Source: Alphaproteobacteria bacterium (GTDB taxonomy: Bacteria > Pseudomonadota > Alphaproteobacteria > RF32 > CAG-239). Taken from it: 48,771 nt of DNA. Shown here one piece after another: positions 1 to 48,771 of this stretch. Both the position numbers and the translations under genes were made by a program. Under the pieces are notes generated by a model. The model saw only the letters and a list, made by a program, of their open reading frames with translations, had not been told where the DNA came from and ran no database searches. Location of the stretch: positions 1-48,771 of the forward strand of contig JAGAZZ010000007.1 in NCBI GenBank assembly GCA_017939155.1, in the 5' to 3' direction. The first letter of the stretch is position 1. The number at the start of each line of letters is the position of its first letter.

Positions 1-29
1 AAGCAACCCATCAAGTATCATGTGTTATT

Positions 30-105
30 GGGCGGAGAACTTGATGACGACGAACTTTTTCGTTCTCTTACGAGACGTTCTTCCGCCCTTCCTTTTCCTT
101 TTTAT
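30..105 (+). terminator. Possible terminator or structured RNA 3' end
   Basis: Arm 30-40 (GGGCGGAGAAC) pairs with 77-88 (GTTCTTCCGCCC) over 11 pairs with one bulged T. Smaller hairpins can form inside the loop. A T/C-rich tract follows. It could end a + strand transcript that enters from the left of the window. The large loop makes it atypical for a simple intrinsic terminator. Confidence 0.3.
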
Positions 106-211
106 CTTATTCTTTATATTTTTTCACTAACAATTACGAGGCGCGTAGCGTAAGCTACACATCGCCGTGGTAATCCATAACTTATGCGCAGCATTCCTTA
201 GCAAATAACTC

Positions 212-240
212 TTGACGATACCCCGATTTTATGCTACACT
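212..240 (+). promoter_or_regulatory. Sigma-70-type promoter for SPFH gene
   Basis: TTGACG at 212-217, a 17-base spacer, then TACACT at 235-240. The start point would be near 247, so the leader before the start codon at 502 is about 250 bases. A repeat-like sequence (170-200) sits just upstream of the -35 box. Confidence 0.5.
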
Positions 241-501
241 ATACTCCTAAAATATATTACTTAGAAATTATTAACAACACAAGGAAACTGTTTTTCTTAT
301 AAAACTTTTAGGCTGTATAAGGGTAATTTGCGGGCTTTTTTAAGTTTTCAAATTGTTTTTATACGCCACCGGTTGAAATTTTGCTTAGAAGGCGTCTAAC
401 GTTATCGCTGAAGCTCCTACGCGGAGAGATGGCAGAAAATCATCGGTTAAAATATCTGTTTTTAAGTTAAATAAGCTCTTTGTTATTAAAATAAAAAAAC
501 T

Positions 502-1443
502 ATGAACGCAATGAAATTAAACAACGTTCTTGAAGTAAAGTATGCCATCCATTTTGGCATTGCTTTGCTGGTAAGTTTGGGAGCCTTCTTCCTCAGCGCT
601 TCGCTTGGTTGGTGGCTGGTGCTCATTTCAACGTTGGTGTTCCTGTTAGCCAACAGTTTCTGTGTTATTGACGCGGGAACCGCAGGCTACATCAAAGTTC
701 TTGGTAAAGTATACAAAAGAACTTTGTTGCCGGGCTTGAACTTTGTTCTTCCTTTCGTTACTATGGTAACAAGGGTTGATACAAAAAAACAGCCCCACGA
801 GCATACCATAACAGATGTCGAAACCTCCGACATCTACAAGATGGGCTATACCTACACCATCCACTACGGATTTAATCCGTATGAGGTGTGGCGTATAGCA
901 AACAACCTCGTGTTGCCGCTGGAGGAAAACTACTTCTGCGTGTGGTTAACCGAGATTTTCAAAGATGTCACCAAGCAGTACACGCATGCTGACATCAAAG
1001 GCAATGCCGCGCTGACCGACCAAATGAAAGATGAGATAAAAAATCTCTTTCAGCAAAAGGTCGAGGATAAGATGGACGAATTGTGCGGAAGCAGCACAAT
1101 TCTGAGTTACCTTGATTTAATTATCAAGGACTTCATCTTTGACCCGGCCTTCATCAAGTCAACTGTCGAACTGGAAACAGCTCGCATCGATACTGAGAAG
1201 GCAAAAGAGAAGCGCAAGCAGATTGAGGAGCTTGCCGAGGCCCGCAAGACCGCTGCAATGAAACAGGCAGAAGCAGACGCTTATGCTCTGGCAGCCAAAG
1301 GTAAGGCCGAGGCCGACGCCCTGAAGAAAAAGGGTAAGGCTATCGACGAGCACCCGAATACGATTAAACAAACGATTGCTGAAAACTTCCCCAAGGTGGT
1401 CGGAAGCAATCCGCTGGTTAACTTAAATCTGGAAGGCGACTAA
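502..1443 (+). CDS. SPFH/Band-7 domain membrane protein
   Basis: A 313-residue protein. Hydrophobic segments at about 14-58 give an N-terminal membrane hairpin. A prohibitin/stomatin-like Band-7 region follows (about 55-225, starting VIDAGTAGYIKVLGKV). A charged Ala/Glu/Lys-rich coiled coil spans about 225-285 (AEARKTAAMKQAEADAYALAAKGKAE pattern split by short turns), as in flotillin/prohibitin relatives. Such proteins oligomerise on the membrane and scaffold microdomains or proteases; the specific partner here is unknown. The start has no Shine-Dalgarno sequence, only an A-rich stretch. Codons favour AAG and GAG more than most neighbours. The gene is monocistronic, with its own promoter and terminator. 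Transfer, possibly from Bacteroidota, is a guess from these features. Confidence 0.8.
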   Translation: MNAMKLNNVLEVKYAIHFGIALLVSLGAFFLSASLGWWLVLISTLVFLLANSFCVIDAGTAGYIKVLGKVYKRTLLPGLNFVLPFVTMVTRVDTKKQPHEHTITDVETSDIYKMGYTYTIHYGFNPYEVWRIANNLVLPLEENYFCVWLTEIFKDVTKQYTHADIKGNAALTDQMKDEIKNLFQQKVEDKMDELCGSSTILSYLDLIIKDFIFDPAFIKSTVELETARIDTEKAKEKRKQIEELAEARKTAAMKQAEADAYALAAKGKAEADALKKKGKAIDEHPNTIKQTIAENFPKVVGSNPLVNLNLEGD

Positions 1444-1453
1444 CAAAAAAAAA

Positions 1454-1489
1454 GAACTCTGTACCCTCTGTGGCGCAGGGTTCTTTTTT
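1454..1489 (+). terminator. Intrinsic terminator of SPFH gene
   Basis: GAACTCTG (1454-1461) pairs with CAGGGTTC (1476-1483), with one G-U pair, and is followed by six Ts. It lies 10 bases after the stop codon. Confidence 0.75.
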
Positions 1490-2110
1490 ATGTAGGTTAT
1501 TAAGGCTCAAAGGCATAGAAGACGTCATCTCCTTCCGAGTCATTGCGGCTCGCAGGTATAAAAAAAACGTCCGGTGGACGCTTTTTACCGAGAGCGATTC
1601 AGTTGTTAGATTGTGACTTGCCGTAAGGCAACCAAAACAATCTTTACAACTGGCTTGTCCGAACATAGTGAGTAGCATGGCGTAAGCGCAACCTATCCGA
1701 AGCAATCCATAACTAAACGCAAAGCGTTACTTTATCTAATCATAACCGCAGCAACACTTAGTTATTCGCTAAAAGCTAGAAAGGCAACGCCTTCCGTAGC
1801 GATAGAAATTTCTCTTAGCTTTGCGCAGGAGAAACATCTCTCTTCTGAGTCATTGCGAGCCCCGCGACGTCAGTCGCACGAGGGCGCGGCAAACTTCTCT
1901 TAGTGTTGCTAGGGCGGAATAACCGACGCAACACTTAGTTGTTCGCGCAAGTAGGAAGATTAAATCTTCCGTAGCGGCGCAATCCATAATCCAGTGACTT
2001 CAGTCACACAAATTTTAATAAAGCAACGCTCCACGTTCAGTCATAGATTGCTTCGCACATGTGGGCTAACGCCCGCTCGCAATGACGCAGAAAAAAAAAA
2101 GCTTTCCCCT
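1490..2110. repeat. Cluster of degenerate interspersed repeat modules
   Basis: No real gene is seen in this spacer. It is built from short imperfect repeats. GCAACACTTAGTT-N-TTCGC ... CCGTAGCG occurs at about 1751-1801 and 1939-1976. CATTGCG/GCAATGA pieces occur near 1541, 1850 and 2079. CAATCCATAA occurs near 1703 and 1980. Most modules carry a perfect little hairpin with its own stem sequence: 1568-1580, 1618-1631, 1781-1793, 1864-1877, 1954-1970, 1994-2007, and 2063-2074 nested in ATTGC/GCAAT arms. The style resembles palindromic intergenic repeats known from many bacteria. Confidence 0.65.
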
Positions 2111-2131
2111 TGCAAGTCAATCTTCAAAATT

Positions 2132-3280
2132 TCACCCCAAATGCACAATATTTTTGCCAAACTTCTCCTCTAACTCATCTAAAATCTTGCCGAGTCGGTC
2201 ATCGCTTTTTTTAGGCTTGGAAAATAAATCAAGCTGTTCAAAATCATCTCCTTGAAGCCCCAAAAGCGTAATCCCCGTACTGCGCCATAAAATAGCCGGC
2301 GTAAACATCTTCTCTAAAAGCTGGAGGGCAGGGGGAACAATCTCGGTTTCCACATTGCTGGCATTATCAAGCTTAACCTTTTGGCTGATGACCTGAAAAT
2401 CTTTAGTCCTTAGCATAACTTCAATTAATGAGGCTTTCAATCCCTCTTTTCTTGCTTTGCGGCAAGCGGTGTGAATATGCTCTAAAAGTGCCGCTTTAAG
2501 CACCTCAATATCACGAGAAAAGGTCTTTAACGCCGCCGTTTGTTGAATAGATTGCGGCGCTTTTCCCTCACGTTCTACCTTAAATAAAGAAACACCCGAC
2601 AGTTCGTTCTTCAAATCCATCCCGTGCGCGCCAAATTGAGCCTTAACCCAATAATCCGGTCTGGAGATAAAATCAAGCGCGCTGAAAATGCAATTTTCCC
2701 GCATTTTGAATAAAATTTTCTTGCCCACGCCCGCCACATCAGAAATCGGTGTTTCAGCCAAAACTTTTTTTCTTTTTGCCCCGCCGATAGCAAAAACGCC
2801 ACCGTTATTTTTAGCAATATCCGAGGCAAGCTTAGCCAAGGTTTTTGTGGTTGAGAGCCCGATAGAAACCGGAATATGCAATTTTTCAAACACCTCTTTT
2901 CTAATCTGCCAAGCGGTTTGAATGTAATTTTGTTTATACAAGAGTTTTGTTCCGGTTAAATCAAGATACGCTTCATCAACCGAGCAAACCTCCACCTCCG
3001 GGCTGAATGTTTTGAGCAAATTCATCACGTTTTTCGAGGTCGTGTGATAAAGCTCTTGGTTTGCGCGAACATAAAGAATATCCGGAAATTTATTTTTTGC
3101 CATAAAATACGGCTCACCCATCTTAAGCCCCAAAGCTTTGGCTTCATTAGAACGCGAAACCACGCAACCGTCATTGTTGGAAAGAACGGCAACGGCTCGT
3201 CCCTCCAGTCTGCGGTTAAACGCCCGCTCGGCTGAAACAAAAAAACAATCGCAATCAACCAACGCCAAATAATGTTTCAT
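2132..3280 (-). CDS. umuC: Y-family translesion DNA polymerase, UmuC-like
   Basis: A 382-residue error-prone polymerase of the Y family that copies past damaged bases. The N terminus LVDCDCFFVSAERAF carries metal ligand Asp9 and the usual Phe-Phe. The catalytic SVDEAYLDL motif has Asp102 and Glu103. The little-finger domain occupies the C-terminal third. QLDLF at 349-353 matches the beta-clamp binding motif. The tail DDRLGKILDELEEKFG resembles the C-terminal segment of UmuC proteins. No umuD lies beside it. It is divergent from the dUTPase gene. A sigma-70-type promoter and a GTTC-N7-GTTC LexA-type site lie upstream, so SOS control is likely. DinB is the alternative name, but the motif set fits UmuC better. 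Confidence 0.87.
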   Translation of the reverse strand: MKHYLALVDCDCFFVSAERAFNRRLEGRAVAVLSNNDGCVVSRSNEAKALGLKMGEPYFMAKNKFPDILYVRANQELYHTTSKNVMNLLKTFSPEVEVCSVDEAYLDLTGTKLLYKQNYIQTAWQIRKEVFEKLHIPVSIGLSTTKTLAKLASDIAKNNGGVFAIGGAKRKKVLAETPISDVAGVGKKILFKMRENCIFSALDFISRPDYWVKAQFGAHGMDLKNELSGVSLFKVEREGKAPQSIQQTAALKTFSRDIEVLKAALLEHIHTACRKARKEGLKASLIEVMLRTKDFQVISQKVKLDNASNVETEIVPPALQLLEKMFTPAILWRSTGITLLGLQGDDFEQLDLFSKPKKSDDRLGKILDELEEKFGKNIVHLG

Positions 3281-3310
3281 CTCACAGCTATCCTCTTTAT
3301 TTTTTTTGCT

Positions 3311-3338
3311 ATTCTAACGCCAAAATCTTGCTTGTCAA
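3311..3338 (-). promoter_or_regulatory. Promoter of umuC-like gene
   Basis: Read on the minus strand: TTGACA (3338-3333), 16-base spacer, TAGAAT (3316-3311). This is five of six at the -10 and perfect at the -35. The start codon lies about 30 bases downstream of the -10. Confidence 0.65.
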
Positions 3339-3345
3339 GTAAATC

Positions 3346-3360
3346 GTTCTATCTATGTTC
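3346..3360. promoter_or_regulatory. LexA-type SOS box GTTC-N7-GTTC
   Basis: GTTC at 3346-3349, seven bases, GTTC at 3357-3360. This direct repeat is the LexA operator described for alphaproteobacteria such as Rhodobacter, Caulobacter and Sinorhizobium. It is seven bases upstream of the -35 box of the umuC-like gene and 92 bases before the dUTPase start codon, so it could control either or both. Confidence 0.65.
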
Positions 3361-3452
3361 TTAAATCAGCAAAACAATAAATGAGGAAAAATCAGCCATT
3401 TTCCTTGCAATCCTAAACATTCACTCTAAAAATTAATAAAAAGGAGATAAAA

Positions 3453-3962
3453 ATGTACCGTATAGCCAAATTTGAAAAAGTAAGTTTTGAAACCTTCAAA
3501 ACCGCTTGGAATAACCTCTTTGCCGATACCGAAGCGGAAATTCAAACCATTTATGATAATATAAAACTCCCCGTGCGTGCCACCAGAGGCTCCGCCGGTT
3601 ATGACTTTTTTACCCCCATCAACATCATCTTACACCCTAAAGAAACGCTTTTAATGCCGACCGGTGTCAGGGTGAAAATCGACGAGGGCTGGTTCTTAGG
3701 CGTTATGCCGAAATCAGGCTTAGGCTTCAAATACCGCCTGCAAATGGATAACACCCTTGGTATCATTGACAGCGATTACTATTATTCCGACAACGAAGGT
3801 CATATCTTTATCAAAATGACCAACGACAATAACGAAGATAAAATCTTAAACCTGACCGCCGGCGCCTCTGTCTGCCAGGGAATCTTCTTGCCCTTTGGCA
3901 TAACCAGAGATGATAGTGTTTCCTTAAAAAGAAATGGCGGTTTCGGCTCCACCTCAAAATAA
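3453..3962 (+). CDS. dut: dUTP diphosphatase
   Basis: Hydrolyses dUTP to dUMP and pyrophosphate, keeping uracil out of DNA and feeding dTMP synthesis. All five dUTPase motifs can be read in the 169 residues: AGYD (48-51), PKSGLG (86-91), GIIDSDY (103-109), GASVCQGIFLPF (137-148) and the C-terminal NGGFGSTSK (161-169), whose Gly-rich arm closes over the site. The insert after motif 3 and the N-terminal extension make it slightly longer than the 150-residue bacterial trimeric type, closer to Firmicutes/phage forms. AAGGAG lies seven bases before the start. Divergent from umuC with a LexA-type site between them, so co-induction under DNA damage is plausible. Confidence 0.9.
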   Translation: MYRIAKFEKVSFETFKTAWNNLFADTEAEIQTIYDNIKLPVRATRGSAGYDFFTPINIILHPKETLLMPTGVRVKIDEGWFLGVMPKSGLGFKYRLQMDNTLGIIDSDYYYSDNEGHIFIKMTNDNNEDKILNLTAGASVCQGIFLPFGITRDDSVSLKRNGGFGSTSK

Positions 3963-3991
3963 AAAAAGAAGGGAAAATCCCTTCTTTTTTT
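3961..3991. terminator. Bidirectional terminator
   Basis: Seven As plus GAAGGGA pair with TCCCTTC plus seven Ts around an AAA loop. The 14-pair hairpin has T-runs on both strands and sits between the convergent dut gene and the gene at 3994-4776. Confidence 0.85.
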
Positions 3992-3993
3992 AA

Positions 3994-4776
3994 TTACTTG
4001 CTGGCAGAATTTATTTTAACAACGACTGCCTTGTGTGCTTTGCCTCTTTTTCTCTTAGCCTGAGAGGGCTTTTTTTCCGCATCAAAGACTTTGTCAAAAT
4101 AAAAGCTCCACTCTTTCTTGTAGCGCAAAACATAAGTTTCGCCGTCAATCACCGCAGTTTCGCCCAAATCAATCGGGAAAACCTCTGTCTTGCCGATGTC
4201 AACATTGTCAAACTTTTCGTTGTCTGCAATGCAAACAGGCTTAAAGTAAAGCTCGTCGCCTTCCGTTTTAAAAGCCCAAACAGTCGCAAGAAAGCTGCTG
4301 TCAACCGAGTTGTACACTTTCGCCGGATAGAGTTCTGTCACTTTATGAAAAGCCTCAAGCTCCAACACCTCATAAAATTCATTAAGAATAGGCAGGGTGC
4401 GAACCTCTACAAGTTTAATCTGTCCGGTTGAGGTGAAAAGGCTGGTATAAAGCTCACCATCCATGAAAAAGAAAATCTCATTTTCAAAGAAATCAACCGA
4501 GAGAATATCCAAACTTTGGGCATTTTCATAATCAGATACGAAAATAGGCAACAAAGAAAGGACTTCTTGTTTTTTGACGTCAATGTAAATCCACACCAAA
4601 ATGGTACTTTGTGTAATTGAAGTCAATGTCGCTTTGCCTAAAACCACAATACCATGTGGGGTGTAGAACTCCTTAAAGAACTCATACGCTTCCACGGAAT
4701 CTTGAATCATACAGTCTTTTCCGGGGCGAGAATACCACTCAGGATGGGACACAGTCCCTAATTCTAACTTTTTCAT
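3994..4776 (-). CDS. Hypothetical protein, 260 residues
   Basis: Not recognised. No signal peptide or membrane segment is evident. The body is rich in alternating hydrophobic and acidic residues, suggesting beta sheets (for example ILVWIYIDV, EIFFFMDGELYTSLF). The last 25 residues are strongly basic (KKPSQAKRKRGKAHKAVVVK), which could bind nucleic acid or acidic surfaces. The gene stands alone, with a near-consensus promoter upstream and a shared terminator downstream. No Shine-Dalgarno sequence precedes the ATG, only A/T-rich leader, as with three other monocistronic genes in this window. Confidence 0.7.
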   Translation of the reverse strand: MKKLELGTVSHPEWYSRPGKDCMIQDSVEAYEFFKEFYTPHGIVVLGKATLTSITQSTILVWIYIDVKKQEVLSLLPIFVSDYENAQSLDILSVDFFENEIFFFMDGELYTSLFTSTGQIKLVEVRTLPILNEFYEVLELEAFHKVTELYPAKVYNSVDSSFLATVWAFKTEGDELYFKPVCIADNEKFDNVDIGKTEVFPIDLGETAVIDGETYVLRYKKEWSFYFDKVFDAEKKPSQAKRKRGKAHKAVVVKINSASK

Positions 4777-4822
4777 AATAAAAAAATATTTAATTTAACA
4801 TAATTCTATTTTAACTCACGCC

Positions 4823-4852
4823 ATTATAGCCTGAGTATTAGAAATATGTCAA
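4823..4852 (-). promoter_or_regulatory. Near-consensus promoter of 3994-4776 gene
   Basis: Minus strand: TTGACA (4852-4847), 18-base spacer, TATAAT (4828-4823). Both hexamers are perfect, so expression should be strong and constitutive unless a repressor acts. Confidence 0.8.
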
Positions 4853-4870
4853 GCTTTTTGTCAAAAAAAA

Positions 4871-6313
4871 CTATTTGAAGCGAATCTTAAAAAACAACAC
4901 TAATACTGTTATCACTTCAAGCCGGCCCAAGACCATAACAAATGAAAGCACATACTTAACAAACGGGCTGAACGCCGCAAAATTTCCGTTAGGTCCCACC
5001 GCTTCATTAAATCCGCTGCCCGCACCCGTGATATTGCCCACAACAGCGCCAAACGCCGTCAAAAAGTCAAGCCCGCTCAAACAAAGCACCAGCGTAAAAA
5101 ACACAATCGCTAATAAAAACGCCAAAATCAGCGCAAATACTGACGCCGCAATATTGTCATCAATCACTTTATTGCCCGTTTTCATCACCGCGACTTGGTT
5201 AGGCGATACCGCTTTAATCGAGTGTTTTTTCAAAAACGCCGCCACCACCTGCCAGCGAAAAATCTTAATTGAGCCGGTTGTTGAGCCGGTACAGCCGCCG
5301 GTTAAGAATAAAATCAAAAAGACAACCGCAGCCCATGAGCCCCAAGCCAAATAATCCGATGAATACATCCCCGTTGTCGTCACCGCCGCCGTCAGATTAA
5401 ACCCGACCACGCGCACCGCCTCTAAAAACGATACGCCTTTCTCAAACATATAACAGCAACTAAAAAAGAGGATAAAGGCAAAGAGAAATTTCAAAAAGCC
5501 GTTAATCTGCGGGTTGCCTGTCACCGCCTCCAAACTCCGTTTTTTAAACACTAAAACATAATAGGTAAAGGGCAGGGCACCTAAAATCATAAAAATACCA
5601 ACAATCCCCTCAATCAACCCGCTGTCATAAAAGCCGATAGAAGCGTTTTTAATCGTCATTCCGCCGGTGCTAAGCGTTGCAAGCGCAAAACAAAGCGCGT
5701 CAAACCAGTTCATCCCCGCCGCTTTCAAAAGCCCGGCGCAACACAAATTAAGCAAAATATATACCAAAATAATGTCGTTGGCAATATAGCGGATTTTGGG
5801 CAAAAACTTCTCCTCGGTATCCGAATTTTCTTTATTAAACAAATGCATTCCCCCTGTGCCTAAAAACGGCGACAAAGCAACTGCAAAAATAACAATTCCG
5901 ACACCGCCAAGCCCGTTAAGCATAGCCCGCCATAAAAGCACGGACTTCGGCTCCGCTTCAACATCTTTTAAAACCGTCGCTCCCGTGGCAGTAATGCCGG
6001 CAGTCGCTTCAAACACCGCGTCATAAACACCTTCAAAGCTGTCATTAAACAAAAACGGCAGCGCCGCCACAAGCGGGGTCACAAACCAACACGACACCGT
6101 AATCAAATATCCCTCTAAAATGGAAATTTTTTCAATCTTGCCAAAGTTCGCCAAAAACAGCGCCCCGCCCAAAAACACGGCAATCACCGCACTTTGGATA
6201 AACACATAGTCCGGTTTTCCCGAAAAATAATAAAGCGCTGCCGCAGGCAACGTCATCATCACGCCCATAATGAGCATAATAAAACCGTTAATCATCAAAA
6301 CCGGACGCCACAT
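4871..6313 (-). CDS. trkH: TrkH-family potassium uptake channel subunit
   Basis: Integral inner-membrane protein (480 residues, about ten hydrophobic helices) that imports K+ together with a cytosolic TrkA-type gating ring; no trkA lies in this window. Four pore-loop filter sequences are visible, each with the selectivity Gly: TATGATVL (about 109), LSTGGM (about 215), TTTGMYSS (about 314) and NITGAGSGF (about 430). The C-terminal VLGRLEVITVLVLF is typical of TrkH/KtrB. AAGGAAA precedes the ATG. The length matches the family. Confidence 0.93.
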   Translation of the reverse strand: MWRPVLMINGFIMLIMGVMMTLPAAALYYFSGKPDYVFIQSAVIAVFLGGALFLANFGKIEKISILEGYLITVSCWFVTPLVAALPFLFNDSFEGVYDAVFEATAGITATGATVLKDVEAEPKSVLLWRAMLNGLGGVGIVIFAVALSPFLGTGGMHLFNKENSDTEEKFLPKIRYIANDIILVYILLNLCCAGLLKAAGMNWFDALCFALATLSTGGMTIKNASIGFYDSGLIEGIVGIFMILGALPFTYYVLVFKKRSLEAVTGNPQINGFLKFLFAFILFFSCCYMFEKGVSFLEAVRVVGFNLTAAVTTTGMYSSDYLAWGSWAAVVFLILFLTGGCTGSTTGSIKIFRWQVVAAFLKKHSIKAVSPNQVAVMKTGNKVIDDNIAASVFALILAFLLAIVFFTLVLCLSGLDFLTAFGAVVGNITGAGSGFNEAVGPNGNFAAFSPFVKYVLSFVMVLGRLEVITVLVLFFKIRFK

Positions 6314-6399
6314 CGCATTTTCCTTAAATTAAATTCTTTAACACCATAACCTTAACGCAATAAAATTTCAAGGAGCCGCCAAGGTTATCCTCAAGCTCC

Positions 6400-7941
6400 T
6401 CAAAAAGAAACCCGCCACCACACAACACTACAGCACAAACAAAAGACTAAAATAAGTAAAAAAACAACTTTGGCTATTTTTTTAAGCTCATCTGTTCCCA
6501 TCGCCAAAATCCCCGCAAACCCCAGCGGCAAAAGGGCAACATAACGAAAATCCTGATTGCACATAAACGGATGCTTGAGCACAAACAATACCTCACCTAA
6601 AAGCAAAGATAAAATCAGCACGGCAAAAAAGAAAAACATTTTTTTATCTTTCGCCTTAAACACAAGATAAACAAAACACCCCGCCGAACATAAGACAACA
6701 AGTTTATACAAAAATACCATCGTTAACAGCAAAAAGGAAACATCACTCCCTCTAAAGCTGAAATCCCATTGCAAAAACAAAGCGGTTTTCGTCATTGTTT
6801 CCCATAAGTTCGTCCCGAAATCATGATAAAACATATCTTCATAAACAAAAGCTTTGAGCGGGTTAAAGCGTTCAAACAAACTATAATTTTGCAAGCCCAA
6901 ATGCGGTTGCGGCGGCACAAAGCCAAACGGTATTTTAAGCATAAAGTGTTGGTATAACGGCCAAATCATAATCCCCAAAAACACGCCACACCCTAAAAGC
7001 AACACTTCTTTTAAGGTTTTTCTATCTCTTTTTTCTAACAGCCTCATCAAAACCATCAGCCCCGCCGCCGGCAAAACCAACACCCCGGAAAGCTTGGTCA
7101 AAGCCGCCGCCGTGGCAAATAGAAAAATCAATCCTAAATTTTTCCGCTCCCCGTCTTGATAATAGCAAAGCGCAAAGTAAAAAACGCCCGCCTGCAAGGG
7201 CAACAACAAACAGTCATTGTTAAAAAAGCCTGCAATAGCATTATAAGCCGGAAAAAATATAACCAAACTAAGTCCCGCCAAATATGCCGCCCGACCAAGA
7301 TTGAGCCGTTCTAAAATTTTTGCCGCCAACAGGTAATACCCAAGCATATAAAAGCAAAACACAACCTGTGCCGCTTCCGCCGCCATATCTTTAGAAAGCC
7401 CGAAAAGCATACCGCATTTTATATATCCTGCCGCTAAAAAGAAATGCAAAATCGGATGATACGATGAATAACCCGGACGTGTGAGCAGCGGGTTCTCCCG
7501 CCAAAACAAAAAATCATTCTCTAAAATATACTCAATGTAGTTAAAACAAGACGCAAAGTCATACTGAACATCGCCAATCCCCGTGTTTGTCACAAAAGAA
7601 AGGTTAAAAAACGCCGCCGCAAAAACCAATATGTTTCCTAAACTCTCTTTGCGTTCATCAGTCTTTAAAGCATAAACGGCAAGCAAAAAGATAAAAAACA
7701 GCCACACGCCCCAAACCCGCGCTGAAATAAAAAACGTCAGCACATAAAAAATGGCGCCAAGAAGCCAAAGCCCCAGACACTTATCCCGCACAAAGCCGTT
7801 GGCTTTAAACAACAGCGTCAGAACCATCGCCACAAGCAAGTTAACCCTTGCCACATCAAAACCATATAACAAGCAGACAATCGTTGAAAAATAAAAAACT
7901 AAGGCGCTGCCTAGAAACCATATAAAAGAATTTTTTGCCAT
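6400..7941 (-). CDS. Polytopic GT-C type membrane glycosyltransferase (putative)
   Basis: A 513-residue protein with about twelve hydrophobic segments. A large first extracytoplasmic loop carries acidic GDVQYDF and a SSYHPILHFF stretch. Further on come GFFNNDCLLLPLQ and ALTKLSGVLVLP. Asp in the first loop plus the NND motif is the pattern of lipid-phosphate-sugar dependent (GT39/ArnT/DUF2142-like) enzymes that transfer sugars on the periplasmic side. Substrate cannot be read from sequence; LPS or glycan decoration is plausible given the surrounding envelope genes. 86 bases separate it from trkH downstream. The Shine-Dalgarno site is weak. Confidence 0.65.
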   Translation of the reverse strand: MAKNSFIWFLGSALVFYFSTIVCLLYGFDVARVNLLVAMVLTLLFKANGFVRDKCLGLWLLGAIFYVLTFFISARVWGVWLFFIFLLAVYALKTDERKESLGNILVFAAAFFNLSFVTNTGIGDVQYDFASCFNYIEYILENDFLFWRENPLLTRPGYSSYHPILHFFLAAGYIKCGMLFGLSKDMAAEAAQVVFCFYMLGYYLLAAKILERLNLGRAAYLAGLSLVIFFPAYNAIAGFFNNDCLLLPLQAGVFYFALCYYQDGERKNLGLIFLFATAAALTKLSGVLVLPAAGLMVLMRLLEKRDRKTLKEVLLLGCGVFLGIMIWPLYQHFMLKIPFGFVPPQPHLGLQNYSLFERFNPLKAFVYEDMFYHDFGTNLWETMTKTALFLQWDFSFRGSDVSFLLLTMVFLYKLVVLCSAGCFVYLVFKAKDKKMFFFFAVLILSLLLGEVLFVLKHPFMCNQDFRYVALLPLGFAGILAMGTDELKKIAKVVFLLILVFCLCCSVVWWRVSF

Positions 7942-8011
7942 ACTTTGCTCTTAAAGTTATCATTTAAATACAGATAAAAGCAAATACCCCCTAAAGTCAA
8001 GCCTTAAAAAA

Positions 8012-9832
8012 TCAACGTGTAAAAATGCTCTTTTTGATAAACTCGGCCGCTTGCGAAAAGCCGATATTGCTTGCCCAAAGGTTGTCATTATCATTTGGCT
8101 TATTTTCTTTATAACGGGCAATTTCTTTTTTGGCATAAGTAAGCGCAAGCGAATTAATGCTCTCGCCAATATCTGTAAAATAAGCGCTGTCGCCATAACG
8201 CCGGCGAGAACGCATATAGCGCGAAAAAGTTTGCTCTCCGCCCCAATGCTGATTGTTATAAGCGCAATAAATATAAGCTTGGTTAGAGCCCTCGGGCGCT
8301 GTAAAAAATGTCTGGTGATGAAACTGTCTTTTCGTCCGCTTCGTCCAAACAAAAACAATCGCGTTCTTTTTATCCTGCATATATTGCTTAATATCCGCCT
8401 CAATATTTGGCGAATATCTCACCATGCCGGTTTGCAAAGACAAATCGTTTTTAAGTGCCACGCACGAATGTACGTTGTTGCAATTTTTCAAAATATCTTT
8501 AATTGCCAAGGAAACAGGACTTTGCGGGTGCTTGGCAATAAAAATATCGGCAGCTTGGCACAAGCTTGCCATACTCATCCCCGAACAATGCAAACCTTGA
8601 GAAATTTTAGAAAAGCCGTAATGCTTTAAGGCAATGTTTGCTTCCCTAAACGCTTTTCTTTTATTGCCGCACTCAAGCTTGATGTAGTTATCATGCGCGC
8701 ATTGGCGGTAAATTTCGCAAAATTCCGCCAAGTCCCGGTCTTTTTCTTGCAAGATTTTATTTTCATACGCCTTAAACTCAGAGGCGGATAAATCAATCTT
8801 TTTAATTTCTTTTGCCAAAAGCTCGTCGGCGGAAAAATCCGGAATGGAAAATTTTATTTTCTGCTGGAGCAACGCCATACTGTCAATCTCAAGCTTGGTA
8901 ACCTCAGTGTCCTTTTTAATCTGAGAGGGTTGTTTTTTTGTTTTAGCTTGAGGTTTTATTTTAACCAAACGGGGCGCAGGTTTTGGAGTGTTAAGGGCAA
9001 CCGTCTTGCTCTCATCAGCCAAGAGGGGCTTGGTTGGCGTTAATGTGACGTATTTCGGGATTTTTAAAACATCTTTGGTGTTGGCAGCCAACTGAAAGCC
9101 GGAGTAAGAAAGCCCGGCAAACGGAAGGGTCATCAAAGCGTATCTAAACGTTTTTTCGCCTCTCTCTAACGTGCGTTTTTTAAGCTCGCAAAGTTGTTCT
9201 GACTTTTTTCTAATCTGTTGTTGATGATAACGGTAAATATTGGCAAGGATTCGCCTGATAGCTTCTTTTTTAGCTTTTTCAGTATCATCTTTTTCTTTAT
9301 CAATCTTTTTCTTAAACTTTCTAAAAAAAGTTTTTATCTTTTTTAAGCCCCAAAATCCAAAAGTCTTTTTGTTTGGTTCGGGTTTGTGCTTTTTTTGTTT
9401 TTTTGCCTGCCGCATTTCTTCTAAAGAGAGGGCAATTAAGGCATGATGATTGTAAATCGGGCGAAGACACTTGCCGTCTTTATTAACCAATGCCTGCTCC
9501 TCTTGCCAAACTTCTTCAAAACTTCGGTTTTTGGCTTTAGATAACAGCTCTTGTTCAAACTCTTTTTTCAGCATCTCTTGTGCTTCTTGAGCAGCCCTGA
9601 TGGATGAAGCCCCGTTCAGGCGCATTTGAGCACTGAAACCGGCAAGCCTTTTGCTGTTTTTATAGCAGTAATTAAGCCACAATCTATGATATTTGTAAGA
9701 AAGCTCCATATATTTTCTATGGTCTTGTTCAAATTCAGCCGCATCACGCACCAACCCGAGCGCTAAAAACTTATTTTGCGCTTTGTCAATAGCCTCGTTA
9801 GGTCGCCTTGTATGTGTCTTGCTTTCCGGCAT
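8012..9832 (-). CDS. Large unknown protein: helical N half, Cys/His-bearing C half
   Basis: Not recognised; 606 residues. Residues 1-230 are charged, helical and Lys-rich. About 231-250 (YALMTLPFAGLSYSGFQLAA) is the only likely membrane segment. A Pro/Lys-rich linker covers 255-312. The C-terminal domain (about 370-606) holds most of the cysteines: 372, 378, 388, 416, 425, 451, 457, 523. A Cys416 (LHCSGMSMASLC) followed by His505-His506 and Asn527 could be a Cys-His-Asn peptidase or amidase arrangement, but this is inference only. Cysteine content suggests a disulphide-bonded extracytoplasmic domain. AAGAAAG precedes the start. Alone between two leftward genes. Confidence 0.65.
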   Translation of the reverse strand: MPESKTHTRRPNEAIDKAQNKFLALGLVRDAAEFEQDHRKYMELSYKYHRLWLNYCYKNSKRLAGFSAQMRLNGASSIRAAQEAQEMLKKEFEQELLSKAKNRSFEEVWQEEQALVNKDGKCLRPIYNHHALIALSLEEMRQAKKQKKHKPEPNKKTFGFWGLKKIKTFFRKFKKKIDKEKDDTEKAKKEAIRRILANIYRYHQQQIRKKSEQLCELKKRTLERGEKTFRYALMTLPFAGLSYSGFQLAANTKDVLKIPKYVTLTPTKPLLADESKTVALNTPKPAPRLVKIKPQAKTKKQPSQIKKDTEVTKLEIDSMALLQQKIKFSIPDFSADELLAKEIKKIDLSASEFKAYENKILQEKDRDLAEFCEIYRQCAHDNYIKLECGNKRKAFREANIALKHYGFSKISQGLHCSGMSMASLCQAADIFIAKHPQSPVSLAIKDILKNCNNVHSCVALKNDLSLQTGMVRYSPNIEADIKQYMQDKKNAIVFVWTKRTKRQFHHQTFFTAPEGSNQAYIYCAYNNQHWGGEQTFSRYMRSRRRYGDSAYFTDIGESINSLALTYAKKEIARYKENKPNDNDNLWASNIGFSQAAEFIKKSIFTR

Positions 9833-9937
9833 CTTTCTTGTATTTTTTTTTTAGTAAACTAAACTCAGAATAAAATATATTTAAATAAACAAAAAATCAA
9901 CAAATATTTTAAATTTTTGGCAAAATAAAACAGATAC

Positions 9938-9971
9938 AAAAAAATCCCTTAAAACACAAAGTTTTAAGGGA
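9938..9971 (-). terminator. Terminator of lipoprotein gene
   Basis: TCCCTTAAAAC (9945-9955) pairs with GTTTTAAGGGA (9961-9971) around a five-base loop. On the minus strand it is followed by seven Us (9944-9938), directly after the 9979-11598 gene. Confidence 0.85.
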
Positions 9972-9978
9972 CTTTTAA

Positions 9979-11598
9979 TTAAGACGGGTCGGCGCTAAAT
10001 GTCATTTTTGCACCATTAGGCGCAAAAACCTCAACTTTAGAGCCGTCATCGGCTATAACCGCTCTGTAATCGGAAATAACCGCGGCAAGCTTACCGTTTT
10101 GGTTGAAAGCCCAGCCGTAAATCATCGCCGTTAAAGCATCAATGCCTGAAATTTGCCGGTTGTTTTCGCCATACCACAAAAGGGTAGATTTGTTTTCAAC
10201 CACTCTGGCTAACTCAAATGCCACGCCGACATCGCTTTTTGCCGCGGAATTAAATGCGCCATAGCTGCTTTCCTGAAACTTAAAGCTTGCGGGAAAAGCC
10301 TCTTGATAGTTGCAAATTCCCCATTCATACCCTTTTTCATACCGCACCAAAACGCATTTTTTTGTAATCTCACCGCCTGCATTAATAGCATCCATATCAA
10401 ACACTGCGCTGACAAACACGTTCAATACTTTACCGCGTTTCAGCTCCACCGCAGGGGGCTCAGCCGGCTTTGCTAAAAGCTTGGTCAAAACTGTTTTTTC
10501 AAACGTCTTTCCCAAAAAGACCACGCGTCCGCTCGTCTTGTTTTCAAACTCGTTTTGTTTTATGCCGGAAATAAGGTTTTCAACCAGAAACTGCGCTTCC
10601 AAGTCAAACTCAAACCGGTTGCCGTCAATCAAGGCTGTAGCCTCAAACAACGGGTAAGAAAACACATCTTCAAAATAAGACGAACTGCTTGAAAACATCA
10701 CTCTTTGCCGAACATCTCCTTTTTTAATCGCAAACATTCCGCTCTCAATCGGCGTTTTAGCCTCTTGTTCAAACGAAAGTTTGGATGAAAAATCAACGCT
10801 CTCGCACGAAACAGTCTTGTCCGCGCCGGCATTGAAAGAAAATTCAAGTGGAGGCGAAGAAAATTTATATTCCTTTTCACCATCAATCCGCCAAATTTCT
10901 TTTTTGCTGACAAAAAGGCTAAAGTGCGTTTCATCCACCCACTCAACTCCTTTATCGTATGAAGTGGTTAGGAGCTTGTCGACTTCTTTGAGCTTCTTCT
11001 TGGCATAAGATACCTGAATGTTTTTTTTGCCGCTGGCGTTTAAGGATTTAATCTCCCAAGGCACGCTAAACGTGACTTGGTTGATAAAACACCCGTCGCC
11101 GTCCAAAACTTCCGCTGTTACAAACTTTAGTTTCCCAAGCGTTGCCGTTTCAAAAAAGATTTCCGAGCCTTGGCTTCTGTACGAATAAATATCATAAGAC
11201 GCCTCGGCAACGAGCGTTTGCCCGTCACTGAGCATAATCTCTTGAAAAATAACCCGCTTTCTGGGGTTAACTCCTTGATAGCTTTGAATCTCGTTTGCTT
11301 TTTCAAAATAAGGGCAGGGGTCAAAACCTGCGGCATAGTAAACCGTGTCAAGTTTAGGATAAAGCTTAATTACGGCTTTCGGATAGAGCGTTTGCGTCTC
11401 GCCATTTTCAACAAAGCTAAGCGTTTGGTCTAAATAAAGAAACGCCGTGTCTTTATCGTAAGCCTCACGCCACGAATAAGTCAGGCTGGTTTTCTTTTTT
11501 TCGCCACCGAGCACAGGTGAGTCTTCGTGTGCCCCGCAGGAAAAAAGCAATAAGGCCGCTAAAAAAATAGCCAGCCTCAAAAAAACAATTTTTTTCAT
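9979..11598 (-). CDS. Predicted large lipoprotein, function unknown
   Basis: 539 residues. A signal peptide (MKKIVFLRLAIFLAALLLFS) ends in lipobox LLFSC, so Cys21 is the probable lipidated residue. The mature part is beta-rich with many aromatic residues and six further cysteines (DPCPYF, DGDGCFI, SCES, KKCVLVRYEKGYEWGICNY). No catalytic motif is recognised. Residue after Cys is Gly, which does not indicate inner-membrane retention, so outer-membrane anchoring is likely. The start lacks a clear Shine-Dalgarno site. A strong terminator follows; the gene appears monocistronic. Confidence 0.75.
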   Translation of the reverse strand: MKKIVFLRLAIFLAALLLFSCGAHEDSPVLGGEKKKTSLTYSWREAYDKDTAFLYLDQTLSFVENGETQTLYPKAVIKLYPKLDTVYYAAGFDPCPYFEKANEIQSYQGVNPRKRVIFQEIMLSDGQTLVAEASYDIYSYRSQGSEIFFETATLGKLKFVTAEVLDGDGCFINQVTFSVPWEIKSLNASGKKNIQVSYAKKKLKEVDKLLTTSYDKGVEWVDETHFSLFVSKKEIWRIDGEKEYKFSSPPLEFSFNAGADKTVSCESVDFSSKLSFEQEAKTPIESGMFAIKKGDVRQRVMFSSSSSYFEDVFSYPLFEATALIDGNRFEFDLEAQFLVENLISGIKQNEFENKTSGRVVFLGKTFEKTVLTKLLAKPAEPPAVELKRGKVLNVFVSAVFDMDAINAGGEITKKCVLVRYEKGYEWGICNYQEAFPASFKFQESSYGAFNSAAKSDVGVAFELARVVENKSTLLWYGENNRQISGIDALTAMIYGWAFNQNGKLAAVISDYRAVIADDGSKVEVFAPNGAKMTFSADPS

Positions 11599-11816
11599 AC
11601 GCTGAAATTATTTAAGTAAAACATTTTATTTTAGATTAAATAAAGCCCGTCTTTTACAATAACTAACCTGATAAGAAGACAAAATAAGAGCTTTACGCCT
11701 CAATCATACACAAAAAAAATAAAAAATCAAGCTATTTTGTCTAAAATAAGCAAAACTTCGCAATAAAACAAGGCTCCATATTCCATACCAAAACATAAAC
11801 ACCTTATTTATAAGAG

Positions 11817-11844
11817 TTGACAATATCGCCCGTCCTGCTAAAGT
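11817..11844 (+). promoter_or_regulatory. Promoter of psd/heptose operon
   Basis: TTGACA at 11817-11822, 16-base spacer, TAAAGT at 11839-11844. Transcription would begin near 11851, too close to the upstream in-frame ATG at 11857 and consistent with the ATG at 11878. Confidence 0.55.
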
Positions 11845-11877
11845 AAGCAAAATTGTATGGCTTTTAAGGAGAAAAAA

Positions 11878-12777
11878 ATGTCATCGCTGATAGACGATAT
11901 AAAAGTAAAATCCCAATATTTCCTACCTAAAAAACTTATTTCTCGTGCAGCGGGCTTTCTGGCGTCGCGTGACTTGGGCAGTTTAACCGAAGGGCTGATT
12001 AAGACCTTTATTGCACATTATCAGGTCGATTTAAGTGAGGCGGAAATAACTGACCCTAAAGGCTATAAAACCTTTAATGCCTTTTTTACCCGTGCCTTAA
12101 AAAAAGGTGCTCGTCCGATAGCTTCAGCCGCTCCGGCAGTGGTTAACCCTGCAGACGGAACAATCAGCGAGTTTGGTGAAATTTATAAAGACGCCGTCTT
12201 GCAGGCCAAAGGTCATTATTACAGCCTAACCGCTCTTCTAGGTGGTGATGAAAAAGACGCCGAGCCGTTTTTATCCGGCGCATTTTATACCACCTACCTT
12301 TCTCCGAAAGATTATCACCGCGTGCACATGCCCTTTGACGGCAAGTTGGAAAAAATGGTGTTTGTCCCGGGAACTTTGTTTTCGGTCAATCCTCTGACCG
12401 CGCAAAATGTGGATAATCTTTTTGCCAAGAACGAACGAGTAATCTGCTTTTTTAAGAATGAAAAGCTTGGTCGTTTTGCCGTTGTGCTGGTCGGCGCCAC
12501 TATTGTTGCCAGTATAGAAACCGTTTTTCAAGGTGTCATTGCTCCCTCAGCCGGTCGTGAAAAGACGATTTATCACTATGAAAAAGACAATATAACCTTC
12601 AAAAAAGGTGATGAACTCGGTCGCTTCCTTTTAGGCAGTACCACGGTTTGCGTGTTTGAAAACAAAAAAATAACCTTTGAGAAAGCCTTAAAAGCCGGAC
12701 AAAGCGTAAAAATGGGGCAAAAAATGGCAACACTTGCCTCCCAAACGCCAAAAACAAAGAAAACCCCTGCAAAATAA
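11878..12777 (+). CDS. psd: Phosphatidylserine decarboxylase proenzyme
   Basis: Makes phosphatidylethanolamine from phosphatidylserine at the inner membrane. The 299 residues carry the pyruvoyl self-cleavage motif LGST (252-255); Ser254 should become the pyruvoyl group. PADG gives Asp93 and DYHRVH gives His147, matching the Asp-His-Ser processing triad of long-form bacterial PSDs. The start at 11878 is preferred over the in-frame ATG at 11857 because AAGGAG lies just before it, the promoter start point falls around 11851, and the resulting N terminus (MSSLIDDIKVKSQYFLPKK) aligns with family starts. First gene of an operon with ADP-heptose genes, 16 bases before the next. No pssA is visible. 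Confidence 0.93.
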   Translation: MSSLIDDIKVKSQYFLPKKLISRAAGFLASRDLGSLTEGLIKTFIAHYQVDLSEAEITDPKGYKTFNAFFTRALKKGARPIASAAPAVVNPADGTISEFGEIYKDAVLQAKGHYYSLTALLGGDEKDAEPFLSGAFYTTYLSPKDYHRVHMPFDGKLEKMVFVPGTLFSVNPLTAQNVDNLFAKNERVICFFKNEKLGRFAVVLVGATIVASIETVFQGVIAPSAGREKTIYHYEKDNITFKKGDELGRFLLGSTTVCVFENKKITFEKALKAGQSVKMGQKMATLASQTPKTKKTPAK

Positions 12778-12793
12778 CGCCAAAGGAGAAAAT

Positions 12794-13867
12794 ATGCCTC
12801 TAAGAATAATCCATTGTGCAAATTTTAACCAAATCCGCCTCAAAGGCTGTTATCTGAGCTCAATGGGCTATAAGTTAAATAACGGCTTAACCCGCCTAAA
12901 CCACCAGGTCATCACTTATAGTGACCGCGATATGTCCCGCGCTTTCGGCTTTTTAGGCAATAAAACTTTTTTCAGTGATAAAAAAAATAATGAAAATTTT
13001 TATCAGTTTTGCTTAAATATCAAGCCTGACGCCCTCATCTTGGGACACGCGGACACCATAACTGCAGAAACGCTTTTGAAAATAAAAGATAAGCTCAAAA
13101 ACATAAAAATCCTCCAGTGGAACGTTGACAGCATTAACCCTAAAGTCACCTCGGGCGGCGGACTGCACAACATCAATAATATCAAAGCAAAACTTCCTGT
13201 CGTCGATTATACCGTCATAACCACGGCAGACCGCAAGCTCTTAAACGCGTTTGACTTAACCAAAAATAAAGTGGGCTTTATCCCTAATCCGGTAGATGCG
13301 TCAATTGAAACTGCCCGTGTGTTTGCAGACGAATCTCCTGAATATGACCTCTTTTTTGCAGCCCACCCTGACGCTTTAAGGGACGTCTGCGGCAAAGATT
13401 ATACTTCAAAAGAAGTTGCTGCTTTCTTAACTAGGGAATTTCCCGAGCAAACCTTGTGTTTTCCAAAAATGAACTGTCCGGCATTAAACGGCGCGGCTTA
13501 TCTTGATGCACTCAAAAAAAGCGCTATGGTCTTAAACCTCTCACGCGTTAATTCGGATTATCTTTATTCGTCAGACCGTATGGCACACGCCATGGGCAAC
13601 GGCTGTTTGGCTTTGGTTGACCGTAACACCGGCTTTGCCGATTTCTTCTCCGATGATGAAATTGCGTTTTATAGCAGTCAAGACGAACTTTTGGAAAAAA
13701 TAAAGTTTTATATACACTCCCCAAAAGAGCGGATGAAGACCGCCCAAAACGGACACAAGCGCTATTTTGAGCTGTTTAATGAAACACTTATTGCCAAATA
13801 CGTTGCTTCATTGTTAGAAGAAACGTATAATCCTAAAGACTATCCTTTCCCGACTATAATAGAGTAA
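12794..13867 (+). CDS. Glycosyltransferase, CgeB/Glyco_trans_1_2 type
   Basis: 357 residues, GT-B-like. The C-terminal half carries the family pattern SDRMAHAMGNGCLALVDRNTG followed by FFSDDEIAFY and an ERMKTAQNGHKRYFELFN helix, as in CgeB/YkvP-like and group-1 glycosyltransferases. The N half has a Rossmann-like ILGHADTITAETLLK/ILQWNVDS region. Start at 12794 has AAAGGAGAA upstream; a longer reading from 12734 would overlap psd. Lies six bases before hldE, so an LPS inner-core sugar transfer is likely. Donor and acceptor are not readable. Confidence 0.78.
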   Translation: MPLRIIHCANFNQIRLKGCYLSSMGYKLNNGLTRLNHQVITYSDRDMSRAFGFLGNKTFFSDKKNNENFYQFCLNIKPDALILGHADTITAETLLKIKDKLKNIKILQWNVDSINPKVTSGGGLHNINNIKAKLPVVDYTVITTADRKLLNAFDLTKNKVGFIPNPVDASIETARVFADESPEYDLFFAAHPDALRDVCGKDYTSKEVAAFLTREFPEQTLCFPKMNCPALNGAAYLDALKKSAMVLNLSRVNSDYLYSSDRMAHAMGNGCLALVDRNTGFADFFSDDEIAFYSSQDELLEKIKFYIHSPKERMKTAQNGHKRYFELFNETLIAKYVASLLEETYNPKDYPFPTIIE

Positions 13868-13873
13868 AATAAA

Positions 13874-15349
13874 ATGTCAGAGTTATCCGAATATATCAAA
13901 AATTTTCAAAACGTCCGTATGCTCATCATCGGCGATGTGATGTTAGATGAGTTTATTTATGGCAAGGTGGAGCGTATTTCCCCCGAAGCGCCGGTTCCCG
14001 TTATCCGCTTAAAAAGTGAAAAAAAGATGTTGGGCGGTGCCGGTAACGTTGCCCTAAATGCCGCCGCACTCAAGGTTAATACCTCTTTCATCGGCTTAAT
14101 CGGCAATGATGAAGCAGGGTTGACGGTAAACAAATTATTTGAAGAAACATCTATTAATAAACATCTCTTTAAGCTCAAAGATTATCCGACCATCATCAAA
14201 AAACGCTATATTGCCGGCAATGCCCAGCTCTTGCGCGCGGATAAAGAAGAGAAATTTCCCGATGTCGCCGGCATCATCGACCGTTTGGAGAAAATCTTTG
14301 TAAAATTCCTAAAAAAAGCCGATGTCATCTTGTTATCGGATTATAATAAAGGCACATTGACCAAAGAAGTCTGCCAAATGGTCATCAAAAACGCCAATCA
14401 GGAGGGCATAAAAGTCATTGTCGACCCTAAAGGTCCCAATTATACCAAATACAACGGCGCTTTTTTAGTCAAACCGAACTTGAAAGAGTTTTCAGAAAGT
14501 ACCGGCGTTAAGTTTAACACCGAAAGTCCGCTGTTTAAAGAAGAGCTTAAAGAAGCCGCCAAAATCTTTTTTGCCAAATATCAGGTGCAAAATCTTGTCG
14601 TTACGTTGTCTGAAAAAGGTATGGCTTGTTTTTCAAGGGAATATATCAATAATATGGTGCACGTCCCGACAATTGCCAAAGAAGTGTTTGATGTTTCGGG
14701 TGCCGGAGATACCTCTCTTGCGGTATTAGGCGCGGCTTTTGCTCTTAATACACCGCAAATTGCCGCTTTAACCTTGGCAAACACAGCTTCGGGCATAGCC
14801 GTCAGCAAGTTAGGTACGGCAAGCGTCACACCGGAAGAATTAACCGAGGCGCTGAATGAAGCAGAAAAAAATACCCCGTCCTCAGGTGTAATAACCTTAG
14901 AACAAGCGGTTAAAATCAGAGAAAACCTGCGTAAAGTTGGAAAAACCGTGGGCTTTACCAACGGCTGTTTTGACTGTCTGCACTTAGGTCACCTCCATTC
15001 ATTTAATGAAGCCAAAAAAGAATGCGATATCCTCTTTGTCGGCATAAATTCGGACACTTCGGTCAAACGCCTTAAAGGTCCCGCACGTCCTCTGCAGGAT
15101 GAACAGACCAGAGCAGGGCTCTTAAGCGCGCTGAAAATGATAAATTATGTCATCATCTTTGATGAAGACACGGCGTTACCGCTCATCGAAGCCCTAAAGC
15201 CCGATGTTATAGCCAAAGAGGGCTACGCACTCAAAGACTGGCCCGAAGCCCAACTTGTCATCAAACAAGGCGGACGCGCCGTTACACTCAAACGCTTGGA
15301 GGGCTACTCCACCACCTCAATGGTTGAAAGGATGAAAAATTATGATTAA
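13874..15349 (+). CDS. hldE: Bifunctional heptose-7-P kinase / heptose-1-P adenylyltransferase
   Basis: Carries out two steps of ADP-heptose synthesis: phosphorylation of heptose-7-phosphate at O1 and later adenylylation. The N-terminal PfkB-type kinase (about 1-320) has the GGAGNVALNAA sugar-binding stretch and DVSGAGDT with the catalytic Asp near 278. The C-terminal nucleotidyltransferase domain (about 345-491) has TNGCFDCLHLGHLH; HLGH at 370-373 is the adenylyl-transfer motif. Length 491 matches the fused enzyme of E. coli (477). The last 8 bases overlap gmhA, giving translational coupling. Confidence 0.96.
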   Translation: MSELSEYIKNFQNVRMLIIGDVMLDEFIYGKVERISPEAPVPVIRLKSEKKMLGGAGNVALNAAALKVNTSFIGLIGNDEAGLTVNKLFEETSINKHLFKLKDYPTIIKKRYIAGNAQLLRADKEEKFPDVAGIIDRLEKIFVKFLKKADVILLSDYNKGTLTKEVCQMVIKNANQEGIKVIVDPKGPNYTKYNGAFLVKPNLKEFSESTGVKFNTESPLFKEELKEAAKIFFAKYQVQNLVVTLSEKGMACFSREYINNMVHVPTIAKEVFDVSGAGDTSLAVLGAAFALNTPQIAALTLANTASGIAVSKLGTASVTPEELTEALNEAEKNTPSSGVITLEQAVKIRENLRKVGKTVGFTNGCFDCLHLGHLHSFNEAKKECDILFVGINSDTSVKRLKGPARPLQDEQTRAGLLSALKMINYVIIFDEDTALPLIEALKPDVIAKEGYALKDWPEAQLVIKQGGRAVTLKRLEGYSTTSMVERMKNYD

Positions 15350-15899
15350 AGATGAAATTTTGCAAATTGCCGAAAATTTTAAGGCGCTTTCCTCACAAGA
15401 CGCCGCCATTGAAGACGCTGTCAATTTATGCGTAAACGCCTTAGAAAACGGCAATAAAATTATCTTCTGCGGCAATGGCGGCTCTGCTTCGCAAGCCCAA
15501 CATCTAACCGCCGAGCTTGTCGGTCGCTATAAAATGGAAAGAAAAGCCTTAGACGCCCTCTCGTTAACCGTGGATACTTCTAATTTAACCGCCATCGGCA
15601 ATGATTATGGTTTTGAAAATATCTTTTCCCGTCAGCTTGAAGGTGTAGGAAAAATGGGCGATGTCCTGTTCGGGCTATCAACATCCGGTAATTCTGAGAA
15701 TGTTGTCCGCGCCTTTAAGCTAGCCAAAGAAATGGGAATTTTTACGATTGCGCTTGTTGGTGCTAAAGACTGTAAAATGGAGGAAATGGCAGATTTAACC
15801 ATAAAAGTTCCGGCTCAAACCAGCAATAATATTCAGGAAATGCACTTAGCCGTCGGTCACATCATCTGCGGTGAAATTGAAAAACGAATTTTTGCCTAA
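15342..15899 (+). CDS. gmhA: Sedoheptulose-7-phosphate isomerase
   Basis: First committed enzyme of ADP-heptose synthesis, converting sedoheptulose 7-phosphate to D-glycero-D-manno-heptose 7-phosphate. A single SIS domain covers 185 residues. FCGNGGSASQAQHLTAELVGRYK is recognisable in two halves (phosphate loop, then the His/Glu that bind zinc and substrate). STSGNSENVVRA supplies the second phosphate loop, and EMHLAVGHIICGEIE is the C-terminal catalytic helix. The start overlaps hldE by 8 bases. Confidence 0.95.
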   Translation: MIKDEILQIAENFKALSSQDAAIEDAVNLCVNALENGNKIIFCGNGGSASQAQHLTAELVGRYKMERKALDALSLTVDTSNLTAIGNDYGFENIFSRQLEGVGKMGDVLFGLSTSGNSENVVRAFKLAKEMGIFTIALVGAKDCKMEEMADLTIKVPAQTSNNIQEMHLAVGHIICGEIEKRIFA

Positions 15900-15914
15900 A
15901 AAAGGTTTAGCAAA

Positions 15915-16415
15915 ATGACAATCAAAACCAAAGCCCTGTTTTTAGACCGTGATGGCACCATAAACGTTGAAAAGCATTATCTTTATCAAATCAAAGATTT
16001 TGAGTTTATGGACGGCATTTTGGAGCTATGCCAAAAGGCGCATCAAAAAGGCTATTTAATCATCGTCATCACCAACCAGTCAGGCATAGCCCGCGGCTAT
16101 TACACCGTTAAAGACTATGAGATTTTAACCGCTTTTATGATAGACGAGTTTAAAAAACACGGCATCCCGATAACCGATGTTTTCTATTGTCCGGATTTAG
16201 ATGGTCCCGACCGTAAACCAAACCCCGGAATGTTCTTAAAAGCCAAAGAAAAATACAATATTGATATGGCGCACTCCATAGCTCTGGGCGATAAAGAGCG
16301 GGATAGGGAGGCCGCTGCCGCCGCCGGGGTTAAAACCCTCTTGAAATTAGATGAACAAACTGATAAACAAAAACAAAACATCGCCTCAATAATCGAGGCA
16401 ACAGCTTATTTATAG
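15915..16415 (+). CDS. gmhB: Heptose-1,7-bisphosphate 7-phosphatase (HAD family)
   Basis: Removes the 7-phosphate from heptose 1,7-bisphosphate between the two HldE steps. HAD motifs in order: FLDRDGT with nucleophile Asp11 and acid/base Asp13, VITNQSGIARG, RKPNPGM, and LGDKERDREAAAAAG. The Cys/His cluster that binds zinc in E. coli GmhB is mostly missing: the loop before RKP reads YCPDLDGPD, with one Cys and no His or CxC pair. Length 166 is slightly short of the usual 180-190. Position between gmhA and a heptosyltransferase supports the role. Confidence 0.9.
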   Translation: MTIKTKALFLDRDGTINVEKHYLYQIKDFEFMDGILELCQKAHQKGYLIIVITNQSGIARGYYTVKDYEILTAFMIDEFKKHGIPITDVFYCPDLDGPDRKPNPGMFLKAKEKYNIDMAHSIALGDKERDREAAAAAGVKTLLKLDEQTDKQKQNIASIIEATAYL

Positions 16416-16424
16416 GAAAATAAT

Positions 16425-17369
16425 ATGCAAAAAATACTCATCATCAAACATGGCGCTTTTGGCGATTTTATCCACCAGTTAAGCTATATGAAGACGATTC
16501 GCGCTCATCACCCCGACGCCGAGATTACCTTAATCACCGCCACCTCGCAGAAAAAACTAGCTAAATCCACCGGCTATTTTGATAAAATTGTCATTGATGA
16601 CAGAAATTATAATCCTTCAGACTGGTATCGGATTATCAAAAAAACAATCGTCGACGGTCATTATGACTTTATTTATAACCTCCAAGGCTCTGCCCGGGTG
16701 GTAAAAAAATATCTGCCGCTCGCGCGCCTTGCTTCATCACATAACTTGATTATCCGCTATCCCTCCAAACCGGGAGCTCAAGATAATATGACCGAAGAGA
16801 CGCTTATTAAAAAATATCCCTGCACCTGGGGCAAAAAAGAAACGCGCACCTATCATCTTGACCTTATAGCTGAGGATATGTCATTTTGCCAACTAAGTAA
16901 CGAGGTCAAACAAACGTTGCCTAAAGAGAAATTTGTCTTAATGATACCCGGTTGCTCCAAAGGACATGACTTTAAGCGCTGGAACCCGGAAAACTATGGC
17001 AGGCTTGCCGCTCTCTTAAGCGCAAAGGGTATAGCAAGCGTTATTATAGGCACCGCTTCCGAAAAAGAAAACATTGAAAAAATTATGGAATACGCCCCCA
17101 AATCCGTTAATCTGATGAACAAAACCCAAATGACCGATATTCCGCCTTTAGGAAGCCTGGCTCTTGTCACAATCGGCAATGACACCGGACCGATGCACTT
17201 TGTCGCCACCTCCAAACATAAAACCATCGCTCTGTTCAGTCCGCAAACCGCCTACGCGCAGGACAAAAGCGACAATGTGATAAATTTTGTCGGTCAAAAT
17301 TCAATTAATGACATTAAAGTCGAAGACGTCTTGCAAACAGTCTTATCACTAAACAACGCAAAAGATTAA
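16425..17369 (+). CDS. LPS heptosyltransferase family protein (GT9)
   Basis: Transfers heptose from ADP-heptose to the LPS inner core on the cytoplasmic face. 314 residues. The N terminus KILIIKHGAFGDFIHQLSYMKTIR is the GT9 acceptor-side motif (seen in two parts), followed by ITLITA. The C-terminal nucleotide-binding region has the typical GNDTGPMHFVATSKHKTIALFSPQ pattern. Whether it is the first or second heptosyltransferase (WaaC/WaaF) cannot be decided. Last gene of the operon; its stop overlaps the convergent gene by four bases, and no terminator is visible between them. Confidence 0.9.
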   Translation: MQKILIIKHGAFGDFIHQLSYMKTIRAHHPDAEITLITATSQKKLAKSTGYFDKIVIDDRNYNPSDWYRIIKKTIVDGHYDFIYNLQGSARVVKKYLPLARLASSHNLIIRYPSKPGAQDNMTEETLIKKYPCTWGKKETRTYHLDLIAEDMSFCQLSNEVKQTLPKEKFVLMIPGCSKGHDFKRWNPENYGRLAALLSAKGIASVIIGTASEKENIEKIMEYAPKSVNLMNKTQMTDIPPLGSLALVTIGNDTGPMHFVATSKHKTIALFSPQTAYAQDKSDNVINFVGQNSINDIKVEDVLQTVLSLNNAKD

Positions 17370-18307
17370 ATTTTGGTGCGTAACACGCCGCTTAAGCTGT
17401 AAAACCGCTTTGCCGCTTTTTCTAAAAACGCAAAATCCGGCTTAACCGTAAACAATTTGGCTTGAATATAGCGTTTGAAATCATCCGTCAAATACGGGTG
17501 TTTCATATTCTTTTTAACGTATTTCCAATTAGCTGAAAGCGCTTTTTCATAAATAGTCTTAAGAGTCTTATCATCTAAGCTATCGCAATAATCAAGTAAC
17601 ATATTATAATGCGCGAAAAAGCGGTCATTATCGAGCTGGACGGTGTTTTTGCTTAAATTATTCGTTTCTTTCGGTACCAACACGACTTCTGAGAAAATCT
17701 TGATAATCCCGTGTCCCACTCTTGCCGCGCGAAGCGGAATACTCTCATCTTGAATAAACACTCTCTCGTCTGCGCCGCCGGCTTTTTTCAACACTTCACC
17801 TTTAATCAATTGTCCCATCCGTGTAAAGCGCCCATGTAAAACGGCATCAAGCGCATCTTTTTTATAGGTATAAGACGGTCCGCCGGGCATACTCCAAGAC
17901 ACCAACTCCATCGGCTCAAGTCCGGTCTTTTTAAATTGCCCGTAAACCATATCCGCCTTATGAATATCGGCAAGCGCAATCATTTTATATGTCGAATCAA
18001 TCGGCAAAATATCATCAGAATCAAGCATTCTGACCCATTTGCCGCGGGAAAGCACTAATCCTTGGTTAATCGTAACCGAAATTCCTTCGTTAACCTCTTT
18101 AGCAACAATGGTAACGTTTTTAATCCCTTTGGTCTTTTCGCGGATAATTTCAACCGAGCGGTCTTTGGATTTGTCATCAACAAAAATAAATTCCGGATTT
18201 TTAAGCCCTTTCTGGTTTAAAAGTGCCTCTAAAACGGCCGGCAGATAATATTCCTTATTATAAACCGTCATCACAAAGGAAACGTCAATCTCATTTTCCA
18301 TAGTCAT
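17366..18307 (-). CDS. Family 2 glycosyltransferase
   Basis: 313 residues, GT-A fold. The N terminus DVSFVMTVYNKEYYLPAVLEALLNQ is the GT2 beginning. FVDDKSKDRS and LDSDD give the nucleotide-sugar and metal-binding aspartates. A C-terminal helical extension follows residue 210. Inverting sugar transfer to a lipid-linked or LPS acceptor is expected; the sugar is unknown. It converges on the heptosyltransferase gene with a four-base overlap. An alternative ATG two codons downstream (MENE) is equally possible. Confidence 0.87.
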   Translation of the reverse strand: MTMENEIDVSFVMTVYNKEYYLPAVLEALLNQKGLKNPEFIFVDDKSKDRSVEIIREKTKGIKNVTIVAKEVNEGISVTINQGLVLSRGKWVRMLDSDDILPIDSTYKMIALADIHKADMVYGQFKKTGLEPMELVSWSMPGGPSYTYKKDALDAVLHGRFTRMGQLIKGEVLKKAGGADERVFIQDESIPLRAARVGHGIIKIFSEVVLVPKETNNLSKNTVQLDNDRFFAHYNMLLDYCDSLDDKTLKTIYEKALSANWKYVKKNMKHPYLTDDFKRYIQAKLFTVKPDFAFLEKAAKRFYSLSGVLRTKI

Positions 18308-18370
18308 TCTCTAAATAAAGTTACGTTAAAATAACCTTAAAAGAGCGCTCCCTAAAATGCAATTAAAAAA

Positions 18371-19114
18371 TTAAAATTTTACGCTGCTGATTTCCTCACC
18401 GTTTTTATATGTAACAATTTTAATCAAATTTCCTTTTTTATCAAATTCTTTTGCTGTTCCCTCAAGTTTATCGTTTTTGCGATAAGCGAGCACTTTGGGC
18501 TTTTCGTTTTTATAATAAGAAAATGCCGCCCCCTCTCTCTTGCCGTTAACATATTCTGTGTAAGAAAGCAGATGGTTGTCTTGAGTATAAAAGCGGGCAG
18601 GACCGTGCAATTTACCTTTTTTATAAGTAAGCGAGCTCTTAACCGCGCCGTTAGCAAAATATTCCTCAAACAAGCCGTGTTTCAGCCCGTTTTTATAGCT
18701 TCCTTTGCTCATTAAATCCCCGTTCAGGTAATACTTAAGTTGCGCTGATGTCAATTTTCCTTTTTTATAATAAGACACCTCGTATGGCTTGCCGTTGTCA
18801 TAAAAAGCCGTGGTTTTGCCATGTTCCAACCCTTTTTTATAAGAAGCTTCTAAGATAACCTTTCCGGAGTTGTTATACGCTTTATATAAACCGCTGAGTT
18901 TGCCGTTAACATAATGCGCTTCTTCTTTAAGCCGCATCGTCTTGTCATATTTCTGATAAATACCGGTAATCGGCTCATGCGCCGCGTCAACCCTGAGCCC
19001 GTCTTCTTCAATCGAAGTCTTATCGTTATAAACCAACGCAAGGCTCCCGACCCTGCAGGAAGAAAGCCCCAAACTCATCATCAAAAAATAAATCGTATAA
19101 ACAAACTTCTTCAT
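18371..19114 (-). CDS. MORN-repeat lipoprotein
   Basis: 247 residues. The signal peptide MKKFVYTIYFLMMSLGLSS ends in lipobox LSSC (Cys20). The rest is a string of about eight or nine MORN_2/YwqK-type repeats of 22-24 residues, with patterns such as YKKGLEHGKTTAFYDNGKPY and YKNGLKHGLFEEYFANGAVK. These repeats form an extended beta-hairpin sheet. A role in surface interaction is possible but not shown. The start at 19114 is chosen over the upstream ATG at 19141 because AGGA lies six bases before it and the signal peptide then begins with MKK. Confidence 0.83.
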   Translation of the reverse strand: MKKFVYTIYFLMMSLGLSSCRVGSLALVYNDKTSIEEDGLRVDAAHEPITGIYQKYDKTMRLKEEAHYVNGKLSGLYKAYNNSGKVILEASYKKGLEHGKTTAFYDNGKPYEVSYYKKGKLTSAQLKYYLNGDLMSKGSYKNGLKHGLFEEYFANGAVKSSLTYKKGKLHGPARFYTQDNHLLSYTEYVNGKREGAAFSYYKNEKPKVLAYRKNDKLEGTAKEFDKKGNLIKIVTYKNGEEISSVKF

Positions 19115-19272
19115 CTTCAATCCTAAAAAATAACTCCGCATTGATAAAACGCCCTTGTTTAATAATCCGTAAATAAAAGAAACTCAAGTGAAACAATTAA
19201 AAATATTAATTGATTTGCCAAAAGCTCTTTTTTCTCTTTAAGATAAGAACAGGGAAAAATAAGGGAAAAGAG

Positions 19273-19797
19273 ATGAAAATAGGAAAAAAATTTACCTTAG
19301 GCGAGTATGTCGTCATCAAATCCAAAGACAAACTTGAGGTTGGGGATAACGTGCGTATAGCAGATTTTTGCCGCATAACATCCGCCTGCAAAATTGCCTC
19401 GGATTGTGAAATTGCCCCCGGCACCTATATCGCCGGCGGCGGGGATAAATACCATTTTGAAATGGGACAATATTCAAGCCTTGCCTCAGGGGTGAGGATT
19501 TGGCTTTCATCTAATGACTATGTCAACGAGCTTGTCACCCACAACGTCCCTTATGTTAAAGAAATCGAGGGTGATGTGATTATGGAAAAATACACCGCCG
19601 TTGGCTGTAATTCGGTGGTTATGCCGCAAAATCATATTCCCGAAGGAACGGTCATCGGCGCTTTGAGCTTTGTTCCGGCAAATTTCAAGTTTGAACCCTG
19701 GACGGTTTATGCCGGTCAGCCTATCAAAAAAATCAAACCCCGCAATCGGGAAAACATCTTAAAAACGCTAAGAAAAATACAACAAGGAGAAAACTAA
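19273..19797 (+). CDS. Hexapeptide-repeat acyltransferase
   Basis: 174 residues with a left-handed beta-helix pattern (VGDNVRIADFCRIT, KIASDCEIAPGTYIAGG, GDVIMEKYTAVGCNSVVMPQ, IPEGTVIGALSFVPANF). The C terminus WTVYAGQPIKKIKPR is the usual ending of WbbJ/NeuD/xenobiotic-type O-acetyltransferases. Transfers an acetyl or similar group to a sugar, most likely in surface glycan. Start at 19273 follows GGGAAAAGAG; a longer reading from 19210 would begin inside the leader. Its stop shares one base with the glmS start. Confidence 0.85.
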   Translation: MKIGKKFTLGEYVVIKSKDKLEVGDNVRIADFCRITSACKIASDCEIAPGTYIAGGGDKYHFEMGQYSSLASGVRIWLSSNDYVNELVTHNVPYVKEIEGDVIMEKYTAVGCNSVVMPQNHIPEGTVIGALSFVPANFKFEPWTVYAGQPIKKIKPRNRENILKTLRKIQQGEN

Positions 19798-21638
19798 TGT
19801 GTGGAATAGTCGGTTACATCGGCACAGGCGCTGTGCAAAACATCTTATTAAACGGCTTAAAAAATCTTGAATACCGCGGTTACGATTCGGCAGGACTGGC
19901 GCTTAATGACAATACCGGCATAAAAGTCTACAAAGCCTCCGGCAAATTAAACAACCTTGTTGATTTGTTAGCTCACAAAAACAACACCGCAGACACGTTT
20001 AAAGGAATTGGTCATATCCGTTGGGCAACCCATGGCAAACCGACAGTCGAAAACGCCCATCCTCACCTTTCTAACGATGAAAAAATCGTCTTGGTTCATA
20101 ACGGTATAATTGAAAATTATCAAGAACTTAAAGAAAAATTACAAGCCAAAGGATACACTTTTCATTCCAAAACCGACACTGAAACCGCCGTTCTGCTCAT
20201 TGAAGACGAATATAAACAAACCAAAAATCTCGAACAAGCCGTCATCAATGCTATCAAACAGCTCAAAGGCGCGTTTGCCTTTTGTATTATGCACCAAGAC
20301 GAGCCCGATAAAATTATCGCCGTCAGAAACCATGCGCCGCTAATCTTAGGGCAGGGGCAAAGCGGAAATTTTATCGCCAGCGACATTCCCGCGCTCATAG
20401 GTCAGGCGGATAAAAGCATATATTTGGATGATAGAGAGCTTGCCATTGTCACCAAAAACAATATCACGATTAAAACCTTTGAAGGCGTCATAAAAATCAA
20501 GCCGATGACCTTAATTGATATGAAAGCCGAGAGTATCAGCCGCCGCGGCTATCCGCATTTTATGTTAAAAGAAATTATGGAACAGCCCGATATTATGCGA
20601 AGCCTCTTATCTGTTTCATTGAGTGCTAAAGACGCGCCGATAACGTTTCCGGGCTTAGACGCTGACAAACTTTTTAATAACGTCACCAAGCTTGAAATCA
20701 TCGCCTGCGGCACATCCTTAAATGCGGCGCGTGTTGCCAAAGCCTTATTTGAGCGTCTGTGTCGTCTTCCTGTGGAAGTAACCGCTGCCAGCGAATATAT
20801 CTATAAGACTAATTTAACCGATGAAAACACGCTTTGTATCGGCATATCGCAATCAGGAGAAACCGCCGATACCATAACCGCTGTCCGCCAGGCTAAAGAA
20901 GCCGGCGCCAAAGTCTTGGTGTTAACCAATCGTGCCAATTCAAGCATAATCCGTTATGCCGACGCCTCTTTGCCCTTGATGGCGGGAATAGAAATCAGCG
21001 TTGCCGCCACCAAATCTTATACGGCACAATTAATGGTTTTATACTTGCTTGCGGTGATGTTGGCTGAAAAATCAAATAAAATAACCCCAACTTATGCTGA
21101 AACCATCAAAAATACACTCTTAACGCTTCCCGCCTTAACTGAGCAGGTTCTAGAGCTAAATGACCAAGCCAAGACCTTGGCCGCCAAATATAAAAACGCC
21201 ACCGATTTTATTTATATGGCACGTGGCATAAACCTTGCAACTGCCGCCGAAGGCGCTCTGAAATTAAAAGAAATCAGCTATATCAATGCGGTTGACTATG
21301 CCGCCGGTGAATTAAAACACGGTCCCATCGCTTTATTAGATGAAAATATGCCGGTTTTAGCCGTTTTGCCTAAAGACAGCGTTGTCTTTGCTAAAGTCCT
21401 CTCCAATTGTGAAGAAGCTAAAGCCCGCCGTGCCCCGCTGATTGCTTTAACTACAGAAAGTGCCGTTTTGCCTGAAAACATCTTTGATGACGTTATCAGA
21501 TTACCTGACGCCCCAGAACTTGCAACCCCGCTGTTATGTGCTCCGTTCTTACAGTTGTTTGCTTATGAAACCGCTTGCGCTTTGAACCGAGAGGTAGACC
21601 AGCCGCGCAACCTCGCTAAATCTGTTACGGTGGAATAA
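19797..21638 (+). CDS. glmS: Glutamine-fructose-6-phosphate aminotransferase
   Basis: Makes glucosamine 6-phosphate from fructose 6-phosphate and glutamine, feeding UDP-GlcNAc for peptidoglycan and lipid A. 613 residues. The N-terminal glutaminase begins MCGIVGYIG, so Cys2 is the nucleophile. HIRWATHG and HNGIIEN are typical. Two SIS domains follow (about 295-425 and 465-600) with GISQSGETADT and the C-terminal tail DQPRNLAKSVTVE. The start overlaps the acyltransferase stop (TAATG). No glmS ribozyme is expected or seen. Confidence 0.97.
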   Translation: MCGIVGYIGTGAVQNILLNGLKNLEYRGYDSAGLALNDNTGIKVYKASGKLNNLVDLLAHKNNTADTFKGIGHIRWATHGKPTVENAHPHLSNDEKIVLVHNGIIENYQELKEKLQAKGYTFHSKTDTETAVLLIEDEYKQTKNLEQAVINAIKQLKGAFAFCIMHQDEPDKIIAVRNHAPLILGQGQSGNFIASDIPALIGQADKSIYLDDRELAIVTKNNITIKTFEGVIKIKPMTLIDMKAESISRRGYPHFMLKEIMEQPDIMRSLLSVSLSAKDAPITFPGLDADKLFNNVTKLEIIACGTSLNAARVAKALFERLCRLPVEVTAASEYIYKTNLTDENTLCIGISQSGETADTITAVRQAKEAGAKVLVLTNRANSSIIRYADASLPLMAGIEISVAATKSYTAQLMVLYLLAVMLAEKSNKITPTYAETIKNTLLTLPALTEQVLELNDQAKTLAAKYKNATDFIYMARGINLATAAEGALKLKEISYINAVDYAAGELKHGPIALLDENMPVLAVLPKDSVVFAKVLSNCEEAKARRAPLIALTTESAVLPENIFDDVIRLPDAPELATPLLCAPFLQLFAYETACALNREVDQPRNLAKSVTVE

Positions 21639-21690
21639 AAAACTGATTTAGAAGCGTTTTTTTAGGTTGTTAAAGGCTCAAAATAAAAAC

Positions 21691-21719
21691 TTGAAATTAA
21701 CTTTCAAGCAGGCTATATC
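21691..21719 (+). promoter_or_regulatory. Promoter of GT2/RgpF operon
   Basis: TTGAAA at 21691-21696, 17-base spacer, TATATC at 21714-21719, about 34 bases before the start codon at 21753, which also has AAAGGGATAGAG upstream. Confidence 0.5.
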
Positions 21720-21752
21720 ATCTATAACCTATTTAAAACAAAAGGGATAGAG

Positions 21753-22778
21753 ATGAAAACGACGCCAAAAGTTTCAGTTTTAATGCCAATCTATAAAACC
21801 CGTCCGGAACACCTAAAAGCTGCGCTGGAAAGTATTTTAAGCCAAACATTTAAAGACTTTGAATTTGTCATCTTAAATGACAGTCCCGAGGAGCAGACGT
21901 TAAAAGACATCGTTCTTTCCTACCAAGACCCTCGTATCCGTTATGTCGAAAATAAACAAAATCTTGGTGTCGCCGCCAGTTATAATCGTTTGATAGAGCT
22001 GGCTCAAGCTCCGCTTCTGGCGATGATGAACCATGATGATATAGCTTTTTCTCATCGGCTTGAAAAACAGGTTTCATTTTTATCATCTCATCAAGAAATA
22101 GGGCTTGTAGGCACCGGATATAAAAAGTTTGGCGAGCTTAACCGCTTTAAAAATGTCCTAAATCCTGAAAATGACGCTACGATTCGCTCAAGCCTGCTGT
22201 TTAAATCATCTATTCATCACCCGACGATTATGTTTAGAAAAGACATTGTCACCGCGCATAATATCCGCTATAATGAAAACTATGTCAGCCTAAACGACCG
22301 CGATTTTTATTATGAGATGAGCAAACACACCAAACTTGCTAACTTAAACGAGGTTTTATACAAATATCGTTTTCATAAAGATATGGTCTCAAAACGTCAC
22401 CATGCCAAGATTTTTAACGAACAATGCGCCTTTCACGATAAATATTTTAAAGACAACGGAATAGAATTAACACCTGCAGAAAAATTTGTTTTTGATAACT
22501 ACGCCGCTCTTGGGCGCTGTAAAATCAAATATCCTGAGATGTTAAACGCCGTGGCTTCGGTGTTAGAAAAAATTGCCAAAGCTAATCTTGCCCTTGGTTT
22601 TATGCCCGAGCCTGAGTTTTCGGCTCTTTGCGCACGCTACCTCTTAAAGCGGTGCTTAAATGCGGCTGTCTTTGGTAAAATAAATTCAACCGCGCTTTTG
22701 GCGCAAACCAAAATGCCCGTCACCCCGAACAATCTGCTGAATTTCTTAAATTTTGCCTACGCCCGCAAAGGACTGTGA
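21753..22778 (+). CDS. Family 2 glycosyltransferase
   Basis: 341 residues. KVSVLMPIYKTRPEHLKAALESILSQTF is a clear GT2 N terminus. LNDSPEEQTL stands at the first Asp site, and MNHDDIAFSHR provides the metal-binding DD. NDRDFYYEMSKH follows in the catalytic half. The C-terminal 110 residues are helical and basic. Translationally coupled to the RgpF-type gene: the stop TGA shares a base with its ATG. Likely elongates a surface polysaccharide. Confidence 0.88.
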   Translation: MKTTPKVSVLMPIYKTRPEHLKAALESILSQTFKDFEFVILNDSPEEQTLKDIVLSYQDPRIRYVENKQNLGVAASYNRLIELAQAPLLAMMNHDDIAFSHRLEKQVSFLSSHQEIGLVGTGYKKFGELNRFKNVLNPENDATIRSSLLFKSSIHHPTIMFRKDIVTAHNIRYNENYVSLNDRDFYYEMSKHTKLANLNEVLYKYRFHKDMVSKRHHAKIFNEQCAFHDKYFKDNGIELTPAEKFVFDNYAALGRCKIKYPEMLNAVASVLEKIAKANLALGFMPEPEFSALCARYLLKRCLNAAVFGKINSTALLAQTKMPVTPNNLLNFLNFAYARKGL

Positions 22779-23638
22779 TGAAAAAACTTGCCGTCTGCCT
22801 CCACCTTTACGACCTAAGCCAAACCGATGATTTTCTAAAGAAAATGAACCATATCAAAGAGGCAGATATTCCCTTTGACTTGTTTGTCACCGTTTCCGAA
22901 CATCCTGCTCTTCCAAAAGAGCAAATATCAGCCATTGCCAAAATAAATCAGTTTGCCCAAAAAGCCGTTATCATCCCAACCCCGAACGCCGGCTATGACA
23001 TCGGTCCGTTTATAGAAATTCTGCACCGTATGGACTTAAACCAATACAGCTATATCTTAAAACTGCACACCAAGCGCCGTGAAAAAATAAGTTATGCCAA
23101 ACTGAACCGCAAACGCTATGATACCGCTCTATGGCGTAAAATTTTGTTAAACGAGCTAATCGGTTCCAAAGAAATCGTTTTAAGCAATCTTAAAGAGTTA
23201 AACCAAAACCCCGCTGTCGGGATGATAGCCCCAACGCCGCTGATTGTCGAAGAGAAAAATGACTTAACCGCGTTTGCCCAATGCGCCGCCTCATTAGGCT
23301 TAAGCTTAAAAAAGCCGCTGACCTTTGTCGCCGGCACAATGTTTTTCGTCAGAGCAAACCTGTTAAAGCCGTTTTTAAACTATCATATCTCAGATTTTGC
23401 CCCGACCAAAGCTGCTATTCACGATAAAACCTTGGCACACACAATGGAGCGAATGTTTGGTCTTGCTGTTATAGCTCAAAAACATCAAATCAAAGGGGTA
23501 AGCTATCATAACTATCGCTTAGAGAGCCTGAGAGCTTCCATAAGGCGTTTCTTTATCCAAAAAAGATATACCTCTAAAGGAAAATTGATAGTAAAAATCT
23601 TCACAATCCCCGTTTATATCAAACAAGCCTCAAAATAG
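22778..23638 (+). CDS. RgpF-family (rhamnan synthesis protein F) protein
   Basis: 286 residues. The pattern AVCLHLYDL ... DLFVTVSEHP ... NAGYDIGPFIEILHRM ... YILKLHTKR is that of the RgpF family (PF05045), which acts in rhamnose-polysaccharide assembly in streptococci and in various Gram-negative glycan clusters. A paralog lies at 27531-28403. The motif FVAGTMFFVRANLLKP is shared by both. Start at ATG 22778, overlapping the previous stop; a GTG one codon earlier is possible. Glycosyl donor unknown. Confidence 0.82.
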   Translation: MKKLAVCLHLYDLSQTDDFLKKMNHIKEADIPFDLFVTVSEHPALPKEQISAIAKINQFAQKAVIIPTPNAGYDIGPFIEILHRMDLNQYSYILKLHTKRREKISYAKLNRKRYDTALWRKILLNELIGSKEIVLSNLKELNQNPAVGMIAPTPLIVEEKNDLTAFAQCAASLGLSLKKPLTFVAGTMFFVRANLLKPFLNYHISDFAPTKAAIHDKTLAHTMERMFGLAVIAQKHQIKGVSYHNYRLESLRASIRRFFIQKRYTSKGKLIVKIFTIPVYIKQASK

Positions 23639-23745
23639 GGCAGGGAACATTTCTCTTAAAATCAACCCACAAATAAAGATATTTCTTGACAACATCAAAC
23701 AAACGCGCCACCATATTCTCATTCAAAAAACAATGGAGAAGGCAG

Positions 23746-24408
23746 ATGGCAACACAAAAAGTAACGATTCTAACCGGTATATCGCAAAAATCAGGTAATG
23801 AAATATTAAAAAAGTTAGTTAAATCAAACCGTAAAGTCATCGTTTTAGGCGATATTGCCGAAAACTTTTCATTTGCAGACAAAGGAGCAAACGCCCTCAA
23901 AGTCACAACCGAACTTCCGGTAACCGCCGCCACGTTTCAGGATAACGATGTGCAATTCTCCTTTGGCGATATGAGCGATATTTCTTTTTTAGCCGCCGTC
24001 TTCACTCAAGCGCATAAAAACGGCTTGGAAATAGAACTTGTTTGCCATATCTCGGACATAACCGCCGAGTCGTCCGCACACTTTTCTTTCGGTGATACTA
24101 TTAATCTGTTGGAAATCGTTAAAGCCTACTGGCAGTCAAACCAAGACACGTTTAAATGCTTCTTTTATGCCGCAGACGCACAAAACCCCGCCGCGTCGAA
24201 AATCGAAAAGCTCTTAAATTCCGCTATCAAAAAAGAGCATTTTCCCGCCAAAATCTTTATCAAGAGAAAGCCGCTCAAAGCAGCTCCCACGCTCTATCGT
24301 CTGTTTTCGCCTCTAACATTGCCCAAAGTAACAGACACGCAACCTGAAGACTCCTTAACGCTTACCCAAGCGTTTAATGACCTTCTTGCCGAAATTGCTG
24401 AAAATTAA
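23746..24408 (+). CDS. Degenerate SDR/epimerase-like protein
   Basis: 220 residues. The layout VTILTGISQKSGNEILKKLVKSNRKVIVLGD, then SFGDMSDISFLAAVFTQA, then LVCHISDI and SFGDTINLLEIVKAYW follows UDP-sugar epimerases of the extended SDR family. The glycine-rich NAD motif is reduced to TGISQKSG and no YxxxK catalytic pair is seen, so enzymatic activity is doubtful. The C-terminal third is truncated relative to GalE (about 330 residues). Start at 23746 has GGAGAAGG upstream; an in-frame TTG at 23686 overlaps a -35-like TTGACA. It could be a pseudo-enzyme or regulatory subunit. Confidence 0.6.
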   Translation: MATQKVTILTGISQKSGNEILKKLVKSNRKVIVLGDIAENFSFADKGANALKVTTELPVTAATFQDNDVQFSFGDMSDISFLAAVFTQAHKNGLEIELVCHISDITAESSAHFSFGDTINLLEIVKAYWQSNQDTFKCFFYAADAQNPAASKIEKLLNSAIKKEHFPAKIFIKRKPLKAAPTLYRLFSPLTLPKVTDTQPEDSLTLTQAFNDLLAEIAEN

Positions 24409-24526
24409 GCGTCTTACACCCTCAAATTTTGACAAAATATATTTTTTTAGAATACAGACAATCTATATTAAAAACAATAGTTTAGTCGTAAAATTCTATT
24501 TTATTTTCTGTAATGACAAAAAAATG

Positions 24527-24555
24527 TTGACAAATGTCTGTTTCCGTGTTATACC
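24527..24555 (+). promoter_or_regulatory. Promoter of WG-type lipoprotein gene
   Basis: TTGACA at 24527-24532, a 17-base spacer, TATACC at 24550-24555. The leader is about 38 bases of A/T-rich sequence without a Shine-Dalgarno site. Confidence 0.6.
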
Positions 24556-24599
24556 TATCCCAGTAAACAATATTATTAATTCAAAAAAAACTTATAATT

Positions 24600-25328
24600 A
24601 TGAAAAAAAATCTTTTCGTAGCAGCGTTCGCGATAGCAATGGCTGCAGTAACAGTAACATCGTGTGGTAACAAGGCAAAAGAGGAAGCTAAGCCCGTAGG
24701 AACACCCATCGGCGAGATGACTATGGTCAACAAGGACGACGGCACAGTTTCTTTGCAGGACAAGACCGGCTATGAGCTCGGCGTCTATGCCAAGGTGATT
24801 GACAACAAATCTTTCATTGAAGCAGTAGAGACCGATGGCACAAAGAGCCTGATGAGCACCGCCGGCGCAACCTTCTGCCATTGCGACAGCTTCGTCGTGA
24901 AGCCGTATTATACGGTAAAGAGCGGCGAGAAGTCCAACAAGGAGTTTGTGCTTGCCTCAATTCAGGATTGGATTGTCGGCTTCGACACCGCGGCAAAGAC
25001 CAATCTCTGCGGCGTTGAGGGCAAGAAGCTTGAGGAATATCCATTGACCAACGGTCAGCTCATCTTTAAGCTCAAAGAAGGCTACGGCATAGCCAAGATT
25101 GGCTCAGATGAACCGATTATGGCAGCTGAGTGCACCGAGGTTGTCGTTGTCAATGCCGCCGGTAACGTTTATTACCTGATTAAAACCCCTGGTTGGGCAG
25201 GTTATATCGACACCACCGGCAAAGACATCAAGGCGTTAACCCCCGCCCAGTTCAAGACCGCCAAGAAGGCCGGAACCGAACTTTGGTCTGAGGGCAAAGT
25301 ATCCGCCCGCACGGTGAAAACCATTTAA
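24600..25328 (+). CDS. Predicted lipoprotein with WG-repeat-like segments
   Basis: 242 residues. The signal peptide MKKNLFVAAFAIAMAAVTVTS ends in lipobox VTSC (Cys22). The mature part has repeats of the WG type (for example LKEGYGIAKIGSDEPI, GWAGYIDTTGKDI). The signal sequence, the CGNK start of the mature protein and the A-rich leader without Shine-Dalgarno resemble lipoproteins of Bacteroidota. Codons favour AAG/GAG and G+C-ending triplets more than neighbours such as the RgpF gene. Own promoter and terminator, so monocistronic. Transfer from Bacteroidota is a reasonable but unproven reading. Confidence 0.75.
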   Translation: MKKNLFVAAFAIAMAAVTVTSCGNKAKEEAKPVGTPIGEMTMVNKDDGTVSLQDKTGYELGVYAKVIDNKSFIEAVETDGTKSLMSTAGATFCHCDSFVVKPYYTVKSGEKSNKEFVLASIQDWIVGFDTAAKTNLCGVEGKKLEEYPLTNGQLIFKLKEGYGIAKIGSDEPIMAAECTEVVVVNAAGNVYYLIKTPGWAGYIDTTGKDIKALTPAQFKTAKKAGTELWSEGKVSARTVKTI

Positions 25329-25332
25329 ACTT

Positions 25333-25365
25333 AAGCTCTCTCGTTAAACGAGGGAGCTTTTTTCT
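25333..25365 (+). terminator. Terminator of lipoprotein gene
   Basis: AAGCTCTCTCG (25333-25343) pairs with CGAGGGAGCTT (25349-25359), 11 pairs with one G-U, loop TTAAA, followed by a T-run. Confidence 0.9.
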
Positions 25366-25451
25366 TTATACTTCAAACAAATAATGTCATCCATAACCTA
25401 TGCACGAGCATTCCTTTTTTATCGCAACAGTACCGACGCTTAAAATTTAAC

Positions 25452-25479
25452 TTGACAAAACACGCATAGCGCTTATCAT
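25452..25479 (+). promoter_or_regulatory. Promoter of helical-repeat gene
   Basis: TTGACA at 25452-25457, 16-base spacer, TATCAT at 25474-25479 (five of six). A motif at 25386-25415 upstream resembles that before the SPFH promoter. Confidence 0.6.
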
Positions 25480-25516
25480 AATCCCGTAAAATAATTATTA
25501 ATTAAAATTAAATATT

Positions 25517-25936
25517 ATGGAAAAAATAATTAGCAAAATCAATTCCGGAAAGGAATTGACCGAAGCAGAGCAGTTAATGATGTTAGCTCATAAAGAAGCT
25601 GCCGATTTGCTCAGAATTTATGTCAACAGTCATCGGCTCACGCCGTTTGTTGAGGCTGATATGCTCTCAATGCCCAATGCGCCCAAGTTGCTGGAGATTT
25701 ATGCAGAAAAATACCCTCTGCACCCGCGCGCAGAAAGTGTCCTCGTTAGACCCGAGCATGCTTACGAATTGGCCGAAATTTATATCAAAAAAGGTCATAA
25801 GTTTTGGGATAAAGCCGAACTTGAGTTTCTAAAACTCCCCTACAACAAACCGCTGGCAGAGCTATACATTGAGCAAAATCAAAACATCCTCTCTGATGCC
25901 GCCCTCGACCTCATCGAGGAACATTACTACAACTAA
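25517..25936 (+). CDS. Small helical-repeat protein
   Basis: 139 residues, acidic, no signal peptide. It is made of about four and a half related units of 26-28 residues, each with the pattern (A/L)-x-L-x-x-x-P-x-A-x-x-L-x-x-I/L-Y, for example MPNAPKLLEIYAEKYPLHPRAE, RPEHAYELAEIYIKKGHKFWDKAE and LPYNKPLAELYIEQNQ. Such units suggest an alpha-solenoid for protein binding. Family not recognised. No Shine-Dalgarno site; the leader is A/T-only just before the ATG. Own promoter and terminator. Confidence 0.7.
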   Translation: MEKIISKINSGKELTEAEQLMMLAHKEAADLLRIYVNSHRLTPFVEADMLSMPNAPKLLEIYAEKYPLHPRAESVLVRPEHAYELAEIYIKKGHKFWDKAELEFLKLPYNKPLAELYIEQNQNILSDAALDLIEEHYYN

Positions 25937-25943
25937 CCAAAAA

Positions 25944-25967
25944 ACTCCGGTCTCCCGGAGTTTTTTT
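25944..25967. terminator. Terminator between convergent genes
   Basis: ACTCCGG (25944-25950) pairs with CCGGAGT (25955-25961) around TCTC; seven Ts follow on the + strand and four As precede it, so it mainly serves the + strand gene. Confidence 0.85.
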
Positions 25968-25987
25968 AGCTTTAAAGCAAAATTAAG

Positions 25988-27094
25988 TTAATCCTTTTGT
26001 TTTTGATGAGAAAAATACTCTCTTATAGTAATGATAACCCAACAAAACAAAAGTCCGATAGGATAAATCAAGACGTATGGAAGTAGAAGAATAGGGGCTT
26101 TCCAAGCGATAATCGCCATCAATACAAAATATCCCAAGTTAAAGTTAGTATAAACAGCGCTGCGAAAATCCGACCCGTCATCATAATAAGCATTAACTCC
26201 CATATTTTTCAGTTGTTCCTCGCTCATATAAGCGTTTAATTGCATATAACCGCATATATTGTCATGAACCGCAGGACAATACCCGTTAAGCTGATTTTGA
26301 CTAACATACAAATTAACAAGCATACCTTGGTCAATATATCGGTCAGCAAAATCCAAAACCTCAATTTTTAAACAATAAAACGTCTTCTTAAAACATTTAA
26401 ATTCTGTGACTTCCTGAATGCGTGAAGCAAAATAATAAGCATCCTTAATTCCCATATCTCTGGTTTCAAGTAAACTTTCATAAGAATAATCTATAAAAAC
26501 AGATGGAAAATCCTTTTTTGTTTTTTTAGGATTTGAGGCTAAAAACTCTTCTAACGCTTCTTCATAAAGAGGACCTTCGTCAATCTCAAGAAGATTATCA
26601 GTTATCTTTGTTATATCCCAACCAAGTCCGGCAATCATGAACTTATGCCTTTTATTTTTTGCATCAAGATATTGCTCAAAAACACGGAATTGCTCAATAA
26701 AAAGCGGTTGAAACATCCACATCGCGCGCGCCTCGCCAAATTTAAGCAAGACATATCCCCGATTGTTATCTTCTGTAAGTTCGCACAAAGTCAGCTCATT
26801 TTCAATTCCCGGTAAAAAAGGATAAATAGCTTGCCATAAAGCTTGCTCTTCTTCATGTTTGAAAAGTGTTTCAAAAGCAATCAAAGAGTTTTTAGGCTGA
26901 TATTCCAATAAACAATAATCTTTAGTTATTGCTTTGATATTACTTGTACGCGAACATTTATCCATCACCGAAAGTAAAAAATCTTTATAATCATCGCCGT
27001 CAAGTGCCGTCCAAATATCCCCGTTGCCAAGAAAATTGCTCTCTAAAGCGTCATCTTCCACACTCTCGTTCATTGCAAAATCACTATCAGCCAC
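25988..27094 (-). CDS. Hypothetical membrane-anchored protein
   Basis: About 368 residues, not recognised. The first 300 residues are soluble and acidic; the only hydrophobic region is a pair of segments near the C terminus (LGYFVLMAIIAWKAPILLLPYVLIYPIGLLFCWVIITI, read in parts), followed by a short basic tail, so a tail-anchored cytosolic domain is likely. The reading frame extends to a TTG at 27157, but a -35/-10-like pair (TTGAAA, 17 bases, TATGGT) overlaps that extension. A GTG at 27094 has AGGA at seven-base spacing. ATG at 27073 is the other candidate. The gene is single and transcribed toward the helical-repeat gene. Confidence 0.6.
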   Translation of the reverse strand: MADSDFAMNESVEDDALESNFLGNGDIWTALDGDDYKDFLLSVMDKCSRTSNIKAITKDYCLLEYQPKNSLIAFETLFKHEEEQALWQAIYPFLPGIENELTLCELTEDNNRGYVLLKFGEARAMWMFQPLFIEQFRVFEQYLDAKNKRHKFMIAGLGWDITKITDNLLEIDEGPLYEEALEEFLASNPKKTKKDFPSVFIDYSYESLLETRDMGIKDAYYFASRIQEVTEFKCFKKTFYCLKIEVLDFADRYIDQGMLVNLYVSQNQLNGYCPAVHDNICGYMQLNAYMSEEQLKNMGVNAYYDDGSDFRSAVYTNFNLGYFVLMAIIAWKAPILLLPYVLIYPIGLLFCWVIITIREYFSHQKQKD

Positions 27095-27360
27095 AACCTT
27101 TTCCTTCTTTATAACATCCAATACCCGCACCATACACAAAAAAACGACACTTTTCAAGCAATTTATTATTTTTAAAAGAAAAAGTAAAATCTAACTTTAT
27201 AAAATTTGCAATGCAACGTATGAGCGGGGCTTTGCTTGTTATCAAGCCAATTTTTCACTATTATTTTTAACCAACGTTAAACGCAAATGTTTTATTCTTG
27301 AAACGAAAACCTAACAACTTGGTAATTATAAAGAAATAAGGGAAAAATAATTATTATAGC
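27095..27360. other. Intergenic spacer
   Basis: Apart from the possible promoter and alternative start of the leftward gene (27110-27157), nothing recognisable is present. The sequence is A/T-rich and leads into the promoter of the second polysaccharide operon. Confidence 0.4.
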
Positions 27361-27390
27361 TTGACATTTCAATATACTGTTTAGTATAAG
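27361..27390 (+). promoter_or_regulatory. Promoter of second polysaccharide operon
   Basis: TTGACA at 27361-27366, 18-base spacer, TATAAG at 27385-27390. The start point falls near 27397, inside the 27391-27410 palindrome. Confidence 0.7.
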
Positions 27391-27410
27391 TATCTAACGT
27401 TCGTTAGATA
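27373..27410. promoter_or_regulatory. Two adjacent palindromic operator candidates
   Basis: First: TATACT-GTTT-AGTATA at 27373-27388, covering the spacer and overlapping the -10 box. Second: TATCTAACG-TT-CGTTAGATA at 27391-27410, perfect nine-base arms over the transcription start. Position and symmetry are those of repressor operators, and the second is of the TetR-family style. In RNA the second could also form a hairpin at the very 5' end. No regulator gene is adjacent. Confidence 0.6.
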
Positions 27411-27429
27411 CAAAAACAAAGGAGCAGTT

Positions 27430-27534
27430 ATGCTAAAAATAAGTGCGATAATGTCACTACAATCTAAGAAAAAATCTCTGCTTCTCCGGCAAAGACAACA
27501 CAAAGCAATCTCCCTAGGTGTTATCAGAAAATGA
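27430..27534 (+). CDS. 34-residue leader ORF coupled to RgpF-type gene
   Basis: ATG at 27430 follows AAAGGAG at ideal spacing, the best Shine-Dalgarno site in the region. The product is a basic peptide of 34 residues (Lys/Arg/Gln-rich middle, MSLQSKKKSLLLRQRQHK). Its TGA overlaps the ATG of the next gene (ATGA), while that gene has only a poor site of its own. It therefore probably serves to deliver ribosomes to the RgpF-type gene. Not recognised as a known peptide; it might be the remnant of a longer gene. Confidence 0.5.
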   Translation: MLKISAIMSLQSKKKSLLLRQRQHKAISLGVIRK

Positions 27535-28403
27535 AAATAGCTGTTCACTTCCATTTGTATTATCAAACCCAATTGCCGGAAATGCTAAAACTTCTGACAA
27601 ACTTAAATCAACCCGGCATAAATTGGGACTTGTATGTAACACTCCCCTTAACAGATTCGTTAACCGACGCGCAAGCCAAAGCCATAAGCAACCGTATTCT
27701 TTCAATTTTTCCTAACGCTAAAATAACACATCCCGAAAACCGCGGCTATGATGTCGGCGCTTTTATCGACTTCCTGCACCATATCAACCTCGATGAATAT
27801 GATTATGTTCTTAAAGTTCATACCAAAAATCAGAATAAGCGCAATCAAACCATCTTAAACGGCAATAAACTTGATAACGCTTTATGGCGTAAAATCTTAT
27901 TAGATGCGCTTTTAATAACCAAAAAACAAATACATAAAAACTTAGCGCTACTTAGCAAAAATCCTCAAATAGGAATGCTCGGAGCAAAATATTGTCTGAC
28001 TAATGAAAAGCACGCTTATCAAGAATTATTACCCGAAATTAATGCCGTATTATCTCAAATGTCCTTGCCGCCGGTTACAAAGGTTACATTTGTTGCCGGC
28101 ACAATGTTTCTTTGCAAAGCTTCATTGTTAAAGCCGCTACGCACTTTGTCTATTGCAGATTTTTCACCAACCAACGGCAAAGTGAGGGATAAAACCTTGG
28201 CTCATGTCATAGAAAGAGCCTTTGGCGCAATCATTGAACAACAAAACTATCAGCTTAGAGGGATACCCCAAAACCACTATGCCATAAAATTTCTGATAAA
28301 ACGCTACACGCGTTTCTTCTATCAAAAGAAGCACACCAAATCCGGTAAAACAATCATCAAAATCTGTAAGTTGCCGGTTTATTCCCAAAGGAGCGCCGCG
28401 TGA
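27531..28403 (+). CDS. RgpF-family protein (second copy)
   Basis: 290 residues, paralogous to 22778-23638: AVHFHLYYQ, LYVTLPL, NRGYDVGAFIDFLHHI, YVLKVHTKN and FVAGTMFLCKASLLKP line up in the same order. RgpF-family proteins act in rhamnan-type polysaccharide synthesis. The start overlaps the stop of a 34-codon leader ORF and the stop overlaps the GTG of the next gene, so the operon is tightly coupled. Specific sugar unknown. Confidence 0.82.
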   Translation: MKIAVHFHLYYQTQLPEMLKLLTNLNQPGINWDLYVTLPLTDSLTDAQAKAISNRILSIFPNAKITHPENRGYDVGAFIDFLHHINLDEYDYVLKVHTKNQNKRNQTILNGNKLDNALWRKILLDALLITKKQIHKNLALLSKNPQIGMLGAKYCLTNEKHAYQELLPEINAVLSQMSLPPVTKVTFVAGTMFLCKASLLKPLRTLSIADFSPTNGKVRDKTLAHVIERAFGAIIEQQNYQLRGIPQNHYAIKFLIKRYTRFFYQKKHTKSGKTIIKICKLPVYSQRSAA

Positions 28404-29689
28404 TAAAAGTTAGTGTCATCATCCCGATATATAATCGTGAAAAGTGGGTGAAAAATCTGCTGGATAATCTCTTAGCTCAAACACTCCCTGAAATAGAGTT
28501 TATCATCATAGATGACGGCTCGACAGATAATACGTTCACGCTGCTCAAGCAAAAAACACAAAAAGATATACGTTTCCATCTCATTAAAAACGCTGAAAAC
28601 AAAGGTCCTTATCAGGCAAGAAATTTAGGCTTAAAGCAAGCCAAAGGCGAATATATCGGCTTTTTTGATTGCGATGATAAAATTCCCCAAGATTATTTTC
28701 AAAGTTTGTATGAGCAAGCCGCGTCCGCTCAGGCAGACATCATTTATGCAATGTATAATAACGAGCCTCATCGTATCGCAAAAATACAAACCGAGGCGGA
28801 TAAATTCAAAGCGCTGAAAAACGGCGCTATATGGGATAAACTCTATAAACGTACATACTTAAACGCACATAAAATCTGCTTTACCGAAGGTCTATACACG
28901 GCAGATAATTTATTTGTCCTCAAAACATTTTTACAAACAGACAAAATCATATTAACCCCAACGCCAAACTATGAATATACAGTGCAAGAAGACTCAATCG
29001 GTAAAGATGTTTCAAAAAAAGCAAAGCGTAAAAAGGATATTATAGAAGTCTTAAAAAAAGCTTTGGCACTAAAAACGGAATTTCACCTCTCAGCAGAAGC
29101 CTCCGAAGAATACCAGAAATTTTTGCAACGAAGCCTCAAAGACTACCCGAATGACAAGCATTTTCAAACTCAATTTTATAAAATATTAGGATTAAAAAAA
29201 GAACCTCAAAAGGAGCCCACTATGAAATTAGCACTATTAAAACTGATGAGATTAACTCATCTGCTAAACAAGAAAAAATACAACGACAAACGTTATGTCG
29301 AGTTGGTAAACGCATCTCCTCTGTTTGATACAAAGTGGTATTTGGCAAACAATCCCGATGTGAAATCTCGCAAGATGAGCGCCGCTAAGCATTATGTCAA
29401 ATACGGCTGGAAAGAGGGACGCAACCCCAGCCCGAAATTTGACGGCAATCAGTATTTAGCTGATTATCCGGATGTTATGGCAAACACAATGTGCCCTTTA
29501 GTGCATTACCTCATCTGTGGTTCTAAAGAGGGCAGGTGCTATAATAGCGTTACGGGCGAGATGACCTGCCCAAACGTCGACGAACTGGGGTTACTGGGCA
29601 AATTGCGCTATGCACTGGAATATCCGCTCCATCTTCAAGAAGAGTGTGACCGCCTGAAAAACGAAATCAGAATGTTAAAGCAAAGCTAG
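28400..29689 (+). CDS. GT2 glycosyltransferase with C-terminal repeat domain
   Basis: 429 residues from a GTG start (AAAGGAG seven bases before; GTGA overlap with the previous stop). The GT2 domain covers about 1-210 with VSVIIPIYNREKWVKNLL, IDDGSTDN and FDCDDK. The C-terminal part (about 300-385) has two units of the pattern FD-x-x-x-YLA-x-x-PDV ... HY-x-x-x-G-x-x-EGR, a module found attached to various glycan-related proteins. A strong Shine-Dalgarno site (AAAAGGAG) precedes an in-frame ATG at 29222 (residue 275), so the C-terminal 155 residues may also be made separately. Confidence 0.85.
   Translation: MIKVSVIIPIYNREKWVKNLLDNLLAQTLPEIEFIIIDDGSTDNTFTLLKQKTQKDIRFHLIKNAENKGPYQARNLGLKQAKGEYIGFFDCDDKIPQDYFQSLYEQAASAQADIIYAMYNNEPHRIAKIQTEADKFKALKNGAIWDKLYKRTYLNAHKICFTEGLYTADNLFVLKTFLQTDKIILTPTPNYEYTVQEDSIGKDVSKKAKRKKDIIEVLKKALALKTEFHLSAEASEEYQKFLQRSLKDYPNDKHFQTQFYKILGLKKEPQKEPTMKLALLKLMRLTHLLNKKKYNDKRYVELVNASPLFDTKWYLANNPDVKSRKMSAAKHYVKYGWKEGRNPSPKFDGNQYLADYPDVMANTMCPLVHYLICGSKEGRCYNSVTGEMTCPNVDELGLLGKLRYALEYPLHLQEECDRLKNEIRMLKQS
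29222..29689 (+). other. Possible internal translation start within GT2 gene
   Basis: AAAAGGAG six bases before an in-frame ATG could yield a 155-residue product (MKLALLKLMRL...) holding only the two FD/PDV/EGR repeat units. It may also mark an old junction where two genes fused. Confidence 0.35.
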
Positions 29690-29700
29690 GAGAATAAATC

Positions 29701-30810
29701 ATGAAAACCAACCTTGTTGTAGGCTGTGGCTTGTCTGGTGCCACAATTGCCCGTAAAATAGCCGAAGAACTTAATGAAAAAGTCATAATAATTGATAAGA
29801 AAAGTCACATAGCCGGTAATACTTATGATTATCGTGATAAAAACGGAATTATGATTCACAAATATGGTTCTCATATTTTTCATACAAATTTAGAAAATGT
29901 ATGGGGGTTCGTCAATCATTTTGCTGACTTTAATACGTATATGCACAAAGTTATAGCAATTATTGACGGAATTAAAACCACAATTCCTTTTAACATACGT
30001 ACGTTATATGATGTTTTTCCCAAAACAATGGCTGAAAATATGGAAAAAAAGCTGTTGGCTAAATTTGAATATAATAAAAAAGTGCCGATTTTAGAATTTC
30101 AAAAACAAGATGATAAAGATTTAAAATTCTTGGCAGAGTATGTTTATGAAAAAGTATTTTTACATTATACGGCAAAACAATGGGGTGCAAATCCGAGTGA
30201 AGTAGATAGTGCTGTAACAGCAAGAGTCCCCGTATATATCAGTTGTGATGAAAGATATTTTCAAGATAAATACCAAGGCATCCCTTTACACGGATACACA
30301 AATATGGTGAAAAAAATATTAAATTATCAGAATATAGAAGTTCGGCTAAATACCCAATACACAGATATAAAAGAAGCTTACAATAGAGTTTTTTTTACCG
30401 GCTCCATCGATGAATTTTTTAATTATAAATATGGCGAATTACCATACCGTAGCGTTTATTTCAAAATGGAAGAATATGATTTTCCATATTATCAAAATAA
30501 TGCTGTGGTTAATTATCCCTGTAATTATGATTTCACCAGAATTCATGAGTACAAATACTACTTAAATGACATAAGTGATAAAACTGTTATAGCCAAAGAA
30601 TATTCGGAATTTTTTGAACAAGGCAAAAATGAAAGGTATTACCCTATACCAAATGAAGCCAACAAAAAATTATACGCCAAATACCTAACAGAGGCGCAGC
30701 AAATGCAAAATATTTATTTTTTAGGTCGCCTGGGCGATTATTGCTACTATGATATGGACAAAGCCATAAATCGCGCATTAGAACTTTTTGAACAAATAAA
30801 AGGAGAATAA
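29701..30810 (+). CDS. glf: UDP-galactopyranose mutase
   Basis: Flavoenzyme that interconverts UDP-galactopyranose and UDP-galactofuranose, implying galactofuranose in the surface glycan. 369 residues. The FAD-binding GCGLSGATIARKIAEE region is at 8-23, followed by KKSHIAGNTYDY and KYGSHIFHT. The active-site region YTAKQWG and the C-terminal FLGRLGDYCYYDMDKAI are family hallmarks. AGGAG precedes the start. Base composition is more A+T-rich than flanking housekeeping genes, and the next gene follows after three bases. Confidence 0.95.
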   Translation: MKTNLVVGCGLSGATIARKIAEELNEKVIIIDKKSHIAGNTYDYRDKNGIMIHKYGSHIFHTNLENVWGFVNHFADFNTYMHKVIAIIDGIKTTIPFNIRTLYDVFPKTMAENMEKKLLAKFEYNKKVPILEFQKQDDKDLKFLAEYVYEKVFLHYTAKQWGANPSEVDSAVTARVPVYISCDERYFQDKYQGIPLHGYTNMVKKILNYQNIEVRLNTQYTDIKEAYNRVFFTGSIDEFFNYKYGELPYRSVYFKMEEYDFPYYQNNAVVNYPCNYDFTRIHEYKYYLNDISDKTVIAKEYSEFFEQGKNERYYPIPNEANKKLYAKYLTEAQQMQNIYFLGRLGDYCYYDMDKAINRALELFEQIKGE

Positions 30811-30813
30811 ATT

Positions 30814-33800
30814 ATGAAAAAACAGAAAAACAAACAGGCGATAAACCTCTGTTTTATATGTGATGAGAATTATGCACTACCAACCTGCGTTACTATAGAA
30901 TCTTTAAAAATAAATAAAAGCAAACATAGCGAATATAACATCTATATTCTTGCTCAAAATTTGAGTCAGAATAGTATCACTAAATTAAAGAACCTTCAAT
31001 CAGTTGATATGCTGATTAATATAATAGATGATTATTCTATTCAAATTGATATGGAAAAAATAAACATTGAAAGACATGTGTCGATAGCAGCATTAACAAA
31101 ATTCTTTATTCCAAATATATTAAAAAGTATTAATAAAGTTATTTATTTAGATAGTGATATTCTAATACAAAACGATTTATATGAACTTTATAATACGAAA
31201 ATAGAAGATTATTATGCTGGAGTTGTTATGGATACAATGACAATATGTGGAAAAAACGGTCATCTAAAAAAAATGAATTTTCCTTGGAAAGCGTATTTTA
31301 ATAGTGGAGTACTTTTATTAAATTTAAAAAAATTAAGAGAAGATAATATAACAGATAAATTAATGTATTATAGACTAAATGGTTATAACCATTTTATGGA
31401 TCAAGATGCATTAAATGTAGTTTTAGGTGGTAAAGTAAAATATTTATCAATTAGGTATAATTTATTAAATGTATATTTTGATAGTTTAAGTATAAGTGAA
31501 CTAGAAAAGTTGTATAAAGAAAAATTCTATTCCACAAGAGTTGAAAATTATGAGAATGCTACAATTTTACATTTGGGAGGAAAAGAAAAGCCCTGGAATA
31601 AATTTATTGAATATTTAACGCCACTTTATAAAAAGTATGCAGAAAAAACAAACTGGAGAATTGATTATTTTCCTAAAGTTTCAATATTGGTTCCAATTTA
31701 TAACGTTGAAAAATATCTACGAGAGTGTCTTGATAGCATTAAAAATCAGACTCTAAAGGATATTGAAGTTCTTTTGCTTGATGACGGTTCAACAGATAGC
31801 TGTCCGCAAATATGTGATGAATATTGTAAAAATGATTCTCGTTTTAAAGTGATTCATAAGCCAAATTCCGGTTATGGCGCAACCATGAATATCGGACTAG
31901 ATAATGCCACAGGTGAATATATCGGAATCGTTGAAAGTGATGACTTTATAGACAGTGAAATGTTTGAATTCCTTTATACAAAAATTAATGAAAAACAATG
32001 TGATTTCGTAAAAGAAAATTATAATCAATATAAAACAACAGAAAACTCAAATAAATTGATAGAAGCGTTTAATAAAAAAGATATTTATGGTAAAGTAATT
32101 GAACCAATAACGGTAAAGAAAACATTTAACGGAGCACCTTCAATCTGGTCAGCTATATATAAGAGAGATTTCTTAAAAAATAATAATATTCGTTTTAATG
32201 AAACACCTGGAGCTTCTTTTCAGGATACATCTTTTTGGATAAAAGTACTATTAAAAGCTAAAAGGGCAATGTTTGTTAAAGAAGCTCATTTACATTATAG
32301 AAGCGATAATTTAGCATCTTCAGTTAAAGATTGTAAAAAAATATTTTGCGTATGTGATGAGTTTACTGAGTTAAATAAATTTTGCCAAGGAAATACCAGC
32401 GAATTAAAAATTGTTGAAGCTCTTAAAATAGATAAATATTTATGGAATATAAAAAGATTAACAGAAGAAGCAAAAAAGGAATTCTTATTAAAAACATCAG
32501 AAGATATTGTAAATATTATTAATCAAAATAAATATGATAGTGAAGTACTAAATATGAATATCATAGATAAAGAGCTACATATACTAGGGATAAAAACAAG
32601 ACCTTTTGTATCACTCATCATTCCGGTATACAATGCCGAAAAATATTTAAAAGAGTGTCTTGATAGCGCCATTAATCAAACATTAAAAAATATCGAAATT
32701 ATATGTATTAATGACGGTTCAACAGATAATTCTCTTCAAATACTTAATGAGTATGCACAAAAAGATACTAGGATAAAAGTATTAACACAAAAGAATCAAA
32801 AGCAAGGCGCAGCCAGAAACAAAGGACTTAAAATAGCCCAAGGAGAATATATACAATTTCTAGATTCAGATGATTATTTAATAAATAGTGCATGTGAATT
32901 GTTATATAATCAAATGAAAAAGAATAATTTAGATATGTTAATGTTCGGAGGAGATAATTTTAGTGATAAGACAAAAACTACAAATATTTACCAACAATAT
33001 CATTTTCAATATTTTCCCAAAGAATGGAATAAAGAAATATTTAATTACAAAGATTGTCTTCCTTTTATAAATAGATTACCAGTTGCCGCTTGTTTAACAA
33101 TGTATAAAAGGGATTTTATAGAAATTTACAAAATAGAATTTCCAGAAAAATTATTTTTTGAAGATAACGTATTTTTTGTGAAATCAATATTAAATGCCCA
33201 AAGAGTTGGCTTATTAAAAAATATTATTTATTATAGAAGAGTTTATGACAACTCAACAACAAAAAGATTAAATATTTTGTTCGATGATTATTTGAAAATA
33301 GTAGAATTGGTACTCTCGTATGTTAAAAAGCAAAATGATTATATATATCAAATTTATAAAAAATGGTATATAAAAGAAGTAATGCATCATTTTAACAACT
33401 TTTCTGTAGAAGAGCAAAAAAAATATAAAAAGCAAATAGTTAAATTAACATCTAAATATACTGACCATAAACTATCAACATATCTCCTTCTCCCATATTA
33501 CCTTCCGAGGTTGTTCTATCTACGAAAAAAATATTTCAAAACCATTGTGTACAATCTCTATAAAAAGCTCATCACTATCCGTATTGATATTAAAAACTTC
33601 GGCACAGAAAATAACACCGTCGACGTCATAACAACCGCAAAGGTTAATAAACCATCGTGGTTTGCTAATGCGCAAGGGCAGGGTGCTGTTGTTGAAGCAA
33701 ATCAAAACATCCTGAAATTGACGATAAAAGCCATACAAAACGGCAAACTTCGTCTGGAATTTAAAGGAATGGATAAACGCGCCAATGGCGTACGCTTCCC

Positions 33801-34242
33801 GCTTTGGGTCGACTATAAATCCATAAAAATCAATGGTAAAGAAATCTTATCTTCCCCGATAACAACCTGGCATGATAAGCCTTTCCGCTATGAAATGCCG
33901 GTCAAAGACGGACAAATTGTGACTGTTGAGGTGATTCAAAAATACCATCAATATAGCAAAACCGAACTGAAAGAGGTTATCTTAAAGCTCAATCCGGCTT
34001 CAGATTATATTAAATCGCACATCAAAAAAGTGACAAAGAAAATCTATCGGAAAATCACTAACAAAAGTGGATTTGTAAATAAAATCAAGCGATTGAAAAA
34101 TAAATTCTCCTTTGCGCATAAAACCTCGCCCGTCTTGGATTTAATACGCCAAAACCAAGCGACGTTGCAACAGCTCCAAACGCAAAACAATGAGCTGAAA
34201 AAGGAAATTGAAGTTCTAAAAAAACTCATACAGAGCAAATAA
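30814..34242 (+). CDS. Giant three-domain glycosyltransferase (GT8-GT2-GT2)
   Basis: 1142 residues. GT8 domain about 10-285, with NLCFICDENYALPTCVTIESL and metal-binding DSD at 113-115. First GT2 about 286-560 (VSILVPIYNVEKYLRECLDS, LDDGSTDS, ESDD). Second GT2 about 597-850 (VSLIIPVYNAEKYLKECLDS, NDGSTDN, DSDD). A C-terminal beta-type region about 925-1045 and a coiled coil at about 1105-1142 follow. The GT2 domains share long identical stretches in DNA, pointing to internal duplication. The gene core (about 30,880-33,490) is far more A+T-rich than its 3' end, so a transferred core grafted to a resident C terminus is likely. Probably adds several sugars in one chain. Confidence 0.85.
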   Translation: MKKQKNKQAINLCFICDENYALPTCVTIESLKINKSKHSEYNIYILAQNLSQNSITKLKNLQSVDMLINIIDDYSIQIDMEKINIERHVSIAALTKFFIPNILKSINKVIYLDSDILIQNDLYELYNTKIEDYYAGVVMDTMTICGKNGHLKKMNFPWKAYFNSGVLLLNLKKLREDNITDKLMYYRLNGYNHFMDQDALNVVLGGKVKYLSIRYNLLNVYFDSLSISELEKLYKEKFYSTRVENYENATILHLGGKEKPWNKFIEYLTPLYKKYAEKTNWRIDYFPKVSILVPIYNVEKYLRECLDSIKNQTLKDIEVLLLDDGSTDSCPQICDEYCKNDSRFKVIHKPNSGYGATMNIGLDNATGEYIGIVESDDFIDSEMFEFLYTKINEKQCDFVKENYNQYKTTENSNKLIEAFNKKDIYGKVIEPITVKKTFNGAPSIWSAIYKRDFLKNNNIRFNETPGASFQDTSFWIKVLLKAKRAMFVKEAHLHYRSDNLASSVKDCKKIFCVCDEFTELNKFCQGNTSELKIVEALKIDKYLWNIKRLTEEAKKEFLLKTSEDIVNIINQNKYDSEVLNMNIIDKELHILGIKTRPFVSLIIPVYNAEKYLKECLDSAINQTLKNIEIICINDGSTDNSLQILNEYAQKDTRIKVLTQKNQKQGAARNKGLKIAQGEYIQFLDSDDYLINSACELLYNQMKKNNLDMLMFGGDNFSDKTKTTNIYQQYHFQYFPKEWNKEIFNYKDCLPFINRLPVAACLTMYKRDFIEIYKIEFPEKLFFEDNVFFVKSILNAQRVGLLKNIIYYRRVYDNSTTKRLNILFDDYLKIVELVLSYVKKQNDYIYQIYKKWYIKEVMHHFNNFSVEEQKKYKKQIVKLTSKYTDHKLSTYLLLPYYLPRLFYLRKKYFKTIVYNLYKKLITIRIDIKNFGTENNTVDVITTAKVNKPSWFANAQGQGAVVEANQNILKLTIKAIQNGKLRLEFKGMDKRANGVRFPLWVDYKSIKINGKEILSSPITTWHDKPFRYEMPVKDGQIVTVEVIQKYHQYSKTELKEVILKLNPASDYIKSHIKKVTKKIYRKITNKSGFVNKIKRLKNKFSFAHKTSPVLDLIRQNQATLQQLQTQNNELKKEIEVLKKLIQSK

Positions 34243-34260
34243 AAACATTTTCACCAACCA

Positions 34261-34284
34261 AGGGCGCCAAACGGCGCCTTTTAT
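34261..34284 (+). terminator. Terminator of second polysaccharide operon
   Basis: GGCGCC arms (34263-34268 and 34273-34278) extend by one G-U and one A-T pair around AAAC, followed by Ts, 18 bases after the operon's last stop codon. Confidence 0.75.
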
Positions 34285-34357
34285 TATGTAATTCAATTCT
34301 AATAACACACATAAACAAAAAAAGGCACCACAAGGGCACCTTGTTCTTCTCTAACAC

Positions 34358-34380
34358 AAAAAACCAGTCACAAGGACTGG
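34358..34380 (-). terminator. Terminator of initiator tRNA gene
   Basis: CCAGTC (34364-34369) pairs with GACTGG (34375-34380). On the minus strand the hairpin is followed by a run of six Us. It lies 11 bases beyond the CCA end of the tRNA. Confidence 0.7.
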
Positions 34381-34391
34381 CTTCTTATTTT

Positions 34392-34468
<77 letters not shown>

Positions 34469-34500
34469 ATATATAACGTTATCAACGTAACGAAAGCATA

Positions 34501-34529
34501 TATAAACGCAAATAAAATAGTTGTCAATA
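34501..34529 (-). promoter_or_regulatory. Promoter of initiator tRNA
   Basis: Minus strand: TTGACA (34529-34524), 17-base spacer, TATATA (34506-34501), about 33 bases before the tRNA 5' end. Confidence 0.65.
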
Positions 34530-34606
34530 ATATTTTTTAATATTTTGCAAATTTTTTTTCTCCTGTTATCTTAAAATCAACTGTTAATGCTTTCAAAGGT
34601 ATGTAA

Positions 34607-35488
34607 ATGAAAGAAAAATCCTTAAATAACGAGTCGACAATCGCTCATAACCCTGAGCGCAAGCTGGGAATTGTCGCCGGAGGCGGCGAACTTCCTTTTA
34701 AGCTCATCAACTGGTGTGAAAAAAATGCCCGCCCGTATTTTGTTTTAGCCATAAAAGGTAACGCTGCCGAGAATCTCTGTACCCAAAATATCCCGCATGA
34801 AGCAATAAGAATAGGGCAGGCAGGCACCGGTTTTAAACGTTTCAAACAAGAAGGCGTTAAAGAAATCGTTTTAATCGGCACCATCAAACGCCCGAGCTTC
34901 AAAGAGCTCGTCCCTGATTTAAAAACCGCCGCTTTTTTTGCCAAAATCGGCACCAAAGCCTTAGGGGATGACGGTATTTTGCGCGCGCTGATTAAAGAAA
35001 TCGAAGCCGAGGGGATGAAAGTTGTAGGCATACAAGAAGTTATGCCCGATATTTTGGTTAAAATCGGCACTTTAACCACCAAAAAGCCAGATAAAGAAGA
35101 TGAAATAGACATCCGCCGCGGCGTTGCCGTCGCCACCTCTTTAGGCGCGCTGGATGTCGGACAGTCCGTCGTTGTCCAGCAGGGCTTGGTTTTAGGCGTT
35201 GAGGGGATTGAGGGAACAGATAAGTTGATAACCCGTTGCGGCGAATACAAACGCCAAGGCAAAGCCCCAATTTTAATCAAACTGCGCAAACCCTCGCAAG
35301 ACTTGCGGGTCGATTTGCCGACAATCGGGCTTAAAACCGTCGAAAACGCGCACGCTCAAGGCTTTAAAGGCATAGCCGTTCACGCCGGCAATACGCTGAT
35401 TGTCAATGAGCCGGAAGTAATAGCGCTTGCCAATAAATATAAAATGTTTATCAAAGGGATAAATCCCGCGGAGTATGAAGAATGTTAG
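34607..35488 (+). CDS. lpxI: UDP-2,3-diacylglucosamine hydrolase LpxI
   Basis: Cleaves UDP-2,3-diacylglucosamine to lipid X and UMP in lipid A synthesis; LpxI replaces LpxH in alphaproteobacteria. 293 residues. The N-terminal KLGIVAGGGELPFKLI and GTIKRPSFKEL are typical. The C-terminal catalytic domain has GDDGILRALI, AVATSLGALDVGQSVVV, GVEGIEGTDKLI and FKGIAVHAGNTLIVN. A leading segment of about 18 residues precedes the usual start. AAAGG lies eight bases before the ATG. Overlaps lpxB by seven bases. lpxA, fabZ and lpxD are not in the window. Confidence 0.93.
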   Translation: MKEKSLNNESTIAHNPERKLGIVAGGGELPFKLINWCEKNARPYFVLAIKGNAAENLCTQNIPHEAIRIGQAGTGFKRFKQEGVKEIVLIGTIKRPSFKELVPDLKTAAFFAKIGTKALGDDGILRALIKEIEAEGMKVVGIQEVMPDILVKIGTLTTKKPDKEDEIDIRRGVAVATSLGALDVGQSVVVQQGLVLGVEGIEGTDKLITRCGEYKRQGKAPILIKLRKPSQDLRVDLPTIGLKTVENAHAQGFKGIAVHAGNTLIVNEPEVIALANKYKMFIKGINPAEYEEC

Positions 35489-36618
35489 TGTATTTGATAG
35501 CCGGAGAACCGTCGGGAGATACCTTGGGTGCAAAGCTTATGCGTGCCTTAAAAAAAGCCGACCCAAAGCTTCAATTTGCCGGAGTAGGCGGTGAAAATAT
35601 GCAAAAAGAAGGTTTGACCTCTTTATTTGATATTACAGACTTAGCCATAATGGGCTTGGCCGAGGTTATCCCGAGCATTCCTAAAGTCTTAAAACGCTTA
35701 AAACAAACCGTCGAGGATATAAAAGCCAAACAGCCTGCCGCCGTCATCACGATAGACAGTTGGAGTTTTTCTTCCCGTGTGCATAAAGCCTTGCGCAAAG
35801 ATAAAATAGATACCTTGCAAATCCATTACGTTGCCCCGCAAGTCTGGGCATGGAAAAAGGGCAGGGCGAAAACCATGTATAAATACATCGACCATCTTTT
35901 AACCCTGTTCCCGAACGAACCGGCGTATTTTACCCCTTATCGCTTAACGGCAGATTGTGTCGGTCATCCGGCTATTGAGGATATAAAACAAGCTCAAACT
36001 AAAACAAAAGAAAATAACCTCATTTTGCTTCTCCCCGGTTCAAGACATAATGAGGTGACGCGCCTGTTGCCGGTGTTTTTACAAACCGCCGCTCTCTTAA
36101 AACAACAAAATCCGGCGCTTGAATTTGCCCTCCCGACCGTCAAGACGGTGGAAACCTCTGTCCGCCAAATCATAAAAGCAAGCCAAATGAAAGACATCAA
36201 AATAATCAACAACCCCGCGGAAAAAAAGCAGGCATTTGTTAAGGCTCACGCCGCTATTGCCGCCTCCGGCACGGTGTCGTTGGAATTAGCGCTCTTAAAA
36301 ATTCCGCACATCATCGCTTACAAAGTCGCCCCCTTAACGGCGTTCATCGCTCGCCATTTCTTAAAAATATGGTCGGTCAATCTGCCAAACATTATCTTAA
36401 ACGAACGCGTCATCAAAGAGATGTTGCAAGAATCCTGTACCCCAAAAGCCTTGGCGGAAGCCATAACCCCGTATCTTGATAATAAAGGCAAAGCAAGAGA
36501 ATTTTTCTTGCAAAAAATGACCGAGCTTCATCAAAAACTTGGCGTCGGCAAAGAAACACCGAGCCAAAAAGCCGCGTTAATTATCTTAAATAAAATAAAA
36601 GAAAGACCCCAAAAGTGA
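35482..36618 (+). CDS. lpxB: Lipid-A-disaccharide synthase
   Basis: Joins UDP-2,3-diacylglucosamine and lipid X into the lipid A disaccharide (GT19, membrane-associated). 378 residues, the usual length. The N terminus YLIAGEPSGDTLGAKLMRALK is the family signature, followed by FAGVGGENMQKEGL. HYVAPQVWAWKKGRAK and LLLPGSRHNEV with AASGTVSLELAL complete the GT-B donor site. It overlaps lpxI and its stop overlaps the GTG of comEC, so the three are co-translated. Confidence 0.96.
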   Translation: MLVYLIAGEPSGDTLGAKLMRALKKADPKLQFAGVGGENMQKEGLTSLFDITDLAIMGLAEVIPSIPKVLKRLKQTVEDIKAKQPAAVITIDSWSFSSRVHKALRKDKIDTLQIHYVAPQVWAWKKGRAKTMYKYIDHLLTLFPNEPAYFTPYRLTADCVGHPAIEDIKQAQTKTKENNLILLLPGSRHNEVTRLLPVFLQTAALLKQQNPALEFALPTVKTVETSVRQIIKASQMKDIKIINNPAEKKQAFVKAHAAIAASGTVSLELALLKIPHIIAYKVAPLTAFIARHFLKIWSVNLPNIILNERVIKEMLQESCTPKALAEAITPYLDNKGKAREFFLQKMTELHQKLGVGKETPSQKAALIILNKIKERPQK

Positions 36619-38573
36619 TAGAATTTCTAAAAAAGCAAGGACTGCGCCTCAAGCTTTACGCTTATGAAAATTATCAAAATGAAGCGGAAAGTCTGCTTGT
36701 TTGGTATGCCGTCGCTTATGCTTTGGGCGCGGCTTTTTATTTTGCTTTCCCCTATGAATTGCCGGTATGGCTCTTGGTGGTCTTTCTGGAAGCCGTCCTT
36801 TTATTGCTTTATCTGAATAACCGACGTGACGGAACTTTCAAGCTCTTAACTTATCTGGCAGTGTTCTCATTAGGGCTATGTGTTGCCAAAGCCAACGCTC
36901 TTTATCAAAACTTGAGTGTAGAAAAAAATATCGAAGAAACAACCTATATAACAGGACAAGTTAAAGTAACAGATTATAATTCATCAGGTCGCCGGCGGAT
37001 AGAACTTATCAATGCCGATAATTTTGAAAAGCCCTTAAAAGGCAGTTATAAAATCAGCTTAAATCAAAACCTCTCCTGGCTCAAACCGGGCGTTTGTGTT
37101 GAGTTAATCGCTAAATTTCCGCAAAACTATGCTCCAAATCCGTTAAGCAATTATAATATGGACAGGGCAAATTTTTACCAAGGTGTCAGCGCCTCAGGCT
37201 ACGCCATAAGCCCGGTATTTCAAAAAGACTGTGAACACTCTCCCTCAGTAATAGCCAATCTGCTCACTGCAATGCGCCAAGCCGTCATCAAAGCGTTATC
37301 CCCCGCTAATCCTGAAACACAAGGTATCATAAAAGCCTTAACCATCGGGGATAAAAGCGCCATTTCGCAATCTCAAGCCGCTGAGTATCGCACCGCCGGT
37401 CTTGCTCACTTCTTAGCCATTTCCGGAATGCACATGGGGATGATTGCATTGTTAGCGTTTTTCCTCATTAGGCTTTTGTTCTTTAACCTGGGCGAGGGGA
37501 GGTATGACCTGCGCAAACCGGCCGCCCTCATCGCCCTAGCTATCACCTTTGTTTATTTTCTGATTTCAGGTCAAAGCATTTCCTGCATCAGAGCGTTCAT
37601 TATGACCTCAATCATTCTCTTAGCCGTGCTCTTAAACCGCCGCGCTATCTCTTTAAGACTATGGGCGTTTGCTGTCCTTATTGTCGTAAGCGTTATGCCC
37701 GAAGCCGTCGTTTCCCCGGGCTTTTTGATGTCTTTTGCCGCTGTTTTGGGCTTAACCGCATTTTATGAGAAAAACGCCGCCAAGCTACATGCTTGGTTTG
37801 CGCAAAAATCGCTCACAGGCAAAATCTTAACCTACATTGTCGGCGTGTTAATCACGGATTTTGTCGCCAGCCTGATGACAACACCATATAGTCTTTATTA
37901 CTTCCGCCAGCTTTCGCTATACACCAGCTTAGGCAATCTCTTAGCCGCCCCCGTTATCGCCTTTGTCATTATGCCGGCGTTATTGGCTTTTTTAATCACG
38001 GTGCCGTTCGGCGGCTCAACCTTATGCTTAAAGCTGTTAAGCGCCGGGGTAGGGCTGTTAAATGACATCACCGCTTATGTCGCTTCTCTGCCGGGCGCCA
38101 AAAACGGCGAGGGCTTGGCGCAAATGCCTGATTGGGGAATATTGCTGATAACATTAGGTCTGTTATGGCTCTGTATATGGCAGGAAAAATGGCGCTTTTG
38201 GGGAATTGTCGCTATCGTCTTAGGTCTTTCAAGCTTTCTCACCACGCCAAAACCGGACTTTGTCTTTGATGACTTGGGGCAAACTTACGCCTGTCGGGAT
38301 GAAAACGGCAAACTTACCCCAACCCCATGGCATAAAAACAAATTCTTAATTAGAAGCTGGACCGGTCAAACGCCGCAAAAAGGCGAACAGATACCTAACC
38401 AAAATCTCTCCTGCACCAAAGAGAACTGCACCTGCCAAAAGCGTATCACTTTTAGCAAAGGAGAGGTTAAACTGGATAATCGCCCCGTAGAGCTCAAATC
38501 AGGCGGTTTTATCAGTTTGGATAGAGGGATATATTATACACAGCGCCGTTCCCCGCGAATATGGAATAAATAA
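36615..38573 (+). CDS. comEC: ComEC/Rec2-type DNA uptake channel
   Basis: Inner-membrane channel that carries transforming single-stranded DNA into the cytosol. 652 residues, GTG start with GTGA overlap. The N-terminal region has membrane segments and a DUF4131/OB-like part (about 55-215). The competence domain (about 225-510) carries AHFLAISGMHMGMIALL and further helices. It ends in a short domain with DDLGQTYACRDENGK and a CTKENCTCQK cysteine cluster, and lacks the metallo-beta-lactamase domain of Bacillus ComEC. Pairing with lpxB may be chance linkage. Ends four bases from the convergent gene. Confidence 0.88.
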   Translation: MIEFLKKQGLRLKLYAYENYQNEAESLLVWYAVAYALGAAFYFAFPYELPVWLLVVFLEAVLLLLYLNNRRDGTFKLLTYLAVFSLGLCVAKANALYQNLSVEKNIEETTYITGQVKVTDYNSSGRRRIELINADNFEKPLKGSYKISLNQNLSWLKPGVCVELIAKFPQNYAPNPLSNYNMDRANFYQGVSASGYAISPVFQKDCEHSPSVIANLLTAMRQAVIKALSPANPETQGIIKALTIGDKSAISQSQAAEYRTAGLAHFLAISGMHMGMIALLAFFLIRLLFFNLGEGRYDLRKPAALIALAITFVYFLISGQSISCIRAFIMTSIILLAVLLNRRAISLRLWAFAVLIVVSVMPEAVVSPGFLMSFAAVLGLTAFYEKNAAKLHAWFAQKSLTGKILTYIVGVLITDFVASLMTTPYSLYYFRQLSLYTSLGNLLAAPVIAFVIMPALLAFLITVPFGGSTLCLKLLSAGVGLLNDITAYVASLPGAKNGEGLAQMPDWGILLITLGLLWLCIWQEKWRFWGIVAIVLGLSSFLTTPKPDFVFDDLGQTYACRDENGKLTPTPWHKNKFLIRSWTGQTPQKGEQIPNQNLSCTKENCTCQKRITFSKGEVKLDNRPVELKSGGFISLDRGIYYTQRRSPRIWNK

Positions 38574-38577
38574 GAGC

Positions 38578-40389
38578 TTAAAGCCCTTTGTCTTTCTTAA
38601 CCTCGGCAATAATCTCTTCAAATCTCTTGGCAATTTTCTCTGCGGTAAAATGTTGTAGCGTAATCTCTTGTGACCGTTTGGCTTTTTCAAGCCGCTCTTC
38701 TTCATGCGCCGGGTCTAGGTAATATTTAATCAGCGCCACAAGTTCTTCTTCCGTCTTCCACATCGGCACGCTATCGCCATAAACTTCTTCAATTTCAGGT
38801 ATATAGTCAGAAATCACCAAAGTCCCGCACGCCGTCGCATCAAAAATTCTGTTGCTGATAACGTTATGCACAAGCATTTCTTTTCTCGAATCGTTCAAGA
38901 CAATTTTCGCCGAACTGTAATGTTTATAAAGCTCGCGATTATCAAGAAAATCATATACTTCCGCCCCATTCCAATTCGGTCCGTAAATTGTAATCGGTAA
39001 ATTGTGTTTCAAAGCAATAGGTGCCGCTGTGCGATAAGACGCATTCACTCCGACAAAGAAAATATCTGAGGCTAATTCTGCGTGGAACTCTGGATAAAAA
39101 CGTTTTGTATTAGTAAATTGCGGCACATAATAAGCTTTAATTCCTCTTTTTAAGAGTTCTTGCCAAATATTTTTAGAGGCAACTGCAACAGCATCATATT
39201 GCACTACATCATAAGCCAATTCATTATAATAAACCTCTGTATCCTCGATGTTTGCCTCATTTCCTAGTTGCGGGTAGGCTAAATATAAAATATTAATATA
39301 CCCAAAAGCATCTTCCGCATTAGGTTTCATTCCTCTGACGATAATATTAACTTTAGTCGGATATTTATAAAGCGAATTAAAAAAGGTCATCGAAGTTTGC
39401 CACATATCTGCCATATAGCCGCTCAAATCAGAAATCAGCCAATAATCTCCGCTTGCGGTATGTCCAACCGCCACGGGCAAATCAAAGTTCAAACTTTTGT
39501 CATCAATTTCTATTTTCGGTTCTTTCTTTGTGGGCAAAATATGCACCAGTTTTTTAGCATTATGTTTTAACGAATATTCCTTAAAAACTAAGCTTTGTGC
39601 ATCATTTACCCGCTTTTCAATCTCAAGCGGCAACGGTTTATGCAAAACATCAAGAATAAAACGCTCCAAATCGCTTTTCCCCATATAAAAGCTAATCCGG
39701 TCATTAAACAAATTGAGAGTGTCTTCCACAAAATCCATCCACCCCCACCAAGTAGCCAGTGGAATTTTTTGCGCCGCAATCGTATAAAATATCGGATATA
39801 AATCAAGCGACTCATCATTAAGCGCTGTTTTTAAGGCAATGACCGCCTGAAATTCAGGCATATCTTGCAAAATGCGCTCCCGCTCATGGGGTTGATATAA
39901 ACGATAAGGCAGTTTCTTTTCTTTAAGAATTTCTTCGGCATAGGGTGGCTCTCCGATAACCGCTATAAATTTACCATTTTTCTTTGAGATATTTGGAGTA
40001 TCGGCAAACAACGGCAGATAATAAACTTTTTCTTTCAAATTTAAATCCGCGTTCAAAAAATCTTTGAGTAACGGTGTTGAGGTCAAAATGTAATCAAACT
40101 TAGAAAAATCCGGCAAATAGTCCCTTGTACTGCCGAGCCATAACACATTATGCTCCGTATCAACTTCTGAGATGTGTTGTCCTTTCTCAAAATTAGCCGT
40201 ATAAAGCGTATAATTTCCCTCAAAACCGCCGATTTTATTAACCTCAGAAACAAGCGCTTGCGCATACGCACAAACCTTTCCGCCACAAGGCTCTTTTAGT
40301 TTAATTTCACCTTTGGGAAGCTTTATAAAAAAGAATCCTGCAGCTGTTAATAAAAGAAAAAACAAAAAAAAGTATCTAATTTTAGTCAT
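38578..40389 (-). CDS. Membrane-anchored glycosyltransferase, CgeB-like (copy 2)
   Basis: 603 residues. One N-terminal hydrophobic segment (about 5-22), a divergent middle, and a C-terminal GT-B donor half (about 400-600) with YYVPQFTNTKRFYPEF, SNRIFDATACGTLVISDYIPEIEE and a final helical segment. The last 190 residues are nearly identical to the upstream paralog at 40382, including a 40-base identical DNA stretch (38676-38715 and 40486-40525). Start at 40389 follows GGGAGA and overlaps the paralog's stop by eight bases. Sugar and acceptor unknown; the single anchor leaves sidedness uncertain. Confidence 0.75.
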   Translation of the reverse strand: MTKIRYFFLFFLLLTAAGFFFIKLPKGEIKLKEPCGGKVCAYAQALVSEVNKIGGFEGNYTLYTANFEKGQHISEVDTEHNVLWLGSTRDYLPDFSKFDYILTSTPLLKDFLNADLNLKEKVYYLPLFADTPNISKKNGKFIAVIGEPPYAEEILKEKKLPYRLYQPHERERILQDMPEFQAVIALKTALNDESLDLYPIFYTIAAQKIPLATWWGWMDFVEDTLNLFNDRISFYMGKSDLERFILDVLHKPLPLEIEKRVNDAQSLVFKEYSLKHNAKKLVHILPTKKEPKIEIDDKSLNFDLPVAVGHTASGDYWLISDLSGYMADMWQTSMTFFNSLYKYPTKVNIIVRGMKPNAEDAFGYINILYLAYPQLGNEANIEDTEVYYNELAYDVVQYDAVAVASKNIWQELLKRGIKAYYVPQFTNTKRFYPEFHAELASDIFFVGVNASYRTAAPIALKHNLPITIYGPNWNGAEVYDFLDNRELYKHYSSAKIVLNDSRKEMLVHNVISNRIFDATACGTLVISDYIPEIEEVYGDSVPMWKTEEELVALIKYYLDPAHEEERLEKAKRSQEITLQHFTAEKIAKRFEEIIAEVKKDKGL

Positions 40390-42250
40390 CAATTTGTTTC
40401 TCCCGTTTAATCTTGGCAATAATCTCGTCAAATTGTTGCGCTACTTTTTCAACAGTAAAATATTTTAGCGTGATTTCTTGCGCCTGTTTGGCTTTTTCAA
40501 GCCGCTCTTCTTCATGCGCCGGGTCAAGATAATACTTAACCAGCGCTACTAACTCCTCTTCTGTCTTCCACATCGGCACACTGTCGCCATAAAATTCTTC
40601 AATTTCCGGTATATAATCAGAAATAACCAAAGCGCCGCACGCTGTCACATCAAATATGCGATTAGGAATAAAATCAAACTTCCGCATAGCTGGACGTGTA
40701 TCATTTAACACAATCTTCGCCGAGCTGTAATATTTCCTTAAAATACGATTGTCAATATATTCTGCTTTTGCCAACCGTCCCCAGCCTCCGCCATAAATAT
40801 CAATGGGAAGATGATGGTTTAGCAAAATCTGCGGTGTTTTGCGATAAAATGTCTTATTGCCGACAAATAAAACATCGCTTTTTAAATCGTTGCTAAAGTC
40901 AGGATGAAATTTATCGGTATTGGTAAACTGCGGCACATAATAAGCCTTAACCCCTAAGCTTTTAAGCCATTGAGCGTACGTCTTAGAAGAAACAGTCAGC
41001 CCGTCAACATAAGAAAATTCATTTTTAAGCTTCTTAAAGTAAGTTTCTTTCATTTCAAGACTGTCCGATAAATCTTCTTCTTTATCTAAAGGGGGAAACA
41101 AAATATACATCAAGCTGACAGTATCAGCTCTCTTTATATTTGCAGAAAGCGGAATTCCCCCGCGCAAATAAATGCTGACATCAGCCTCATCGTGTAATAA
41201 GCTCAAAGGAAAACTGACGCCGGAAAATATGCCGTTTTTATAAAAAATATTCTCTAAATCTTTCGCAATCCAATAATCGCCATTATTATACAGTCCGGCA
41301 TGAGTAGAAGAAATGATATTATAAAAATGAGTGCTTTTTAAAAAAGGCGGCTTCTTATCTTTAAGCGCAACGGCAAGGCGTTCTGCTGCTGCCTCAACCG
41401 AAAGAAAAGACTTGATAAAGCGGCTTGCCCGCAAAGCCTCTTTGGTATGCAAAAAGAAGTTTAAAACCTCGTCTTTGTCTTTATAATAAGTCAAATAATC
41501 CCCTAAAACATACATTGCCAGAGGGGTAAGAAGATGAAGCGACGCATCTTTTGCAAAAATATTTTGTGTTAACACGGGAATTTTAAGCCATAAAACATCA
41601 AGCAAAAAAGGGGAGTAATCCATACTGGCAGACGTAAGCGCATTATTATCAAAAACCACACCGGAAATATGCCCTATATCAGAAATTAGCTTTTGTGCGG
41701 TTTCAAAATCAGCTTTTTCATATAAAACAAACGAAATTCCTCTATCTTCTAAAACTTGTTGAACAAGAGGGGAAGCCCCGAATAAAACCACATAGCACTT
41801 TTTATCATCAAAACGAGCCGCACACTCAGCTTGCAAATTATCATCTCCTCTTGTAAACATCGGGAAAAAATGCGCTCTAATACCATAATATTTCAAAAAA
41901 GACATCAAATCAGGTGAGGAAGTCAAAATCAAATCATATTCATTCGTCGATAAAAGATTAACATTCTGATAACTTCCTAAAATCAGAATATTAAAATGCT
42001 CTTTATTTTGTATTTGGGGAATATGAGGAACAAAAAAATTAGCCGCATAAATGTCAATAGGTTTTGTTGGCGAAATATGCGCTTTCTTTAAGCTCTTCTT
42101 TAAGTTATCAGGAAGTTTCTCCGTGTTTTTTTTAATAAATCCGTCCTCGGCATAAACAACTGAAATCTGTAATTCTTTGGCAAAAAAAGCCCAATATGCC
42201 AAAAATCCCAGTATACCTCCGCCGATAAGTATCAAAAAAAGACGTCGCAA
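40382..42250 (-). CDS. Membrane-anchored glycosyltransferase, CgeB-like (copy 1)
   Basis: About 622 residues. An N-terminal anchor (LFLILIGGGILGFLAYWAFF) is preceded by Arg-Arg. The middle region (about 60-400) differs widely from the paralog but keeps DLILTSSPDL and YWIAKDLENIF. The C-terminal GT-B half has AYYVPQFTNTDKFHPDF and PNRIFDVTACGALVISDYIPEIEE. The start is uncertain: TTG at 42250 has GAGGAG at nine bases; another TTG at 42286 lies four bases after the preceding gene's stop. No ATG is available nearby. Tandem duplication with divergence of the acceptor half is the likely history. Confidence 0.72.
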   Translation of the reverse strand: MRRLFLILIGGGILGFLAYWAFFAKELQISVVYAEDGFIKKNTEKLPDNLKKSLKKAHISPTKPIDIYAANFFVPHIPQIQNKEHFNILILGSYQNVNLLSTNEYDLILTSSPDLMSFLKYYGIRAHFFPMFTRGDDNLQAECAARFDDKKCYVVLFGASPLVQQVLEDRGISFVLYEKADFETAQKLISDIGHISGVVFDNNALTSASMDYSPFLLDVLWLKIPVLTQNIFAKDASLHLLTPLAMYVLGDYLTYYKDKDEVLNFFLHTKEALRASRFIKSFLSVEAAAERLAVALKDKKPPFLKSTHFYNIISSTHAGLYNNGDYWIAKDLENIFYKNGIFSGVSFPLSLLHDEADVSIYLRGGIPLSANIKRADTVSLMYILFPPLDKEEDLSDSLEMKETYFKKLKNEFSYVDGLTVSSKTYAQWLKSLGVKAYYVPQFTNTDKFHPDFSNDLKSDVLFVGNKTFYRKTPQILLNHHLPIDIYGGGWGRLAKAEYIDNRILRKYYSSAKIVLNDTRPAMRKFDFIPNRIFDVTACGALVISDYIPEIEEFYGDSVPMWKTEEELVALVKYYLDPAHEEERLEKAKQAQEITLKYFTVEKVAQQFDEIIAKIKREKQIDD

Positions 42251-42289
42251 TAATATTTTCTCCTCGTTAAAAACAATCTCAAACAACGT

Positions 42290-43129
42290 TTAAGGTTTTT
42301 CTTTAACCTCAGCTCCGGCACCAATAGCTTTACTGATTTCTTTCAAAATATCTTCTTGGCTTACCGTCTTGCCCTGCCAAGCTCTAAGTGTCTTCTTCAT
42401 TAAAGCCTTAGCCTGTTCAACCTGCTGCGGGTCTAAACCGGCAGCCGTTCCTTTATCGGCAACATCTTCCATAATCGTTTCCAGCACAACGCGCTGTTCG
42501 TTTTGTCTTGCCCAATTATCAAAAAGCGCCCAGCTGATAACACATCCAGCACATAAAATTAAAAGGAAAATAAACCTAAACTTGGCAATAATGCGGTCAT
42601 TATCTGCCCCATAAACCTCATCGCTGTCGTCAGCTTCGCCAAAAAGTCCGTCTTCTTCATCTGTCGGCTTGGAAAAAAGCTTGATTAAAAAGAAAAACCA
42701 CACCAAAAGCGCAATCAAAACATAAAGGCTGATAAAAAACGTTCCCGCAACCAAAACGGCAAATAAACCAAGATAAATTCCCGCTTTTTTGTTAATATCA
42801 TGCAAGCGTCTGGCGCTAATAGCGGCAATCGGCAGCAATGTCGCCAAAAAATAATAATAGGCGAGCATATCCACATCAATCACATTGCCCAAAACATAAA
42901 GCACCGCCAAAACAATTGCCTCGGCCGCCATAAAGCCCCAAAATTCAAGCCGGCTCGCTCTGCCGTGAAACGCAAGATATTTCTGCGTAATGCCTCTTAA
43001 ATAATAATCAAACGCATCTCCCCAGGCATGATACATATTTTCTTTGCTAACCCGTCTGATTTCTTTATCTGTTTTAGCGGCAGGTAGCGGTGTTTCCTCG
43101 CTTAAAATATCTTTATCTTTAATCAGCAT
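42290..43129 (-). CDS. DUF805-type membrane protein
   Basis: 279 residues. The DUF805 signature is present: YLAFHGRASRLEFWGFM and ISARRLHDINKKAG, with about four membrane segments at 75-165. Unlike the usual 110-150 residue DUF805 protein it has a soluble N-terminal extension, an acidic cytosolic loop (DEEDGLFGEADDSDEV), a further membrane segment near 200 and a helical extracytoplasmic tail. Function of DUF805 proteins is unknown. Third non-fatty-acid gene downstream of accC reading leftward. Confidence 0.75.
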   Translation of the reverse strand: MLIKDKDILSEETPLPAAKTDKEIRRVSKENMYHAWGDAFDYYLRGITQKYLAFHGRASRLEFWGFMAAEAIVLAVLYVLGNVIDVDMLAYYYFLATLLPIAAISARRLHDINKKAGIYLGLFAVLVAGTFFISLYVLIALLVWFFFLIKLFSKPTDEEDGLFGEADDSDEVYGADNDRIIAKFRFIFLLILCAGCVISWALFDNWARQNEQRVVLETIMEDVADKGTAAGLDPQQVEQAKALMKKTLRAWQGKTVSQEDILKEISKAIGAGAEVKEKP

Positions 43130-43154
43130 TGCGATTCTCTCCTAAATTTGCAAG

Positions 43155-43973
43155 TTAGACGGCGTCGTTTTCAACCGGCTTTTTCTTTTTTGTTGCCTTT
43201 TTTACTTCTTTTTCGTTTTCCAAGAGCTCTTTTGCGGGTTCTGAAACGGCAACGATTTCTTTTTTGTGGCGTTTGCTAAGCGGCAGATTATAAAAGAAAT
43301 CATACATCTTAAAATACACAATAGAGATAAACGCCAAAATACCGGAGCGAACCATCTCCGCTACAATCGGGTTAACAAAATTAAGCGCAATCATCATACA
43401 CAATAAGATGATAAACGCCACGGCCGCCGTCATCCCGATACGGATAAAATTCCCTTTAGTCTTAGCGTATGCGTTCAAAAGCGAACGGCTTTTGCCGGTA
43501 ATTTCTGAAACAAACGTAAACGAAGGCACGATAAAAAACGCCACAAACAGCATAAAGATAAACAAATATTTGCCCACCAGCCAAAAAACACTGCCAAGAA
43601 TGAGCGAAACGACAACATCACCGCCCGTCGGCAACGCTTCTTTAACAAAATAAAGCAAAAAGTTAATCACAACCGTGCTTGCCAAAATGGCGCTTAAAAA
43701 CATCACAACAGCCGTCAAAAACCTTAACCCCGCGGCAATAAACACCTCTTTGTCTTTCAAAATCTGCTGTTTATAGTAAAATCCCGCGGCAAAATAAAAG
43801 AAAAGGTAGATATATACAAGAAAAACCACCCTAAAAGAAGTGGCGCCGATAAACATCGGAGCCAAACTTCCCAAGAAATAAAAAATACTCAAAAAACAGT
43901 ATGCAAACAAATGACTTGTAACGTATCTGTAAGCGTTTCTGTAAACTTTTTTTACTGATAGTTTTTCTTGCAT
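43155..43973 (-). CDS. Polytopic membrane protein, unknown
   Basis: 272 residues, six likely membrane helices between 20 and 235, then a charged, Lys/Glu-rich cytosolic tail (EKEVKKATKKKKPVENDAV). A central YAKTKGNFIRIG loop between helices resembles the loop of DUF-type and YciC/glycerophosphodiesterase-membrane-domain proteins, but the match is weak. Lies nine bases after accC and 25 bases before the DUF805 gene, so it is co-transcribed with them. Function not recognised. Confidence 0.65.
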   Translation of the reverse strand: MQEKLSVKKVYRNAYRYVTSHLFAYCFLSIFYFLGSLAPMFIGATSFRVVFLVYIYLFFYFAAGFYYKQQILKDKEVFIAAGLRFLTAVVMFLSAILASTVVINFLLYFVKEALPTGGDVVVSLILGSVFWLVGKYLFIFMLFVAFFIVPSFTFVSEITGKSRSLLNAYAKTKGNFIRIGMTAAVAFIILLCMMIALNFVNPIVAEMVRSGILAFISIVYFKMYDFFYNLPLSKRHKKEIVAVSEPAKELLENEKEVKKATKKKKPVENDAV

Positions 43974-43982
43974 TTCAAACCT

Positions 43983-45323
43983 TTATTTTCTTTTATTCAT
44001 GTATTCCGTTAACCAATGAATGTTATATTGCCCATCAATAAATTCATTTTGGGAAATAATATCCTGATGTAACGGAATCGTCGTCTTAACGCCCATGATG
44101 ATAAACTCTTCCAAAGCCCGACGCAAACGCATCAAAGCGGCGTTTCTGGTCTTGGCATGAACAATGAGTTTAGCAATCATACTGTCATAAAACGGCGGAA
44201 TGGAGTATCCCGAATAAATCTCGGAATCAACACGGATTCCTAAACCGCCCGGAGCGTGCCACTCGGTAATCTTGCCGGGGCAGGGCGCAAACGTTTCCGG
44301 GTCTTCGGCGTTAATACGACACTCAATCGCGTGTCCTTTAAACTGAATATCATCTTGTGTATAGCCCAAAGCCGCGCCTGAGGCAATGCGGATTTGCTCA
44401 CGCACAATATCAATTCCCGAAACAGCCTCCGTAATCGGATGCTCAACTTGAAGACGAGTGTTCATCTCTAAGAAATAAAACTTGCCGTCTTCATACATAA
44501 ATTCGAGCGTTCCTGCGTTTTGATAGCCGATTTTCTTAATCGCATTGCAGACAATCTCGCCGATTTCTTTACGTTGTGTGTCATTCAAAGCCGGTGACGG
44601 GCATTCTTCAATCACTTTTTGATGATTACGTTGAATAGAGCAGTCACGTTCGCCCAAATGAACCACATTGCCGTATTTATCCGCTAAAATCTGCATTTCA
44701 ATATGCCGCGGGTGCTGTAAATATTTTTCCATATACACGACGTCAGACGGAAAAGCCGCTTTAGCTTCCGCTTTGGCCATGGTGTAAGCTTCGCCGATGT
44801 CATCATCGGAATAAGCCACTTTCATTCCTTTGCCGCCGCCGCCGTCTTTGGCTTTAATAATCACCGGATAACCGATTTTATTAGCCCACACTTTAGCGTC
44901 TTCAACACTCTCAAGAGCCGTTGACCCCGGGGTAATCGGAAGACCGGCTTCAATAGCTGCTTTTCTTGCCGTAATCTTATCACCCAATAAGCGCATTTGC
45001 TCAGCACTCGGACCGATAAACGTAATGCCGTGCAATTCAACCATCTCGGCAAAATCAGCGTTTTCAGATAAAAAGCCGAAGCCCGGGTGAATAGCGTCCG
45101 CGCCCGTAATCAATGCCGCGGAAATAATCGCCTGTTTGTTCAGATACGATTCGGAAGACCTTGCAGGCCCGATACAAACCGCTTCATCAGCCAAACGAAC
45201 GTGCATGGCATTAGCATCGGCCTCAGAGTGAACCGCCACCGTGCGAATACCCATTTCTCGGCAGGCTCTGTGGATTCGAAGCGCAACTTCGCCGCGGTTT
45301 GCAATTAAAACTTTCTCAAACAT
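43983..45323 (-). CDS. accC: Acetyl-CoA carboxylase, biotin carboxylase subunit
   Basis: ATP-dependent carboxylation of biotin on AccB, the first half-reaction of malonyl-CoA synthesis. 446 residues, normal length. N terminus KVLIANRGEVALRIHRACREMGI. ATP-grasp domain with KAKDGGGGKGMKVAY (about 160), HPRHIEMQILAD, RDCSIQRNHQKVIEE and EMNTRLQVEHPITE. C-terminal domain with GHAIECRINAEDP and IPPFYDSMIAKLI. Directly downstream of accB (21 bases), the classic accBC order. Confidence 0.97.
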   Translation of the reverse strand: MFEKVLIANRGEVALRIHRACREMGIRTVAVHSEADANAMHVRLADEAVCIGPARSSESYLNKQAIISAALITGADAIHPGFGFLSENADFAEMVELHGITFIGPSAEQMRLLGDKITARKAAIEAGLPITPGSTALESVEDAKVWANKIGYPVIIKAKDGGGGKGMKVAYSDDDIGEAYTMAKAEAKAAFPSDVVYMEKYLQHPRHIEMQILADKYGNVVHLGERDCSIQRNHQKVIEECPSPALNDTQRKEIGEIVCNAIKKIGYQNAGTLEFMYEDGKFYFLEMNTRLQVEHPITEAVSGIDIVREQIRIASGAALGYTQDDIQFKGHAIECRINAEDPETFAPCPGKITEWHAPGGLGIRVDSEIYSGYSIPPFYDSMIAKLIVHAKTRNAALMRLRRALEEFIIMGVKTTIPLHQDIISQNEFIDGQYNIHWLTEYMNKRK

Positions 45324-45344
45324 TTAAAAATTCCCAAAAAAAGT

Positions 45345-45830
45345 TTATTCAATCACAACCAAAGGCTCACCGTATTCAACCGGGTCGCCGCTTTCAACCA
45401 AAATTTTAACCACTTTGCCGCCTTTGTGCGCTTTAACCGGGTTAAAGGTTTTCATAGCTTCAACCAAGCAAACCGTGTCACCTTCAGCCACCGTGTCACC
45501 CGGTTTAACATAATCCGGAGATTTCGGGTCAGCAGACAAATAAACCACACCAACCATCGGCGATTTAACCGCATTCGGGCTGTTCGTATAGTCAACCTCA
45601 GCGCTTTCAGCGGGAGCACTGGTTGTTGCAACCGGTGCCGCAGCCTGAGAAACCGGAGCAGGGGCAACCGCTGGAGCTTGTGCAAACGCACCTGTTACGG
45701 CAACGCCGGCCGGTTGTCTTGATAGGGAGATTCGGCAGCTTTCATCCTCGTATTCTAATTCGGTTAAATTTGTTTTATCTAAGATTTCTGCCAGTCTGCT
45801 TATAATTTTTGTATCCAAGGGATTAGACAT
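45345..45830 (-). CDS. accB: Biotin carboxyl carrier protein of acetyl-CoA carboxylase
   Basis: 161 residues. An N-terminal helical dimer part, an Ala/Pro-rich flexible linker (about 45-85) and a C-terminal biotinyl domain with VEAMKTFNPV; Lys127 is the biotinylated residue. Start at 45830 has GAGAGGA eight bases upstream; a longer reading to 45926 lacks a good site. First gene of a leftward operon accB-accC-membrane protein-DUF805-two glycosyltransferases. Confidence 0.95.
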   Translation of the reverse strand: MSNPLDTKIISRLAEILDKTNLTELEYEDESCRISLSRQPAGVAVTGAFAQAPAVAPAPVSQAAAPVATTSAPAESAEVDYTNSPNAVKSPMVGVVYLSADPKSPDYVKPGDTVAEGDTVCLVEAMKTFNPVKAHKGGKVVKILVESGDPVEYGEPLVVIE

Positions 45831-45980
45831 AATTATCCTCTCAATTAAAATTAAATTCTTTCCATTCATAAGCCGACATTCAAAAAAATACAAGCATTTT
45901 CTTCCATCTCTCCCCAAACAATGCACAAAAAGCGCAAAAACAGAGCGTTATATTGTTATTTTTAAAGCCGGAAACGCCGC

Positions 45981-47042
45981 TTATTTTAACAAAGCCTTAT
46001 ATTTGCTTCGCAAACTTCTGTAATGCGCCTTCAACTGTCCAAACGTAAAACACGCTAATAATTTATAAAGACGATACTTAAAGAGATACTCTGGTCGATT
46101 GCGCAATTTTTCATAAAGCCCGTTAAAACGCATAAATAAGATTTCTTCGTAAAACGGCGTCAGCCGTGCATAATGCCAAAATATATCCGCCGCCTCTTTA
46201 TCAGGAAAATGCCATGGTTTGAAAGCTGTAGTGTAGTGAATAATTGCAGGGTCTTTTATTGTTTGCGTATATTCAAGACGATATTCTTGAGGATAAGCCA
46301 TAAACTCTTCCGGCTTCATCAAAGAATTTCCGTATTGACAATTCCATTTCATCTCCGCCAGTTGATTTTGCCCGTAAAATACAACATTAAGCACATCTTG
46401 GTCAGGATAATGAAATTTAGGAAGCGATAAAGCCGCCTTTAGTTTTTCCTCATACCAAACAAGGTCAATTTGCCTTATATTAAACAGCAAAACGCCCGAA
46501 TTGAAATAAAGCTCCGGATTTTCGACACCGTAGTCTTTGTATAGCTGAAAATGCTTATTTTTTTGTTTAACAATCTGAGAAAGAGGGTCGAGAACGGCAA
46601 TCAATTTTTTGTCGTTAAAGTTTTTTCTATAAAAATCCTTAATATTCTGATGAAAGCAAACATCCGAATCAACATACATCACTCGGTCAAATTTTTGCAT
46701 AATAAACGGAATAAACAAGCGGTAATACATACTTACCGACCAATAGCTGAAAGCATTTAGGGAAATTCCGCTGAATTTTGCTTTAATGTAAGCATCTAAA
46801 TTAAAAAAGCGCAAACTAAAATTTTTCGGCAACATTGCCGCCAAAAGCTTTTTATTGCGCTCTGAAATATCATTTTCAAACAAAATTATATCATAAAGTT
46901 CATTGGGTTTGCTGTTTATAATCAACGACTTCAACGCCACGCCGAAATAAGGCGTGTAATTATTATCCGGTGCAAAAACCAACGTATAAGCATTTGGGTT
47001 GGCAAATGCAGGTTCAATTAAATATTCGATATTATTGCTCAT
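45981..47042 (-). CDS. Family 8 glycosyltransferase
   Basis: 353 residues, retaining GT-A enzyme like the LPS alpha-galactosyl/glucosyltransferases (WaaI/WaaJ/RfaJ). TLVFAPDNNYTPYFGVALKSL opens the domain. MYVDSDVCF carries the metal-binding DSD at 125-127. YFNSGVLLFNI, YPDQDVLN and IIHYTTAFKPWHF complete the family pattern. Basic C-terminal helices suggest membrane association. GAGGA precedes the ATG, and a structured leader with an intrinsic terminator ends just before that site, so expression may be controlled by attenuation. 150 bases separate its stop from accB. Confidence 0.9.
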   Translation of the reverse strand: MSNNIEYLIEPAFANPNAYTLVFAPDNNYTPYFGVALKSLIINSKPNELYDIILFENDISERNKKLLAAMLPKNFSLRFFNLDAYIKAKFSGISLNAFSYWSVSMYYRLFIPFIMQKFDRVMYVDSDVCFHQNIKDFYRKNFNDKKLIAVLDPLSQIVKQKNKHFQLYKDYGVENPELYFNSGVLLFNIRQIDLVWYEEKLKAALSLPKFHYPDQDVLNVVFYGQNQLAEMKWNCQYGNSLMKPEEFMAYPQEYRLEYTQTIKDPAIIHYTTAFKPWHFPDKEAADIFWHYARLTPFYEEILFMRFNGLYEKLRNRPEYLFKYRLYKLLACFTFGQLKAHYRSLRSKYKALLK

Positions 47043-47057
47043 ATATCCTCACATAAC

Positions 47058-47085
47058 AAAAAAAAGCCGCTTGATGAAGGCGACT
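47058..47085 (-). terminator. Terminator immediately before GT8 ribosome site
   Basis: AGTCGC (47085-47080) pairs with GCGGCT (47070-47065), with one G-U, nine-base loop, followed by Us 47064-47058. The GT8 Shine-Dalgarno site follows within ten bases, so this terminator must be bypassed for GT8 expression from upstream. Confidence 0.65.
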
Positions 47086-47215
47086 GGGAGTTAGAAGCAA
47101 TTTCTTGAATTGTGCAGCTATTTGGCATAACCTTATTAACTGCCTCCCAGTCAATAGACCAAAAGGCAGTTTTTTACGCCTGTAAACAGGCAACAAGAAG
47201 AGGCTTCTAAACCTC
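47058..47215 (-). ncRNA. Candidate structured leader RNA / attenuator
   Basis: Read on the minus strand. Closing helix 47210-47203 with 47098-47091 (8 pairs), a 3x3 internal loop, then 47199-47194 with 47107-47102 (6 pairs). Inside are hairpins 47191-47178 (GCCTG-TTTA-CAGGC) and 47171-47138 (AACTGCC...GGCAGTT). The loop of the second holds GACTGGGAG (47152-47144), which can pair with CTCCCAGTC (47090-47082) just outside the helix, giving a pseudoknot. That partner shares bases 47085-47082 with the left arm of a terminator (AGTCGC 47085-47080, GCGGCT 47070-47065, seven Us). Not matched to a known class. Confidence 0.6.
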
Positions 47216-47405
47216 ACTATGTTCATCATTCATAGCAAGAAAAAACTATAAGCAATGCCAAAATATGTCAAATAGTTTTTATACACTTATCAAAAGATTA
47301 AAAAAATCCTCTTTCTGTTTTTGGTGTGAAAACGCGTTTTGCTGACTATTTTTTAACTAATAACAGATATATTATCGTCGGTATAACTTAACAAGAGGAG
47401 TGAAA
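47216..47405. other. Intergenic region before FtsK-like gene
   Basis: Holds a possible minus-strand promoter for the leader RNA (TTGACA 47271-47266 and TATAGT 47250-47245, but a short 15-base spacer) and a perfect 12-base palindrome AAAACGCGTTTT (47329-47340). A clear + strand promoter for the FtsK-like gene was not found. Confidence 0.4.
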
Positions 47406-48641
47406 ATGCGCGATTTAACCGAAGTTTTGCTAAACTATGACATCAACGGCACCGTTAAAACCATCACCCAAGGTCCGCTGTTGCAAATAATCGAGTTTGA
47501 ACCCAAAGCCGGCACAAAATTAAAAAACATACTGGCAGTGGAAGAGGATATTCGCCGTGAACTGGGCGTTTCCTCGCTCAGAATTGAACCATCAAACACC
47601 AATAACAGCATTTTGTTTCAAATCCCCTTAGATGAGTTTGACACTATTGATTTTAAAACGCTTCTGGAGTCGCCCCAATTTCTCACCGCTAAAACAAAGC
47701 AAACTCTGCCGCTCATCTTAGGCGCGGATATAACAGGAACTCCTGTTATTGCGGATTTATCAAAAATGCCCCACCTCTTAATCGGCGGCACCACCGGCTC
47801 CGGCAAATCAGTCGGTTTGAATACGTTTATCTTATCGTTAATGGCGGCTCTTCCACCCCAAGAGCTCAAATTTGTCCTGATAGACCCCAAAAAGATAGAA
47901 TTCAGTATCTATAATAACCAAAAATATCTCTTAACGCCCGTCATCACTGAAACCGCGGAAGCTATCGCCATTCTCAAATATTTAACCGAAGAAATGGACC
48001 GCCGTTATGAGCTTTTGAGCGAAAAGATGAGCAAAAATCTGGCTGAGTATAATACCTCAGGGCAGGGGAAGCTTCCTTACATTGTCTGCGTTATAGATGA
48101 GTTTGCTGACCTGATGGCGCTTGATAAAAATGTGGAAAAAGACGTAATGCGCTTGGCGCAAAAAGCCCGCGCCGCCGGCATACACTTAATCCTTGCCACA
48201 CAGCGCCCCTCGGTTGATGTTGTCACCGGTGTCTTAAAAGCCAATTTTCCGACCAGACTTTCCTATAAAGTCGCAAGCTCTGCAGATTCGCGCACGATAT
48301 TAGATACAACCGGCGCTCAAAGCCTGCTCGGTCGCGGCGATTCGCTGTTCTTGGCGGCAAACGGCAGCTTAATCCGTCTGCATGGCGCTTATATCACAGA
48401 TTCGGAAATAGCAACATTGCTCAAACCTTATCGTGAGCAAATTCGCCCGTTGAAGTTAGCTGAAAAAACAGAAATACAAACCCAAAACACTCCCGAAAAA
48501 CCCAAACAACCGCTTTATAAAAGAATTTTTAACTTTTGGGGCAATCTGCGCCAAAAGGATAGGGATATGATTATCAAAGTCGCTAAATACGCGTTTGCTT
48601 ATCTTGCCGGTTTCTTGAGTAACAGAAAAAATAAAAAGTAA
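47406..48641 (+). CDS. FtsK/SpoIIIE-type ATPase lacking membrane and gamma domains
   Basis: 411 residues. DNA-pumping motor of the FtsK family: Walker A GTTGSGKS at 128-135, DPKKIEFSIYNNQKYLL, Walker B IVCVIDEFADL near 225-235, LATQRPSVDVVTG, and GRGDSLFLAANGSLIRLHGAY. An N-terminal alpha-like domain precedes the motor. The four-helix membrane domain and the C-terminal winged-helix gamma domain of chromosomal FtsK are absent; the C terminus is a short basic/hydrophobic tail instead. The ATG at 47406 follows AAGAGGAG; a GTG two codons earlier is too close to it. It is probably a second, specialised FtsK-like protein rather than the division FtsK. Confidence 0.85.
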   Translation: MRDLTEVLLNYDINGTVKTITQGPLLQIIEFEPKAGTKLKNILAVEEDIRRELGVSSLRIEPSNTNNSILFQIPLDEFDTIDFKTLLESPQFLTAKTKQTLPLILGADITGTPVIADLSKMPHLLIGGTTGSGKSVGLNTFILSLMAALPPQELKFVLIDPKKIEFSIYNNQKYLLTPVITETAEAIAILKYLTEEMDRRYELLSEKMSKNLAEYNTSGQGKLPYIVCVIDEFADLMALDKNVEKDVMRLAQKARAAGIHLILATQRPSVDVVTGVLKANFPTRLSYKVASSADSRTILDTTGAQSLLGRGDSLFLAANGSLIRLHGAYITDSEIATLLKPYREQIRPLKLAEKTEIQTQNTPEKPKQPLYKRIFNFWGNLRQKDRDMIIKVAKYAFAYLAGFLSNRKNKK

Positions 48642-48701
48642 CGTCAAAACAAACAATTGATAACATATTCACAAAAATATGTAAAAAATCAAAAAAAACG
48701 C

Positions 48702-48730
48702 TTGCCAACTAAAAAAAACTCCTATATAAT
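48702..48730 (+). promoter_or_regulatory. Promoter of right-edge tRNA gene
   Basis: TTGCCA at 48702-48707, 17-base spacer, perfect TATAAT at 48725-48730, 14 bases before the tRNA. Confidence 0.75.
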
Positions 48731-48743
48731 CCTATCTCGTACC

Positions 48744-48771
48744 GGCCAGATAGCTCAGTTGGTAGAGCAGA
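48744..48771 (+). tRNA. Partial tRNA gene (5' end, probably tRNA-Phe)
   Basis: GGCCAGA acceptor strand, TA, then a D arm with AGCTCAGTTGGTAGAGC; the gene is cut by the window end. The 5' part resembles bacterial tRNA-Phe, but the anticodon is not in the window, so identity is tentative. Confidence 0.7.

Follow-up and report, generated by a model that had tools for sequence, protein, structure and literature searches.

The minus strand of the window, by which we mean the whole 48,771-nucleotide stretch of Alphaproteobacteria DNA that was analyzed (contig JAGAZZ010000007.1), carries a leader RNA (47238-47062) that is one copy of a conserved family. We consider it likely that this family is a new class of cis-acting, riboswitch-like leader RNA, in which a pseudoknot stabilised by a signal disables the transcription terminator and frees the ribosome site, i.e. 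acts as the ON state; there are no ligand, expression or probing data. We are close to certain that the RNA is a cis-regulatory structured RNA. That it is a ligand-sensing riboswitch appears to us considerably more probable than that it is a protein-controlled leader, binding as such being inferred.

Structure of the leader RNA in the window

The RNA is located between a divergent FtsK/SpoIIIE-type gene (47400-48641, plus strand) on one side and a GT8 glycosyltransferase gene (45981-47042, minus strand) on the other. The latter is the controlled gene; it encodes 353 amino acids (Pfam PF01501, E 8.1e-35) and starts 19 nt past the RNA, its ribosome site GTGAGGATAT and start codon occupying 47040-47052 (minus strand). 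A covariance model, R1, built from 12 copies matched the whole leader (47062-47238, minus strand) with an E-value of 2.2e-47 and 176 bits, with the caveat that the window copy itself belongs to the R1 seed. The minus strand is taken as the functional one because copies of the family are oriented promoter-RNA-terminator-gene, and a terminator-like hairpin that had been pointed out on the plus strand (47138-47175) is merely the reverse complement of the second hairpin described below. Closely downstream of the GT8 gene and on the same strand we also observed biotin/lipoyl-carrier and biotin carboxylase genes (43983-45926), and RNA-controlled readthrough might thus extend into acetyl-CoA carboxylase genes behind GT8.

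All elements that follow are on the minus strand. A sigma-70-type promoter (47243-47271), with -35 TTGACA at 47266-47271, a spacer of 17 nt and -10 TAGTTT at 47243-47248, precedes the 5' hairpin P0 (47217-47235; 47230-47235 paired with 47217-47222), in which 6/6 pairs covary, 96.2% of cells are paired and the loop contains a conserved UGAU. The initial annotation had proposed two long-range helices enclosing two hairpins, and all four were recovered. The 8-bp helix P1 joins 47203-47210 to 47091-47098 (8/8 pairs covary, 96.7% paired), and the 6-bp helix P2 joins 47194-47199 to 47102-47107 (every pair covaries, 97.9-98.8% paired). Enclosed by them are the hairpin P3 (47178-47191; 5/5 pairs covary, 91.7% paired), flanked on its 3' side by a conserved GUAAAA, and the hairpin P4 (47140-47169), in which strand A (CUGCCUUUUGGUC, 47157-47169) pairs with strand B (GACUGGGAGGCAG, 47140-47152); P4 is 92-95% paired and shows covariation together with conserved U-G wobbles. 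A small GAGG/CCUC hairpin (47200-47215; 47212-47215 with 47200-47203) is 98.7% paired with double changes in 3/4 pairs, and is an alternative to P1, whose 5' strand forms its loop. Further downstream are P5 (47124-47132; 47130-47132 with 47124-47126; 3 pairs, all covarying, 91.2% paired) and a stretch at 47114-47122 made up of a 98-100% conserved AAUA (47119-47122) and strand C1, CUGC (47114-47117), which with the 3' end of B forms P6 (4/4 pairs covary, 90.8% paired). Strand C2 (CUCCCAGUC, 47082-47090) is the pseudoknot partner of B and the start of the 5' arm of an intrinsic terminator (47057-47085; stem AGTCGC..GCGGCT at 47065-47085, then a T run).

A nine-base loop had been reported to match a segment next to the closing helix. 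The segment in question, GACUGGGAG (47144-47152), is indeed a perfect complement of C2, which lies just 3' of P1, but calling it a loop is incomplete, since it forms the 3' strand of a longer hairpin rich in wobble pairs, and the pseudoknot competes with that hairpin. Four bases had been said to be common to C2 and the terminator stem, and they are present, as AGTC.

Conservation of the fold

The structure is decisively more than chance. The fold energy of the window RNA has a z-score of -4.2, with 0/200 dinucleotide shuffles as good, and what decides the matter is that all helices persist in homologues through extensive compensatory change. In an alignment of 12 sequences made without structure (A3), 98.2% of cells in the pseudoknotted fold were paired and 24/41 pairs were doubly changed, and with partners slid by 1-3 columns pairing fell to 33-41%. 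A second alignment of 98 distinct copies (A6) was fitted to R1, a model that includes the A:B hairpin and excludes the pseudoknot. Here the fold consisting of P0, P1, P2, P3, P5, P6 and the pseudoknot was 95.6% paired, as compared to 34-41% with slid partners, and 39/41 pairs were doubly changed. The 1106 doubly changed cells compare with 303 in shuffles, and the covariation score was 0.721, compared with 0.210 +/- 0.006 after shuffling and no more than 0.08 after sliding. The pseudoknot B:C2 was 97.9% paired with double changes in 7/9 pairs, although A6 was not fitted to it. Relatives that broke the pairs without compensation would have refuted the initial proposal; in these 98 copies this was not seen, for the pseudoknot as for the other helices. 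The alternative helices, i.e. the A:B hairpin and the GAGG/CCUC hairpin, are likewise conserved (95.6% paired, covarying). The expectation that a riboswitch has a conserved structured core with covariation is therefore met. Three unpaired segments, AAUA, GUAAAA and CAC, are also conserved and, judged by conservation alone and without binding data, look like the best candidates for a binding site.

Strand B has two mutually exclusive partners

Since A:B and B:C2 are both conserved, strand B has two conserved partners, the upstream strand A and the downstream strand C2, and the two pairings exclude each other. The A:B core keeps its U-G wobbles and B:C2 is nearly all Watson-Crick; the median energies of the 9-nt core are -8.4 and -13.65 kcal/mol, respectively, and C2 is the stronger partner in 90/94 copies. 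Pseudoknot energies leave out loop penalties. In the window copy, the energies of both global states nearly coincide (-62.2 versus about -64.9 kcal/mol, a rough estimate without a pseudoknot penalty). Mutually exclusive folds coupled to a terminator or ribosome site, a further riboswitch criterion, are thus present on comparative, not biochemical, grounds.

A terminator combined with mutually exclusive hairpins also recalls classical attenuation, and the leader could in principle be a leader-peptide or translation-coupled attenuator instead of an RNA sensor. Inspection of the aligned copies, which was not a formal test, revealed no short reading frame that is conserved, and loops of variable length and the conserved UGA in the P0 loop are unsuited to a conserved leader peptide, so we give this explanation next to no weight.

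Promoter, terminator and ribosome site

Upstream of the RNA, TTGA[CA] was found in 57/97 copies where shuffling predicts 11.3, and 51 of the 57 occurrences are at -34..-32 from the RNA start, with an A/T-rich -10 hexamer, TA..T, at -10..-5. Given this fixed spacing P0 should mark the start of the transcript. Behind the RNA, 93/98 copies have a T-tailed terminator hairpin, and in 85/93 its 5' arm begins inside C2, the two having 3-4 bases in common; when the bases shared with C2 were removed, the median terminator stem energy went from -9.5 to -1.6 kcal/mol. The opposition between pseudoknot and terminator suggested for the window is thus conserved across the family, and its sign in vivo is inferred. 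An ORF starts at a median of 29 nt past the RNA, and within 41 nt in 90/99 copies. A riboswitch should be a cis leader of a protein gene on the same strand with a promoter upstream, and the family fulfils this.

The same strand C2 may in many copies also pair with the ribosome site. Complementarity of at least 7 nt between the ribosome site and C2 plus its two preceding bases was present in 24/87 copies versus 1/194 other ORFs of the same loci. The control ORF starts were picked without regard to ribosome sites, and this contrast (also given as 31/87 versus 1/194) is inflated and should be read as an upper bound. Permutation tests are free of this flaw: no permutation out of 2000 paired as well as a copy's own C2 and ribosome site, and when permutation was restricted to within genomes the match remained (p = 0.022 over 29 copies). 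Joint changes were also seen, as AACTTCC with GGAAGTT and AACCTCT with AGAGGTT in one genome (L244, L245), AACATCC with GGATGTT in the window's genome (L041) and AACTCCC with GGGAGTT (L015, L026). In the window copy, the complementarity of the ribosome site to C2 is weak (-2.9 kcal/mol) and does not amount to a match, which leaves the terminator as the sole arm of the mechanism there.

These results bear on the alternative to a switch that had been offered, a stand-alone small RNA with its 3' end at the terminator; such an RNA would act in trans and would lie in front of genes only incidentally. With its own promoter and an intrinsic terminator, a transcript of about 180 nt should exist in the OFF state. 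Independence from the adjacent gene, as expected of a trans-acting RNA, is nevertheless not found: no more than 41 nt separate the RNA end from the start codon in all but 9 of the 99 copies, ribosome sites co-vary with C2, and the downstream genes are unrelated to each other, so the linkage is to position and not to one partner. We consider a trans-acting RNA very unlikely.

Proposed mechanism

Helices, both competing pairings, the terminator overlap and the placement of promoter and gene are established by comparison of sequences only; that the pseudoknot is the ON state, the co-transcriptional order, the existence and nature of a signal, and that the balance is set by a small molecule or ion and not by a protein, are all inferred. 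On the cis-acting reading, transcription would start at hairpin P0, and strand A, being transcribed first, would be the default partner, trapping B in a hairpin weakened by the conserved U-G wobbles. Formation of P2 and P1 would then place C2 beside B. If a signal stabilises the RNA, C2 together with C1 could capture B from A, giving a pseudoknot stacked on P1; this would consume the 3-4 bases with which the terminator stem begins, and the RNA polymerase would continue into the gene. Without stabilisation B would remain with A, leaving C2 free and allowing the terminator to form, and in many copies C2 might in this OFF state also mask the ribosome site of any read-through RNA. Terminator and masked ribosome site both depend on C2 and agree only if the pseudoknot is ON, from which we infer the sign.

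Family and distribution

A DNA search of relatives had hits in 17/57 genomes, and 7 matches were found in the window's own genome. With R1, at least 11 copies were found in the window's genome, i.e. 10 besides the window copy, and matches were present in 118/153 searched genomes of the order (15/17 genera, up to 17 per genome). Elsewhere in Alphaproteobacteria the RNA is sporadic, with matches in 18/289 genomes sampled across the class, and in a phylum-wide search good scores were confined to members of the same class. Two weak matches outside the class (E 2e-4 and 5e-4) did not show the conserved C2/B pairing when their alignments were inspected and were taken as chance. Short DNA pattern scans of genome contigs and viral contigs returned mostly chance matches; among those rescored with R1, clear copies were limited to L128 and L165, whose records both name Alphaproteobacteria, and a viral contig (L200) scored E 8.5e-4. 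Two copies in named records come from 'Alphaproteobacteria bacterium' genomes; roe-deer caecum was the source of one, and the sample of the other was labelled Lapin.

In accordance with the initial annotation, in which the RNA class was not recognised, neither the window RNA nor 18 homologous loci matched any of the 4227 families of Rfam 15 at the gathering threshold; matches obtained at relaxed E-values were sub-threshold and regarded as chance. We found no description of the motif in the open-access literature, a scope that leaves out the main 2017 catalogue of candidate structured RNAs. By Rfam 15 and the accessible open literature the class is new, the largest published catalogue of candidate RNAs not being covered.

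A further copy in the window's genome (L279 2151-2342, minus strand; E 3e-6 with filters off) precedes another prepilin-like gene, and in it B and C2 are changed jointly (GGCGGATGT / ACATCCGCC). Upstream of prepilin-like genes in L280 and L284 we also observed a divergent subclass of the leader RNA with B GGTCGGGGAG and C2 CTCTCCGATC, the L284 terminator being GATCGCC..GGCGAT. R1 misses this subclass or scores it weakly, and the copy numbers are therefore lower bounds.

Tandem copies occur at L036 1501-1918 (minus), L231 1396-1832 (plus) and L232 264-672 (minus). In L231 each copy is preceded by a promoter of its own, and behind the first copy come a ribosome site, an ATG and a short gene remnant, which suggests duplication of a promoter-RNA-start unit. 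Tandem duplications (in genomes G000 and G173), a high copy number per genome and a patchy distribution outside the order would also be expected of repetitive or mobile DNA, such as a MITE-like element or a recombination substrate, whose inverted repeats resemble RNA helices, and palindromic DNA folds on both strands. However, the copies are widely diverged and their compensatory changes keep RNA pairs, including G-U pairs and the pseudoknot; in addition, they are oriented from promoter to gene, and no shared boundaries were noticed beyond promoter and RNA. A DNA element of this kind is, in our opinion, highly improbable.

Genes downstream of the RNA

The proteins encoded downstream are mainly surface proteins. 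A Pfam scan of 87 of them gave outer-membrane beta-barrels (11), opacity-type proteins (8), surface antigen (7), RgpF (4) and GT8 (3), followed by other glycosyltransferases, sulfatase-family proteins (2), PagL and DNA methyltransferases (2), the counts overlapping on some proteins. About 15/99 downstream proteins are prepilin-like, with the motif GRSMIEMLG; the single one tested had no Pfam match. In the window's genome 6/10 of the loci first found lie before prepilin-like genes. RNA copies also precede an EcoRI-type adenine methyltransferase (L023 1440-1654) and an N6 DNA methyltransferase (L241 1724-1938), so not all genes behind the RNA are surface genes. What makes the finding interesting is the family as a whole together with its regulon of surface genes, rather than glycosyltransferases as such.

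As a separate observation, prepilin-like genes without this RNA (L274, L275, L277, L278, L283, L285, L287) often carry a different repeated element about 60-200 nt upstream. It consists of two sites with inverted arms CATAAA / TTTAT(G) and a 6-bp centre, GGTTGG in the first and GGAAGG or CCTAGG in the second, which are 117 nt apart in L275 and L277. Seven strictly palindromic sites were found in the window's genome and none in a reversed-pattern control. The element resembles Xer/dif-type recombination cores.

Candidate signals

Cyclic-di-GMP is the obvious guess for a regulon of pili and surface genes. Canonical GGDEF enzymes are present in 125/134 genomes of the order, and no GGDEF domain was detected in the window's genome (100% complete) or in eight congeners carrying the RNA. 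As these nine RNA-bearing genomes of the window's genus are without detectable GGDEF, cyclic-di-GMP is an unlikely signal, though a synthase too divergent for the Pfam model to detect is not fully excluded. A search for the DAC domain of cyclic-di-AMP synthesis found none in the window's genome (11/14 controls were positive), and CsrA was not found there either; both a cyclic-di-AMP (ydaO) signal and control by CsrA are disfavoured by these absences. For GEMM, ydaO and a CsrA-controlled leader alike, the required host protein was thus not detected. It was also observed that the window's genus (G000 and relatives) has apparently lost its GGDEF proteins or is down to weak matches, and that most of the order keeps several.

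The same leader and terminator/pseudoknot switch could have a protein or another RNA as sensor, stabilising one of the folds. The heterogeneous surface-gene regulon would fit a global regulatory protein, and the downstream genes have no metabolic theme that would name a ligand or a single pathway. A physical cue is likewise conceivable as the signal. Against this, the best-known GGA-binding leader regulator, CsrA, is the one absent from the window's genome, and typical protein sites are less elaborate than a multi-helix fold of about 180 nt with double competition and conserved unpaired stretches. A protein or RNA sensor is a minority possibility that deserves to be kept in mind, and direct sensing by the leader RNA remains our preferred reading.

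Relation to known leader RNAs

Riboswitches with pseudoknot-gated transcription terminators include the fluoride, ZTP/pfl and SAM-IV classes. The new RNA is like them in being a 5' leader with its own promoter, conserved helices and a pseudoknot whose strand overlaps the terminator, and in its occasional tandem copies. In contrast to them it has no Rfam match, is larger (about 180 nt), works by a three-strand exchange of A, B and C2, pairs the same strand with the ribosome site in many copies and has a cell-surface regulon. The GEMM-I and GEMM-II cyclic-di-GMP riboswitches likewise control pilins and surface genes from several copies per genome, and tandem arrangements of GEMM are known, but their fold is different, there is no Rfam hit here and nine RNA-bearing genomes of the window's genus show no GGDEF domain. 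Leaders with dual output, on termination and translation, are comparable in that a single switch strand can act on the terminator as well as on the ribosome site; in the new RNA it is the nine C2 bases that carry the dual pairing, family-wide, in part of the copies. The pnuC (SRC-10-1) motif and other orphan candidates (PMC8632094, PMC10043782) are also comparatively discovered leaders with pseudoknot potential to the ribosome site and a ligand unproven in the class. They are unrelated in structure and taxa, and the pseudoknot of the new RNA uses an upstream strand, with the ribosome site as third competitor.

About 55 riboswitch classes are validated (PMC10043782). Structured leader RNAs with this degree of covariation and this number of copies per genome, and without a database entry, are uncommon finds. 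The design is compact, with a single strand competing for pseudoknot, terminator and ribosome site, and it can be tested directly with synthetic RNA, so that the absence of cultured hosts is no barrier. Taken together, we tentatively propose, at somewhat less than even confidence, that the RNA is a new class of riboswitch responding to a global signal by which host-associated Alphaproteobacteria, including species that have lost their cyclic-di-GMP enzymes, adjust their surface composition (pili, outer-membrane proteins, glycans and some DNA methyltransferases). A single stretch of nine bases would then act as pseudoknot partner, as terminator arm and, in many copies, as the strand opposing the ribosome site. 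If a small molecule is sensed, this would reveal a signal for surface remodelling in mostly uncultured, host-associated bacteria.
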